From positions 1 to 40,647 of the IMG/VR virus record IMGVR_UViG_3300034682_000094: DNA of 40,647 nt. One strand, given 5' to 3'. Made by a program: the position numbers and the translations under genes. This document shows positions 1-40,647 of the stretch, piece by piece (the first letter of the stretch is position 1; each line of letters opens with the position of its first letter). The notes under the pieces were generated by a model. The model searched no databases. It was not told where the DNA came from and saw only the letters and a program-made list of their open reading frames with translations. This DNA is from a virus.

Positions 1-2
1 CG

Positions 3-344
3 GACAGCGAAACCTATGTGATGCCAGGCCGGGCCCTGATCCATGGCCAGTTCCCGAAGTGGCAAGCCATCCTGCCCGACTTCTCCAAGCTGAAGCCAGG
101 GATGGCATCTTCCATCCAGGCCAAGTTCCTGGCGCTGTTCGACAAAGTCGCCCCCAAGGGCCAATTCAGCTCCGTGCGCTTCTGGCACCAGGACCCGGGC
201 GAGAAGGTGACGGTGCAGGTATCCACCATCCCCGAGCTGCTGGGCATCGTCATGCCCATGCGTGACGACTGCGAGGATGGCCGCCAGCACTTCGGGCTGT
301 TCCCCGCAAGCGAGGCCAAGAAGGCCAAGTCTCGCCGGGGCTGA
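3..344 (+). CDS. Sliding-clamp-like (DNA polymerase III beta) protein, C-terminal part
   Basis: The reading frame is open at the left edge, so the start is missing. The visible 114 residues resemble the end of bacterial DnaN. An ALIHGQFPKWQAILP stretch matches the clamp pattern 'L-x-D/H-G-x-FP-x-[YW]-x-x-[VI]-[LI]P' at the domain 2/3 junction. A later LGIVMPMRD matches the VMPMR signature at the extreme C-terminus of beta clamps. Between them only about 55 residues are present, far fewer than the third domain of a bacterial clamp, so domain 3 looks shortened. An Arg/Lys-rich tail (AKKAKSRRG) follows the usual clamp end. A phage-encoded processivity factor would fit the primase-helicase downstream. 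The clamp call rests on these two motifs; a non-polymerase clamp-fold protein is possible. Confidence 0.6.
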   Translation, partial: DSETYVMPGRALIHGQFPKWQAILPDFSKLKPGMASSIQAKFLALFDKVAPKGQFSSVRFWHQDPGEKVTVQVSTIPELLGIVMPMRDDCEDGRQHFGLFPASEAKKAKSRRG

Positions 345-367
345 ATAAAAACAGTAGCAATCAGAGC

Positions 368-388
368 ACGCCAGTTAAGCGCTGGCGT
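368..388 (+). repeat. 7-bp hairpin ahead of the 398 gene
   Basis: ACGCCAG and CTGGCGT form a perfect 7-bp stem around the 7-base loop TTAAGCG. No U-tract follows (TAAAAAGTAATG), so it is a poor terminator. It ends nine bases before the next start codon and may affect that start. It resembles one half of GC-rich palindromes scattered in Comamonadaceae intergenic DNA. Confidence 0.45.
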
Positions 389-397
389 TAAAAAGTA

Positions 398-613
398 ATG
401 AACATTTACACACTCAACGCCGCAATCAATGAAGCCCAGCGCTTCATCGACCGAGCCAAGACGCTGCAGGCCGTGCACAAGCAAGCCTACGCAGGCAAAG
501 GCGCAGCAGGCACGCCGCGCACGTTCTACGACTTCCCCAAGGATCAGGCGGCCGTGAAGCGCGCATCCATGGACCTGACCCGCGCGCTGGCTGACCTGCG
601 CCGTAAGACCTGA
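398..613 (+). CDS. Small hypothetical phage protein
   Basis: This 71-residue protein is mostly charged helix (for example NAAINEAQRFIDRAKTLQAVHKQAY and a C-terminal ALADLRRKT). It has no membrane segment, cysteine pair or catalytic motif I recognise. It sits between the clamp-like gene and the methylase-like gene with four bases before the latter, so it is probably co-transcribed with the replication genes. The start has no clear Shine-Dalgarno and lies just after a hairpin. Codon use matches its neighbours. Function unknown. Confidence 0.6.
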   Translation: MNIYTLNAAINEAQRFIDRAKTLQAVHKQAYAGKGAAGTPRTFYDFPKDQAAVKRASMDLTRALADLRRKT

Positions 614-617
614 CGCC

Positions 618-1484
618 ATGGCCAGCAAACGCAAGCCGGTGCCCGTCAACACGCCAGAAGGGCACAAGGCGGAAATCGCCAAGCTGATGCGCGGCCTGGC
701 CGGCCGCCACGACCTGTGGCGCATCTTCTCGGACTTCGTGGAGATGGCGGCCTGCAGCATTGCCAACGCCTGCGACCGCGGCAATCCGCAGGCCACCCAG
801 CGCGAGGCCCGCTACATGGAAATCGTGAAGGCCTACAGCCGGGACGACCTGGAGGCGTTCCCGCAGATGCTGGCCCACCTGACCATGGCGCTGGAGTGCG
901 GGCCCGGCGACGTGCTGGGCGAGCTGTTCATGGAGCTCGAGTTGGGCAGCAAGTGGCACGGCCAGTTCTTCACGCCGTACTCGGTCTGCCAGCTGATGGC
1001 CCGCCTGACGCTCGGCGACCCCGAGACGCTGCGCGCCAAGGTCGAGCGCCAGGGCTTCGTGACGGCCAACGAGCCGGCCTGCGGTGGTGGTGCCATGCTG
1101 ATCGCCATGGCCGAGGCCATGCAGGAGGCCGGCATCAACTACCAGCAGCGGCTGCACGTCACCGCCCAGGACCTGGACCTGAAGGCCGTGCACATGGCCT
1201 ACGTCCAGCTGTCGCTGCTGCACGTGCCGGCCTACGTGATCCACGGCAACAGCCTGATGGTCGAGCAGCGCAGTGTGTGGTGCACGCCGGCCCACGTCAT
1301 GGGCGGCTGGGCCTGGAAGCTGCGCATGCGCTCCGAATGTTCGGAGCTGCCTTCGGAGGTCGAGGTCGCAACCCCGCCGTCGCTGCCCGCCGAGCACCAG
1401 GCGCCGCCGGAACCCTCGCCTGTGGTGGCCACGCCGGCACCATTGCCGCCGCCATCGACCTGGCAGCAAGTCGGCCTTTTCTGA
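618..1484 (+). CDS. N-6 adenine methylase-like protein lacking the catalytic NPPY motif
   Basis: The 288-residue protein has the SAM-binding half of an HsdM-type DNA methylase. GQFFTPYSV (residues 115-123) matches the 'GQ-[FY]-[FY]-TP' motif before the Rossmann core. NEPACGGGAML (151-161) is motif I, usually DPACGSG. DLDLKAVHMAYVQLSLLHV (185-203) fits motifs II-III, and HGNSL (209-213) fits the end of the following strand. The catalytic [DN]PP[YF] expected soon after is absent; the chain goes on through a Trp-rich stretch into a Pro/Ala-rich tail. Either it is not a methylase, acting perhaps as a SAM-binding or DNA-mimicking factor, or the catalytic part is divergent. It lies in the replication cluster. 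The family assignment is good; enzymatic activity is doubtful. Confidence 0.75.
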   Translation: MASKRKPVPVNTPEGHKAEIAKLMRGLAGRHDLWRIFSDFVEMAACSIANACDRGNPQATQREARYMEIVKAYSRDDLEAFPQMLAHLTMALECGPGDVLGELFMELELGSKWHGQFFTPYSVCQLMARLTLGDPETLRAKVERQGFVTANEPACGGGAMLIAMAEAMQEAGINYQQRLHVTAQDLDLKAVHMAYVQLSLLHVPAYVIHGNSLMVEQRSVWCTPAHVMGGWAWKLRMRSECSELPSEVEVATPPSLPAEHQAPPEPSPVVATPAPLPPPSTWQQVGLF

Positions 1485-1504
1485 CGGCAAAGCATTGCCA
1501 CCGT

Positions 1505-1531
1505 TTTACGCGGTAAATAAGCGGCTACAAT
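1505..1531 (+). promoter_or_regulatory. Promoter/operator P1
   Basis: The palindrome TTTAC-GCG-GTAAA (1505-1517) is followed by TACAAT (1526-1531) in the context GCGGCTACAATG. TTTACG can serve as a weak -35 with a 15-base spacer, so the palindrome would overlie the polymerase site. The arrangement matches sites at 4587 and 8602. It directly precedes the 1565 gene, whose product may be the autoregulator (inference). Confidence 0.6.
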
Positions 1532-1564
1532 GCCGCAGAATCAACACCAGAGTAAATATTTGCC

Positions 1565-1801
1565 ATGACTACGACTGAACGCGAGCAGCGCCGCGCCGAG
1601 TTCAACCGGGTTTTCGACGCGATCCCGGCGAAGAACGACGCCGAGCGCATCGAAAAGATTTGCACCATCCTCGGTTACCAGCCCCACACGATCCGCGTGC
1701 TGCGCGTGAAGGGCAAGGCCTGGAAGGTGATCCCCCAGGCCAAGCTGGACATTTTGAAGCGCGAACTGCAGCGCGAGGCCAAGGCCGCCGTGCAGGCCTG
1801 A
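1565..1801 (+). CDS. Small HTH-like protein, possible regulator
   Basis: This 78-residue basic protein is transcribed alone from P1. The segment RIEKICTILGYQPHTIRVLR (about 30-49) has the spacing of a helix-turn-helix: a helix, a Gly turn, then a Ser/Thr-Ile-Arg recognition helix. The following KAWKVIPQAKLDILKREL resembles the fourth and fifth helices of Cro/CI-type proteins, including the 'IP-x-x-[AK]' turn. It is therefore a candidate Cro-sized repressor for the TTTAC-N3-GTAAA operators, the nearest of which lies in its own promoter. No direct proof of DNA binding is visible. A hairpin with a U-tract follows and may uncouple it from the primase gene. Confidence 0.6.
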   Translation: MTTTEREQRRAEFNRVFDAIPAKNDAERIEKICTILGYQPHTIRVLRVKGKAWKVIPQAKLDILKRELQREAKAAVQA

Positions 1802-1808
1802 CAGGTTT

Positions 1809-1870
1809 GCGCGTGGATAGACTGGCCGGTTGAAAAGCACTGCTGGGTGCCTGCCACGCGCTCTTTTTTT
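1809..1870 (+). terminator. Long-loop hairpin with U-tract (terminator or attenuator)
   Basis: GCGCGTGG (1809-1816) pairs perfectly with CCACGCGC (1854-1861), followed at once by TCTTTTTTT. The 37-base loop is unusually long and can form a small inner stem (CAC-N6-GTG). It lies between the small HTH-like gene and the primase gene. It could be a terminator, a partial attenuator or a structured leader. Confidence 0.5.
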
Positions 1871-1923
1871 CCAGCAACCCTCTCCAGCAAGGGCATTATG
1901 GCAACGACAGCGAGGGCCGAGAC

Positions 1924-4554
1924 ATGACGGCGGCCCACAGCAATCCATCCATCAGCGACAACGCCATCGATAGCGGGCGCGCCGACATCGTAGAGGTCGT
2001 CGGCCGCTATCTGCCGCTGACCAAGCAGGGCAAGGAACACGCGGCCTGCTGCCCATTCCACGGCGAGCGCACGCCCAGCTTCAAGGTCAACGAGGTTAAG
2101 GGCATCTTCAAGTGCTTCGGCTGCGGCGAGCAGGGCGACGCCATCGACTTCGTCATGAAGTACGAGGGCCTGAACTTTCCCCAGGCCGTCGAGCGCATCG
2201 TCGGCAGCGCCGAGATTGGCGCGGCAAGCCCGATCCGGACACCACCCAAGGCGCCACGCGAGCCCAAGCTGCGCGCCATCCGCACGGTTCCCGAGACAGC
2301 ACCGAAGCCGGAATTCAAGCATTGGCGCCTGGGCGCGCCCGTCAAGGTGTGGTCGTACTTCGACGCCGACGGCCACCAGGTCGGCTACGTCGCGCGCTTC
2401 GCCACCAGAAACCGCGACGGCAGCCCGGGCAAAGAAACCATCCCCATGTGCTGGACGGTCAACACCGAGACCGGCGAGCAGGACTGGAACTGGCTGTCGT
2501 TCGGCACGCCGCGGCCGCTGTACGGCGCCGAGCTGCTGGCCCAGCGCCCGCAGGCACCGGTGCTGGTGCTGGAAGGCGAGAAGACCGCCGACGCCGGCCG
2601 CCAGTTGTTCACGGGCTTCGTCGGCGTCAGCTGGCCAGGTGGCGGCAACGCCGTGGACATGGCCGACTGGCCGCTGCTGGCCGGCCGTGACGTCGTGCTG
2701 TGGGGCGACTGGGACGCCAAGGTCTACAAGGAAGACCACGCCCAGGCCGGCGAACTGATGCCGGAGCGCGAGCAGCCCGGCACCAAGGCCATGGAGCGCG
2801 TCTACGCCCACCTGCGCACGATTGCGAAAAGCATTCGCTTCGTGAAGCCCATGCCCGGCGCACCCGACGGCTGGGACCTGGCCGACGAAGCCCCCGACCC
2901 CGGCTGGACACCTCTGGCCTGGGCCCAGGCCAACACCGTGACGGCAGCCGACTACTTCGAGGCCCGCACCGCCGAGCCCGTCCAGGACGCGCAGCCCGAC
3001 GCCGCCAACGACAACCAGCAGCCGGCACGCAAGCCCCGCGGCGCCGTGCCCATCGAGTTCGGCACGCCGCTGGACGTGTTCGGCATCCAGCCACCGCCGG
3101 CCATGCCCATGGAGGTGCTGCCGCCGGCCATCGTGAACTACGTCTGCGACCAGGCCGACCTGACGGGATGCGACCCCGGAATCATCGCGCTCGGCGCCCT
3201 GGTGGCGGCTGCGTCTTGCATCACCGACGGCATCCGCCTGCAGCCCAAGCGCCACGACCCCACGTGGACCGAAAGCGCGCGGCTGTGGGTGGCCTTCGTC
3301 GGTGACCCTTCCACCAAGAAGTCGCCGGCCATCAGCAAGGCCGTGCGGCACGTCAAGCGGATCGACGTCGGCATGGCCGAGGCCAACGCCAGCGCGATGG
3401 CCGACTACCGCTGGCAGCACGACAGCTGGAAGGAAGCCAAGAAGGCCGACAAGAACAACCCGCCGCCCGAGCCCAAGCCGCCGGCGCTGCAGCGCATCCT
3501 GGTGGAAGACATCACCGTCGAGGCGCTGTCGGACATCCTGAAGGACAACCCGCGCGGCGTGCTGGTGCTCAAGGACGAGCTGACGGGCTGGTTTGCCAGC
3601 ATGGACGCCTACAAGGGCGGCAAGGCCGGCGCCAGCATGGACCGCGCCAAATGGCTGGAAGCCTACAACGGCGGCCGCCAGACCGTGGACCGCGTGAACC
3701 GCGGCAGCGTCGTGGTTCCCAACTGGTCGGCGTCCATCATCGGCGGCATCCAGCCCGACATGATCCGCCGCGTGGCCAGCGCCATGGGCAATGACGGCCT
3801 GCTGCAGCGTTTCATGGTGTTCTGCGCCAGGCCCGCCCAGATGGATGCCGACCACGCGCCGAACATGGACGCCATGCGCATGTTCGGCGAAATGTTCGAC
3901 CACCTGGTGGCCCTGCAGCCCAGCGCCAACCACGTGCTGCTGACCGAGGCCGCCCACCAGAGCCGCGAGCGTGTCGCCCGCTACGCCAAGCGGCTGATCG
4001 ACGCCATCGACCACGCCCACATCCAGGCGTGGCTGGGCAAGTGGGACGGCCTCTATGCCCGCCTGCTGCTGCTCTACCACGTCCTGGAGTGCTACGAGCA
4101 CGGACAGCACCCGGTGAACGCCGAGGTCGGCGGCGAGACAGCCGAGCAGGTCGAGCACCTGCTGTGCGGCGTCCTGCTGCACCACGCCATGCACTTCTAC
4201 AGCGAGGTGCTGGACGCCAACGACCGCCAGGACAGCGTGCGCCAACTGGCCCGCCTGATACTGGCGCGCGGCATCACCAAGCTGACGAAACGCGACGTCA
4301 CCATGCTGTGGAAGGCCAGCCGCCGCATGCCGTGGTGGGAGGTGCGCACCATCATCGACCAGCTCGGCACCATGGGCTGGCTGGAGCCCGACGTCGCCGC
4401 CGTGGACACCGACGGCAAGCCCCGGGCGTGGTTCGTCAATCCTGCCGTGCACGAAACCTTCTCTGTGCAGGCCGAACGCGAGGCCCAGCGCCGCCGCGAC
4501 GCCGCCGAGGCACTGCGCGAGCTGCGCGAGAAGTATTCGCCGCCGCAGGCCTAG
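1924..4554 (+). CDS. Phage DNA primase-helicase (CHC2 zinc finger, TOPRIM, DUF3987-type ATPase)
   Basis: The 876-residue protein probably primes and unwinds phage DNA. Residues 43-67 form a DnaG-type zinc finger (Cys43, His46, Cys64, Cys67 in CPFHGERTPSF...FKCFGCG), followed by GDAIDFVMKYEGLNFPQAVERI, typical after CHC2 fingers. A TOPRIM-like region spans roughly 210-265, with EGEKTADA (217-224) and GDWD (261-264) as candidate metal-binding acidic groups. From about 400 the protein resembles DUF3987 primase-helicases: a Walker A-like GDPSTKKSP (460-468) and a Walker B-like VLVLKDE (546-552). The second Lys of the P-loop stands where GKS is usual. A charged linker rich in Lys/Pro lies at 505-520. 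The start at 1924 is the first ATG, with a weak purine stretch upstream. It is the largest early gene and anchors the replication module. Confidence 0.85.
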   Translation: MTAAHSNPSISDNAIDSGRADIVEVVGRYLPLTKQGKEHAACCPFHGERTPSFKVNEVKGIFKCFGCGEQGDAIDFVMKYEGLNFPQAVERIVGSAEIGAASPIRTPPKAPREPKLRAIRTVPETAPKPEFKHWRLGAPVKVWSYFDADGHQVGYVARFATRNRDGSPGKETIPMCWTVNTETGEQDWNWLSFGTPRPLYGAELLAQRPQAPVLVLEGEKTADAGRQLFTGFVGVSWPGGGNAVDMADWPLLAGRDVVLWGDWDAKVYKEDHAQAGELMPEREQPGTKAMERVYAHLRTIAKSIRFVKPMPGAPDGWDLADEAPDPGWTPLAWAQANTVTAADYFEARTAEPVQDAQPDAANDNQQPARKPRGAVPIEFGTPLDVFGIQPPPAMPMEVLPPAIVNYVCDQADLTGCDPGIIALGALVAAASCITDGIRLQPKRHDPTWTESARLWVAFVGDPSTKKSPAISKAVRHVKRIDVGMAEANASAMADYRWQHDSWKEAKKADKNNPPPEPKPPALQRILVEDITVEALSDILKDNPRGVLVLKDELTGWFASMDAYKGGKAGASMDRAKWLEAYNGGRQTVDRVNRGSVVVPNWSASIIGGIQPDMIRRVASAMGNDGLLQRFMVFCARPAQMDADHAPNMDAMRMFGEMFDHLVALQPSANHVLLTEAAHQSRERVARYAKRLIDAIDHAHIQAWLGKWDGLYARLLLLYHVLECYEHGQHPVNAEVGGETAEQVEHLLCGVLLHHAMHFYSEVLDANDRQDSVRQLARLILARGITKLTKRDVTMLWKASRRMPWWEVRTIIDQLGTMGWLEPDVAAVDTDGKPRAWFVNPAVHETFSVQAEREAQRRRDAAEALRELREKYSPPQA

Positions 4555-4586
4555 GGTAAATCCTGAGAAGAATTTGGGGGCTTGAC

Positions 4587-4615
4587 GTTTACCGGGTAAA
4601 CAATCCGGCTATACT
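4587..4615 (+). promoter_or_regulatory. Promoter/operator P2
   Basis: GTTTACC-G-GGTAAAC (4587-4601) is a perfect 15-base palindrome. TATACT (4610-4615), in the context CCGGCTATACTTCACG, is the -10. TTTACC with a 16-base spacer can be the -35. A TTGACG at 4582 is too far upstream to pair normally. CGGCTATACTTCACGG is almost identical to the 8602 site. Confidence 0.65.
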
Positions 4616-4651
4616 TCACGCAACGAAACAAATTCTCTCAGGATCAGCACC

Positions 4652-4999
4652 ATGAGCACCGCCCAGCAATCACCAGCACCAAACGCAAAGCCATCTATTG
4701 CGTTCATGCACAAGATCATCAACGCTTTCTATGACCTTGCAGGCAACTGCACCGGAGGGAACCTGCACATCGTCACCGACGACTTCAACGTCGAGACACA
4801 CCACGTTGAATGGTGCCGCGACCAGGCGCGCCAAAAAGGCGATCAAGACGGCGTGTTTCTGGCTGAGCTGTTGCTGCAATTCACAGAAGCCGAGCGCGAG
4901 AAAATTGTGTGCTATTTGCCAGGATTCACCGACGACGAACCACAGAGCGCCGGGGCAGCGGCCGCTGGCGGCTCGAAGCAAACCTCCATCGAGCGCTGA
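4652..4999 (+). CDS. Hypothetical phage protein
   Basis: This 115-residue protein is the first gene after promoter P2, with a possible AGGA ribosome site in CTCAGGATCAGCACC upstream. Residues 15-95 are a compact acidic-aromatic domain (HKIINAFYDLAGNCTGG, then VEWCRDQARQKGDQDGVFLAELLLQFTEAEREKIVCYLPGF). An Ala/Gly-rich tail follows. There is no signal peptide, membrane segment or metal site. The domain looks like a small cytoplasmic all-alpha protein. Slightly lower GC than its neighbours. Function unknown. Confidence 0.6.
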   Translation: MSTAQQSPAPNAKPSIAFMHKIINAFYDLAGNCTGGNLHIVTDDFNVETHHVEWCRDQARQKGDQDGVFLAELLLQFTEAEREKIVCYLPGFTDDEPQSAGAAAAGGSKQTSIER

Positions 5000-5012
5000 C
5001 CCCACCGCCAAG

Positions 5013-5026
5013 CCCTGCGCGCAGGG
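5013..5026 (+). repeat. Short GC-rich palindrome
   Basis: CCCTGCGCGCAGGG is a perfect 14-base palindrome flanked by AAG and TTT. It could form a tight hairpin between the 4652 and 5058 genes. It is too small and U-poor to be called a terminator. Confidence 0.4.
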
Positions 5027-5057
5027 TTTGCCAGTGTGATCAACCCACGGAGCTGCC

Positions 5058-5210
5058 ATGAACAAATACCGCCAAACCGCCGCCGATCTCGACAACTGCT
5101 ACGAGCAGGCCGAGCCAGAAGCCCTGGGCGAGCAGATTGCCGCCATCGCCCTGGCCCTGCTGATCGCCACCGGCATCGCCGCCGCCCTGGTGCACTGGTG
5201 GAGCGCCTGA
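5058..5210 (+). CDS. Small single-span membrane protein
   Basis: This 50-residue ORF begins MNKYRQTAADLDNCYEQ, followed by an acidic stretch and one hydrophobic segment of about 20 residues (IAAIALALLIATGIAAALV), then HWWSA at the C-terminus. AGGAGCTG-like bases (GGAGCTGCC) precede the ATG. It ends two bases before the next ATG. The N-terminus is probably cytoplasmic, and Trp residues lie at the membrane border. A small phage membrane protein of this shape could be a modulator of host envelope functions, but nothing points to a specific one. Function unknown. Confidence 0.6.
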   Translation: MNKYRQTAADLDNCYEQAEPEALGEQIAAIALALLIATGIAAALVHWWSA

Positions 5211-5212
5211 CC

Positions 5213-5395
5213 ATGGCCACCGCCTACCACCCCGAAATCATGAACTGGGCGCACAACATGGAAAAGGCGCGCCGCAAGGGCGAATTGCTGAAGGCCATCG
5301 ACGCAAGCCGCCGCAGCCAGGAGCAGGCCAAGCAGCTGAACCACCGGCACGACCTGCAGCAGCAGGCCGAGGCTGCGCGACTGGCCGGCGCCTGA
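5213..5395 (+). CDS. Small charged helical phage protein
   Basis: The 60-residue protein starts at ATG 5213, two bases after the previous stop. An upstream GTG at 5036 in the same frame would run back through the 5058 gene and is rejected. The sequence is a basic, Gln/Lys/Arg-rich helix (MEKARRKGELLKAIDASRRSQEQAKQLNHRHDLQQQAEAARLAGA), consistent with a coiled coil or a nucleic-acid-associated peptide. No known domain. It ends just before the first GTGACAG-loop hairpin. Confidence 0.55.
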   Translation: MATAYHPEIMNWAHNMEKARRKGELLKAIDASRRSQEQAKQLNHRHDLQQQAEAARLAGA

Positions 5396-5411
5396 GACAG
5401 CACCAGCCGCT

Positions 5412-5430
5412 TGCCCTGTGACAGAGGGCA
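5412..5430 (+). repeat. GTGACAG-loop hairpin, copy 1
   Basis: TGCCCT-GTGACAG-AGGGCA forms a 6-bp perfect stem with a 7-base loop. It is followed by a second hairpin GGGCAA-TG-TTGCCC (5435-5448) and then an A/C-rich tract leading to the ATG at 5471. A sister hairpin with the same loop but a different stem lies at 6066-6084. Confidence 0.55.
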
Positions 5431-5470
5431 TGCGGGGCAATGTTGCCCAGCACCACCACCACCACACAAA

Positions 5471-6052
5471 ATGGGAACACGTCACCTCATCGCCGTTCAC
5501 GCCGACGGCCAATACAAAATCGCGCAATACGGCCAGTGGGATGGCTACCCCAGCGGCCAGGGCCTGACCGCGCTGGGCTTCTGCCGCACCATGGACCGAC
5601 AGGCATTCGCCGAGAAGGTGCGCGCATCTCGCTTCGTGAACGATGCCGATATTGCCGCCATCAACGCCGAGCTGAAGCAGGACGGCACACTGATGCAGAA
5701 AGGCAAGAAGTACCAGCAGTTCAGCCGCGATCGCGGCGCCGACATCCTGCAGATCGTCAACGACGCACCGGCCGGCATCGTGTTGCGCAACGCCATCGGC
5801 TTCGCCGGCGACAGCCTTATGTGCGAATTCGCCTACGTGGTGGACCTCGACACCGGCACGCTGGAAGTGTTCCAGGGCTTCAACCGGGCGCCGCTGGCCG
5901 AGGGTGAGCGCTTTGCGGCACCAGGCCTAGAGCTGGAGAAGACCAACGGCTACTACCCCGTCAAGCACGTCAAGACCTACCAGCTGGACGCGCTGCCCAC
6001 CGACGAGCAGTTCCTGAAGGACTTGGAGCCCCAGGAAGAAGACGAAGCCTAA
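5471..6052 (+). CDS. Conserved phage protein of the 'MGTR...QYGQWDGYP' family
   Basis: This 193-residue cytoplasmic protein begins MGTRHLIAVHADGQYKIAQYGQWDGYPSGQG. That N-terminal signature is shared by a widespread family of phage and mobile-element proteins with no function known to me. The ATG at 5471 places the signature at the very N-terminus, as in the family, so I prefer it to an in-frame start at 5411 that would read through the hairpins. The middle contains KKYQQFSRDRGADILQIV and a beta-rich LMCEFAYVVDLDTGTLEVFQGF. The C-terminus is strongly acidic (DLEPQEEDEA). It stands alone between two hairpin-containing spacers. Confidence 0.7.
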   Translation: MGTRHLIAVHADGQYKIAQYGQWDGYPSGQGLTALGFCRTMDRQAFAEKVRASRFVNDADIAAINAELKQDGTLMQKGKKYQQFSRDRGADILQIVNDAPAGIVLRNAIGFAGDSLMCEFAYVVDLDTGTLEVFQGFNRAPLAEGERFAAPGLELEKTNGYYPVKHVKTYQLDALPTDEQFLKDLEPQEEDEA

Positions 6053-6065
6053 CAGCACCAGCCCC

Positions 6066-6084
6066 AGCCGCGTGACAGGCGGCT
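6066..6084 (+). repeat. GTGACAG-loop hairpin, copy 2
   Basis: AGCCGC-GTGACAG-GCGGCT forms a 6-bp stem with the same 7-base loop as the 5412 copy but a different stem sequence, so pairing is kept while bases change. It starts 14 bases after a stop codon, within a spacer beginning CAGCACCAGCC, which also opens the first spacer. The ATG at 6137 follows an A-rich tract. Confidence 0.55.
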
Positions 6085-6136
6085 GTGACGGGCGCTGTGC
6101 CCTACACCACGCCCGGGCAGGCCGGGCAAAAACAAC

Positions 6137-6445
6137 ATGCCACTGTTCAAAGACTTCCTCGCCAAATGGCGCCGCTCGCCAGCCCAGAAGCTGATCGACA
6201 AGCAACTGGCCCACGCCCAAAAGATGGCGCTGGAGCACCAGGCGGCCGCCGACTACCACCAGGCCATGGCCGACATGTACCGCGGCCAGCAGCTGCGCCT
6301 GAATTCAGCCGTGCGGATTGAATGCACCGCAGCTGATTTCCTTGCGCTGTACAACTCGCGAGGCGCCATCACTGACAAGCCTTCCGGGACTGCTGAAGCA
6401 TTCGTTACGGCGGCCGAAGCGCGATGCGGGCTGGGTGCAGCATGA
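6137..6445 (+). CDS. Hypothetical phage protein
   Basis: This 102-residue protein has a basic helical N-terminal half (MPLFKDFLAKWRRSPAQKLIDKQLAHAQKMALEHQAAADYHQAMADMYRGQQLRL), probably one long amphipathic helix or coiled coil. The C-terminal half contains SRGAITDKPSGTAEAFVTAAEA. The stop overlaps the next ATG by four bases (ATGA), so translation is coupled. It is the first of a run of overlapping genes up to 8529. Function unknown. Confidence 0.6.
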   Translation: MPLFKDFLAKWRRSPAQKLIDKQLAHAQKMALEHQAAADYHQAMADMYRGQQLRLNSAVRIECTAADFLALYNSRGAITDKPSGTAEAFVTAAEARCGLGAA

Positions 6446-6873
6446 CGGCGCACGCCCAGGGACAGCTGAAGTCCAACGGAACCAGCCTGCTGATTGGTCG
6501 ATATCGCATGGCGGTGAACATCACTGCCGGCGGCAGCGGAACATCGATCATCGAGAAGCAGATGGCCGCCCAGGCGAACGCCCGGCGCCTGGCGGCCTGC
6601 TGGAATACCTGCCAGGGCATCCCGACAGAGGCTCTGGAGGATGACGCGCTGCGCAAACTGCGCGATGACCGCGACCAGCTGCTGGCCCAGCGCGACGAGC
6701 TGCTGGCTGCGCTCCTGAAAATCTCCACGCACTCGCAGTCGCACGCCATGGTGCGCCGGATCGCCAACGACGCCATCGCCAAGTTGAAAGGAACAGCCGA
6801 AAAGCCAATGACGGCCAAAGAAGTGATGGATGGGGCTCTATCTGCATATTGCGGAAGACGGGGTGCGGTATGA
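6442..6873 (+). CDS. Conserved phage protein with 'NARRLAACWNTCQGIPTE' motif
   Basis: The start at 6442 forms an ATGA overlap with the previous stop; an earlier in-frame ATG at 6424 lacks this coupling. The 143-residue protein contains AQANARRLAACWNTCQGIPTEALE, a motif common in small early-region proteins of proteobacterial phages, whose function I do not know. It is followed by a Leu/Asp heptad region (LRKLRDDRDQLLAQRDELLAALLKI) likely to form a coiled coil. The gene runs by another ATGA overlap into the next, which has the same RDELLAAL coiled-coil element. Confidence 0.65.
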   Translation: MTAHAQGQLKSNGTSLLIGRYRMAVNITAGGSGTSIIEKQMAAQANARRLAACWNTCQGIPTEALEDDALRKLRDDRDQLLAQRDELLAALLKISTHSQSHAMVRRIANDAIAKLKGTAEKPMTAKEVMDGALSAYCGRRGAV

Positions 6874-7250
6874 ACAAGGGCATTGCGGCAGCCATTGCCG
6901 AGCTGCGTGCCAGCCACGCGGCCACCACCCAGGGCAGCTGGGGCAAGGGCAAGACTAGCCACCACACGGCATCGAAGCGCAGAGCCGGCCAGCCTTACCA
7001 CGTGGCCGAGTTCCGCCACGCCGACGACGCCAGCTTCTGCGACCTGGCCCACGCCAAAGTGCCGGCGCTGTGCGACGAGGTCGAGCGCCTGCAGGCAGCC
7101 CGCGACGAGCTCCTGGCAGCGCTGGTGGCCATGGACGAAGCCATGTGCAACGCCGGCAATCCGCACATGAGCGCGGAAATGCGGGCCCAGGGTCGCCAGG
7201 CCATCATCGCTGCCCGGGCCGCCATCGCCAAGCACAAGCCCACGCCATGA
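6870..7250 (+). CDS. Hypothetical phage protein with coiled-coil segment
   Basis: The start at 6870 overlaps the previous stop as ATGA; an in-frame ATG at 6849 is less likely. Its 126 residues begin MNKGIAAAIAELRASHAATTQGSWGKGKT, carry a His/Ala-rich middle (HVAEFRHADDASFCDLAHAKVPALCDEVERLQAARDELLAAL) and end in a basic helix. The RDELLAALVAMDEAM element repeats the RDELLAALLKI element of the upstream protein, suggesting the two share an ancestor domain. No catalytic motif. It overlaps the next gene by ATGA. Confidence 0.6.
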   Translation: MNKGIAAAIAELRASHAATTQGSWGKGKTSHHTASKRRAGQPYHVAEFRHADDASFCDLAHAKVPALCDEVERLQAARDELLAALVAMDEAMCNAGNPHMSAEMRAQGRQAIIAARAAIAKHKPTP

Positions 7251-7444
7251 CCCGCAGCCCCAGCAAAGGCCGCAAGCCGGCCATGACACTGGCCGACCTG
7301 GCGCCCCAGCAGCAGATCACCTGCTTCTGGTGCCGCAAGCCCAAGCCGGCGGCCGGCGCCAAGCCATTCCGAGCCCACCAGGTGTGCGCAGACTGCGTGC
7401 CGCTGGTGGGCAAATCGAAACCTGCCAAGACCACGAAACCATGA
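7247..7444 (+). CDS. Small zinc-ribbon protein
   Basis: This 65-residue protein starts at 7247 with an ATGA overlap. Two CxxC pairs (CFWCRKPKP and VCADC), separated by about 18 residues, make a classic zinc ribbon. The rest is rich in Lys, Pro and Arg, typical of a small nucleic-acid-binding or protein-docking factor. The stop overlaps the ATG at 7441. An alternative longer start upstream would run over the preceding gene without any sign of use. Confidence 0.6.
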   Translation: MTRSPSKGRKPAMTLADLAPQQQITCFWCRKPKPAAGAKPFRAHQVCADCVPLVGKSKPAKTTKP

Positions 7445-8529
7445 CACTCACACCCAAGGGACAGATCGACCGCGAAGGCCGCGTGCACTTCGGAGACGCC
7501 AGCATCAGCGTATGGGAGGAAGGGCTGGACAGTCGCATGACCCACAAGCAGCGCGACGCCTGGGAACTGGCGTTCAAGCGCCAGGTGTTCGCCCGCATCG
7601 TGCAGACGCTCAACCGGATCGGCTGGAAGGTCGAACAGCCAGCCATCAAACCGCATGACGTCAAGCACTACGGCGGACTGGTGGCGCGCTGGGCCACGGA
7701 GAGGCGTCGCAACTGCAGCAAGGGCGACCTGAAAGGCGAGCTGGAGATCAGCGGGCGCGCCATCAAATTCGAGATGTGGCAGGGCGTGAACACGCCCACG
7801 CGCCCCGACCACGGCGGCCGCTACGAGAGCGACAAGGAAGCCTGCATGCCCTACGTGCTGCGCCTGGAAATGGAGCGCACGCGCCGCCGCATCCGCGACT
7901 ACCTGTGCAACGTGTTCGCGGGCTACACCTTCAAGCCGAGCGATCCGACCATGGGGCTAATGGGAGTGACTGCCGAGGAAAAGGCTGCGCACGACCGGCG
8001 CACCAGTGGTCACTACGTGCCCGAGCTGGACCACGCCCGCACCCACGTGGAAAGCAACGCCCTGGCCCGCGATGGCGGCACGATCCAGCACGGCGCCCGC
8101 GTGTGGGCCATTGACCACAAAGGCCGCATCATCACCGGCACGGCCTATTACAGCCTGAACAACAACTGGCAGATCGTCACCGGCCGCTACGGCCTGACCT
8201 ACGCCCACACTGGCAACATCTTCAGCACGTGCCCCGAGAACCTGCGCGTCAAGCGCAACGACCGCCAGCGCCGCAAGCGCCTTGAGGGCGAGCTGGCCAA
8301 GGCCGTCAAGGCCATGGACTTCCGCCGCGCCGAGGTGCTGAAAGGCATCCTGTGGCCGAAGCCCGAGCCGCTGTTCCACATCGTCAAGGATGGCGCCTAC
8401 TTCCGCCCGAACTACAGCGGCTACACCATCGACAAGGTCGAGGCAGGCAAGTACACCGAGGCCGAGCTGCGCCCTTACGCTGGCGACATCAAGAACGGCA
8501 GCCTGCAGGCCGTGCCGGTAACCGCCTGA
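7441..8529 (+). CDS. Conserved early phage protein with UVR-like helical hairpin
   Basis: This 362-residue cytoplasmic protein starts at ATG 7441 (ATGA overlap). I do not recognise the N-terminal 260 residues; they are basic and mixed alpha/beta, with HYGGLVARWATERRR and GRAIKFEMWQGVNTPTRPDHGGRYESDKE. Residues 278-304 (KRLEGELAKAVKAMDFRRAEVLKGILW) closely match the UVR motif of UvrB/UvrC, a helical hairpin used for protein-protein contacts. A beta-rich segment (AYFRPNYSGYTIDKVEAGKYTEAELRPYAG) follows. It ends the operon from 6137, before an intrinsic terminator. A role in DNA metabolism is plausible by location only. Confidence 0.65.
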   Translation: MTLTPKGQIDREGRVHFGDASISVWEEGLDSRMTHKQRDAWELAFKRQVFARIVQTLNRIGWKVEQPAIKPHDVKHYGGLVARWATERRRNCSKGDLKGELEISGRAIKFEMWQGVNTPTRPDHGGRYESDKEACMPYVLRLEMERTRRRIRDYLCNVFAGYTFKPSDPTMGLMGVTAEEKAAHDRRTSGHYVPELDHARTHVESNALARDGGTIQHGARVWAIDHKGRIITGTAYYSLNNNWQIVTGRYGLTYAHTGNIFSTCPENLRVKRNDRQRRKRLEGELAKAVKAMDFRRAEVLKGILWPKPEPLFHIVKDGAYFRPNYSGYTIDKVEAGKYTEAELRPYAGDIKNGSLQAVPVTA

Positions 8530-8551
8530 CAGCGAAACCACCAAGCCGCCC

Positions 8552-8575
8552 AGCCCGCCCCGCGCGGGCTTTTTC
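8552..8575 (+). terminator. Intrinsic terminator
   Basis: AGCCCGC (8552-8558) and GCGGGCT (8564-8570) form a 7-bp GC-rich stem around a 5-base loop, followed by TTTTTCATTTC. It closes the operon ending at 8529 and sits just before promoter P3. Confidence 0.8.
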
Positions 8576-8601
8576 ATTTCCTGCCGCTGTCGTCGGAAAT
8601 G

Positions 8602-8628
8602 TTTACCGCGTAAATATTCGGCTATACT
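8602..8628 (+). promoter_or_regulatory. Promoter/operator P3
   Basis: The palindrome TTTAC-CGC-GTAAA (8602-8614) and a -10 TATACT (8623-8628) in the context TTCGGCTATACTTCACGG have the same 21-base offset as P1. The TTTAC arm overlaps the -35 position. It drives the run of genes from 8685 to 10977. Its position after a terminator supports a new transcription unit. Confidence 0.65.
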
Positions 8629-8684
8629 TCACGGCAGGAAATAGTTTCAACAACCCACGCCCTGCGGGGCAATGAAAGGAAGGT

Positions 8685-9248
8685 ATGAGCCAACACAACA
8701 CCGGCGGCCTGCGTTGCCATGACGCCGACGCCTGCGCATTCGGACAAAAGCCTTGCCCTACGCCGTCCATCTGCGGCTGCGCGGCCACCGACTGCTCCGT
8801 GAAGGCAGGCACCCACAAGCCGACGGCCGCTGTGCACCAGATCGCCGAGCCCGCACTGCAGGCCCTGCGCGAGCGCATGCAGCACACGCACGCACGCTTC
8901 GGCCATGCCGAGCGCTTTGTCGAAGCGCCTGCTGCCGTGGTCGCCGAAGTCATCGGCCTGGTTGACCGCCAGGCTGTGCAGATCGCCGCGCTGGAGGCCC
9001 AGCTGGAGGCCATCGGCGCCGGTGGCGTGGAGCCGCTGCGCAAGCCGGTCCTGCAGGTGTTGATCGACTTCGACCAGGTTGGCGCCGCGGGCCCGTTCGC
9101 CGTGATCGATGGCCGTGTCCGGCTGCCCGCTGAGACCATGCTGGACTTGGCGCGCATGCTGAAGCCGACAATGGACGCCATGCCAGCAGCACCGCAGGCA
9201 GTGCAGGCCGCCGCGCACACCGCAGATGGAGGTGCCAGCCATGGCTGA
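8685..9248 (+). CDS. Cysteine-containing hypothetical phage protein
   Basis: This 187-residue protein is the first gene under P3, with a strong AAAGGAAGG ribosome site. Its N-terminal 45 residues hold seven cysteines (LRCHDADACAFGQKPCPTPSICGCAATDCSV), probably a small metal-binding knuckle. A helical section follows (PALQALRERMQHTHARFGH and a heptad AVQIAALEAQLEAIGA), then a beta-rich VLQVLIDFDQVGAAGPFAVIDGRVRL. The C-terminus is Ala-rich. It overlaps the next start by eight bases. Function unknown. Confidence 0.6.
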   Translation: MSQHNTGGLRCHDADACAFGQKPCPTPSICGCAATDCSVKAGTHKPTAAVHQIAEPALQALRERMQHTHARFGHAERFVEAPAAVVAEVIGLVDRQAVQIAALEAQLEAIGAGGVEPLRKPVLQVLIDFDQVGAAGPFAVIDGRVRLPAETMLDLARMLKPTMDAMPAAPQAVQAAAHTADGGASHG

Positions 9249-9768
9249 AAACACCACCATCACCGTGGACCGCAAGGCGCTCTACACCGTGCTGCAGGCC
9301 CTGGTCGGCCCTGGCCATCTGATCCGCGAGCTGCAGTTCACGCGCAGCCTGCACAAGGTGGGCCATCCCAATCCCATCGAAATCCTGATTGAGCAGTTCG
9401 AGGCCGGCGGCGTTCAGGCGGCGGTGCAGGGTGTAGATGCGCTGCCCATGCAGCCCGTGGTGCTGGCTGCCGACGGCTGCATCCGCTTCCGCGAGAACCG
9501 CATCGTGACGGCCCTGCTGGAACGCAGCAGCGAGCACGGCCGCGAGTACGGCTACACCCTGAACGATGTGGCGCAGGATGCCGCCGCCGGCCGCTACACC
9601 GCCGAGGAGCAGATGCAGCTGGCCCAGCTGATCGGCTACAGCGTGAGCGGCTATGGCGACCTGAGCTACGCCAGCCGTGAATCGGTCGCCAAGGCAGATG
9701 CTGCGGCTGAAGCCATTGCGAACACCACCGCCGTTGCAGCCAAAGCCAAGCAAGGGGGTGCTGCATGA
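9241..9768 (+). CDS. Hypothetical phage protein
   Basis: The start chosen is ATG 9241, with GGAGG at 9228-9232; an in-frame ATG at 9226 overlaps that ribosome site. The 175 residues include VDRKALYTVLQALVGPGHLIRELQFTRSL, a short VLAADGCIRFRENRIV beta-turn repeat resembling VIDGRVRLP in the previous protein, and a Tyr/Ser-rich AQLIGYSVSGYGDLSYASRES. The shared 'x-DG-x-[IV]-R-[FL]' element suggests the two adjacent proteins are distantly related. No membrane or catalytic motif. ATGA overlap with the next gene. Confidence 0.6.
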   Translation: MAENTTITVDRKALYTVLQALVGPGHLIRELQFTRSLHKVGHPNPIEILIEQFEAGGVQAAVQGVDALPMQPVVLAADGCIRFRENRIVTALLERSSEHGREYGYTLNDVAQDAAAGRYTAEEQMQLAQLIGYSVSGYGDLSYASRESVAKADAAAEAIANTTAVAAKAKQGGAA

Positions 9769-10037
9769 AGTGGATCGGCTTCGCGGTCCTGGCGCTCCTT
9801 GCTGTCCTGGTCATGTTCTGCATCGTATGCAGGCTTGTCTACGGCCCATCCGGCGCAGACCGCTCTCGGCACTTCAACCGGCTGAACGGGCGCTATCGCG
9901 TGCTCTACGACGATGGGCAATACAGCGAGCCCATGTGCCATGACGTGGCCAGCGATTACGCCGAGATTTTCGGCGGCACGGTGGTGCCCAAGTCGGCCTA
10001 TCAAAAGCCGGAAACTGCAAAGAAAGGCGGTGCGTGA
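9765..10037 (+). CDS. Small inner-membrane protein
   Basis: This 90-residue protein has an N-terminal hydrophobic segment MKWIGFAVLALLAVLVMFCIVCRLVYG (residues 1-27), either a signal anchor or an uncleaved helix, and a soluble C-terminal domain RHFNRLNGRYRVLYDDGQYSEPMCHDVASDYAEIFGG. No lipobox consensus is evident, although two Cys lie at the membrane edge. It is coupled by ATGA to the previous gene and by TGATG to the next. Function unknown. Confidence 0.6.
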   Translation: MKWIGFAVLALLAVLVMFCIVCRLVYGPSGADRSRHFNRLNGRYRVLYDDGQYSEPMCHDVASDYAEIFGGTVVPKSAYQKPETAKKGGA

Positions 10038-10642
10038 TGAACCTGAAAGCCTACGAAGTCCGCGAGCCAGACGAAGGCAATTGCGTCATCGTCTATGCGG
10101 ACAAGAACGTGGTGGCGCGGCGTGAAGGCGCTGGCGAGCTGGGTTGCGAGTTTGACGAAGTCGAGAGCTGCACCCGCGCGCCCTGGGCCGACCAATATGC
10201 ACCTGGCCCTGTTCCGCTGCATGCCTCATTGGCCGCCGGCTGGTGGCACGGCTGCTGCGGCTGCGGCTGCGAGTTTGATGCCGACGGCATCCGTGGCCTG
10301 GACGACGACAAGCAGCCGGACATTGACCCAGTCGAGGACAGCAAGGGCATGGCCTACTGCAGCCACGGCTGCATGATGTCCGCCTGGCAAAATCGGCAGG
10401 CGGAGAAGGCGCGCGAGGCCGCTGCCATCGAATACTGCCTGACACGCTGGCCGGATGCCCTGCGCCTGTGGCCCTACAAATACGGCGGCGGCGCCGGCTT
10501 CGACCCCGATGCGTGCCGCGTCCTGCTGCCCGGGCTGCAGAACCCCATCAGCTGGGTGTTTGGCTCAAGCACTGCGGCCGTGGCCCAGATCGACGTGCCG
10601 GAGTTCCAGCGGCTGTACGGCATCACCGCCCAAGCAGCATGA
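10037..10642 (+). CDS. Cysteine-rich hypothetical phage protein
   Basis: The ATG at 10037 overlaps the previous stop (TGATG); a GTG one codon upstream is the alternative. The 201-residue protein has a dense metal-site candidate WWHGCCGCGCEFDADGI near residue 75 and a second pair CSHGC near 115, together enough ligands for one or two zinc ions. The C-terminal half (AAAIEYCLTRWPDALRLWPYKYGGGAGFDPDACRVLLPG) is unlike anything I know. It is coupled by ATGA to the next gene, which also carries cysteine pairs. Confidence 0.6.
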   Translation: MNLKAYEVREPDEGNCVIVYADKNVVARREGAGELGCEFDEVESCTRAPWADQYAPGPVPLHASLAAGWWHGCCGCGCEFDADGIRGLDDDKQPDIDPVEDSKGMAYCSHGCMMSAWQNRQAEKAREAAAIEYCLTRWPDALRLWPYKYGGGAGFDPDACRVLLPGLQNPISWVFGSSTAAVAQIDVPEFQRLYGITAQAA

Positions 10643-10977
10643 CGGCCGACATCATCCCCCACGACTTCGGCCGCCGCATCGCTCCGGAGGAAGTGCCGGG
10701 CGATTTCCCGGCGTGCCTGGAGCGCGAAAAGTGGCGTGGCGGCGAGCCCTGCGAACACCGGCGCGGGCCGTTCTCGCTGCTGGAGGCCGAGGGCATGGCG
10801 CAGTGCGCGTGCGGCGAGAAGGTCACGCTGCTGCACGTGTTCAAGCTGCTGGCCACCGGCGAGAACCAGCTGCGCCAGCGCTTCGAGTACCAGCGCCAGC
10901 TGATCGCCGAGATGGAGAACCGCACGCGCTACAAGTGCGAGCACTGCGGCAAGATGAACAGCCTCAAGCCGAAGTGA
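10639..10977 (+). CDS. Small zinc-finger-like phage protein
   Basis: This 112-residue protein starts with an ATGA overlap. It contains C-x-C at CACGEK after an upstream GEPCEHRR, and a C-terminal YKCEHCGKMNSLKPK, so Cys pairs are available for one zinc site across the helix HVFKLLATGENQLRQRFEYQRQLIAEMENRTR. That helix may be a short coiled coil. It is the last gene of the P3 operon; a probable terminator follows about 65 bases later. Confidence 0.6.
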   Translation: MTADIIPHDFGRRIAPEEVPGDFPACLEREKWRGGEPCEHRRGPFSLLEAEGMAQCACGEKVTLLHVFKLLATGENQLRQRFEYQRQLIAEMENRTRYKCEHCGKMNSLKPK

Positions 10978-10986
10978 TGCAGAAAC

Positions 10987-11166
10987 GATAGCTGCTGGCG
11001 CACGCCAAGCCGCTGTCTGCGCAGGTTTCAGCAGTCAAACCAAGGCCAGCCAAGCGCTGGCCGCTTTCATTTCTGCAGTCGACTACGTGGTGCTGCCGTG
11101 GGTGGCGAAGCCTATGATTCCAGAGAATATGATAGCTGCCGGAGCTTGCCAGTTCAGCGCTTTAGC
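10987..11166. repeat. Degenerate intergenic inverted-repeat elements
   Basis: GATAGCTGCTGGCGCACGCCAAGC (10987 on) and TGATAGCTGCCGGAGCTTGCC (11129 on, followed by AGCGCTTTAGCTGG) look like decayed copies of one small palindromic element. I associate elements starting TGATAGCTGC with intergenic DNA of Comamonadaceae. They fill the gap between the convergent transcription units. Confidence 0.4.
11044..11073 (+). terminator. Probable intrinsic terminator for the P3 operon
   Basis: GGCCAGC (11044-11050), loop CAAGC, GCTGGCC (11056-11062), then GCTTTCATTTC. The 7-bp stem is perfect and the U-tract moderate. It lies 66 bases after the last rightward gene. Confidence 0.6.
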
Positions 11167-11205
11167 TGGTCGACACCGTGGTCTTAACCTGGTGCTGGCG
11201 GGCAT

Positions 11206-11231
11206 GAAAAAACCCGCCGAAGCGGGCGGGT
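11206..11231 (-). terminator. Intrinsic terminator of the leftward operon
   Basis: Read on the minus strand, ACCCGCC pairs with GGCGGGT around the loop CGCTTC, followed by TTTTTT. It begins six bases after the stop of the last leftward gene. Confidence 0.85.
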
Positions 11232-11236
11232 CGTGG

Positions 11237-11620
11237 TCACTGCGCGCTGCGCCTTAGGTCTCGGATGGCGGCATTGAAGCGCTGCTGGATGGCCCGATAC
11301 GTCTTCTGGCCGTCGCGCATGCGCTTCAGCTCTCCGGCATGGAACCTGTCGCCGTTCACCAGGTCGCGGGCCATGACGGCAAGGAACGTCCGGTTCACGG
11401 CCGCAGCCGCCCGCAGTAGCTCGCGCTTGTGGACCCAGCGGTCCAGGTCGAGCGCAGCCGATGCCATCAGCAGCGCGTAGAAAGCCATGCAGGCCGGGTT
11501 CCAGCCAACCGGCTTTCCAAGGTAGAGCTGGGCCCAGATGACCAGGGCTAGGAAGGCGAAGCAGCCGAACCAGGCGGTCAGGGCTGCGACGTGCCAGAAG
11601 GGGAAGCCAGGTTTATTCAT
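11237..11620 (-). CDS. Small membrane protein, last gene of leftward operon
   Basis: This 127-residue protein starts at 11620 (MNKPGFPFWHVAALTAW), where ATGA overlaps the stop of the upstream gene. Two hydrophobic segments are visible: AALTAWFGCFAFLALVIWAQLYL (about 11-33) and NPACMAFYALLMASAALDL (about 40-58). A basic cytoplasmic domain follows (WVHKRELLRAAAAVNRTFLAV... RMRDGQKTYRAIQQRFNAAIRDLRRSAQ). Two spans with a charged tail recall holin-like topology, but length, tail and context do not establish that. Function unknown. A terminator follows immediately. Confidence 0.65.
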   Translation of the reverse strand: MNKPGFPFWHVAALTAWFGCFAFLALVIWAQLYLGKPVGWNPACMAFYALLMASAALDLDRWVHKRELLRAAAAVNRTFLAVMARDLVNGDRFHAGELKRMRDGQKTYRAIQQRFNAAIRDLRRSAQ

Positions 11621-11733
11621 AGAAGTGTCCAGGTGATTGCCGCCACGACGGCGGCGCTGACCAACATCACCAGGCACGCCGCGGCGACGCCGATGGCGAT
11701 GTCTTGCAGGGCTTGGCGTATGGTGGTGGTCAT
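11617..11733 (-). CDS. 38-residue membrane peptide
   Basis: On the minus strand an ATG at 11733 opens MTTTIRQALQDIAIGVAAACLVMLVSAAVVAAITWTLL. It overlaps both neighbours by ATGA, which is good evidence that it is translated. Residues 13-38 are one hydrophobic transmembrane helix. It may partner the two-span protein encoded immediately downstream. A class II holin or antiholin-like pair is conceivable, but no endolysin is nearby. Confidence 0.6.
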   Translation of the reverse strand: MTTTIRQALQDIAIGVAAACLVMLVSAAVVAAITWTLL

Positions 11734-12350
11734 GGGTTGCCGCGGGCGCGGATGGCAGCGGCGCACTTTTTGATGCCAACATTGAAGGTGCTCACCGTCA
11801 GCTGGTGACGCATGGCCTGCAGTTGATCCTCTTCGTCACCATTCTGCAGCACATCATTCACGCGCTGCTCAATTCGCGCGGCCTCTTTGGTATCCACCAG
11901 CGCGTCACAGGCAGCAGCGCATGCCTCGCGCTCGGCGGCCACGGCCTCGGCCACATCCGGCGCCGGCATGGGCAGCAGCGGCATGGCCTGGGCCTTTGAC
12001 AGCATCTCGCGCAGCAGCTCGGGGTCAATGTCAGATGTGTAGTTGACCACTATTTTTGGCGGCGAGGTGCGAGCCGCGAACTGCTCCACAGCCTCCCGCT
12101 GTATCTCCTGCACTACCTTGCCAGGCTGCATCGGGTCTTTGGCCAGCGCCAGGCCCCGCCACTTCTCGGCGGTGGCGGCCTGGGCCTTCCATGCCTCAAT
12201 GTCGGCTTGGTGTTTGCGGCGCTCGGCAGCGGCCGCCAGCTCGCACATGCGCTGCAGCACATCTACGGTCAGGACGTGCGTTGCGCTGTCGCTCCCGAAG
12301 TCCATGGAGCCAGCTTCGCGGGCCCAGCTGATTACGTCGTCTTTAGTCAT
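11730..12350 (-). CDS. Conserved phage accessory protein (MTKDDVISWAREAG type)
   Basis: This 206-residue protein begins MTKDDVISWAREAGSMDFGS, an opening common in small accessory proteins of phages of Burkholderiales and Enterobacteria. A helical region follows (LQRMCELAAAAERRKHQADIEAWKAQAATAEKWRG) with coiled-coil character, then an EREACAAACDAL element and a C-terminal KKCAAAIRARGNP. Such proteins are often built from 'EREACA...AAIRARG' blocks; no function is established to my knowledge. ATGA overlaps on both sides place it firmly in the leftward operon. Confidence 0.7.
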   Translation of the reverse strand: MTKDDVISWAREAGSMDFGSDSATHVLTVDVLQRMCELAAAAERRKHQADIEAWKAQAATAEKWRGLALAKDPMQPGKVVQEIQREAVEQFAARTSPPKIVVNYTSDIDPELLREMLSKAQAMPLLPMPAPDVAEAVAAEREACAAACDALVDTKEAARIEQRVNDVLQNGDEEDQLQAMRHQLTVSTFNVGIKKCAAAIRARGNP

Positions 12351-12784
12351 ACAACCCCCGCAGCCGCCCGCACTCGCACCGCGGCGGCAATGATGGCCGA
12401 CACACTGCCGGCCTGGATGATGGCAACGGCGCGGTCACACGCCGAACTGAAGGCCCGGGCATCGGCCACCGTGATGACGGCTCCGGCCTCGGCACACTGG
12501 GCGGCCGCACTCAGGGCACCACGGATCACGCGCTGGTCGGGTGTGTCCTCGGTGCGCAGGTCGTGTGCCTGGATGAAGGCAGCCAGCGCCAGCACGGTGG
12601 CCAGCCCGTTCAGGACCTCGCGCTGCTCGGCGCCCAGGTCCAGCCAGGCGCGCACCTGGTCGGCCTGCAGGGCGCGCAGCCACTGCTTGCGGCTGGCCTC
12701 GGCGGCACGCACCACGGCTGGCTTGTGCTGGGGAGGCTTCGGGGCCATGGCCGCGCCCCGGTTCCAGAGGTCGCAGATGTTCAT
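12347..12784 (-). CDS. Hypothetical accessory phage protein
   Basis: The start at 12784 (MNICDLWNRGAAMAPKPPQHKP) overlaps the upstream stop as ATGA; the frame is open further upstream but with no coupled start. The 145 residues are mainly helical: VVRAAEASRKQWLRALQADQVRAWLDLGAEQREVLNGLATVLALAAFIQAHDL, then SAAAQCAEAGAVITVADARAFSSACDRAVAII. The Ala-rich hydrophobic stretches are amphipathic rather than membrane-spanning. Function unknown. Confidence 0.6.
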   Translation of the reverse strand: MNICDLWNRGAAMAPKPPQHKPAVVRAAEASRKQWLRALQADQVRAWLDLGAEQREVLNGLATVLALAAFIQAHDLRTEDTPDQRVIRGALSAAAQCAEAGAVITVADARAFSSACDRAVAIIQAGSVSAIIAAAVRVRAAAGVV

Positions 12785-13143
12785 GGCTTCTCCATCAGCG
12801 ATGCCGGAATGTTGGTGAAGGGCACCAGGCCGGCGCGGGCACCGCAGCCACGGCAGAGCAGCGACCACGGCCAGATGCTGCCGCCGCGGCCGGACAGGTT
12901 GTCGTGGTGCAGGCACTCAATGTGCTGGCCGCCGCAGCACGGGCAGGTGGTGGGCGCCGGCATGGGATTGGCGACGCGGGCCGTGGCGCTGAGCGACGGA
13001 ACCCATGGGCTGCGCTGGCGGATCGTGATGCCATCGTTCAGGTGCGGAGCCAGGGCGGGCGCGGCGAGGTTGGCGGCGATGATCGCCTTTGCGCGGGCCT
13101 CGGCCTCTGGTGACATGGCCGGCTTTTTGCGTGGCGCGGTCAT
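12781..13143 (-). CDS. Zinc-ribbon accessory phage protein
   Basis: The 120-residue protein has a C-terminal zinc ribbon: CPCCGGQHIECLH, then about 15 residues later CRGCGA. This gives two CxxC knuckles plus extra Cys and His. The N-terminal third is a basic Ala-rich helix (MTAPRKKPAMSPEAEARAKAIIAANLAAPALAPH). The fold recalls small phage restriction-alleviation (Lar-type) zinc proteins, but similarity is limited to Cys spacing, so I do not assign that role. Coupled by ATGA to both neighbours. Confidence 0.6.
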   Translation of the reverse strand: MTAPRKKPAMSPEAEARAKAIIAANLAAPALAPHLNDGITIRQRSPWVPSLSATARVANPMPAPTTCPCCGGQHIECLHHDNLSGRGGSIWPWSLLCRGCGARAGLVPFTNIPASLMEKP

Positions 13144-13424
13144 TGCGCACCGCCTTTCGCGCGCTCGGCGAGCATGGCGTCGGCATAGTCAGTGCGCAGC
13201 AAAGCTAGGCGCTCAAGGATTTTCGATCCTGGCCATGGGCCGACGCATTCGCCAGTGCAGTCAAGGCTATCTATTGCGTCGCTCCACGTGATTGGCGCGT
13301 GAGCGGCGAAGTAGTCGCGCAGGCTCATGCCGCCTCCGCTGATCCGATTGCGGTAGTCGCTATCAGCCGCTTCGTGGCTGGGAAAGGCTGGCCCGCCGTC
13401 GTTGATGGTCTTCTCTGTAGTCAT
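13140..13424 (-). CDS. Conserved phage protein of the 'NDGGPAFP...GMSLRDYFAAHA' family
   Basis: Starting at 13424, this 94-residue protein reads MTTEKTINDGGPAFPSHEAADSDY with GGGMSLRDYFAAHAPITW following. That pair of motifs defines a very common family of small proteins in phages of Gram-negative bacteria, of unknown function. The C-terminal ERLALLRTDYADAMLAERAKG also fits the family. It lies 57 bases downstream of the operon's first gene and overlaps the next by ATGA. Family membership is clear and fixes the coding strand of this region. Confidence 0.8.
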   Translation of the reverse strand: MTTEKTINDGGPAFPSHEAADSDYRNRISGGGMSLRDYFAAHAPITWSDAIDSLDCTGECVGPWPGSKILERLALLRTDYADAMLAERAKGGAQ

Positions 13425-13481
13425 GGTCGTATGCCGGGTGCTGGCCCGGCGGTGAAATGCCGCCAACCGGGCGGCGCGGGT

Positions 13482-14048
13482 TCAAAACTTCACGCCGCCG
13501 CTGTCGTCGCCGTCCAGGTAGTCGGCGTCCATCTTCTCGGCCAGCGCCTTGATGGCGGCCCGGCGCTCCCGGGCATCCATCACCGACCACGTCGCGGTGT
13601 CGGCGGCCAGCTGCTTGGCGGCCTCGCCAGTGCTGACGCCGCCGACCTTGCCGCGCAGCGCGTACTCGACCCAGAGTTCGTCGCTGCCGCCTGGCGGGAA
13701 GCACGCGAATTCGTCGTCGTCGTCGGCGCGCTGCATCTCGCGACCGGCCCAGGTCTTGGGCGCGCGGTGCTCGGCCTCGGCCATCGGGCTGGAGGCAGGC
13801 GCCGGCTGTGCGGCAACCGCTGGCCGTGTGACTGCGACGGCAGGGCGTGCCGCGGGCTTGCGCGGCGCCTTCCGCGCCTTTTCGTCGCCGTGGAGGATCG
13901 CCGAGATTTCGTCCTGGGCCCGGCGCAGGCGCTCGATGCAGATGTCCATGATGGCGGCATCCTGTCCATCGGCGACGCATCGCAGATCGACCGCGGCTTC
14001 GATGCAGGAGCTGATGCGCGTCTTCAGGCGCTTGTATACGTGTGCCAT
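13482..14048 (-). CDS. First gene of leftward operon, unknown protein
   Basis: This 188-residue protein follows the leftward promoter at 14085-14112. The N-terminal 65 residues are helical and basic (MAHVYKRLKTRISSCIEAAVDL... MDICIERLRRAQDEISAILHGDEKARKAPRKP). A Pro/Ala linker follows, then an acidic-aromatic region (QRADDDDEFACFPPGGSDELWVEYALRGKVGG) and a helical C-terminus ending in acidic DADYLDGDDSGG. Its promoter-proximal place and basic N-terminus would suit a regulator of the operon, but I see no standard HTH. Function unknown. Confidence 0.6.
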   Translation of the reverse strand: MAHVYKRLKTRISSCIEAAVDLRCVADGQDAAIMDICIERLRRAQDEISAILHGDEKARKAPRKPAARPAVAVTRPAVAAQPAPASSPMAEAEHRAPKTWAGREMQRADDDDEFACFPPGGSDELWVEYALRGKVGGVSTGEAAKQLAADTATWSVMDARERRAAIKALAEKMDADYLDGDDSGGVKF

Positions 14049-14084
14049 GATTTCCTTGGTAAATGCTGTTTTCGCAGATTATGC

Positions 14085-14112
14085 AGTATTCGCGGAATTC
14101 GCCGAATCTCAA
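14085..14112 (-). promoter_or_regulatory. Leftward promoter with two operators in its spacer
   Basis: On the minus strand TTGAGA (14112-14107) and AATACT (14090-14085) are separated by 16 bases. The spacer is covered by the tandem TTCGCCGAA and TTCGCGGAA sites, so a protein bound there would block polymerase. It would start transcription about 30 bases before the 14048 start codon. Confidence 0.55.
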
Positions 14113-14231
14113 GATGTAAAGGATTGTGCAGAATTCCAGGAATTCCGCATATTTTGCACGTTTGCGGCGCTGCGCAGGCCCGTTGGAGGCCAAAAAGTCG
14201 ATTATTTCCAGAATTTCAAGAATAAGGCATG

Positions 14232-14259
14232 TTGACTTTGTTGCTTACACACGTAATAG
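14232..14259 (+). promoter_or_regulatory. Rightward promoter
   Basis: TTGACT (14232-14237), a 16-base spacer and TAATAG (14254-14259). The TTCCAGAA/TTCAAGAA pair ends 10 bases upstream of the -35, suiting an activator or repressor. The first gene downstream begins at 14419. Confidence 0.45.
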
Positions 14260-14418
14260 AGAGGAGATTCCACCTACCTACCTATTTTTTCTTTATTCCA
14301 CCCACGCGCGTATGCAACAAGGTCAACACGCGTTATTTCGAGAAAACGCGAAAAACGTAGAATTTCGCGCAAACGCTTGCCAGCAGACAGCCGCGCCAGG
14401 TCAGGGCACAATCGCGCC

Positions 14419-15036
14419 ATGCTCAGGCTCGCAACCACCAACACCGGCACGCCACTCGCTAAGATTCCGCCCGAGTTGCGCCGTGCGTCACAGCAGGCGC
14501 TTCGTGGCCTGGCGTTCGACGTGCGCGACGCCTTGCGCGAAGGCATGCTCGACGCCTTCGACAGGCCCAAGCCGTTCACGCTCAACGCCTTCCGGATTTC
14601 GGTGGGCAATGGCGAGGCCGTGGTCTGGGCCATGCCCCAGCAGGCCAAGTACCTGTTCTGGGAAATCGAGGGCGGCCAGCGCAAATCCAAGGCCTTCGAG
14701 CACCGCATGCAGCTTTTCGGCGGCAGGGTGGCCATCCCCACGCAGGGAGCCGTCCGCGATCAGTACGGCAACATGCCGCTGTCGTTCATCAAGCGCGTCC
14801 TCGCCGACAAGAACACCAGCGGCAAAGCCGGGCGCTTCTTCGTTGGTGAGCCCAAGGGGCAGCCAGGACAGGAAGGCGTCTGGGCGCGCGTGGACAACAA
14901 CAAGCGCCTGGTCCGCGTCATGGACTTCGCCGAGAAGGCCGAGTACGAGGGCCGCTTCCGCATGTCCGAGATTGCCGACCAAACGATCAATGCTCGCTGG
15001 GAGTACCAGCTGCTGCGCGCCATCAGGAAGGCCTGA
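14419..15036 (+). CDS. Phage protein of unknown function, possibly virion-associated
   Basis: The ATG at 14419 starts a 205-residue basic protein; an earlier in-frame ATG at 14377 lies in the control region. The N-terminal half is helical (PPELRRASQQALRGLAFDVRDALREGMLDAFDRPKPFTLNAF). The middle is beta-rich with aromatic residues (EAVVWAMPQQAKYLFWEIEGGQRKSKAFE), followed by LPLSFIKR-like and GRFFVGEPKG segments. The order 'helical N-terminus, then FxGRxAIP and GxFFVG' is reminiscent of lambda minor tail protein Z or gp10-type neck proteins, but it sits before the packaging genes rather than among tail genes. I therefore leave it unassigned. Confidence 0.6.
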   Translation: MLRLATTNTGTPLAKIPPELRRASQQALRGLAFDVRDALREGMLDAFDRPKPFTLNAFRISVGNGEAVVWAMPQQAKYLFWEIEGGQRKSKAFEHRMQLFGGRVAIPTQGAVRDQYGNMPLSFIKRVLADKNTSGKAGRFFVGEPKGQPGQEGVWARVDNNKRLVRVMDFAEKAEYEGRFRMSEIADQTINARWEYQLLRAIRKA

Positions 15037-15305
15037 AATCGGGTCGCTGTGGCGATGCAGCGGGGTAGCCAATGCTCCCGCACGTGCAATGGCGTTCGGC
15101 CCGTCCTGCGGCGTTCTGGTGCGTTCTAGGCGAGTGTTGCATCCGCGCGACAGTGTGGCGTCCGCGCAACGGCGGGTCCTTCTGGGAGGGCTGCGTGGTG
15201 GGGCGGTTCGCTCCCCGCCGTTCCGCTAGTGGAGCTTGTTACAAATCAGTTTCCCTAATGTCCGGCGCCAGAAATTAGTTTTGCTGAATTGGTGCGCAGT
15301 CACCC

Positions 15306-15320
15306 CGTAAATCCTTTACG
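15306..15320. promoter_or_regulatory. CGTAAA-TCC-TTTACG inverted repeat
   Basis: Perfect 6-base arms carry the same GTAAA/TTTAC half-sites as the P1-P3 operators but in the opposite order, facing outward. It may bind the same regulator or be a weak hairpin. Confidence 0.45.
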
Positions 15321-15351
15321 AATTGTGTCTGCGGCAGGCGTGGTTAGACAG

Positions 15352-15369
15352 TGACAACTGCAGTTGTCA
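15352..15369. promoter_or_regulatory. 18-base perfect palindrome, putative operator
   Basis: TGACAACTGCAGTTGTCA is a perfect palindrome ending 13 bases before the ATG of the ParB-like gene at 15383. An autoregulatory site for a cassette protein is a reasonable inference. As RNA it would form a hairpin just ahead of the ribosome site. Confidence 0.6.
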
Positions 15370-15382
15370 GCCAAGGTCAGCC

Positions 15383-16129
15383 ATGCACATCGAAGAATGG
15401 CCGCTGGATCGCATCCGGCCTTACCCCAACAACCCCAGGGTTCTACGCAACGCCGCCGAGAAAGTCGCGGAGAGCATCCGCGAATTCGGCTGGCGCCAGC
15501 CCATCGTGGTGGACGATGAAGGCGTGGTCATCATCGGCCACGGCCGCCTCGCCGCCGCCAAGCTGCTGAAGCTGGCCACGGCACCGGTGCACGTCGCCAC
15601 TGGATTGCCTGCCGGCAAGGTGCGGGCCCTGCGCATCGCCGACAACAAGACCGGCGAGTTCAGCGCCTGGGACGACCAGAAGCTGGTGGACGAACTGGCC
15701 GTCATCCTCGACGGCCTGGGCTCGGTGGCCGTGACGGGCTTCACGAAGTCCGAGTTCGCGGCACTGGAGATGCAGGCCCGGGCAGCGCTGGCGGAAATCC
15801 TGCCGAACGCGGCCGGTACCAGCACCGCGCCTGCGCCTGCAGCTACTGAAAACGAAGCGCACGCGATCCCGGCGGCGTCGGCAGTTCTGGCTGATCCTGC
15901 CGACAGCCCCGTGGAGGTGGGCGCCGGCCAGCAAGTGGCATCCCCTGGGCCAGTTGCCCAGGACCCCGCGCCACCGCATGTGCCGGCGCCCGAGCTGGTG
16001 CCGTTCAACGTGCTCATGACGGCCGACGACCGCCAGGCGGTCTACGACGCCGTGAACCGCGCCAAGTCCCAGGCCGGTGCCCGCGACACCGCGGCGGCGC
16101 TGGCCATCATTGCCAGGAGCTACCAGTGA
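15383..16129 (+). CDS. ParB/Srx-fold protein (cassette gene 1)
   Basis: The ATG at 15383 gives 248 residues beginning MHIEEWPLDRIRPYPNNPRVLRNAAEKVAESIREFGWRQPIVVDDEGVVIIGHGRLAAAKLL. This is the ParB N-terminal domain: NP-x-R near residue 17, the 'SI-x-x-F-G-x-x-QPI' helix-strand, and GHGR at 52-55. An in-frame ATG at 15323 would include the operator palindrome and is less likely. After about residue 140 comes a long Pro/Ala linker and a short helical tail (TADDRQAVYDAVNRAKSQAGARDTAAALAIIARSYQ). There is no centromere-binding HTH, so it is not a partition ParB. The family includes nucleases and newly recognised CTPases. GTGA overlap with the cupin gene. Confidence 0.85.
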   Translation: MHIEEWPLDRIRPYPNNPRVLRNAAEKVAESIREFGWRQPIVVDDEGVVIIGHGRLAAAKLLKLATAPVHVATGLPAGKVRALRIADNKTGEFSAWDDQKLVDELAVILDGLGSVAVTGFTKSEFAALEMQARAALAEILPNAAGTSTAPAPAATENEAHAIPAASAVLADPADSPVEVGAGQQVASPGPVAQDPAPPHVPAPELVPFNVLMTADDRQAVYDAVNRAKSQAGARDTAAALAIIARSYQ

Positions 16130-16839
16130 TTGAGACCTTCGAGTGGTCCGGCGACGTCGTGTTCAGCGCGCCGCACGCCACCGTCATCGCCGGCATCGAC
16201 CCGTGCTGGAACCTGCTGGGCACGTTCGCGGAACCCGGCGGCATCATGGGCTTCGTGCTGGACGGCGAGAACGCCGTGCTGCGTCGCGGCAGTGCGTCCT
16301 ACCCGGTGCCGGCCGGCACGTACTTTGCCGTGAACACCGGCGACGTCAGCCTGACCACGCCTGGCGGCCGCATCGTGCTGGTCTACCAGCGCATGGCCGA
16401 CTACCCGTTCCAGATCGGCGGGCCCATCGAGGCCATGGGCCGGCTGCGCTACATCGACGGCTGCACGGACAGCCTGCTGGTGCCGCCGTGGCGCCGCGGC
16501 GAAGCCTGCCTGAACCTGCTGCACATCCCGCCGGGCATCGAGCAGACCATGCACACGCACCCCAGCGACCGCATCGGCGTCGTGGTGTCCGGGCGCGGCC
16601 AGTGCGTGACGCCGGCCGGCACGACCGAGCTGGAGCCAGGCGTGCTCTGGCGCATCCAGGCTGACGGCCTGCACCGGTTCCGGACGCCATACGGCGAGGC
16701 GCTGAAAATCGTCGCGTGGCATCCGGATTCGGATTTCGGGCCGACTGACGACGAGCACCCGATGCTCAACCGATCATTCATCGAAGGCGTCAGCGCCGCC
16801 GATCCAGCGCTGGCCCACATCCGGACGGCACGGCCGTGA
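16126..16839 (+). CDS. Bicupin protein (cassette gene 2)
   Basis: The 237-residue protein starts at GTG 16126, overlapping the ParB stop. Two successive beta-barrel halves are visible. The N-terminal half (about 10-95, with GENAVLRRGSASYPVPAGTYFAVNTGDVSLTT) lacks metal-binding His. The C-terminal half has cupin motif 1 as HTHPSDRIGVVVSGRG (His143, His145), where the usual Glu is replaced, and motif 2 as WRIQADGLHRF (His183). Three His could still hold a metal. Cupins serve as dioxygenases, isomerases or ligand sensors, so the activity is open. Its position between a ParB-like gene and a PP-loop gene, coupled at both ends by GTGA, implies a shared pathway. Confidence 0.75.
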   Translation: MIETFEWSGDVVFSAPHATVIAGIDPCWNLLGTFAEPGGIMGFVLDGENAVLRRGSASYPVPAGTYFAVNTGDVSLTTPGGRIVLVYQRMADYPFQIGGPIEAMGRLRYIDGCTDSLLVPPWRRGEACLNLLHIPPGIEQTMHTHPSDRIGVVVSGRGQCVTPAGTTELEPGVLWRIQADGLHRFRTPYGEALKIVAWHPDSDFGPTDDEHPMLNRSFIEGVSAADPALAHIRTARP

Positions 16840-17609
16840 CCGCCGCGAGAAAGCAGAACCTCGACCATGAGGACTTCGTCGCCATCCGTCGCCAGGCCCG
16901 GTTCACGCCCAGGGCCGTCATCGATGCCAAGGTCGAGCGTGCCGTCGGTGAAATCCGCGAGTTTTGCCGCGGCCGCAATGCAGCCTTCGCCTGGTCTGGT
17001 GGAAAGGATTCCATCGCACTGGCTGCGGTGGCTGCTCTTGCTGGTGTTCCCGACTGCGTTCTGGGCCGCTGTGATCTGGAGTACCCGGCTTTTGTGGCTT
17101 GGCTGACGGCCAACGCGCCCGAGCGCCTGGAGGTCATCAACACCGGCCAGGACCTGGAGTGGCTGGCCGCCAACCCCGGCATGCTGTTCCCGCAGAACGC
17201 CGGCGTCGCCGCGCAGTGGTTCGCCCGCGTGCAGCACACCGCGCAGCGCCGGTACTTCCGCGCCCGGCGCCTCGACGTGCTGCTGGTGGGCAGACGGCGC
17301 AGCGACGGCAACTTCGTCGGCCGCGAAGGCCAGAACTGGTACAGCGCCGACGGCGTGCTGCGCTACTCGCCGCTGGCCGACTGGAGCCACGCCGACGTGT
17401 TCGCCGTGATCGACCGCTTCGGCCTGGCCATGCCGCCGATCTACGACTGGCCGCGTGGCTATCGCTGCGGCACGCACCCCTGGGCGGCCCGGCAGTGGTG
17501 CCGCGGCATCGCCGACGGCTGGCGCGAGGTACACCAGATCGAACCCGGCGTCGTGCGCGAGGCCGCCGACTGGCTGACCTCGGCCCGGCAGTTCCTGGAC
17601 ACCGTGTGA
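16836..17609 (+). CDS. PAPS reductase-like PP-loop enzyme (cassette gene 3)
   Basis: The 257-residue protein starts at GTG 16836 (GTGA overlap). WSGGKDS (53-59) is the PP-loop of ATP-pyrophosphatases that adenylate substrates. VGRRRSDG (151-158) fits the 'G-x-R-x-x-[ED]' motif and YSPLADWSHADVFAVI (177-192) fits the 'PL-x-x-W-x-x-x-DV' motif, both typical of PAPS reductases and their relatives (CysH, DndC, IbrA). CGTH (211-214) resembles the C-terminal CG[IL]H of CysH that carries the catalytic cysteine, though it is internal here. Possible roles are sulfur transfer to nucleic acid or adenylation of another substrate. It is shorter and more divergent than the neighbouring IbrA-like protein. 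Confidence 0.8.
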   Translation: MTAARKQNLDHEDFVAIRRQARFTPRAVIDAKVERAVGEIREFCRGRNAAFAWSGGKDSIALAAVAALAGVPDCVLGRCDLEYPAFVAWLTANAPERLEVINTGQDLEWLAANPGMLFPQNAGVAAQWFARVQHTAQRRYFRARRLDVLLVGRRRSDGNFVGREGQNWYSADGVLRYSPLADWSHADVFAVIDRFGLAMPPIYDWPRGYRCGTHPWAARQWCRGIADGWREVHQIEPGVVREAADWLTSARQFLDTV

Positions 17610-17612
17610 GCC

Positions 17613-18791
17613 ATGGCGAAGATACTGAAGCGCGAGTTCATCGCGGCCAGCGTGTTCGACAAGGCGCTGGAGCGCATCAACACGCTGTTCGACCGGTTCG
17701 ACACCGTCGTGGTGTCGTTCAGCGGCGGCAAGGACAGCACGGTCTGCCTGAACCTGACGCTGATGGTGGCCAGGGAGCGCGGCCGGCTGCCGCTGGACGT
17801 CTACCACTTTGACGAAGAGGCGATCCACCCGGAGACCGTCGAGTACGTGCACCGCGTGGCCGCCAGCCCCGAGGTGCGGTTTCGCTGGTACTGCGTGCCG
17901 GTCCTGCACCGCAACGCCTGCAGCCGCCGCCAGCCGTACTGGCACCCCTGGCACCCCGACGACCGCGCCAAGTGGGTGCGCGAGCCGCCGGCCCAGGCCA
18001 TCTGGACGGTGCCGGGCTTCGCCATGGGCATGACCATGCCGGACTGCGCGCCGCTGGTGTACGGGCCCGAGTTCGGCACGGTGGCCGACGTGCGCGGCAT
18101 CCGCGCCCAGGAAAGCCTGCGCCGGCTGCGCTCGGTGACCATGAAGGCAGACGACAACTGGATCACGGCGCCGCGCAACGGCCACAACTTCGCGTGCTCG
18201 CCGATCTACGACTGGACGACCGAGGATGTCTGGCTGGCGCCCAAGCTGTTCGGCTGTGACTACAACCGCACCTACGACGTCTTCGACAAGGCCGGCGTAA
18301 CCCCGCACGCCCAGCGCGTGTGCCCGCCCTACGGCGAGGAACCGCTGGGCGGCCTGTACCAGTACGCCGAGTGCTGGCCCCACCTCTGGCACAAGATGAT
18401 CGCCCGGGTGCCGGGCGCCGCAACGGCGGCCAGGTACGCGCGCACTGAGCTCTACGGCTTCGGCGGCATCGAGCTTCCGGCAGGCAAGACCTGGCGCAGC
18501 TGGATGGAAGACCTGCTGGCGATGTGGCCGCCCCGGTATGAGCGCGTGATCCGCGCCAACATTGCCGAGCTGATGCGGCTGCACAACCGCAAGACCGGAG
18601 GCCGCGACATCCCAGACGAGGTCTACGACCCCGTGAGCGGCTGCAGCTGGAAATTCCTGTGCGAGACCGCGATGCGCGGCGACCTGAAGGGCAGGCGCTC
18701 GCAGTCCATGCAGCTGAAGGGCGACCAGACCCGAAAGAAGACCGGCCAATCGCTGGCCGAGGCATTGGCCGAGGTGAACCGTGAGCACTGA
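17613..18791 (+). CDS. IbrA-like PAPS reductase-family PP-loop enzyme (cassette gene 4)
   Basis: The 392-residue protein begins three bases after the previous stop. FSGGKDST (36-43) is the PP-loop. VRGIRAQES and SPIYDWTTEDVW are the later PAPS-reductase motifs, and the long insertion with HRNACSRRQPYWHPWHPDD plus a C-terminal helical domain match the IbrA/DUF3440 group, larger than CysH. Several cysteines (VCPPYGEE, AECWPHLW, GCSWKFLCETA) could bind metal. In E. coli prophages IbrA acts with the ParB-like IbrB to switch on eib surface-protein genes by an unknown mechanism. The same two-gene order is found here, with an overlap of 11 bases. Confidence 0.85.
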   Translation: MAKILKREFIAASVFDKALERINTLFDRFDTVVVSFSGGKDSTVCLNLTLMVARERGRLPLDVYHFDEEAIHPETVEYVHRVAASPEVRFRWYCVPVLHRNACSRRQPYWHPWHPDDRAKWVREPPAQAIWTVPGFAMGMTMPDCAPLVYGPEFGTVADVRGIRAQESLRRLRSVTMKADDNWITAPRNGHNFACSPIYDWTTEDVWLAPKLFGCDYNRTYDVFDKAGVTPHAQRVCPPYGEEPLGGLYQYAECWPHLWHKMIARVPGAATAARYARTELYGFGGIELPAGKTWRSWMEDLLAMWPPRYERVIRANIAELMRLHNRKTGGRDIPDEVYDPVSGCSWKFLCETAMRGDLKGRRSQSMQLKGDQTRKKTGQSLAEALAEVNREH

Positions 18792-19293
18792 GACACAGCC
18801 GGTCAGCCGGGTGCGGTGGGAGCCGCGCGGCAGACTGAAAAGCAATAGCTACAACCCCAACGCCGTAGCGCCTCCCGAGCTGGAACTGCTGAAAACGTCC
18901 ATCCTCGAAGACGGCTGGACGCAGCCTATCGTGGTGCTGCCCGACCTGACCATCGTGGACGGCTTTCACCGCTGGACGGTCAGCGCTGACCCCGAGGTGC
19001 GGGCCATGACCGGCGGCCTGGTGCCGGTGGTCGTCATCGACGCCGACCCCGTGCACCGCATGATGTCCACGGTCCGCCACAACCGGGCGCGGGGCACGCA
19101 CGCCGTGCTGCGCATGGCCGACATCGTGCGCTCCATGGTGCAGGCCGGGTTGCCGGCGGCCGAAATCTGCGACCGCCTGGGCATGGAAGACGAAGAACTG
19201 GAGCGCCTGCTGGATCGTGCCGGCATGACGGTCAGGGGTGTCGGTAACGCGGTAAACTTCGGCAACGCCTGGGTTCCCAGCCGAAATACCTGA
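18781..19293 (+). CDS. IbrB-like ParB-domain protein (cassette gene 5)
   Basis: The start is GTG 18781, inside the end of the IbrA-like gene. The 170 residues contain a ParB-type core (LKSNSYNPNAVAPPELELLKTSILEDGWTQPIVVLPDLTIVDGFHRWTV), with DGFHRW (60-65) in place of GHGR, then MSTVRHNRARGTHAVLRMADIVRSMVQAGLPAAEICDRLGMEDEELERLL, which includes a helix-turn-helix-like segment. This matches the IbrB pattern. Two distinct ParB-fold proteins in one operon is unusual. It ends 9 bases before the terminase small subunit, so the cassette is transcribed directly into packaging. Confidence 0.85.
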   Translation: MSTETQPVSRVRWEPRGRLKSNSYNPNAVAPPELELLKTSILEDGWTQPIVVLPDLTIVDGFHRWTVSADPEVRAMTGGLVPVVVIDADPVHRMMSTVRHNRARGTHAVLRMADIVRSMVQAGLPAAEICDRLGMEDEELERLLDRAGMTVRGVGNAVNFGNAWVPSRNT

Positions 19294-19302
19294 CCCGCAT
19301 GT

Positions 19303-19923
19303 ATGGAAATCATCACGCTCCGTGAATTTGCGCGCCGCATCGGCGTCAGCCTGACTGCCGTCCAGAACGGCGCCAAGTCGGGCCGCATCGACGTGTTCCG
19401 CGATGACGCCGGCAAGATCACCGGCATCGACTGGAGCACGCAGGAGGCGGCGTGGTCGGAGAACAGCAAGGCGCCGCAGCGTCGCCCGCACAACCCCGGC
19501 GGCGGCCGTCCCCGCAATGACGGCCTGCCACCGGCGGCACCGGCCACCCGCAGGCCGCAGGAAGGCGAGGTCACCGAACACCTAGAGGCCCAGCCCCATG
19601 GCGGCGCCCTGAAGCGTGCCGCCACCGAACCGCCGCCCAAGGGCGAGATGACGCTGGCGCAGATTCAGCGCGCCCGCGAGCTGGTGAAGCTGCAGATCGA
19701 CAACGAGGCCCTGAAGAAGGCCAAGGGCGAAAGCGTGTCGCGCGCCGAGGTCTACTCGGAAGGCGCGAAGCTGGCGGGCACCATCATCAGCGCGCTGTAC
19801 AACATCCCGGAACGCATCAGCGACGACCTGGCGGGCATGACCGACCCGCACAAGATCGCCGAGCTGCTGACCCGCGAAATCAACGACGCCGTGGCGTCCA
19901 TCCGCCAGAAGTATGGAAACTGA
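19303..19923 (+). CDS. Terminase small subunit, Nu1-like
   Basis: This 206-residue protein opens with a winged-HTH MEIITLREFARRIGVSLTAVQNGAKSGRI (1-29), the DNA-recognition domain of lambda Nu1-type small terminases, which bind cos or pac DNA. A Pro/Gly-rich linker (KAPQRRPHNPGGGRPRNDGLPPAAPATRRPQEG) joins it to a helical C-terminal domain (MTLAQIQRARELVKLQIDNEALKKAKGESVSRAEVYSEGAKLAGTI). The last part, LYNIPERISDDLAGMTDPHKI, is typical for oligomerisation and large-subunit contact. It overlaps the large subunit gene by 11 bases. Confidence 0.85.
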   Translation: MEIITLREFARRIGVSLTAVQNGAKSGRIDVFRDDAGKITGIDWSTQEAAWSENSKAPQRRPHNPGGGRPRNDGLPPAAPATRRPQEGEVTEHLEAQPHGGALKRAATEPPPKGEMTLAQIQRARELVKLQIDNEALKKAKGESVSRAEVYSEGAKLAGTIISALYNIPERISDDLAGMTDPHKIAELLTREINDAVASIRQKYGN

Positions 19924-21772
19924 GAACGCCCTGATCGCGGGCTTTTTCAGCGCGTTCCGCCCGCCGAGCCGCCGCACCGTGACCGAGTGGGCCGACGGCG
20001 AGCGCTGGCTGCCGGCCAAGGGCAGCGCCGCGCCCGGCAAGTACCGCAGCGACCGCACGCCGTACATGCGCGAGCCCATGGATTGCCTGTCCGTGCTGTC
20101 GCCCGTCGAGGAAGTCGTGCTGATGGCCGGCGCCCAGCTCGGCAAGTCGGAGAGCGGCAACAACTGGGTGGGCTACGTCATCGACGAGGCCCCGGGCCCG
20201 ATGCTGCTGGTGCAGCCCACCGTGGACAACGCCAAGCGCTACAGCAAGCAGCGCATCAGCCCGATGATCCTGGAGACCCCGGCGCTGCGGGCCAAGGTGG
20301 TGGACAACACCAGCCGCGCCGGCGGCAACACCATGCTGGAGAAGGAATTCCCGAACGGCATGCTGATCCTGGGCGGGGCTAACAGCGCGGCCGGCCTGCG
20401 CTCGATGCCCATCCGCTACGGCTTCTTCGATGAAATCTCGAACTGGCCGGCCGACGTGGACGGCGAAGGCGACCCACTGGGCCTGGCCGAGGAACGCACC
20501 AACACCTTCGGGCGCAAGCGCAAGCTGTTCAAGACCAGCACGCCCGGCATCAAGGGCGTGTGCCGGATCGAAACCGAGTTCCTGAAGACCGACCAGCGGC
20601 GCTACTTCGTGCCGTGCCCGCACTGCGGCCACATGCACGTCCTGCGCTGGGAGAACTTCGTAATCCCCAAGGACGACAACGGCAGGAACCGGCCGTCCGA
20701 GGCGTACATGAAGTGTCCGGAGTGCTTCGACACGACCGGCGCCATGATCCTGGAGCACCACAAGACCGAGATGCTGGCGCGCGGCGAGTGGCGGGCCACG
20801 TGCCCCGAGAACGCCGACCCGTCGCGCCGCGGTTACCACATCAACGGCCTCTACTCGCCCGTGGGCTGGAAGTCGTGGGCGAAGGTGGCCAAGCAGTGGC
20901 TGGAAGCCCAGGGCAACCCGAAGAAGCTGCAGGCCTTCACCAACAACGTGTTGGCCGAGACCTACAAGGTGGCCGGCGACAGCATCAGCGACGTCGCGCT
21001 CTACAACCGCGTGCAGCAGGGCGATTACGACTACGAGCCTGCCGTGCTGCTGCCAGACGGCGCGCTGCTGATCACCATCGGCGTGGACGTGCAGCCCAAC
21101 CGCCTAGAGCTGGAGGTCATCGGCTGGGGGCTGGGCCAGGAGAGCTGGAGCCTGGACTACAAGGTCATCCTCGGCGACCCCAACACGGCGCTGGTCTGGC
21201 AGCAGCTCGATGCCTTCCTGGCCACGGAATGGCTGCACCCGAGCGGCGTCAGGCTGCGCGCAGCGCGCACGTTCATCGACACCCGCGGCGAGAACACCAA
21301 GGCGGTCTACGAGTACGTGGCGGCGCGCGGCGGCTACGGCGTGTTCGGCATCATGGGCCTGGGCGGCGACGGCCTGCCGGCTGTCGGCACGCCGCGCAAG
21401 ACCAGCCTGTCCAAGGTGCCCATCGTGCCGCTGGGCACGTTCACGCTGAAGGACAGCGTCTATGGCGCGCTGGCGCTGGAAGAACCAGGCCCGGGCTACT
21501 GCCATTTCCCAAAGCGCTACAAGGACAGCTACTACCGCGGCCTGACCGCCGAGGAAGTGCGGCCAAAAGTCAACGCCAAGGGCTTCACGGAACGCGAGTG
21601 GTTCAAGAAGCAGGCCGACGCCCGCAACGAGCCCCTGGACTGCCGGGTCTATGGCACCGCGGCCATGTTGTCGCTGAACGTCAATTTCGAGCACCTGGCC
21701 GAAGTCATCCACGCAACGGAGCAGCAGACAGAGCAGCGCAAGGTCCGCGGAGCGCTTGAGCCCACGGCGTAA
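19913..21772 (+). CDS. terL: Terminase large subunit, lambda gpA family
   Basis: The 619-residue packaging motor and nuclease is of the gpA type. AGAQLGKSE (72-80) is the ATP-binding P-loop and YGFFDE (169-174) the Walker B. A zinc-binding insertion follows (CPHCGHMHVLRW and CPECFDTTG). The C-terminal half has the RNase H-like nuclease: ITIGVDVQPNRLELEVIGWG gives the first catalytic Asp, and FIDTRGENTKAVYEYV a later acidic site. The ATG at 19913 lies within the end of the small subunit gene. Length and order are as in lambda-like head modules. gpA family members usually cut at cos sites, but no cos site is identified here. Confidence 0.95.
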   Translation: METENALIAGFFSAFRPPSRRTVTEWADGERWLPAKGSAAPGKYRSDRTPYMREPMDCLSVLSPVEEVVLMAGAQLGKSESGNNWVGYVIDEAPGPMLLVQPTVDNAKRYSKQRISPMILETPALRAKVVDNTSRAGGNTMLEKEFPNGMLILGGANSAAGLRSMPIRYGFFDEISNWPADVDGEGDPLGLAEERTNTFGRKRKLFKTSTPGIKGVCRIETEFLKTDQRRYFVPCPHCGHMHVLRWENFVIPKDDNGRNRPSEAYMKCPECFDTTGAMILEHHKTEMLARGEWRATCPENADPSRRGYHINGLYSPVGWKSWAKVAKQWLEAQGNPKKLQAFTNNVLAETYKVAGDSISDVALYNRVQQGDYDYEPAVLLPDGALLITIGVDVQPNRLELEVIGWGLGQESWSLDYKVILGDPNTALVWQQLDAFLATEWLHPSGVRLRAARTFIDTRGENTKAVYEYVAARGGYGVFGIMGLGGDGLPAVGTPRKTSLSKVPIVPLGTFTLKDSVYGALALEEPGPGYCHFPKRYKDSYYRGLTAEEVRPKVNAKGFTEREWFKKQADARNEPLDCRVYGTAAMLSLNVNFEHLAEVIHATEQQTEQRKVRGALEPTA

Positions 21773-21839
21773 AGTATTGCCAACTCCCGCAGGCAGCATT
21801 CAGGCGATACAATGCGGCGGACGCCCAACTATTTACGCC
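21766..21839. promoter_or_regulatory. Widely spaced GGCGTAAA / TTTACGCC half-sites around a -10-like element
   Basis: GGCGTAAA (21766-21773) and TTTACGCC (21832-21839) are perfect inverted 8-mers 58 bases apart. Between them CAGGCGATACAATGCGGC contains TACAAT (21808-21813), very like the P1 -10 context GCGGCTACAATGCCGC. No good -35 is seen. A regulated start for the head genes downstream is inferred. Confidence 0.45.
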
Positions 21840-21843
21840 GGAA

Positions 21844-22113
21844 ATGCTGAACTGCAACGACCCACAGGCGGCTCTTGAAAAGCTGCGCGCCGAGCTGGCC
21901 CAGGTGGAGGCCGCTATTTCGGCGTCGTATTCGCATGCCGAGTACGAAATCCAGGACGGCGATACCCGGCGCAAGCTGAAGCGCCAGAACCTGTCCGTGC
22001 TGCTCAAGCGCAAGGCCGACCTCGAGCTGTCCATCGGCCGCCTCGACCCGTGCTCCAGCCAGCGCGGCCCCAGCTACGCCATGCCCGTGGACAGCCCCCG
22101 CAGCCTGTACTGA
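21844..22113 (+). CDS. Head-tail connector, gpW-like
   Basis: This 89-residue helical protein sits between the large terminase and portal genes, exactly where lambda gpW lies. The opening MLNCNDPQAALEKLRAELAQVEAAISASYSHAEYEIQDGDTRRKLKRQNLSVLLKRKADLELSI matches the gpW pattern of two helices around a short hairpin carrying a 'V-x-[YF]-x-x-R' type segment. gpW stabilises packaged DNA and completes the head before tail joining. The stop overlaps the portal ATG (TGATG, sharing one base). Confidence 0.75.
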   Translation: MLNCNDPQAALEKLRAELAQVEAAISASYSHAEYEIQDGDTRRKLKRQNLSVLLKRKADLELSIGRLDPCSSQRGPSYAMPVDSPRSLY

Positions 22114-23753
22114 TGACCGCATACGCCCAAATCCCAAGCGGACTTGTCCTGCCGCACCACCTCGCCAAGACGGTGATGGCCGAACACATGTTCGGTGGCG
22201 GCGGCTATCGGTCCACCAACCGCAACAACCGCAACACCGCGGGCTGGCTGACCACGACTGGCAGCGCCGACAGCGACACGCTGCCGGACCTCGAAAAGCT
22301 GCGTCAGCAGTCCCGCGACCTGGTGCGAAACGAGGCCCTGCCGGCCGGCATCATCGCGGCCAACGTCACCGCGGTGGTGGGCACCGGCATCGTGCCGCAG
22401 GCGCGCATCAACGCCGAGGCCCTGGGGCTGAGCGAAGACGAGGCCGACGCCTGGCAGCGCCGGGCCGAGATGATCTTCAATCAGGCCGCCGACAAGCCGC
22501 ACTGGGACGCCGAGCGCAGCCAGAACTTCTGGCAGCAGCAGGCCAGCGTGCAGCGCTCGGTAAAGGAAAGCGGCGACGCCTTCGCCGTGCGCCGCTACAT
22601 CGAGCGCAAGGGCAAGAAGCTGGGCCTGGCCATCCAGATCGTGGAGGCCGACCGCGTCAGCACGCCGACGAATGGCCAGTATGTGGACCGCGACATCCGC
22701 GCGGGCTGCGAACGCGACGCCGATGGCGCGCCCGTGGCCTGGCACGTCGCCAAGGTGCACCCCGGCGAGCGCTTTTCGGCGCGGCCCGTCGGCGATGCCC
22801 AGAAGTGGGCGCGCATCGCGGCATTTGACGACAACGGCGACCCCCTTGTGCTGCCCGTGATTCCGCGTCTGCGCCCAGGCCAGACGCGCGGCGTGCCCTA
22901 CCTGGCGCCGGTCATCGAGATGCTCAAGCAGCTGACCCGGTACAGCGAAGCCGAAATCGCGGCGGCCGTCGTCAGCGGCATGCTGGCCGTCATGGTGAAG
23001 TCGCCGGCAGCCGTCGGCCCGTTGGGCGCGGCGACGTCGGTGCCCGGCATGGTCGTGGGCAAGCCCCAGCAGCCCGTGCAGAAGGTCAACCGCCTGCAGT
23101 CCGGCATGATCCTGGACCTGGCGCCGGGCGAAGAAGTGCAGATCGTGGACAGCAAGCGGCCGAACACGGCGTTTGACCCGTTCGTGACGGCCGTGCTGCG
23201 CCAGATCGGCGCCGGCCTGGAAATCCCCTTCGAGGTCTTGGTCAAGCACTTCCAGTCGAGCTACAGCGCGGCACGCGCCGCGCTCATGGACTTTTGGCGC
23301 TTCGTCATGCGCGAGCGCGACTTCCTGGTGTCGTCCTTCTGCCAGCCCTGCTGGGAGTGGGCCATCACGGAGGCCGTGGCCAGCGGCCTGCTGTCGGCCC
23401 CCGGGTTCTTTGACGACGACCTGATCCGCGCCGCCTGGCTGGGCTGCGACTGGATCGGCCAGGGCGCGCCACAGCTCGACCCGCTGAAGGAAGCCGCGGC
23501 AGCAGAGGCCTGGAACGCTCTGGGCATCTGGAGCCTGCAGGACATCAGCGCCCAGCAGGGCAGGGACTACGACCGCACGCACCGCCAGCAGGTGCGCGAG
23601 CGCCGCTTGCGAGCGCGCGACGGCCTGTCTCTGCCAGAGCCAACCGGCCAGGCCGGTGCCGACAACAACCCCCAGCCGCCACAGGCCGGAGCCAGCGTCA
23701 GCCAGCAGCTGCGCACCGCCATGGTGGCTGAACTCCTGAAGGAACAAGAATGA
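22113..23753 (+). CDS. Portal protein, lambda gpB family
   Basis: The 546-residue protein starts at ATG 22113, overlapping the gpW stop. It shows the lambda-portal pattern: NRNNRNTAGWLTTTGSADSDTLPDLEKLRQQSRDLVRNEALPAGIIAANVTAVVGTGIVPQ near the N-terminus, VQRSVKESGDAFAVRRY in the middle, then PRLRPGQTRGVPYLAPVIEMLKQLTRYSEAEIAAAVVSGMLAVMV and PFEVLVKHFQSSYSAARAALMDFWRFV. The portal dodecamer is the DNA entry port and the binding site for terminase and connector. The Gln/Pro-rich C-terminus is typical. ATGA overlap with the protease gene. Confidence 0.95.
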   Translation: MTAYAQIPSGLVLPHHLAKTVMAEHMFGGGGYRSTNRNNRNTAGWLTTTGSADSDTLPDLEKLRQQSRDLVRNEALPAGIIAANVTAVVGTGIVPQARINAEALGLSEDEADAWQRRAEMIFNQAADKPHWDAERSQNFWQQQASVQRSVKESGDAFAVRRYIERKGKKLGLAIQIVEADRVSTPTNGQYVDRDIRAGCERDADGAPVAWHVAKVHPGERFSARPVGDAQKWARIAAFDDNGDPLVLPVIPRLRPGQTRGVPYLAPVIEMLKQLTRYSEAEIAAAVVSGMLAVMVKSPAAVGPLGAATSVPGMVVGKPQQPVQKVNRLQSGMILDLAPGEEVQIVDSKRPNTAFDPFVTAVLRQIGAGLEIPFEVLVKHFQSSYSAARAALMDFWRFVMRERDFLVSSFCQPCWEWAITEAVASGLLSAPGFFDDDLIRAAWLGCDWIGQGAPQLDPLKEAAAAEAWNALGIWSLQDISAQQGRDYDRTHRQQVRERRLRARDGLSLPEPTGQAGADNNPQPPQAGASVSQQLRTAMVAELLKEQE

Positions 23754-24988
23754 AGCGAGCACTGCAAGCCGTGCTGAGCGCCCAGTGGTGCATCACGCCG
23801 GACTACCTGGGCCTGATCGCCGACATCGCCGAGCGCGAGCATGAATACGCCGGCAACCTGCAGGCGTTGGAAGCCAAGCTGGGCCGCCCCCTGGGGAACA
23901 CCATGGCGGCAAGCGTCCGCGACGGCATCGCCATGATCCCCATCGAGGGCCCGCTGTTCAAGCGCGCCAGCTTCTTCCAGGCCATGAGCGGCGCCACCGA
24001 CTACACGACGACCGCCCGCGACCTGACGGCGGCGCTCGAAGACCCGAACGTCAAGGCCGTGATGCTGCAGATCGACAGCCCTGGCGGCGAGGTCGGCGGC
24101 CTGTCCGACCTGGTAGCCATGGTCCGCGGCGCGAACAAGCCGGTGTGGGCGCACATCGACGGCACCGGCGCCAGCGCGGCCTACTGGCTGGCGAGCGCCG
24201 CCAGCCGCGTGACGGCGTCTGCCACCACGGTCGTGGGCTCCGTGGGCGCCATGATGGGCATGACCATCAAGGAACCCAAGGCCGGCGAGAAGACCTACCG
24301 GTTCATCAGCAGCCAGTCGCCACTGAAGAACGCCGGCCCCGACACCGAGGCAGGCGCCAAGCGCATTCAGGCCCTGGTGGACGACCTCGCCACAGTATTT
24401 CTGAACGATCTTGCCCAGAACCGTGGCAAAACTGCAGAATTTGTGGCCGAGAACTTTGGTCAAGGCGATGTAATGGTTGCATCGAAAGCAGTTGATTCGG
24501 GTATGATTGACGCCGTATCTACCTTCGAGGCTGCTTTTGCCGAGTTGAAACAGGAGATTAACAGCATGGACTATGCATCCCTGACCGCCCAGGCACTGGC
24601 GGAAAACCGTCCCGACCTGGTGGCGGCCATTCGCACCGAGGCCTTGGCTTCGGTAGAGAAGGTCGATGCCGAGGCCATCCGCACCGACGCCATCAAAGCA
24701 GAGCGTGAGCGCATCGTCGGCATCGAGGCCCTGGCCATGCCCGGCGCCGAGAGCATCGTTGCCGCCTGCAAGGCCGACGGCACCAGCGCCGACCAGGCCG
24801 CCGTGAAGATCGTGCAGCACCTGCGCACGACCACCGCGAACAAGGGTTCGGCAGCCTTGGACAACATCAAGGCCGCGGAAAACAGCATGGACAAGCCAGG
24901 CGCTTCCGGCGGCCAGAGCGATCTGACCGAAGAGCAGAAGGCTGTCGCCGACATGGAAGCCCTGCGCAAAGCAGGCGTGATCCGCTGA
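23750..24988 (+). CDS. S49-type head maturation protease with scaffold domain, lambda gpC-like
   Basis: The 412-residue protein has a SppA/S49 serine protease domain in its N-terminal half: MIPIEGPLF (62-70), VKAVMLQIDSPGGEVGG (101-117), the nucleophile Ser142 in DGTGASAAYWLASAA, and a candidate general base Lys193 in QSPLKNAG. The C-terminal 140 residues are helical and charged, as in the scaffold part of lambda gpC. The protease would trim scaffold and portal during capsid assembly. An internal in-frame start at 24566 could make the scaffold separately. It starts by ATGA overlap with the portal gene. Confidence 0.9.
   Translation: MKRALQAVLSAQWCITPDYLGLIADIAEREHEYAGNLQALEAKLGRPLGNTMAASVRDGIAMIPIEGPLFKRASFFQAMSGATDYTTTARDLTAALEDPNVKAVMLQIDSPGGEVGGLSDLVAMVRGANKPVWAHIDGTGASAAYWLASAASRVTASATTVVGSVGAMMGMTIKEPKAGEKTYRFISSQSPLKNAGPDTEAGAKRIQALVDDLATVFLNDLAQNRGKTAEFVAENFGQGDVMVASKAVDSGMIDAVSTFEAAFAELKQEINSMDYASLTAQALAENRPDLVAAIRTEALASVEKVDAEAIRTDAIKAERERIVGIEALAMPGAESIVAACKADGTSADQAAVKIVQHLRTTTANKGSAALDNIKAAENSMDKPGASGGQSDLTEEQKAVADMEALRKAGVIR
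24566..24988 (+). CDS. Nested scaffold protein, Nu3-like (internal start in protease gene)
   Basis: An ATG in the same frame as the protease is preceded by AGGAG (24552-24556), nine bases upstream, giving a 140-residue protein MDYASLTAQALAENRPDLVAAIRTEALASVEKV and onward. In lambda, Nu3 is made in just this way from within gene C. The sequence is helical and acidic with a basic C-terminal end (MEALRKAGVIR), suiting a scaffold that binds the capsid protein. The bases just upstream are locally A/T-rich, which would keep the internal ribosome site open. Confidence 0.7.
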   Translation: MDYASLTAQALAENRPDLVAAIRTEALASVEKVDAEAIRTDAIKAERERIVGIEALAMPGAESIVAACKADGTSADQAAVKIVQHLRTTTANKGSAALDNIKAAENSMDKPGASGGQSDLTEEQKAVADMEALRKAGVIR

Positions 24989-25004
24989 TCTAGGAGAACG
25001 CAAA

Positions 25005-25403
25005 ATGCAGCACAACTACCATCCCGCAGGCGTCAACACGCTGGGCACCTTCTCGCCTGACAATCTGATTGCTGGCGGCTTCCAGGGCTCGACCAAGTCG
25101 GTGCAGCTGAAGCACGGCGTCAACTACAAGCGCGGCACCGTGCTCCAGGTGTCGGCGACTGCCGGCATCTACGAGCCGGTCACCGACCAGACCAAGGCCA
25201 TCTACATCCTGCTGGAAGACCGCGATCTGTCTGCAGCCACTGCGGCCAAGCCTGGCGTGGCAGCCATGACCGGCGAGTTCAACAAGTCCGCGCTGACCCT
25301 GGGCACCCTGGCCGAAGGCTCTACCGCGGCCGGCGTCTACGCGACGCTGGAAACCCGCAACATCTACGTCCGCGACACCGTGGCCGTGGTCACCGCTGAC
25401 TGA
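25005..25403 (+). CDS. Head decoration protein, lambda gpD family
   Basis: This 132-residue protein lies between protease and capsid genes. The N-terminal NTLGTFSPDNLIAGGFQGSTKSVQLKHGVNYKRGTVLQVSATAGIYEPV and the later ATAAKPGVAAMTGEFNKSALTLG are the gpD pattern (small beta protein that trimerises on the capsid and stabilises it after DNA packaging). A TAGGAGAA ribosome site precedes the ATG. Length is close to gpD (about 110) plus a short C-terminal extension. Confidence 0.9.
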   Translation: MQHNYHPAGVNTLGTFSPDNLIAGGFQGSTKSVQLKHGVNYKRGTVLQVSATAGIYEPVTDQTKAIYILLEDRDLSAATAAKPGVAAMTGEFNKSALTLGTLAEGSTAAGVYATLETRNIYVRDTVAVVTAD

Positions 25404-25416
25404 CGAGGCAAGAAAA

Positions 25417-26490
25417 ATGGACCTGTACAGCACCTATTACCTGAACCGCGTGGTTGTGCCCCGTCTGCGCACCATGCCCAAGCTGTTCCTGAACATGTTC
25501 CCTGAGGTTTCTCAGAGCGACAAGGAAGAAATCCTCTACGACGTCACCAAGACCACGCGCCCTGGCGTCACGCCGTTCGTGCACCCCATGGCCAAGGGCA
25601 AGGTGATCGAAGGCAAGGGCTACAGCACCAAGTCGCTGAAGCCTGCCTACCTGAAGGACCTGCGCATCCACACGCCGCACCAGAACCTGAAGCGCCGCGC
25701 CGGCGAGCAGCTGGGTGGCAGCCTGACGCAGGAGCAGCGCATGATGGCTGCCATCGCCCAGGACATCCAGGACCAAATGGACATCTTCCAGAACCGCCTG
25801 GAAGTCATGGCGGCCGAAGCCGTGATCTACGGCACCCAGACCATCAAGGGCGAGGGACTGGACGCACTGGTGGACTTCCAGCGCAGCGCGGCATCCAAGA
25901 CCGCGCTGACCGGCGCCGACAAGTGGGATGACGCCAGCATCACCATCGACAAGATGTTTGAGCAGCTGGAAGACCTGGCAGAAGACATGCGCGACCGCAT
26001 CGGTCAAACGCCTGGCTTCGTGCTGATGGACCCCAAGGCCTGGAAGCTGATGCGCGCCAAGCTGCTGGCCAGCGACAAGGGCGGCGCCAAGTTCCTGGAC
26101 AAGAACAACCGCGGCTATGACCGCATCAGCGTGGACCTGACGCCTTCGCTGGCCGGTGAAATGGGCCTGCAGGCCAAGGGTAGCTTCGGCGACATCCCGA
26201 TCTTCACGTTCCAGTCGGAATACGTGGACCCCGAGACCGGGACTGTGAAGAAGGTCATGCCCGACAACACGGTGCTGATGATCGCCCGCAGCCGTCTGGA
26301 AGGCGTGCGCCACTTCGGCGCCATCCAATCGTTGGACCCACAGACCAAGCAGTTTGTGCTGAACCCCATGGAATACTTCGCGTCTTCCTGGACCCAGGAC
26401 GATCCTGCCGCACGCTTCCTGCGTCTGGAAAGCGCGCCGCTGATGATCCCCTACTACCCCGACGCCGTGCAGACCATCACGGTCGCATAA
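25417..26490 (+). CDS. Major capsid protein, lambda gpE family
   Basis: The 357-residue protein has the gpE-type HK97-fold signature: an N-terminal MDLYSTYYLNRVV... FLNMFPEVSQSDKEEILYDV, a conserved RPGVTPFVHPMAKGKVIEGKGYSTKSLKPAYLKD, and a C-terminal DDPAARFLRLESAPLMIPYYPDA. Length is similar to lambda gpE (341). The ribosome site GAGGCAAGAAAA is modest, but the gene immediately follows the decoration gene as in lambda. It forms the icosahedral shell. Confidence 0.95.
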   Translation: MDLYSTYYLNRVVVPRLRTMPKLFLNMFPEVSQSDKEEILYDVTKTTRPGVTPFVHPMAKGKVIEGKGYSTKSLKPAYLKDLRIHTPHQNLKRRAGEQLGGSLTQEQRMMAAIAQDIQDQMDIFQNRLEVMAAEAVIYGTQTIKGEGLDALVDFQRSAASKTALTGADKWDDASITIDKMFEQLEDLAEDMRDRIGQTPGFVLMDPKAWKLMRAKLLASDKGGAKFLDKNNRGYDRISVDLTPSLAGEMGLQAKGSFGDIPIFTFQSEYVDPETGTVKKVMPDNTVLMIARSRLEGVRHFGAIQSLDPQTKQFVLNPMEYFASSWTQDDPAARFLRLESAPLMIPYYPDAVQTITVA

Positions 26491-26501
26491 AGGAAGCCGC
26501 C

Positions 26502-26921
26502 ATGATGAAGCTGATTGCACTCTGCGGAATCTTCTCTGGCGGCGCCCTGCGGCAGCCGGGCTCCCCCGTAACCCTCGACCCGCGCGACGGCGAGGTCATG
26601 GTGGCCCGCCAGTTCGCACGGCACCCGACCGAGGACGAGCTGGCGAAGCACTGGCCGGATGACGCCAAGGCTGCCGCTGCGGCGGCCGCCCAGGCACAGG
26701 CACAAGCCCAGGCCGAAGCAGAAGCCGCCGCTGCCGCAGCTGCTGCTGCAGAAGCCGAAGCTGCAGCCGCAGCCGAGGCGGCCGCCAAAGCGAAGGCCGA
26801 AGCCGAGGCCCAGGCCCAAGCAGAAGCACAGGCCAAGGCCCAGGCCCAGGCTGAAGCCGAGGCAGCCTCTGCCAAGCAAGCCGAAGCCCCTGCCGCTGGC
26901 GCCAAGGCCAAGAAAAGCTAA
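26502..26921 (+). CDS. Ala/Glu/Gln-rich low-complexity protein at the gpFI position
   Basis: The first 52 residues (LIALCGIFSGGALRQPGSPVTLDPRDGEVMVARQFARHPTEDELAKHWPDD) form a small folded domain. Residues 53-139 are almost only Ala, Glu, Gln and Lys (AQAQAQAEAEAAAAAAAAAE), probably one long single helix or coiled coil, ending in basic AKAKKS. It lies between the capsid and gpFII-like genes, where lambda has gpFI, a packaging helper with its own Ala-rich part. Start is ATG 26502 or 26505. The repetitive coding sequence may change in length. Confidence 0.65.
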   Translation: MMKLIALCGIFSGGALRQPGSPVTLDPRDGEVMVARQFARHPTEDELAKHWPDDAKAAAAAAAQAQAQAQAEAEAAAAAAAAAEAEAAAAAEAAAKAKAEAEAQAQAEAQAKAQAQAEAEAASAKQAEAPAAGAKAKKS

Positions 26922-26946
26922 CCCGGCCGGCCAGGCCGGTCGCACC

Positions 26947-26986
26947 AAAAGCCCCAGCACCGCCCAGGCGAACTGGGGCTTTTCTC
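26947..26986 (+). terminator. Strong terminator inside the head module
   Basis: AAAAGCCCCAG (26947-26957) pairs with CTGGGGCTTTT (26973-26983) around a 15-base loop, then CTC. The A-run on the other side makes it effective in both directions. It separates capsid genes from head-tail joining genes and may lower transcription into the tail module. Confidence 0.75.
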
Positions 26987-26999
26987 ATTGAGCACTGCC

Positions 27000-27350
27000 A
27001 TGATGGACCTGAAAGCCGACCTCGCGATCTTCTTCAGCCCCACCGACTTCGGGGACGAAGCCGTGATCCAGCTGCCTGGCGGCGACCTGCCGATCACTGG
27101 CAACGGCTCCGTGTACGCGGAGCGCGAGCGCCCGGGCAGCAACACCAACAGCGGCATCGGCGCATTCATGGTGGGAGCGGCCGACCTGAACCTGCGCCGG
27201 GCCCAGTTCATGACGGCATGGCTGCCCGTGGCCACGGCGGTTCCCGAGTGCCGGCTGACCATCCCTGCCGGCGACCTGGCTGGGACCTGGCGCGTGCGCG
27301 AAATCCAGCGTGATGGCGACATCGCGCGTCTGATCCTGAACGCCGAATGA
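27000..27350 (+). CDS. Head-tail joining protein, gpFII-like
   Basis: Starting at ATG 27000 (or 27003), this 116-residue protein follows the terminator. The N-terminal DLKADLAIFFSPTDFGDEAVIQLPGGDLPITGNGSVYAE fits the gpFII/phage-attachment pattern of an acidic 'x-[DF]FF-x-x-x-[DE]FG' helix and a beta-barrel, and the end (CRLTIPAGDLAGTWRVREIQRDGDIARLILN) is a typical closing strand pair. It would cap the connector for tail docking. ATGA overlap with the next gene. Confidence 0.65.
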   Translation: MMDLKADLAIFFSPTDFGDEAVIQLPGGDLPITGNGSVYAERERPGSNTNSGIGAFMVGAADLNLRRAQFMTAWLPVATAVPECRLTIPAGDLAGTWRVREIQRDGDIARLILNAE

Positions 27351-27946
27351 CCGCCACCAGCTACCGCAACAAAATCGCCGAGGCCTTCCGCACGGCGCTG
27401 CTCGGCAAGACCGATGCCGGCGACCGCGTGCTGACCAAGCTGGATCGACCGCTGGACCCGCGCACGGAGCTGCCGGCCATCATGGTCTATGCGAACCGCG
27501 CGGCACGCGGCCGCCAGGACTACGGCAACAGTCTGATCACGCGCGAAGTCGAGGTGACCGTCGAGCTGGCCGTGCAGGGCACGCCAGAAACCGCGCTCGA
27601 CCTGGCAGATGCCATGGTGGAGGCCATCGAGCAGCTGATCGAGGCCGACCCCACGCTGGGCAATGTCGTGCAGTACACCCGCTGGCAGCGCACCATCACC
27701 GACACCACCAACCACGCCGGCGCCACGCTCGGCGTGGGCATGCTGCAGTACGAAGTGGTAATGCTGACCCATGAGCGCGAACCCGGCTGGTTCGGCGTTG
27801 GCGACGACGGCTTCGTGACGCCGCCCACCCAGGTCATCACGCAGCCCGAACCAGTGCCGGCCGAAATCGTGCCGCCTGTCGGCCCCGGCCCGTGCGAAGG
27901 CGGAACCTGTGCGCCACAGGCCTGGGGCGGGGAGGTCGGCGAATGA
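27347..27946 (+). CDS. Tail terminator/completion protein, gpU-like
   Basis: The 199-residue protein begins MTATSYRNKIAEAFRTALLGKTDAGDRVLTKLDRPLDPRTELPAIMVYANRA. This pattern of an N-terminal helix, then 'P-[AL]-x-[AV]-Y', is common to the tail-terminator (gpU/gpR-type) fold. ITREVEVTVELAVQGTPETALDLADAMVEAIEQLI continues it, and the C-terminal third is a Pro/Gly-rich tail. It is the junction of the lambda-like head and P2-like tail modules. Assignment is by fold pattern and position. ATGA overlaps on both sides. Confidence 0.65.
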   Translation: MTATSYRNKIAEAFRTALLGKTDAGDRVLTKLDRPLDPRTELPAIMVYANRAARGRQDYGNSLITREVEVTVELAVQGTPETALDLADAMVEAIEQLIEADPTLGNVVQYTRWQRTITDTTNHAGATLGVGMLQYEVVMLTHEREPGWFGVGDDGFVTPPTQVITQPEPVPAEIVPPVGPGPCEGGTCAPQAWGGEVGE

Positions 27947-28581
27947 CCAACCGCTCGGACTACTTCCGGGAAGCGCAGATACCCGACATCGAGCGCCGGC
28001 TGGCCGACGTCGTGCGCATCGGCCGCGTCGAAAAGCAGGACTTCAGCGACCCCGAGGCGCCGCGCGTGCGTGTGCGCAGCGCGGGCAAGCTGACGGGCTG
28101 GCTGCCGTGGACGGCAGGGCGTGCCGGTGGCGACACGCAGTGGGACCCGCTCGACCTGGGCGAGCAGGTCATCATGGTTGCGCCGTCCGGCGATCTGACC
28201 CAGGCGGTGATCGTCGGCAGCATCCACCAGAAAAGCGCCCCGGCTCCAGAGAACGGCGCCAACGTGCAGGGCCGACGCTGGAAGGATGGCGCCGTGGATC
28301 GCTACGACCGCGAGAACCACGTGCGCGAAATCAAGGTGCCGGAGGGCGGCGTGATCCGCTTTGCCATCGGCGGCACCACCTGGGAGCTGACGGCCCAGGG
28401 CGCCAAGCTGGTCACGCCGGTGCTGGACATCACCGCCCAGGTGAAAATCAAGGGCGACATCGATGTCGAGGGCGGCATCCAGACCACTGAGGACGTGCGG
28501 GCGCAAAACGTCAGCCTGATCAACCACAAAAACACGGGCGTCCTGCCCGGCCCCGGTCTGTCCGGGCCTCCGGAGAACTGA
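27943..28581 (+). CDS. V: Baseplate spike protein, P2 gpV-like
   Basis: Starting at 27943 (ATGA overlap), the 212-residue protein has the gpV OB-fold region: DVVRIGRVEKQDFSDPEAPRVRVRSAGKLTGWLPWTAGRAGGDTQWDPLDLGEQVIMVAPSGDLTQAVIVGSI. This is followed by a beta-helical C-terminus with alternating I/V (PVLDITAQVKIKGDIDVEGGIQTTEDV) that forms the membrane-piercing tip, and a C-terminal INHKNTG-type metal-binding apex motif (HxH usually). It is the first gene of the baseplate operon. Confidence 0.92.
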   Translation: MTNRSDYFREAQIPDIERRLADVVRIGRVEKQDFSDPEAPRVRVRSAGKLTGWLPWTAGRAGGDTQWDPLDLGEQVIMVAPSGDLTQAVIVGSIHQKSAPAPENGANVQGRRWKDGAVDRYDRENHVREIKVPEGGVIRFAIGGTTWELTAQGAKLVTPVLDITAQVKIKGDIDVEGGIQTTEDVRAQNVSLINHKNTGVLPGPGLSGPPEN

Positions 28582-28583
28582 CC

Positions 28584-28922
28584 ATGCTTGGAATGAGCGG
28601 CACCGCCGGCACGCCCCTGGAAGGCGAAGCCCACATCATGCAGAGCGTGCGCGACATCATCACCACGCCCAAGGGCACCAGGGTGATGCTGCGCGAGTAC
28701 GGCTGCGACGTGCCTGACCTGATCGACCGGCCGACGAACGAGCTTTTTGACCTGGAACTGAAGGCCAGCATTGCCGAGGCCCTGGCCCGGTGGGAGCCGC
28801 GTTTCCGGCTGACCGCCGTCTGGGTGTCGTCGCGATCCACCGAAGGCCGCGTCGTCATCGGAATTGAGGGCACAATCGTGGCATCGGGCAGAACTGTCCG
28901 CCTTGAGGGCATCACGCTGTGA
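28584..28922 (+). CDS. W: Baseplate wedge protein, P2 gpW/gp25-like
   Basis: The 112-residue protein matches the gpW/gp25 lysozyme-like baseplate family: MQSVRDIITTPKGTRVMLREYGCDVPDLIDRPTN, then ALARWEPRFRLTAVWV. The EYG-x-D/x-x-D-L-[IL]-D motif is diagnostic. It initiates sheath assembly at the baseplate. GTGA overlap with the next gene. Confidence 0.93.
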   Translation: MLGMSGTAGTPLEGEAHIMQSVRDIITTPKGTRVMLREYGCDVPDLIDRPTNELFDLELKASIAEALARWEPRFRLTAVWVSSRSTEGRVVIGIEGTIVASGRTVRLEGITL

Positions 28923-29764
28923 CCACGACGCTTTTTGACCTTTCCTCGCTGCCTGCGCCCCAGGTTGTCGAGCAACTGAGCTTTGAAGACATCTTCCAGG
29001 GCAAGCTGACCACGCTGCTCGGCCTTTCGCCGGGCCTGACGGCGTTGCTGGAGAGCGATCCCGCCATCAAGCTGCTGGAGGCCAGCGCCTACGACGAAAT
29101 GGTGCTGCGCCAGCGCATCAACGACGCCGCCCGGGCCCGCCTGCTGGCCTACGCCCAGGGCAGCGACCTCGACCAGCTGGCGGCCTTCTACGGCGTGACG
29201 CGCCGCGTCGGCGAGCTGGACGCCGCATTCAAGGTGCGCCTGCGCGAAGCCATCATGAGCCGCAGCGCGGCCGGCACGCGGTCGCAGTACCGCTTCGCCG
29301 CGCTGTCGGCGAGCCTCGATGTCGCCGATTGCGAGGTGGACAGCCCAGCCGGTGGCTTCGTGCGCGTGTCGGTGCTGTCGGCCTCCGGCGACGGCACGCC
29401 CAGCGCCGCGCTGCTGGCCGAGGTCGGCGCCGTCGTGCAGAGCGACAGCGTGCGGGCGCTGAACGACACCGTGCTGGTGGTGGCCGCCCAGGTGCTGCCG
29501 TTCGACATCGAGGCCGAAATCTGGCTGACGCCTACGGCACCGCAGGCGATTTTCGAGGGGCTCCCCGACGCCGTGCGCGCCGAGTTCGCCCAGGTGCGCA
29601 AGCTGGGATTCAACATCGCGCCATCCTGGGTGACGGCGAAGCTGCAGCAGCCTGGCGTGCAGCGCGTGCGCCTGACCAGCCCCACCGTGCAGCTGATTGT
29701 AGAGCCCTACCAGTGCTCGGCCCTGCGCAACGTCAACCTGATCCTCGCCGGCCGTGACTACTGA
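28919..29764 (+). CDS. J: Baseplate protein, P2 gpJ-like
   Basis: The 281-residue protein begins at GTG 28919. SFEDIFQGKLTTLLGLSPGLTALLESDPAIKLLEASAYDEMVLRQRINDAARARLLAYAQGSDLDQLAAFYGVTRR is the conserved N-terminal part of gpJ, and the RSAAGTRSQYRFAALSASLDVADCEVDSP region the following baseplate-J domain. It forms the outer baseplate wedge with gpI. It overlaps gpI by 11 bases with another GTG start. Confidence 0.93.
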   Translation: MTTTLFDLSSLPAPQVVEQLSFEDIFQGKLTTLLGLSPGLTALLESDPAIKLLEASAYDEMVLRQRINDAARARLLAYAQGSDLDQLAAFYGVTRRVGELDAAFKVRLREAIMSRSAAGTRSQYRFAALSASLDVADCEVDSPAGGFVRVSVLSASGDGTPSAALLAEVGAVVQSDSVRALNDTVLVVAAQVLPFDIEAEIWLTPTAPQAIFEGLPDAVRAEFAQVRKLGFNIAPSWVTAKLQQPGVQRVRLTSPTVQLIVEPYQCSALRNVNLILAGRDY

Positions 29765-30761
29765 AACCCTGCTCCCACCCAACGCCACGCCGCTGGAGCG
29801 CGCGCTGGAAACAGCGATGCGGCCCGGCGCCGACGTGCTGGCCGCCATCGAGCTGATCCGCACCGCCAAGGAAGCGCCGCCCGATGACTGGCTGTATTTC
29901 CTGATCTGGGAATACGGCCTGGAGGAACTGCTGCCCTACCTGCCAGACCCGCGCGTCGTGCTGCAGCGCGGCCTGGAGTGGCAGCGCATCCGCGGCACGC
30001 CCAACAGCATCCGGCTGGCGCACTCCTGGCTGAACCTGACGGCCGGCATCGAGGAAGAAACGCCAGGCGGCCCGCACTGGTTTGAGTACCAGCTGGCGCT
30101 GGAGAGCGTGCCGGGCGAGCGCGAGCTGCGCAACATCATCGGCCTGGCCCGCATTTCGCAGCCCGTGCGCAGCCGCCTGTCGCGCGTCTATCACGGCCTG
30201 GACCTGCGCCGGGCCCGCTGGGACGAATTCAAGTGGAGCGACGGCAGCCTGTATTGCGCGGACAGCGGCGTCTACGACCCCGACCTAGACGTCATCCTGT
30301 CGTTCATGCGCCGCGGCACGGCGTGGAGCGAAGTCGGCGAAATCCTGAGCTTCAGCGTGCACACCAGCGAGCACGCCGTGCAGGCCCGCTACGAGGATCG
30401 GCTGATCTACAGCTTCGGCTTCTACGACGACCTGGTCGGCCGCAACTACCCGATCCAAACCGACCGCGAGACCGGCATAATCGGGCAGGGTGTTGGCCGC
30501 AATCTGCTGGTGGCCGATGGCGGCAGCGGCGGCATGCTCGGCCAGGTGCGGGCAAACGGCGACTACATCGCCGACGGCAGCCTGGAGGCTGTGGGCTATC
30601 TGAGCTTTGGCCAGCAGAAAGCCGACGGCACATACCGGGCCAACGGCCGCCGGATCGAAATACCGCAGCCTGTGGCCAACCACTACACGCTCGACTTCAC
30701 AACCGAGACCGCGGGCTGGGGCATGGTGCCCTGGGACGACCGCACCTGGACTGGTGTTTGA
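29754..30761 (+). CDS. I: Baseplate-fibre adaptor, P2 gpI-like with extended C-terminus
   Basis: The GTG at 29754 starts a 335-residue protein. The N-terminal 190 residues match tail protein I (PPNATPLERALETAM, then LLPYLPDPRVVLQRGLEWQRIRGTPNSIRLAHSWLNL). The last 140 residues (DRLIYSFGFYDDLVGRNYPIQTDRETGIIGQGVGRNLLVADGGSGGMLGQVRANGDYIADGSL) are a Gly-rich beta extension not present in P2 gpI, possibly a fibre-docking domain. The start overlaps the end of gpJ. Confidence 0.9.
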   Translation: MTTETLLPPNATPLERALETAMRPGADVLAAIELIRTAKEAPPDDWLYFLIWEYGLEELLPYLPDPRVVLQRGLEWQRIRGTPNSIRLAHSWLNLTAGIEEETPGGPHWFEYQLALESVPGERELRNIIGLARISQPVRSRLSRVYHGLDLRRARWDEFKWSDGSLYCADSGVYDPDLDVILSFMRRGTAWSEVGEILSFSVHTSEHAVQARYEDRLIYSFGFYDDLVGRNYPIQTDRETGIIGQGVGRNLLVADGGSGGMLGQVRANGDYIADGSLEAVGYLSFGQQKADGTYRANGRRIEIPQPVANHYTLDFTTETAGWGMVPWDDRTWTGV

Positions 30762-30774
30762 CAAGGAAAGAAAA

Positions 30775-33096
30775 ATGGCAACGACCGACCCCAACTTCGA
30801 CGGCGTGATCGACCCAACTGCAGAGTGGGCCGACGTACCGCAGGCTTCGACCGAAATGCTGCTGCTCGGCGGCAGTGGCGGCCCGCTGAACGCCCAGGCC
30901 CTGGCGCTGGCCAAGCGCACGAAGTTTCTGAAAGAACAGGCCGAGCAGAATGCCGCGGATGTTTCCGGTGTACTGGCACGCACGGACCGTGCCGTTCTGT
31001 CATTCCCAGACTATGCGTCTGCAGAAGCTGCTGCGGATACGCTGCCGGATGGGCAGGAGGTCGAGGCGCCAAACGCTGACGGTCGGCTTTCGCATTTTGA
31101 GGTGCAGAGCGGTGATCTGGTGTTCAGGGACTTTGCACCGGATGCAATCCGCATGCAGTCCTATACAGCGCTGCGAGCATACACCGGCAATGCGCAGGCA
31201 GTGGACATTACGACCCCAGGAGTCGCCGGAAGATTCAATCGCGATGACTCTGACACAACTACCGCAGACAACGGCGGAACCGTGATTGTCGATGGGTACG
31301 GCCGTCGTTGGAAGCGTTTGCACAATGGCATTGTGTATCCAGAGTGGTTCGGCGGATCGACATCCGCCGCCATCACTGCTGCCGCAGCGGTTGCGTTTGC
31401 AAGCGGCTTCGTGCTTTCCGGTAGCGGAACATATTCTCTTACGGAGACTATCAATCTGCGCCAGGTGAAGCTGGCGATGCAGCATGCCACATTCAATATC
31501 GCTCACGCCGGGATCGGCGTGATCCTTGGTGGTCGAGCGAACCACGGCGACAACCCGCCGCAAGCCATTGGTACGGTAACGCGTAGCGTTGGATCGGATA
31601 GTCAAACGACGCCCGCTGTTCGCTGCATCGGTGCGAAGGGGCAGCACATCAGCGTCGAGTCCACCGAGTATTTCCAGGTTTACGCTGACACGCACAACGT
31701 AGGCGAGGACGCACTGGCTGCAATGGACTATTCCTCGGCGTACAGCAGTTTTCGCTTGAAACGCGCACCAATCGTTGAGCTGACCACAAATCCCGCAAAC
31801 GCTGGAGGCGCTGGAAATTCCAATGGTGGCGGACGGTATCAATGGATCAACGAGAACAACTTTTACCTCAACCGAACGAACTTCGTCTATCTCAGCGGCA
31901 CTTACGAGCACAACAACAATCGATTCTTTGAGGGAACGATGGAGGGTGTCGCCGCTATCAATATCCAAGTCGGGTCAAACAATCGTTTCTATCGCCTGCG
32001 CCATGAGCGCAACCCCGCGAACCCGGCAGAAGTTCTGGCGATTACATTTGCCGAGGGCACGTTCAACAATGTCGTTGAGGCGTCTTGGCAGTCCTCGCCA
32101 TCTGCCTACCAGAACGCACCGTATGGTACTGACGTTGGCCTGGTGACTGTAAACGACAACGGAACAGGAAACAGTGTAGTTCATGCTCAAGAGAATGAGC
32201 GACAAGAAGCTGCTTTGCTTGACTTGTCGCCTTCGACGCCGTTCGTATCGAGCATTAACAAGGCCGTTGCTGGATCGAAGCTGCTGACGTGGAATACCGA
32301 CATTGATGGACTGACAAACGTCAAGCACTTGATCAGCGGCAACTTCCAGGTCAAGCAGTCTTCGTTGCCGATCTATAACCAACCGGATCAACTCATAGAA
32401 GTTCGGAAGGGAGACCTGTTTGCGTTCTATTCTGACCTCACTGGATTCCGCCCGCGTGTGTACCTATACGATGCCAATCGGAAATTGATTACGTCGGAGC
32501 CTGCGACAGCACCTATTGTTGGATCGTCGTTCACTTGGAATACATCCGGCTTTTACAGTGTTGGTTCAAACGTGAACCAGCGGAGCCTAGCAGTTACTGA
32601 CACATCGACCGTGAAATTCATTCGATTTGCCATCTGGGCTGGGAATGCCCTGGCGTCGTTCGAGTTCAAGACCCTGCGTGTCGTTGCCCGCTTCGCTCGC
32701 GAGTTGACCAACTTCCCCCGCCGCATTCATGACATCAAAGAGCCGCGCCGCCTGCCATCTTTGATGTATGCGACTGATGCAGACGTGAACATGCTTGAGG
32801 TTGGGCAGGGTATCCCTTGCTATCGTCTTGATATGGCGGCAATGAAGATCAACCTTCGTCGCACAGTTCATGATGTTGTGAGCATCAGCGGTAACGTTCT
32901 AACTGTCACTGGGAACCCGCAGTATGCAAATGCGAATTCTGTTGTGGTGTATGTGGATTCTGGCGGCGTGGAGCAGTCCGCCGCGGTGTCTAGCATCGCA
33001 GCGGGCGCAATCACGCTCTCCTCGGCACCTCCATCAGCGATTACTGCGGGTGTTCGCATCGTTTTGCTCCACACCGTAACTAAGACGCTTGCATGA
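30775..33096 (+). CDS. Long tail fibre or spike, probable beta-helix receptor-binding protein
   Basis: The chosen start is ATG 30775, with AAGGAAAG before it; in-frame codons upstream lie over gpI. The 773 residues begin with a conserved adaptor-like head (DPNFDGVIDPTAEWADVPQAS, LNAQALALAKRTKFLKEQ). From about residue 120 comes a long repeat-poor beta-rich body with many Asn, Ser, Thr and Gly (EHNNNRFFEGTMEGVAAINIQVGSNNRFYRLRHE), as in pectate-lyase-like spikes. The C-terminus has a short beta domain (SISGNVLTVTGNPQYANANSVVVYV). From about 31000 the DNA is visibly richer in A/T than its neighbours, so the host-binding part is probably a recent import. It may cleave host polysaccharide; no active site is certain. 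Confidence 0.75.
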   Translation: MATTDPNFDGVIDPTAEWADVPQASTEMLLLGGSGGPLNAQALALAKRTKFLKEQAEQNAADVSGVLARTDRAVLSFPDYASAEAAADTLPDGQEVEAPNADGRLSHFEVQSGDLVFRDFAPDAIRMQSYTALRAYTGNAQAVDITTPGVAGRFNRDDSDTTTADNGGTVIVDGYGRRWKRLHNGIVYPEWFGGSTSAAITAAAAVAFASGFVLSGSGTYSLTETINLRQVKLAMQHATFNIAHAGIGVILGGRANHGDNPPQAIGTVTRSVGSDSQTTPAVRCIGAKGQHISVESTEYFQVYADTHNVGEDALAAMDYSSAYSSFRLKRAPIVELTTNPANAGGAGNSNGGGRYQWINENNFYLNRTNFVYLSGTYEHNNNRFFEGTMEGVAAINIQVGSNNRFYRLRHERNPANPAEVLAITFAEGTFNNVVEASWQSSPSAYQNAPYGTDVGLVTVNDNGTGNSVVHAQENERQEAALLDLSPSTPFVSSINKAVAGSKLLTWNTDIDGLTNVKHLISGNFQVKQSSLPIYNQPDQLIEVRKGDLFAFYSDLTGFRPRVYLYDANRKLITSEPATAPIVGSSFTWNTSGFYSVGSNVNQRSLAVTDTSTVKFIRFAIWAGNALASFEFKTLRVVARFARELTNFPRRIHDIKEPRRLPSLMYATDADVNMLEVGQGIPCYRLDMAAMKINLRRTVHDVVSISGNVLTVTGNPQYANANSVVVYVDSGGVEQSAAVSSIAAGAITLSSAPPSAITAGVRIVLLHTVTKTLA

Positions 33097-33250
33097 TGCG
33101 ATGGTGTGTGTTGGCATAGACGCTGCGCATTTAAGTCTGGTGTCACCTCCACTGTCGTGACGCCACAATTGCTCCAACTAGGAGTGATTGATGGCGCTGG
33201 AGGTTTTTCTTCAAAGTCATTTGCATGTGCAGGCAGCAAACGATTGCCAC

Positions 33251-33279
33251 TTATGCAAGGCGTGGTCGAAGGCTATACT
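33251..33279 (+). promoter_or_regulatory. Promoter for the fibre/sheath genes
   Basis: TTATGC (33251-33256), 17 bases, then TATACT (33274-33279) in the context AAGGCTATACTACGG. The GGCTATACT block equals that of P2 and P3, but no TTTAC palindrome precedes it. The 214-base gap after the fibre gene otherwise contains nothing I can assign. Confidence 0.5.
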
Positions 33280-33310
33280 ACGGCCACGCCATTTTTTCGA
33301 GGATTACGCG

Positions 33311-33796
33311 ATGGCAATTCTGCCCCGCTCCGGCCGTGTGGCCCTTGCTGCCTCCATCAAAGACCAGCCGCTGCATCTCGCCTGGGGTCTTGGCAATCCT
33401 GCATGGGGAGAGAGCTTCCCAGCCGAGAATGCCGACGCCACAGGGCTGATATCGGAGGTCGGCCGCCGCGTCATCACGTCGGCCAGCTACGTCGTTCCGG
33501 ATTCGGCCGGCGACATCGAAATCACTGGAGCCGGCCGCTTCACGATCACGACGACCCCAACCAACCGGCTGCTGGTCAGCACGAAGTTCGACTTCGCCGA
33601 CGCACCTAGCTCGGTGATCCGAGAGTTCGGGCTGTTTGTCGGAACCGAAGTGATGGCCGGGCTGCCGCCTGGGCAGATGTACTTCACGCCTGAACAGATC
33701 GTGGACCCCGGCACGCTGCTGCAGCTTGAAAACTGTCTGCCGGTCTACCGCAGCGCAAGCACGCGCGAGCTGCGCGAATTCCTGATCATCTTCTAA
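33311..33796 (+). CDS. Tail-associated phage protein of unknown function
   Basis: The ATG at 33311 gives 161 residues; an in-frame ATG at 33188 would place promoter-like DNA inside the gene. The sequence is beta-rich: RSGRVALAASIKDQPLHLAWGLGNPAWGESFPAENADATGLISEVGRRVITSASYVVPDSAGDIEITGAGRFTITTTPTNRLLVSTKFDFADAPSSVIREFGLFVGTEV. The W-G-x-G-x-PAW motif and the EFGLFVGTEV strand recur in myovirus tail proteins encoded beside DUF4815 genes, so a baseplate-fibre linker is likely. It is nine bases before the DUF4815 gene. Confidence 0.65.
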   Translation: MAILPRSGRVALAASIKDQPLHLAWGLGNPAWGESFPAENADATGLISEVGRRVITSASYVVPDSAGDIEITGAGRFTITTTPTNRLLVSTKFDFADAPSSVIREFGLFVGTEVMAGLPPGQMYFTPEQIVDPGTLLQLENCLPVYRSASTRELREFLIIF

Positions 33797-33804
33797 GGGC
33801 TGTC

Positions 33805-35757
33805 ATGGCAACGTACCCCATCGACAACTACTACGAGCGCGACGAAGTCGCCCGCGGCACCGAGCACATGCTGATGCGTGCCGGCTACGGTGCGCAGTCC
33901 GCGGAAATCAACGAAATCCAGACGCTGATGAAGGCCCGCCTGCAGGGCGTTGCCGACGCGCTGTTCAAGGATGGCGACATCATCCGCGATGCCCAGGCCC
34001 TGGTGGACGACACCACAGGCTCCGTGCAGATGCAGAGCGGCGCCCTGTACCTGCGCGGCGCCGTGCGCGGCGTGGCGCCGGCAAACTTCACGATCCCCGT
34101 GGACCGAACCGTTACCCTGGGCGTGCGCCTGCGCGAGCAGGTCATCACCGAGCTGGATGCGCCTGACCTGCGCGACCCCGCAGTGGGCACGCGCAACTAC
34201 AACGAGCCAGGTGCCGGTCGCCTGATCGTGACTGCGACATGGGGCTGGGACGGTGACGGCCAGGACGGCGACTTCCTCGGTGTCTACACCGTGGAAAACG
34301 GCATCCTGCTATCCAAGGAACCGCCGCCACAGCTCGACAGCGTGACCCAGGCGCTGGCGCGCTACGACCGCGACAGTGCTGGCGGCAACTATGTCGTGGA
34401 AGGCCTGGGCGTGAACGCCAGCTATGACCGCGTCGCGCAGAAAGTCGTGGTGCTGGTCTCCGAAGGCCGGGCACGGGCCAATGGCTACGGCATCGAGGTG
34501 CCGCGCTCGCTGCGCCTGCCCTATGACGCCGACCCAGACCTAAAGGACGTGATTTCCGAGCCGCACACCTTCGTGCCTGGCGGCGACGGCAAGATGCGGA
34601 TCAACCTCGACGCCACGCCAGTGGTCGAAATCAAGCAGGTCCGCATCACCGCCGAAAAGACCGTGACCATGACGCACGGCGCATTCTCCGGCGCCAAGGA
34701 CCCGCTGCCCGACAACAGCGTGCTGTCCATCATTGAGGTGAAGCAAGGCGGCACGACCTACGTGAAGGACACCGACTACAAGCTGACCAGCAACCAGGTG
34801 GACTGGTCGCTGGAAGGCGCGGAACCAGCGCCCGGAAGCTCCTACACCGTCAAGTACCAGTACCTGACCGAGGCCACTGACATCACGGGCCAGGACGACA
34901 CCGGGTTCACGCTGGGCGGTGCCGTTCCGACTTCGCTGGTCACCGTGGATTACAGCTTCGCGCTGCCCCGCATCGACGCCCTGGTGCTGGACAGTGACGG
35001 CCGCGTGAACCGCATCAAGGGCGTGGCCAGCCAATACTCGCCAGCCGCGCCTGGCACGCCAGACACCATGCTGCGCATCGCCGGCCTGCGCCACAACTGG
35101 AGCACTGACCCCGACGTCATCCGCGACCCCGTGGTGGCGCTGCCCATGGAGGAACTGCAGGGCATGCGCGAACTGGTGTTCGACCTGTTCGACCTGGTGG
35201 CCCAGGAACGCCTGCGCAACAACGTCGCGCTGAGCGATCCCACAGCCAAGCGCGGCGTGTTCGTGGACCCGTTCAACAACGACAACCTGCGCGATGCCGG
35301 CATTGCCCAGGGACTGGCCATCATCGATGGCGAGCTGATGCTGCCCATTGCGCCTGACGTGCACGACATCGGCACCGACCTGACGGTACCGCAGCTGCTG
35401 CCCTACACCGTCGAGGCGCTGATCGAGCAGCCCTACAAAACGGGCTCGATGAAGATCAACCCATACCAGGCTTTCGACCCCATCCCGGCGACCATCGCAC
35501 TATCGCCTGGCGTGGACTTCTGGACGCAGACCAATGTTGTCTGGGCAAGCGACATCACCCGCCGCTTCTTCCAGGGAACCGGAAACAGAATCACAGTCAC
35601 GACGAGCGCTGGAGTTCAGGTCGTGTCTGTTACCGAGAAACAGGCCGAGTTCCTGCGGCAAATCCAGGTGGGCTTCAAGATTAAGGGTTTCGGCCCTGGC
35701 GAGGTCCTGCAGTCGCTGACATTCGACGGCCTCGCCGTCACACCGGAGAACCCATAA
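33805..35757 (+). CDS. DUF4815-type tail/fibre protein
   Basis: The 650-residue protein begins MATYPIDNYYERDEVARGTEHMLMRAGYGAQSAEINEIQTLMKARLQGVADALFKDGDIIRDAQALV, the opening of DUF4815 proteins of contractile-tail phages. The body is beta-rich with repeated SYTVKYQYL-, TYVKDTDYKLTSNQVDW- and VTVDYSFALPRID-type strands. Near the end, VSVTEKQAEFLRQIQVGFKIKGFGPGEVL leads to a final FDGLAVTPENP. The next gene starts one base after the stop, in another frame, and looks like the continuation of the same chain. Family members seem to act as fibre or baseplate structural proteins. Confidence 0.8.
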   Translation: MATYPIDNYYERDEVARGTEHMLMRAGYGAQSAEINEIQTLMKARLQGVADALFKDGDIIRDAQALVDDTTGSVQMQSGALYLRGAVRGVAPANFTIPVDRTVTLGVRLREQVITELDAPDLRDPAVGTRNYNEPGAGRLIVTATWGWDGDGQDGDFLGVYTVENGILLSKEPPPQLDSVTQALARYDRDSAGGNYVVEGLGVNASYDRVAQKVVVLVSEGRARANGYGIEVPRSLRLPYDADPDLKDVISEPHTFVPGGDGKMRINLDATPVVEIKQVRITAEKTVTMTHGAFSGAKDPLPDNSVLSIIEVKQGGTTYVKDTDYKLTSNQVDWSLEGAEPAPGSSYTVKYQYLTEATDITGQDDTGFTLGGAVPTSLVTVDYSFALPRIDALVLDSDGRVNRIKGVASQYSPAAPGTPDTMLRIAGLRHNWSTDPDVIRDPVVALPMEELQGMRELVFDLFDLVAQERLRNNVALSDPTAKRGVFVDPFNNDNLRDAGIAQGLAIIDGELMLPIAPDVHDIGTDLTVPQLLPYTVEALIEQPYKTGSMKINPYQAFDPIPATIALSPGVDFWTQTNVVWASDITRRFFQGTGNRITVTTSAGVQVVSVTEKQAEFLRQIQVGFKIKGFGPGEVLQSLTFDGLAVTPENP

Positions 35758-35758
35758 C

Positions 35759-36970
35759 ATGGCGACACTTGTAGCCAACGCAGCCGGCGAGGTGTCCGGC
35801 AAGTTCACGATCCCCGCCGGCATCCAGGCGGGCACCAAGGCTGTTCGCGCTGTCGGGGCCGCCGGCAGCGCTGGCGTGACCAGTTTCACGGGCCGCGGCA
35901 CCATCCGCACCGAGGAACGCCGGCGCGTAACGACAATCACCGAGACCGCGCAGTCGTCCGATCCACTGGCGCAGACCTTCACCATGGAGGCACCGCGGCA
36001 CATCGCCGGTGTTGACCTGTGGTTCGCGGTGGCAGGCGCCAACGACGTCCTGGTGCAAATCCGCGACACGCTCGCCGGAGTACCAGGCAGCAGCGTGCTG
36101 GCCGAAAAGCGCATCAAGCCGTCCGAAATCATCGGCAGCGGCCAGCACACCCGTATCCTGTTCGACGCTCCCGTCTGGCTCGATGCTGGCCGTGAATATG
36201 CCCTGGTGGCGCTGACCGACAGCGCGACCGCCGCGCTGCATGTCGCCGAGCTGGGCAAGTTCGACGCCACGGCGCAGAAGTGGATCACCGGTCAAGCCTA
36301 CCAGGTGGGCGTGCTGCTGTCGTCCAGCAACGCAAGCACCTGGACCGCGCACCAGGACAAGGACTTGACCTTCCGCCTGCTGGCCGCCCGCTTCACGGCT
36401 ACCAGCCGCACCATCCCCCTGGGCGTAGCCAATGTCGCCGACTGCAGCGACCTGCTGGCCGAAATGACCATCGACATTCCGGCGACTGGCACAAATGCCC
36501 AGCTGCTGGCCACCGCGCCGAGCGGCGAGGTGTTCCGCATGGCTCCCGACAAGCCCGTGGCGCTGCCATCCCGCATCAATGGCAACGTCGCGCTGTCCAT
36601 GCTGCTGGAAGGCAACGCCGTTGCCTCGCCTGTGCTCTACCCCGGCATGCAGTTCGTGGCCGGCGATCTGGAGCAGAGCGGCACCTATGTAACCCGCGCT
36701 TTCCCGGCAGGCACCAGCGCCCGCATCAGCGTGACCTTTGAGGCCTACGTGCCGGGAACCGCCACGGTGACAGTGGAAATCCAGAAGCAGGACGGCAGCT
36801 GGCAGACGCTGACGCTGACCGGCGGCGTGGACGTCGGCGACGGCTGGGTTGAGCGCAGCTATATCCTGGCAGGCTTCACAGCCACGCAGACCCGCGTGCG
36901 CCTGACGCTGACCGGCACTGCCGCCGCACGCCCACGTGTGCGCAAGCTGCGCGCTGTCGCAACCGACTAA
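35759..36970 (+). CDS. Fibre-associated beta-sandwich protein, likely second half of DUF4815 protein
   Basis: This 403-residue protein starts one base after the previous stop. MATLVANAAGEVSGKFTIPAGIQAGTKAVRAVGAAGSAGVTSFTGRGTI reads like a bacterial Ig-type beta domain continuing from the DUF4815 protein. SSDPLAQTFTMEAPRHIAGVDLWFAVAGANDVLVQIRDTLAGVPGSSVLAEKRI and a jelly-roll-like AGREYALVALTDSATAALHVAELG follow, and the C-terminal part has strand repeats of the carbohydrate-binding type. It would be exposed on the fibre. The split from its upstream partner may be natural or a frameshift. Confidence 0.7.
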   Translation: MATLVANAAGEVSGKFTIPAGIQAGTKAVRAVGAAGSAGVTSFTGRGTIRTEERRRVTTITETAQSSDPLAQTFTMEAPRHIAGVDLWFAVAGANDVLVQIRDTLAGVPGSSVLAEKRIKPSEIIGSGQHTRILFDAPVWLDAGREYALVALTDSATAALHVAELGKFDATAQKWITGQAYQVGVLLSSSNASTWTAHQDKDLTFRLLAARFTATSRTIPLGVANVADCSDLLAEMTIDIPATGTNAQLLATAPSGEVFRMAPDKPVALPSRINGNVALSMLLEGNAVASPVLYPGMQFVAGDLEQSGTYVTRAFPAGTSARISVTFEAYVPGTATVTVEIQKQDGSWQTLTLTGGVDVGDGWVERSYILAGFTATQTRVRLTLTGTAAARPRVRKLRAVATD

Positions 36971-36981
36971 CCGGGAGGTGT

Positions 36982-38139
36982 ATGGCAACCCCAACGACCC
37001 CATGGCGCAGCTACCAAAAGCCAGACCCAGCCAACCTGCTTTCGCAAGACGTTCTCCGGCTGGTGGCAGCGCTCAATAGCATCGACCTCGACGTCTACAA
37101 CCTGATAACCGGCTTGGCCCAGCTCAACGCAGCTGCCGTGAAGCTGAGCGGCACGCAAAGCATCCAGGGTCTCAAAACCTTCGAGGAAACGCCGCTGCTG
37201 CCTGACCTCCCGGTTTCTGAGAACAGCGCAAAAGCCGTCAACGCCAAGTTCGTCAAAGCCGCTATCGCGGCCTTGGTGGATACCGCACCTGGCACGCTGG
37301 ACACGCTGAACGAGCTGGCCGCGGCACTGGGCGACGACCCGAACTTCGCGACGACCATGGCGACTGCGCTGGCCGGCAAGGCGCCGTTAGACCACAGCCA
37401 CGCCATTGCAGACGTCAGCGGCCTAGGCGGTGCGCTGGCTGCGATCCTGCCTCCAGGCATGGGCCCGTTCCCTTGGTCCCGCACGCAGCTGCCTGCTGGC
37501 GGTTGGACATGGGCTGACGGCTCCATTCTGCTGCCCAGCACGCAATTCACAGACCTGCGCGCAGCCTATATCGCCGATGGCTTCCCATGGGGGCAAGACG
37601 GCAGCGGCAACCCTCTGCTGCCAGACATGCGCGGGCGTGTCCCAGCCGGACGCGACGACATGGGCGGAACCGCTGCTGGCCGCCTGAGTACCACGCTCAC
37701 CGGCACGCGGGCCAGCACGGCGAACGGCATCATCACCGGCTTGTCTTCCACATCCGGGCTGTGCGTTGGCATGGCTGCGTTCGGCACGGGTGTCGGAACC
37801 GGGGCGGTGATCGCGACCATTGATTCGGCCACCCAGGTCACGCTGTCGGTCGTCAACGCGGCCACGGGAAGCGGCTCCATCCGCTTCAGCATCATCGACG
37901 GCAACACCCTTGGCGCCGCCGGCGGAAGCCAGGTGCACAAGCTGACCATCGAACAAATTCCTAGCCACACGCACACGCTGGCTAGTCGTGCTGACCGTAA
38001 CACAGCCTCTGGCGGCTCTGACAACGTTCCGGTGCAGAGCGCCGGCAATGCCGGGTTCACGTCCAACGCTCGCGGTGGCGACCAAGCGCACCCAAACATG
38101 CAGCCTACGGTGGTGGTCAATTACATCGTCAAGACCTGA
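36982..38139 (+). CDS. Tail fibre with collar domain
   Basis: GGAGG (36974-36978) precedes the ATG of this 385-residue protein. Residues 1-60 (helical DVLRLVAALNSIDLDVYNLITGLAQLNA) and a trimerising linker (GTLDTLNELAAALGDDPNFATTMATALAGKAPLDHSHAIADV) lead to a phage tail collar domain: PAGGWTWADGS, LPDMRGRVPAGRDDMGGTAAGRLS, a metal-binding HTHTL, and HPNMQPTVVVNYIVK at the end. An extra beta domain (about residues 238-308) interrupts the collar. The collar His cluster and the conserved end make the assignment firm. Confidence 0.85.
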   Translation: MATPTTPWRSYQKPDPANLLSQDVLRLVAALNSIDLDVYNLITGLAQLNAAAVKLSGTQSIQGLKTFEETPLLPDLPVSENSAKAVNAKFVKAAIAALVDTAPGTLDTLNELAAALGDDPNFATTMATALAGKAPLDHSHAIADVSGLGGALAAILPPGMGPFPWSRTQLPAGGWTWADGSILLPSTQFTDLRAAYIADGFPWGQDGSGNPLLPDMRGRVPAGRDDMGGTAAGRLSTTLTGTRASTANGIITGLSSTSGLCVGMAAFGTGVGTGAVIATIDSATQVTLSVVNAATGSGSIRFSIIDGNTLGAAGGSQVHKLTIEQIPSHTHTLASRADRNTASGGSDNVPVQSAGNAGFTSNARGGDQAHPNMQPTVVVNYIVKT

Positions 38140-38153
38140 CAAACGAATGCCAG

Positions 38154-38182
38154 TTCTTGCCGACGACGTTTATTGCTAGAAT
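38154..38182 (+). promoter_or_regulatory. Possible promoter before sheath gene
   Basis: TTCTTG (38154-38159), a 17-base spacer and TAGAAT (38177-38182), preceded by TG at the extended -10 position (TGCTAGAAT). It lies in a 70-base gap before the sheath gene, consistent with extra expression of abundant tail proteins. Confidence 0.4.
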
Positions 38183-38209
38183 TGTTCAAGTACCTGGAAA
38201 GGGTTTTAC

Positions 38210-39733
38210 ATGAGCGAGAATTTCCTCCACGGCGCCGAAGTCGTTGAAATCAACGACGGCACGCGCACCATCAGCACTGTCCGGTCCAGCGTGATCGGTG
38301 TTGTCGGCACGGCTCCGGACTCCGCTCCAGAGGTGAAGGCGACACTGGCCACCGGGGCAGTGGGTTCCAACAACGCGCTGACCTACACCGCGAAGCTGAA
38401 CGGCGCCCTGGGCAACGGCATCAGCGTGCACCAAGTGGACCCGCGCGCCAACGACGCCACCCTGCAGGTCACGGTATCTGGCAAGGCCATCCGTGTGTCG
38501 CTGGCGACCGGCGCGACCGGCACCATCACGTCCACCGCTGCGCAGGTCCTGGCGGCCGTGCAGGCCAACACTGCGGCCGCCGCGCTGGTGACCGTGGCGA
38601 ACACCGGGGCCAGCACTGGCGCCGGTGTCGTGACGGCATCGTTCCGCCCAACCAGCCTGGCCGGCGGCGAGGACGAGGCGTTCCCGCTGAACAAGCCCGT
38701 CCTGGTGCCTGCCGACAAGACCCTGGCTGCCAAGCTGGGCAAGGCCGGCACGCTGTTCCAGGCCATGAAGGGCATCTTCGCGCAGACCGGCGCTGTCGTG
38801 GTGGTCGTGCGTGTCGAGGAAGGCGAGGACGAAGCCGAGACCATGGCGAACGTCGCCGGCGGCATCGAAGCCGGCACCGGTGTCTACAAGGGCGCCTATG
38901 CGTTCCTGGGCAGCGAAACCGCGAACGGCTTCTGCCCGCGCATCCTGATCGCGCCAGGCTGGACGCATCAGTACGATGCGCTGACCCAGGCCAACCCCGT
39001 GGTGGCCCAGCTGCAGGGCGTAGCCAACCGTCTGCGCGCCGTGGTCATCGCCGACGGCCCCAACACCAACGACGCCGACGCCATCCAGGCCCGGCAGAAC
39101 TACGGCGGCAAGCGCGTGTACTTCCACGACGTGCACTACACCGTGCAGGACGACGACGGCGCCATCATCGACGTGCCGGCATCCAGCTATATCGCCGGCC
39201 TGATCGCCCGGGTGGACAACGAGGAAGGCTTCTGGGTCTCGCCGTCGAACCACGAAATCTATGGCATCCTGGGCACGGCTCGCCCCATCGACTTCGTGCT
39301 GGGCGACAGCAGCAGCCGCGCCAACCTGCTGAACGAGCAGGAAGTCGCGACGACCATCCGCAAGGACGGCTTCCGCCTGTGGGGCAACCGCACCACCAGC
39401 ATCGACCCCAAGTTCGCGTTCGTCAGTGTCGTGCGTACCGCCGACATGATCAACGACAGCATCCTGCGCGCCCACATGTGGGCCGTGGACCGCAACATCA
39501 CGCGCACCTACTTCGAGGACGTTGCGGCGGGCGTGAACGCCTACGGCTCCCGCCTGCAGGCCCAGGGCGCCATCGCCGGCCTGGAGTGCTGGCCTACCAA
39601 GGACCTGAACACGGCCGAGAACATCGCCGCCGGCCGGGCCTACTGGGACTTCGAGTTCAGCGCCTACGCGCCAGGCGAGCGCCTGACCTTCCGCTCGCTG
39701 CTGAGCAACCGCTTCCTTGAGGAGATCATCTGA
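38210..39733 (+). CDS. FI: Contractile tail sheath protein, P2 FI-like
   Basis: The 507-residue protein has the sheath family pattern: HGAEVVEINDGTRTISTVRSSVIGVVGTAPD at the N-terminus, an inserted variable Ala/Thr-rich domain (about 50-150), LFQAMKGIFAQTGAVVVVVRV, a long middle (ARPIDFVLGDSSSRANLLNEQEVATTIRKDGFRLWGNRT) and a C-terminal KDLNTAENIAAGRAYWDFEFSAYAPGERLTFRSLL. The inserted domain makes it longer than P2 FI (396). The stop overlaps the tube gene ATG. It contracts to drive the tube through the cell envelope. Confidence 0.95.
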   Translation: MSENFLHGAEVVEINDGTRTISTVRSSVIGVVGTAPDSAPEVKATLATGAVGSNNALTYTAKLNGALGNGISVHQVDPRANDATLQVTVSGKAIRVSLATGATGTITSTAAQVLAAVQANTAAAALVTVANTGASTGAGVVTASFRPTSLAGGEDEAFPLNKPVLVPADKTLAAKLGKAGTLFQAMKGIFAQTGAVVVVVRVEEGEDEAETMANVAGGIEAGTGVYKGAYAFLGSETANGFCPRILIAPGWTHQYDALTQANPVVAQLQGVANRLRAVVIADGPNTNDADAIQARQNYGGKRVYFHDVHYTVQDDDGAIIDVPASSYIAGLIARVDNEEGFWVSPSNHEIYGILGTARPIDFVLGDSSSRANLLNEQEVATTIRKDGFRLWGNRTTSIDPKFAFVSVVRTADMINDSILRAHMWAVDRNITRTYFEDVAAGVNAYGSRLQAQGAIAGLECWPTKDLNTAENIAAGRAYWDFEFSAYAPGERLTFRSLLSNRFLEEII

Positions 39734-40236
39734 TGCTGCCCCGTGTACTCAAAAACTTTACGGCCTACATTGACGGCCGCGGCTACATCGGGCGCGTCGA
39801 GACCGTCACGCTGCCCGAGCTGACCATCAACGCCGCCGAATACCGCGGCGGCGGCATGGATGCCCCTGTGGACCTCGACATGGGCATGGCCAAGCTCGAT
39901 GCCCAGATCGTGCTGGCCGAGTACAACCCCGATGTCATCAAGCTGTTCGGCCTGTTCAGCGCAAACACGCCCGTGGTTCTGCGCGGCGCTTCGCATCGCC
40001 AAGGCGAAACTGCGGATGTGCCCGTCGTCATCCGCTTGGTTGGCGGCATCAAGCAGCTGTCGCGCGCCCAGTGGCAGGCCGGCACCAACAGCGCCATGAC
40101 CATCTCTGTGAACGCCAACATCTACCAGGAAATCATCGGCGGCGAGACCCTGGTGGACATCGACATCATCAACAGCAAGCGCATCATCGGCGGCGTTGAC
40201 CAGCTGGCCGGCGTTCGTGCCGCACTCGGAATCTGA
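39733..40236 (+). CDS. FII: Tail tube protein, P2 FII-like
   Basis: This 167-residue protein starts with a TGATG overlap. VLKNFTAYIDGRGYIGRVETVTLPELTINAAEYRGGGMDAPVDLDMGMAKLDAQIVLAEYNPDVIKLFGL is the characteristic FII opening (beta strands of the tube ring), and EIIGGETLVDIDIINSKRIIGGVDQLAGVRAALGI its closing part. Length equals the family norm of about 170. It lines the sheath's inner tube. Confidence 0.95.
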   Translation: MLPRVLKNFTAYIDGRGYIGRVETVTLPELTINAAEYRGGGMDAPVDLDMGMAKLDAQIVLAEYNPDVIKLFGLFSANTPVVLRGASHRQGETADVPVVIRLVGGIKQLSRAQWQAGTNSAMTISVNANIYQEIIGGETLVDIDIINSKRIIGGVDQLAGVRAALGI

Positions 40237-40238
40237 AC

Positions 40239-40538
40239 ATGAGCGACGAAAAAGAACTGAGCCTGACAGTGAAACTGCTGGTGCCCGTCAAGGGCGCCGA
40301 CGGCTTTGAAACCACCGAGCTGACCATGCGCGAGCTGACCGTGGACGAGAACATCGTCCTGGAGCGCCAGGGTGCCGGCAAAGGCCCGCTGGAGAACGAC
40401 AAGGCGTTCTTCGCGATGTCCTGCGGCGTGTCGCCTGACGTGATCGGCAAGCTGGGCCAGCGCGACTGGCGCCGCCTGCAAAATCGCTTCTACGCAACGC
40501 TGGGAAAGTCCGACCCGGAGCCCGCGACCTCCGAGTGA
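40239..40538 (+). CDS. E: Tail assembly chaperone, P2 gpE-like
   Basis: The 99-residue protein matches the gpE family: LTVKLLVPVKGADGFETTELTMRELTVDENIVLERQGAG, then a helical region and WRRLQNRFYATLGKSDPEPATSE. It starts three bases after the tube stop. A GGGAAAG heptamer at 40502-40508 lies in the correct phase for -1 slipping, allowing a longer E-E' fusion needed for tape-measure assembly. Confidence 0.88.
   Translation: MSDEKELSLTVKLLVPVKGADGFETTELTMRELTVDENIVLERQGAGKGPLENDKAFFAMSCGVSPDVIGKLGQRDWRRLQNRFYATLGKSDPEPATSE
40502..40508 (+). promoter_or_regulatory. Programmed -1 frameshift slippery site
   Basis: The heptamer GGGAAAG is read as G-GGA-AAG in the E frame, the X-XXY-YYZ pattern, and is the same heptamer used by lambda G/GT. 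It precedes the E stop by 30 bases. Confidence 0.85.
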
Positions 40539-40647
40539 TCGTGGATGCCCTGGTGGGCTTCGGATACCCGTTCTCGGACCTGCGGCGCATGACGTTCACG
40601 GAGCTGAAGGAATGGCTGGAGGTAGCCATAGAGCGGGTTAAGCGGAT
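40502..40647 (+). CDS. E' extension by -1 frameshift (tail assembly chaperone, cut at window edge)
   Basis: The frame entered by slipping at G-GGA-AAG (40502-40508) is open to the end of the window, reading VIVDALVGFGYPFSDLRRMTFTELKEWLEVAIERVKR after the slip, which matches gpE' of P2-type phages. It has no credible start of its own close to its beginning. The product would be the full E fused to E'. The rest lies past the window. Confidence 0.8.

What the first reader, a model, noticed from the sequence alone, without database searches (positions are those of the whole stretch)
15383..19293. Five-gene ParB - bicupin - PP-loop - IbrA-like - IbrB-like cassette in front of phage packaging genes
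Seen: two ParB/Srx-fold proteins (GHGR and DGFHRW variants), a bicupin with three His but no cupin Glu, and two SGGKDS PAPS-reductase-family enzymes are translated as one coupled unit: GTGA overlap, GTGA overlap, 3-base gap, 11-base overlap. The unit runs straight into terminase. Known: IbrA/IbrB are an E. coli prophage pair with poorly understood regulation of eib genes, and PP-loop relatives such as DndC sulfur-modify DNA. Inference: the additional ParB, cupin and second PP-loop enzyme could make this an extended pathway, perhaps chemical modification of phage DNA before packaging. IbrAB-like control of host surface genes is the alternative.
Basis: partly seen in the sequence, partly recalled or inferred. 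Interest (0 to 1): 0.88.

Follow-up and report, generated by a model that had tools for sequence, protein, structure and literature searches.

The report
Modular phage pathway upstream of terminase
Many uncultured phages carry, just before their DNA-packaging genes, the same three-gene core (two ParB-like proteins and an ATP-splitting enzyme) fed by exchangeable genes that make or import some small molecule, which looks like an undescribed way of chemically decorating phage DNA, although no modified DNA has yet been measured.

Summary
The "one system" reading passes its own test. In viral contigs with enough flank, the cupin family sits with ParB-IbrA-IbrB in 37 of 37 cases, and the extra PP-loop enzyme (PP1) sits with IbrA-IbrB in 72 of 72. 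Of 175 distinct IbrB loci, 154 have a large terminase within 3 kb downstream, from five terminase families.

The cassette is modular. A ParB-IbrA-IbrB core is joined by a supply gene placed directly before PP1. That gene is either a phage-encoded solute importer (SSF symporter, a second transporter, or once an ABC importer) or a cupin. Cupin types often add a class II glutamine amidotransferase (10 of 15, against 0 of 66 importer types). The same trio, cupin + PP-loop + amidotransferase, recurs in bacterial chromosomes without ParB/IbrAB. In a terminase relative the same slot holds a ParB-methyltransferase fusion plus AdoMet decarboxylase.

Best reading: phage DNA is modified before packaging with a small-molecule (probably amine or amide) donor. 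Sulfur chemistry of the DndC kind is not supported for PP1. No modified nucleoside was shown; chemistry and target remain inferred.

The parts
15383..16129 (+). ParB1: ParB/Srx-fold protein (GHGR variant) with a low-complexity linker and a short C-terminal domain; core gene
   Evidence: 35% identical over 129 aa to the ParB part of the ZRG1 ParB-methyltransferase
16126..16839 (+). Two-barrel cupin with an all-His metal site (H143, H145, H183); supply-type gene
   Evidence: family seen in 408 viral and 203 bacterial genome matches
16836..17609 (+). PP1: PP-loop ATP-pyrophosphatase of PAPS-reductase fold (SGGKDS; GRRRSDGN)
17613..18791 (+). IbrA-like PP-loop protein (SGGKDS, GxRxxES) with DUF3440; core gene
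18781..19293 (+). IbrB-like ParB/Srx-fold protein (DGFHRW); core gene
19303..19923 (+). Terminase small subunit (constant downstream neighbour)
   Evidence: phrog_57 3e-20
19913..21772 (+). Terminase large subunit, GpA type (constant downstream neighbour)
   Evidence: GpA_ATPase 6e-90
14377..15036 (+). Minor tail protein at the upstream edge of the slot; also annotated at that edge in ZRG1 and CRP-406

Best explanation
The cassette is a modular phage pathway that most likely installs a small-molecule-derived modification on phage DNA shortly before packaging. Shown by comparison: (1) a core of ParB1, IbrA (PP-loop) and IbrB (second ParB fold); (2) an exchangeable supply step directly before PP1, either a membrane solute importer or a cupin enzyme; (3) PP1, often followed in cupin types by a class II glutamine amidotransferase; (4) terminase next in line. 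Inferred: the cupin makes or trims a small amino-acid-like or ureide-like compound, or the importer brings one in. PP1 activates it by adenylation, with ammonia from the amidotransferase where present. IbrA, with IbrB as its ATP- or CTP-using, DNA-engaging partner and ParB1 as a DNA or terminase adaptor, then transfers it to DNA. In the window phage the donor is made by the cupin and activated by PP1, and no amidotransferase was found. Step confidence: one functional system 0.95; modular donor-supply logic 0.8; DNA as the target 0.6; amine or amide rather than sulfur chemistry at PP1 0.55.
For: Co-occurrence: cupin-seeded viral loci 37/37 with ParB1, IbrA and IbrB; PP1-seeded 72/72 with IbrA and IbrB, 70/72 with ParB1; IbrB-seeded 38/42 with ParB1, 28/42 with cupin, 6/42 with PP1. 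Terminase linkage: 154/175 distinct loci, median 858 bases, five TerL groups, confirmed as terminases. Same slot, other content: ZRG1, with the nearest annotated TerL (53%), has a ParB+N6_N4_Mtase fusion and AdoMet_dc between a minor tail gene and TerS/TerL. Supply logic: of 80 distinct PP1 loci with upstream sequence, 62 have a polytopic transporter directly upstream (58 of one SSF-type cluster, the others unassigned), usually within 15 bases or overlapping, and 6 have this cupin. L169 has an ABC permease and an SsuA/NMT1-type binding protein there; L031, L032, L188 and L328 have other cupin-like proteins there. Amidotransferase: 10/15 cupin types, 0/66 importer types. Cellular parallel: the cupin without IbrAB lies near an AsnB-like GATase+PP-loop protein in 19 loci and near a PP-loop-motif protein in 7. 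PP1 swap: 33% identity to L046 while neighbours are 71-86% except TerS at 61%. Precedent: in Dpd systems a ParB-like ATPase (DpdB) partners a base-inserting enzyme (PMC12839542).
Against: No modified nucleoside was measured in any carrier. IbrAB cores also occur away from terminase: 21 of 175 loci here, and the isolate phages of Microcystis, Streptococcus, Gaiavirus and PhiR5_2. ParB1's motif is not conserved (mostly GNGL in importer types), so it may not bind NTP. Solute import or cupin chemistry would also fit a host-metabolism role. Loci are the best-scoring matches of pattern scans, so frequencies are not population estimates and related phages count more than once.
Confidence: 0.57

Rival explanations
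1. Auxiliary metabolism: the cassette makes or salvages a small molecule for the infected host or for virion production, with ParB-fold proteins acting as small-molecule kinases or NTPases. DNA is not touched.
For: Importers, cupin, amidotransferase and PP-loop enzymes are all small-molecule proteins. Cellular copies of the cupin lie near biosynthetic genes: AsnB-like, aminotransferase-like and NRPS-like. PHROGs files the PP-loop genes as auxiliary metabolic.
Against: Does not explain 154/175 linkage to terminases of five groups, two ParB-fold proteins in nearly every cassette, or a ParB-methyltransferase fusion in the same slot of a relative.
Confidence: 0.2
2. IbrAB-like transcriptional control of host or phage genes, as reported for the E. 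coli prophage pair and eib genes; the extra genes are hitch-hikers.
For: IbrA and IbrB families are present. In PhiR5_2 an IbrAB pair sits by antirepressors. In other phages they are annotated as co-activators.
Against: Cupin and PP1 families were not found in viral contigs without the core wherever flanks sufficed, so they are not hitch-hikers. Catalytic PP-loop and ParB residues are conserved in over 200 sequences, and a solute importer has no role in this model.
Confidence: 0.08
3. Sulfur modification of DNA (phosphorothioate or thiobase) by DndC-like chemistry, with the two PP-loop enzymes as sulfurtransferases.
For: Both PP-loop proteins are closest by profile to PAPS reductase/CysD-type enzymes. 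IbrA has a weak local match to DndC models and one cysteine, C94, in 96% of 206 sequences. The ABC importer of L169 is of the sulfonate family.
Against: PP1 has no universal cysteine and IbrA lacks a conserved three-cysteine set. No desulfurase or other Dnd gene was seen in the cassettes. PP1 associates with glutamine amidotransferases.
Confidence: 0.1
4. Modification of a protein of the packaging or virion machinery (terminase, portal, capsid) rather than DNA.
For: Constant position before terminase. AsnB-like and amidoligase-type chemistry often acts on peptides (established knowledge); an amidoligase and GGACT lie next to some cassettes.
Against: Terminases next to the cassette belong to five groups, so no single protein substrate is obvious. 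ParB-fold partners and the methyltransferase slot-mate point to DNA.
Confidence: 0.05

Closest known systems
IbrA/IbrB pair (E. coli prophage co-activators of eib genes) and phage 'PAPS reductase + ParB' pairs (phrog_2302, phrog_2159)
   Same: IbrA and IbrB proteins here belong to these families; adjacency is conserved.
   Different: Here they are the end of a longer coupled unit with ParB1, a supply gene and often PP1, and mostly lie just before terminase.
Dpd 7-deazaguanine DNA modification (DpdA base inserter + DpdB ParB-like ATPase)
   Same: Works like it in outline: a DNA-modifying enzyme paired with a ParB-like ATPase (PMC12839542).
   Different: No TGT-type DpdA seen; PP-loop enzymes and cupin/importer instead. 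Resemblance in logic only.
DndABCDE phosphorothioation (DndC PP-loop, DndB ParB superfamily)
   Same: PP-loop plus ParB-superfamily pairing (PMC10853773).
   Different: Whole-length match to DndC absent, cysteine set absent, no DndA/D/E in the cassettes; importers and amidotransferases present.
Phage ParB-DNA methyltransferase fusions before terminase (phrog_498 type; ZRG1)
   Same: Same ParB domain (35% identity) and same genomic slot.
   Different: Methyltransferase and AdoMet decarboxylase instead of cupin, PP1 and IbrAB.
Asparagine-synthetase-type enzymes (class II GATase + PP-loop ATPase)
   Same: Same two activities, here as separate neighbouring genes in many cupin-type cassettes; the cellular cupin sits beside AsnB-like proteins.
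   Different: PP1 is of PAPS-reductase type by sequence and fold, not of the Asn_synthase family.

Membership tests
IbrA/IbrB family | IbrA: PAPS-reductase domain plus DUF3440 | tested here: met
   DUF3440 2.6e-14, PAPS_reduct 7e-12; phrog_2302 1.7e-84
IbrA/IbrB family | IbrB: ParB-like protein with DGxHR, encoded next to IbrA | tested here: met
   phrog_2159 1.3e-63; D60, G61, H63, R64 in at least 93% of 219; 11-base overlap
IbrA/IbrB family | Activates expression of eib surface-protein genes | not testable with these tools
   Needs expression experiments; eib genes were not searched for here
Dnd phosphorothioation system | DndC: full-length DndC-type PP-loop protein with Fe-S cysteines | tested here: not met
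   Only a local sub-threshold match (20.5 bits vs cut-off 290.4); single conserved cysteine in IbrA, none universal in PP1
Dnd phosphorothioation system | DndA, DndD and DndE partners | tested here: inconclusive
   None in the cassette or among recurrent neighbours; the five cassette proteins and 13 other window ORFs were scanned with Pfam, not every gene
Dpd system | DpdA (TGT-like) with DpdB | tested here: inconclusive
   No TGT-like gene among the scanned window ORFs or recurrent neighbours; not every gene was scanned
Cupin superfamily, bicupin | Two beta-barrel domains with a HxH...H metal site | tested here: met
   (Z 19.6, rmsd 3.0, 197 aligned to DUF861 protein 1sfn; Z 18.8, rmsd 2.8, 197 aligned to ureidoglycine aminohydrolase 4e2q)
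Thiol dioxygenases (cysteine dioxygenase type, three-His cupins) | Sequence or fold match to cysteine dioxygenase | tested here: inconclusive
   Not among the profile hits or listed fold matches; three-His site present, but it also occurs in other cupins
PP-loop ATP-pyrophosphatase superfamily | SGGxDS loop and N-type PPase fold | tested here: met
   (97 of 98 PP1 with S[GA]GKD[SG]); model pLDDT 94.5; PAPS reductase 2o8v Z 14.1, rmsd 3.2, 185 aligned; FAD synthase Z 13.9; GMP synthase Z 13.4
Phage DNA modification systems | Chemically altered nucleoside or backbone in virion DNA | not testable with these tools
   No virion DNA chemistry available; no published measurement for a carrier phage was found in the library searched

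The most novel reading that the evidence does not exclude
A large, mostly uncultured set of phages encodes its own solute importer, or a cupin-based biosynthetic step, to obtain a small molecule that a PP-loop/ParB machine attaches to phage DNA just before packaging. This would be a donor-import route to DNA hypermodification with exchangeable donor modules and, in cupin types, glutamine-derived nitrogen.
Probability: 0.4. Interest if true: 0.93.

Novelty: new variant of a known kind. Interest (0 to 1): 0.82.

Why it matters
IbrA/IbrB-like 'PAPS reductase + ParB' pairs are annotated in many phages as sulfur-metabolism genes or co-activators, with no agreed function. Showing that they are the core of a modular, terminase-linked pathway with importers, cupins and glutamine amidotransferases turns an annotation puzzle into a testable one. 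If DNA is the target, it adds a class of phage DNA modification whose donor can be imported by a phage-encoded transporter, with consequences for restriction escape, for phage engineering and for enzyme discovery. It also warns against listing these genes as sulfur auxiliary metabolic genes.

Tried and rejected
Cultured phages: tblastn of the window cupin, and of a second cupin (L070), against 50,697 phage records gave nothing; PP1 gave only an unannotated faecal clone, MT836198; plasmids gave nothing for PP1. ParB1 as a single query found no viral relatives because the search uses short exact patterns. Serratia phage eta, once said to have hypermodified guanine, was checked as a possible carrier: the paper reports no modified base and the search of its text found no PAPS reductase. 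Restriction data for Flavobacterium phage FCL-2, which has IbrAB, were not found in its paper. Promoter and terminator scans and Rfam gave nothing above chance in the region. Thiol dioxygenase as the cupin's function was considered because of the three-His site and a note on a mycobacterial prophage (PMC8092301); it is left open because the fold matches favour DUF861/ureidoglycine aminohydrolase, BacB and AerE. The LAGLIDADG-like, PD-(D/E)XK-like and Pro/Gly-rich ORFs inside single cassettes (L071, L117, L047) were treated as insertions. Fusions between cassette genes were looked for and none was found.
Full report
OBSERVATION. The five ORFs, their starts and their overlaps are as stated. Families: ParB1 matches phage ParB families (phrog_620 4.8e-40) and also the ParB end of a ParB-DNA-methyltransferase family (phrog_498 2.7e-38). 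The cupin matches Cupin_2. PP1 matches PAPS_reduct and phrog_424. The IbrA-like protein matches PAPS_reduct, DUF3440 and phrog_2302. The IbrB-like protein matches phrog_2159. TerS and a GpA-type TerL follow at once. The window is an IMG/VR virus record of 40,647 bases.

IS IT ONE SYSTEM? The first relative found (L001) already had ParB-cupin-IbrA-IbrB-TerS-TerL without PP1. PP1 as a query gave 42 viral loci and as an alignment 144, of which 80 were kept. The cupin alignment gave 408 viral matches (80 kept) and 203 matches in bacterial and archaeal genomes (80 kept). IbrB gave over 560 matches (80 kept). Profiles built in the Python box were used to read gene order. Restricting to loci with at least 2.8 kb on both sides: cupin-seeded viral loci have ParB1, IbrA and IbrB in 37/37; PP1-seeded have IbrA and IbrB in 72/72 and ParB1 in 70/72; IbrB-seeded have IbrA 42/42, ParB1 38/42, cupin 28/42, PP1 6/42. 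So the core occurs with or without the accessories, but the phage accessories were not seen without the core. These are the best-scoring matches, not a random sample.

LINK TO PACKAGING. Among 175 distinct IbrB loci with 3 kb or more downstream, 154 have a large terminase starting within 3 kb on the same strand, median 858 bases. The terminases fall in five groups, and representatives of the four not seeded by the window were confirmed as terminases in PHROGs. The rate is 66/67 for PP1 types, 63/73 for cupin types, 9/10 with both, and 16/25 for core only. Exceptions exist, also in isolates: Microcystis phage Mwe-JY13, Streptococcus phage CHPC877, Mycobacterium phage Nebkiss and Escherichia phage PhiR5_2. 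Mycobacterium phage Phlyer shows the core directly before TerL.

WHAT ELSE SITS IN THE SLOT. In terminase relatives of the window the slot varies: ParB-cupin-IbrA-IbrB (L356, L357, L359, L360), the full five (L046), a lone ParB at a distance (RcMeacham), nothing (CRP-406), and in Pseudomonas phage ZRG1 a ParB-N6_N4_Mtase fusion followed by AdoMet decarboxylase. The ZRG1 ParB part is 35% identical to ParB1 over 129 residues. A slot whose contents swap between a DNA methyltransferase module and this cassette is the best sequence evidence that the cassette acts on DNA.

THE SUPPLY GENE. Directly upstream of PP1, 62 of 80 distinct loci with 1.5 kb or more of upstream sequence have a polytopic membrane protein; 58 of these form one cluster, whose tested members are SSF sodium:solute symporters, and 4 belong to an unassigned family. 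Spacing is mostly from a 4-base overlap to 15 bases. Six have the window-type cupin there. Of the other twelve, L034 has an SSF gene one further up, L014 and L023 have what look like SSF fragments, L169 has an ABC permease and an SsuA/NMT1-type binding protein, L188 and L328 have other Cupin_2 proteins, and L031 and L032 have a cupin-like protein by eye only (Pfam found none for L031). The nearest solved SSF relatives are DUR3 urea symporters and a choline transporter, which does not fix the solute.

GLUTAMINE AMIDOTRANSFERASE. A class II GATase (MCG start, GATase_6/7) lies right after PP1 in 10 of 15 cupin-type PP1 cassettes and in 0 of 66 importer types (Fisher p 1.6e-9, not corrected for kinship). 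The window, L046, L047, L113 and L316 lack it. In bacterial chromosomes the same cupin family occurs mostly without ParB/IbrAB and lies near an AsnB-like protein (Asn_synthase plus GATase_7 in the tested member) in 19 of the loci and near a PP-loop-motif protein in 7 more. The trio of cupin, PP-loop ATPase and class II amidotransferase therefore recurs in two contexts. A cupin tree needs at least two (most parsimoniously eight) changes between phage and cell labels, so the family has moved between the two more than once.

CHEMISTRY. PP1 keeps the PP-loop and a GRRxxDGN motif but no universal cysteine (highest column 86%, and alanine in the window). IbrA keeps SGGKDS and GxRxxES in nearly all of 208 sequences and one cysteine, C94, in 96%. 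IbrB keeps DGxHR. ParB1 does not keep its motif across types (mostly GNGL in importer types). The cupin keeps H143, H145, H183, H199, H211, C113, C128 and C160 in at least 93%. The PP1 model is closest to PAPS reductases, the FAD-synthase PAPS domain, CysD and GMP-synthase ATPPase, all tied within a Z unit or so. The cupin model is closest to DUF861 proteins including ureidoglycine aminohydrolase, then BacB and AerE. A shared fold does not fix a reaction. Between the window and L046 the cassette neighbours are 71-86% identical but PP1 only 33%, as expected if PP1 is an exchangeable specificity module.

INTERPRETATION. Shown: one modular, terminase-linked system. Inferred: a donor is imported or made, activated by PP1 (with ammonia from glutamine in some types) and transferred by IbrA with IbrB and ParB1, most likely to DNA. 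Precedent for a ParB-like ATPase beside a DNA-modifying enzyme is DpdB (PMC12839542). For sulfur, the precedent is DndC/DndB (PMC10853773), which PP1 does not resemble in cysteines or partners. The main gap is chemical: nobody in the literature reached here has measured the DNA of a carrier.

NOVELTY. IbrAB-like pairs are known and annotated, usually as PAPS reductases or co-activators (PMC10434257, PMC4490671, PMC8813620, PMC4541368). A cupin-like (cysteine dioxygenase motif) and a PAPS-reductase-like gene were noted together once in mycobacterial prophages as unusual (PMC8092301). No paper in the library searched describes the combined pathway or the importer association, but most subscription papers are not held there. 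Carriers of the cupin and PP1 are nearly absent from cultured-phage records, which may be why it was missed.

Noticed in passing
L151:4527-5999 and about 60 other PP1 loci: Phage-encoded SSF sodium:solute symporter directly upstream of PP1; its PHROG (20720) is labelled unknown function.
   Followed up: yes
L169:4280-5987: ABC importer permease and SsuA/NMT1-type binding protein in the place of the SSF symporter before PP1.
   Followed up: partly
L250:6980-10390, L240:6655-7581 and 17 or so similar bacterial loci: Bacterial three-gene neighbourhood: the same cupin, an AsnB-like protein and a zinc-ribbon membrane protein without Pfam match, in Planctomycetota, Verrucomicrobiota, Bacteroidota and others.
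   Followed up: partly
L341:6553-8083, L337, L342, L351: Gamma-glutamylcyclotransferase-like (GGACT) and Amidoligase_2 genes close together just downstream of IbrB, mostly on the opposite strand.
   Followed up: partly
L038:1561-2280: PIG-L deacetylase-like gene between PP1 and IbrA.
   Followed up: no
L129:7999-8595 (Pseudomonas phage ZRG1): Gene annotated as Nmad5 family putative nucleotide modification protein, close to the ParB-methyltransferase/AdoMet decarboxylase module.
   Followed up: no
window 618-1484: N6_Mtase-like gene (1.7e-07) elsewhere in the window phage, so ordinary methylation may coexist with the cassette.
   Followed up: no
L071:2357-2902 and L047:7168-8061: A LAGLIDADG-like ORF and a Pro/Gly-rich repeat ORF lie between IbrA and IbrB, splitting the pair.
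   Followed up: no
L199-L211 (Maricaulaceae): The cupin is present in a dozen Maricaulaceae genomes next to sialic-acid-synthase-like and cytidylyltransferase-like genes on the other strand, without AsnB.
   Followed up: no
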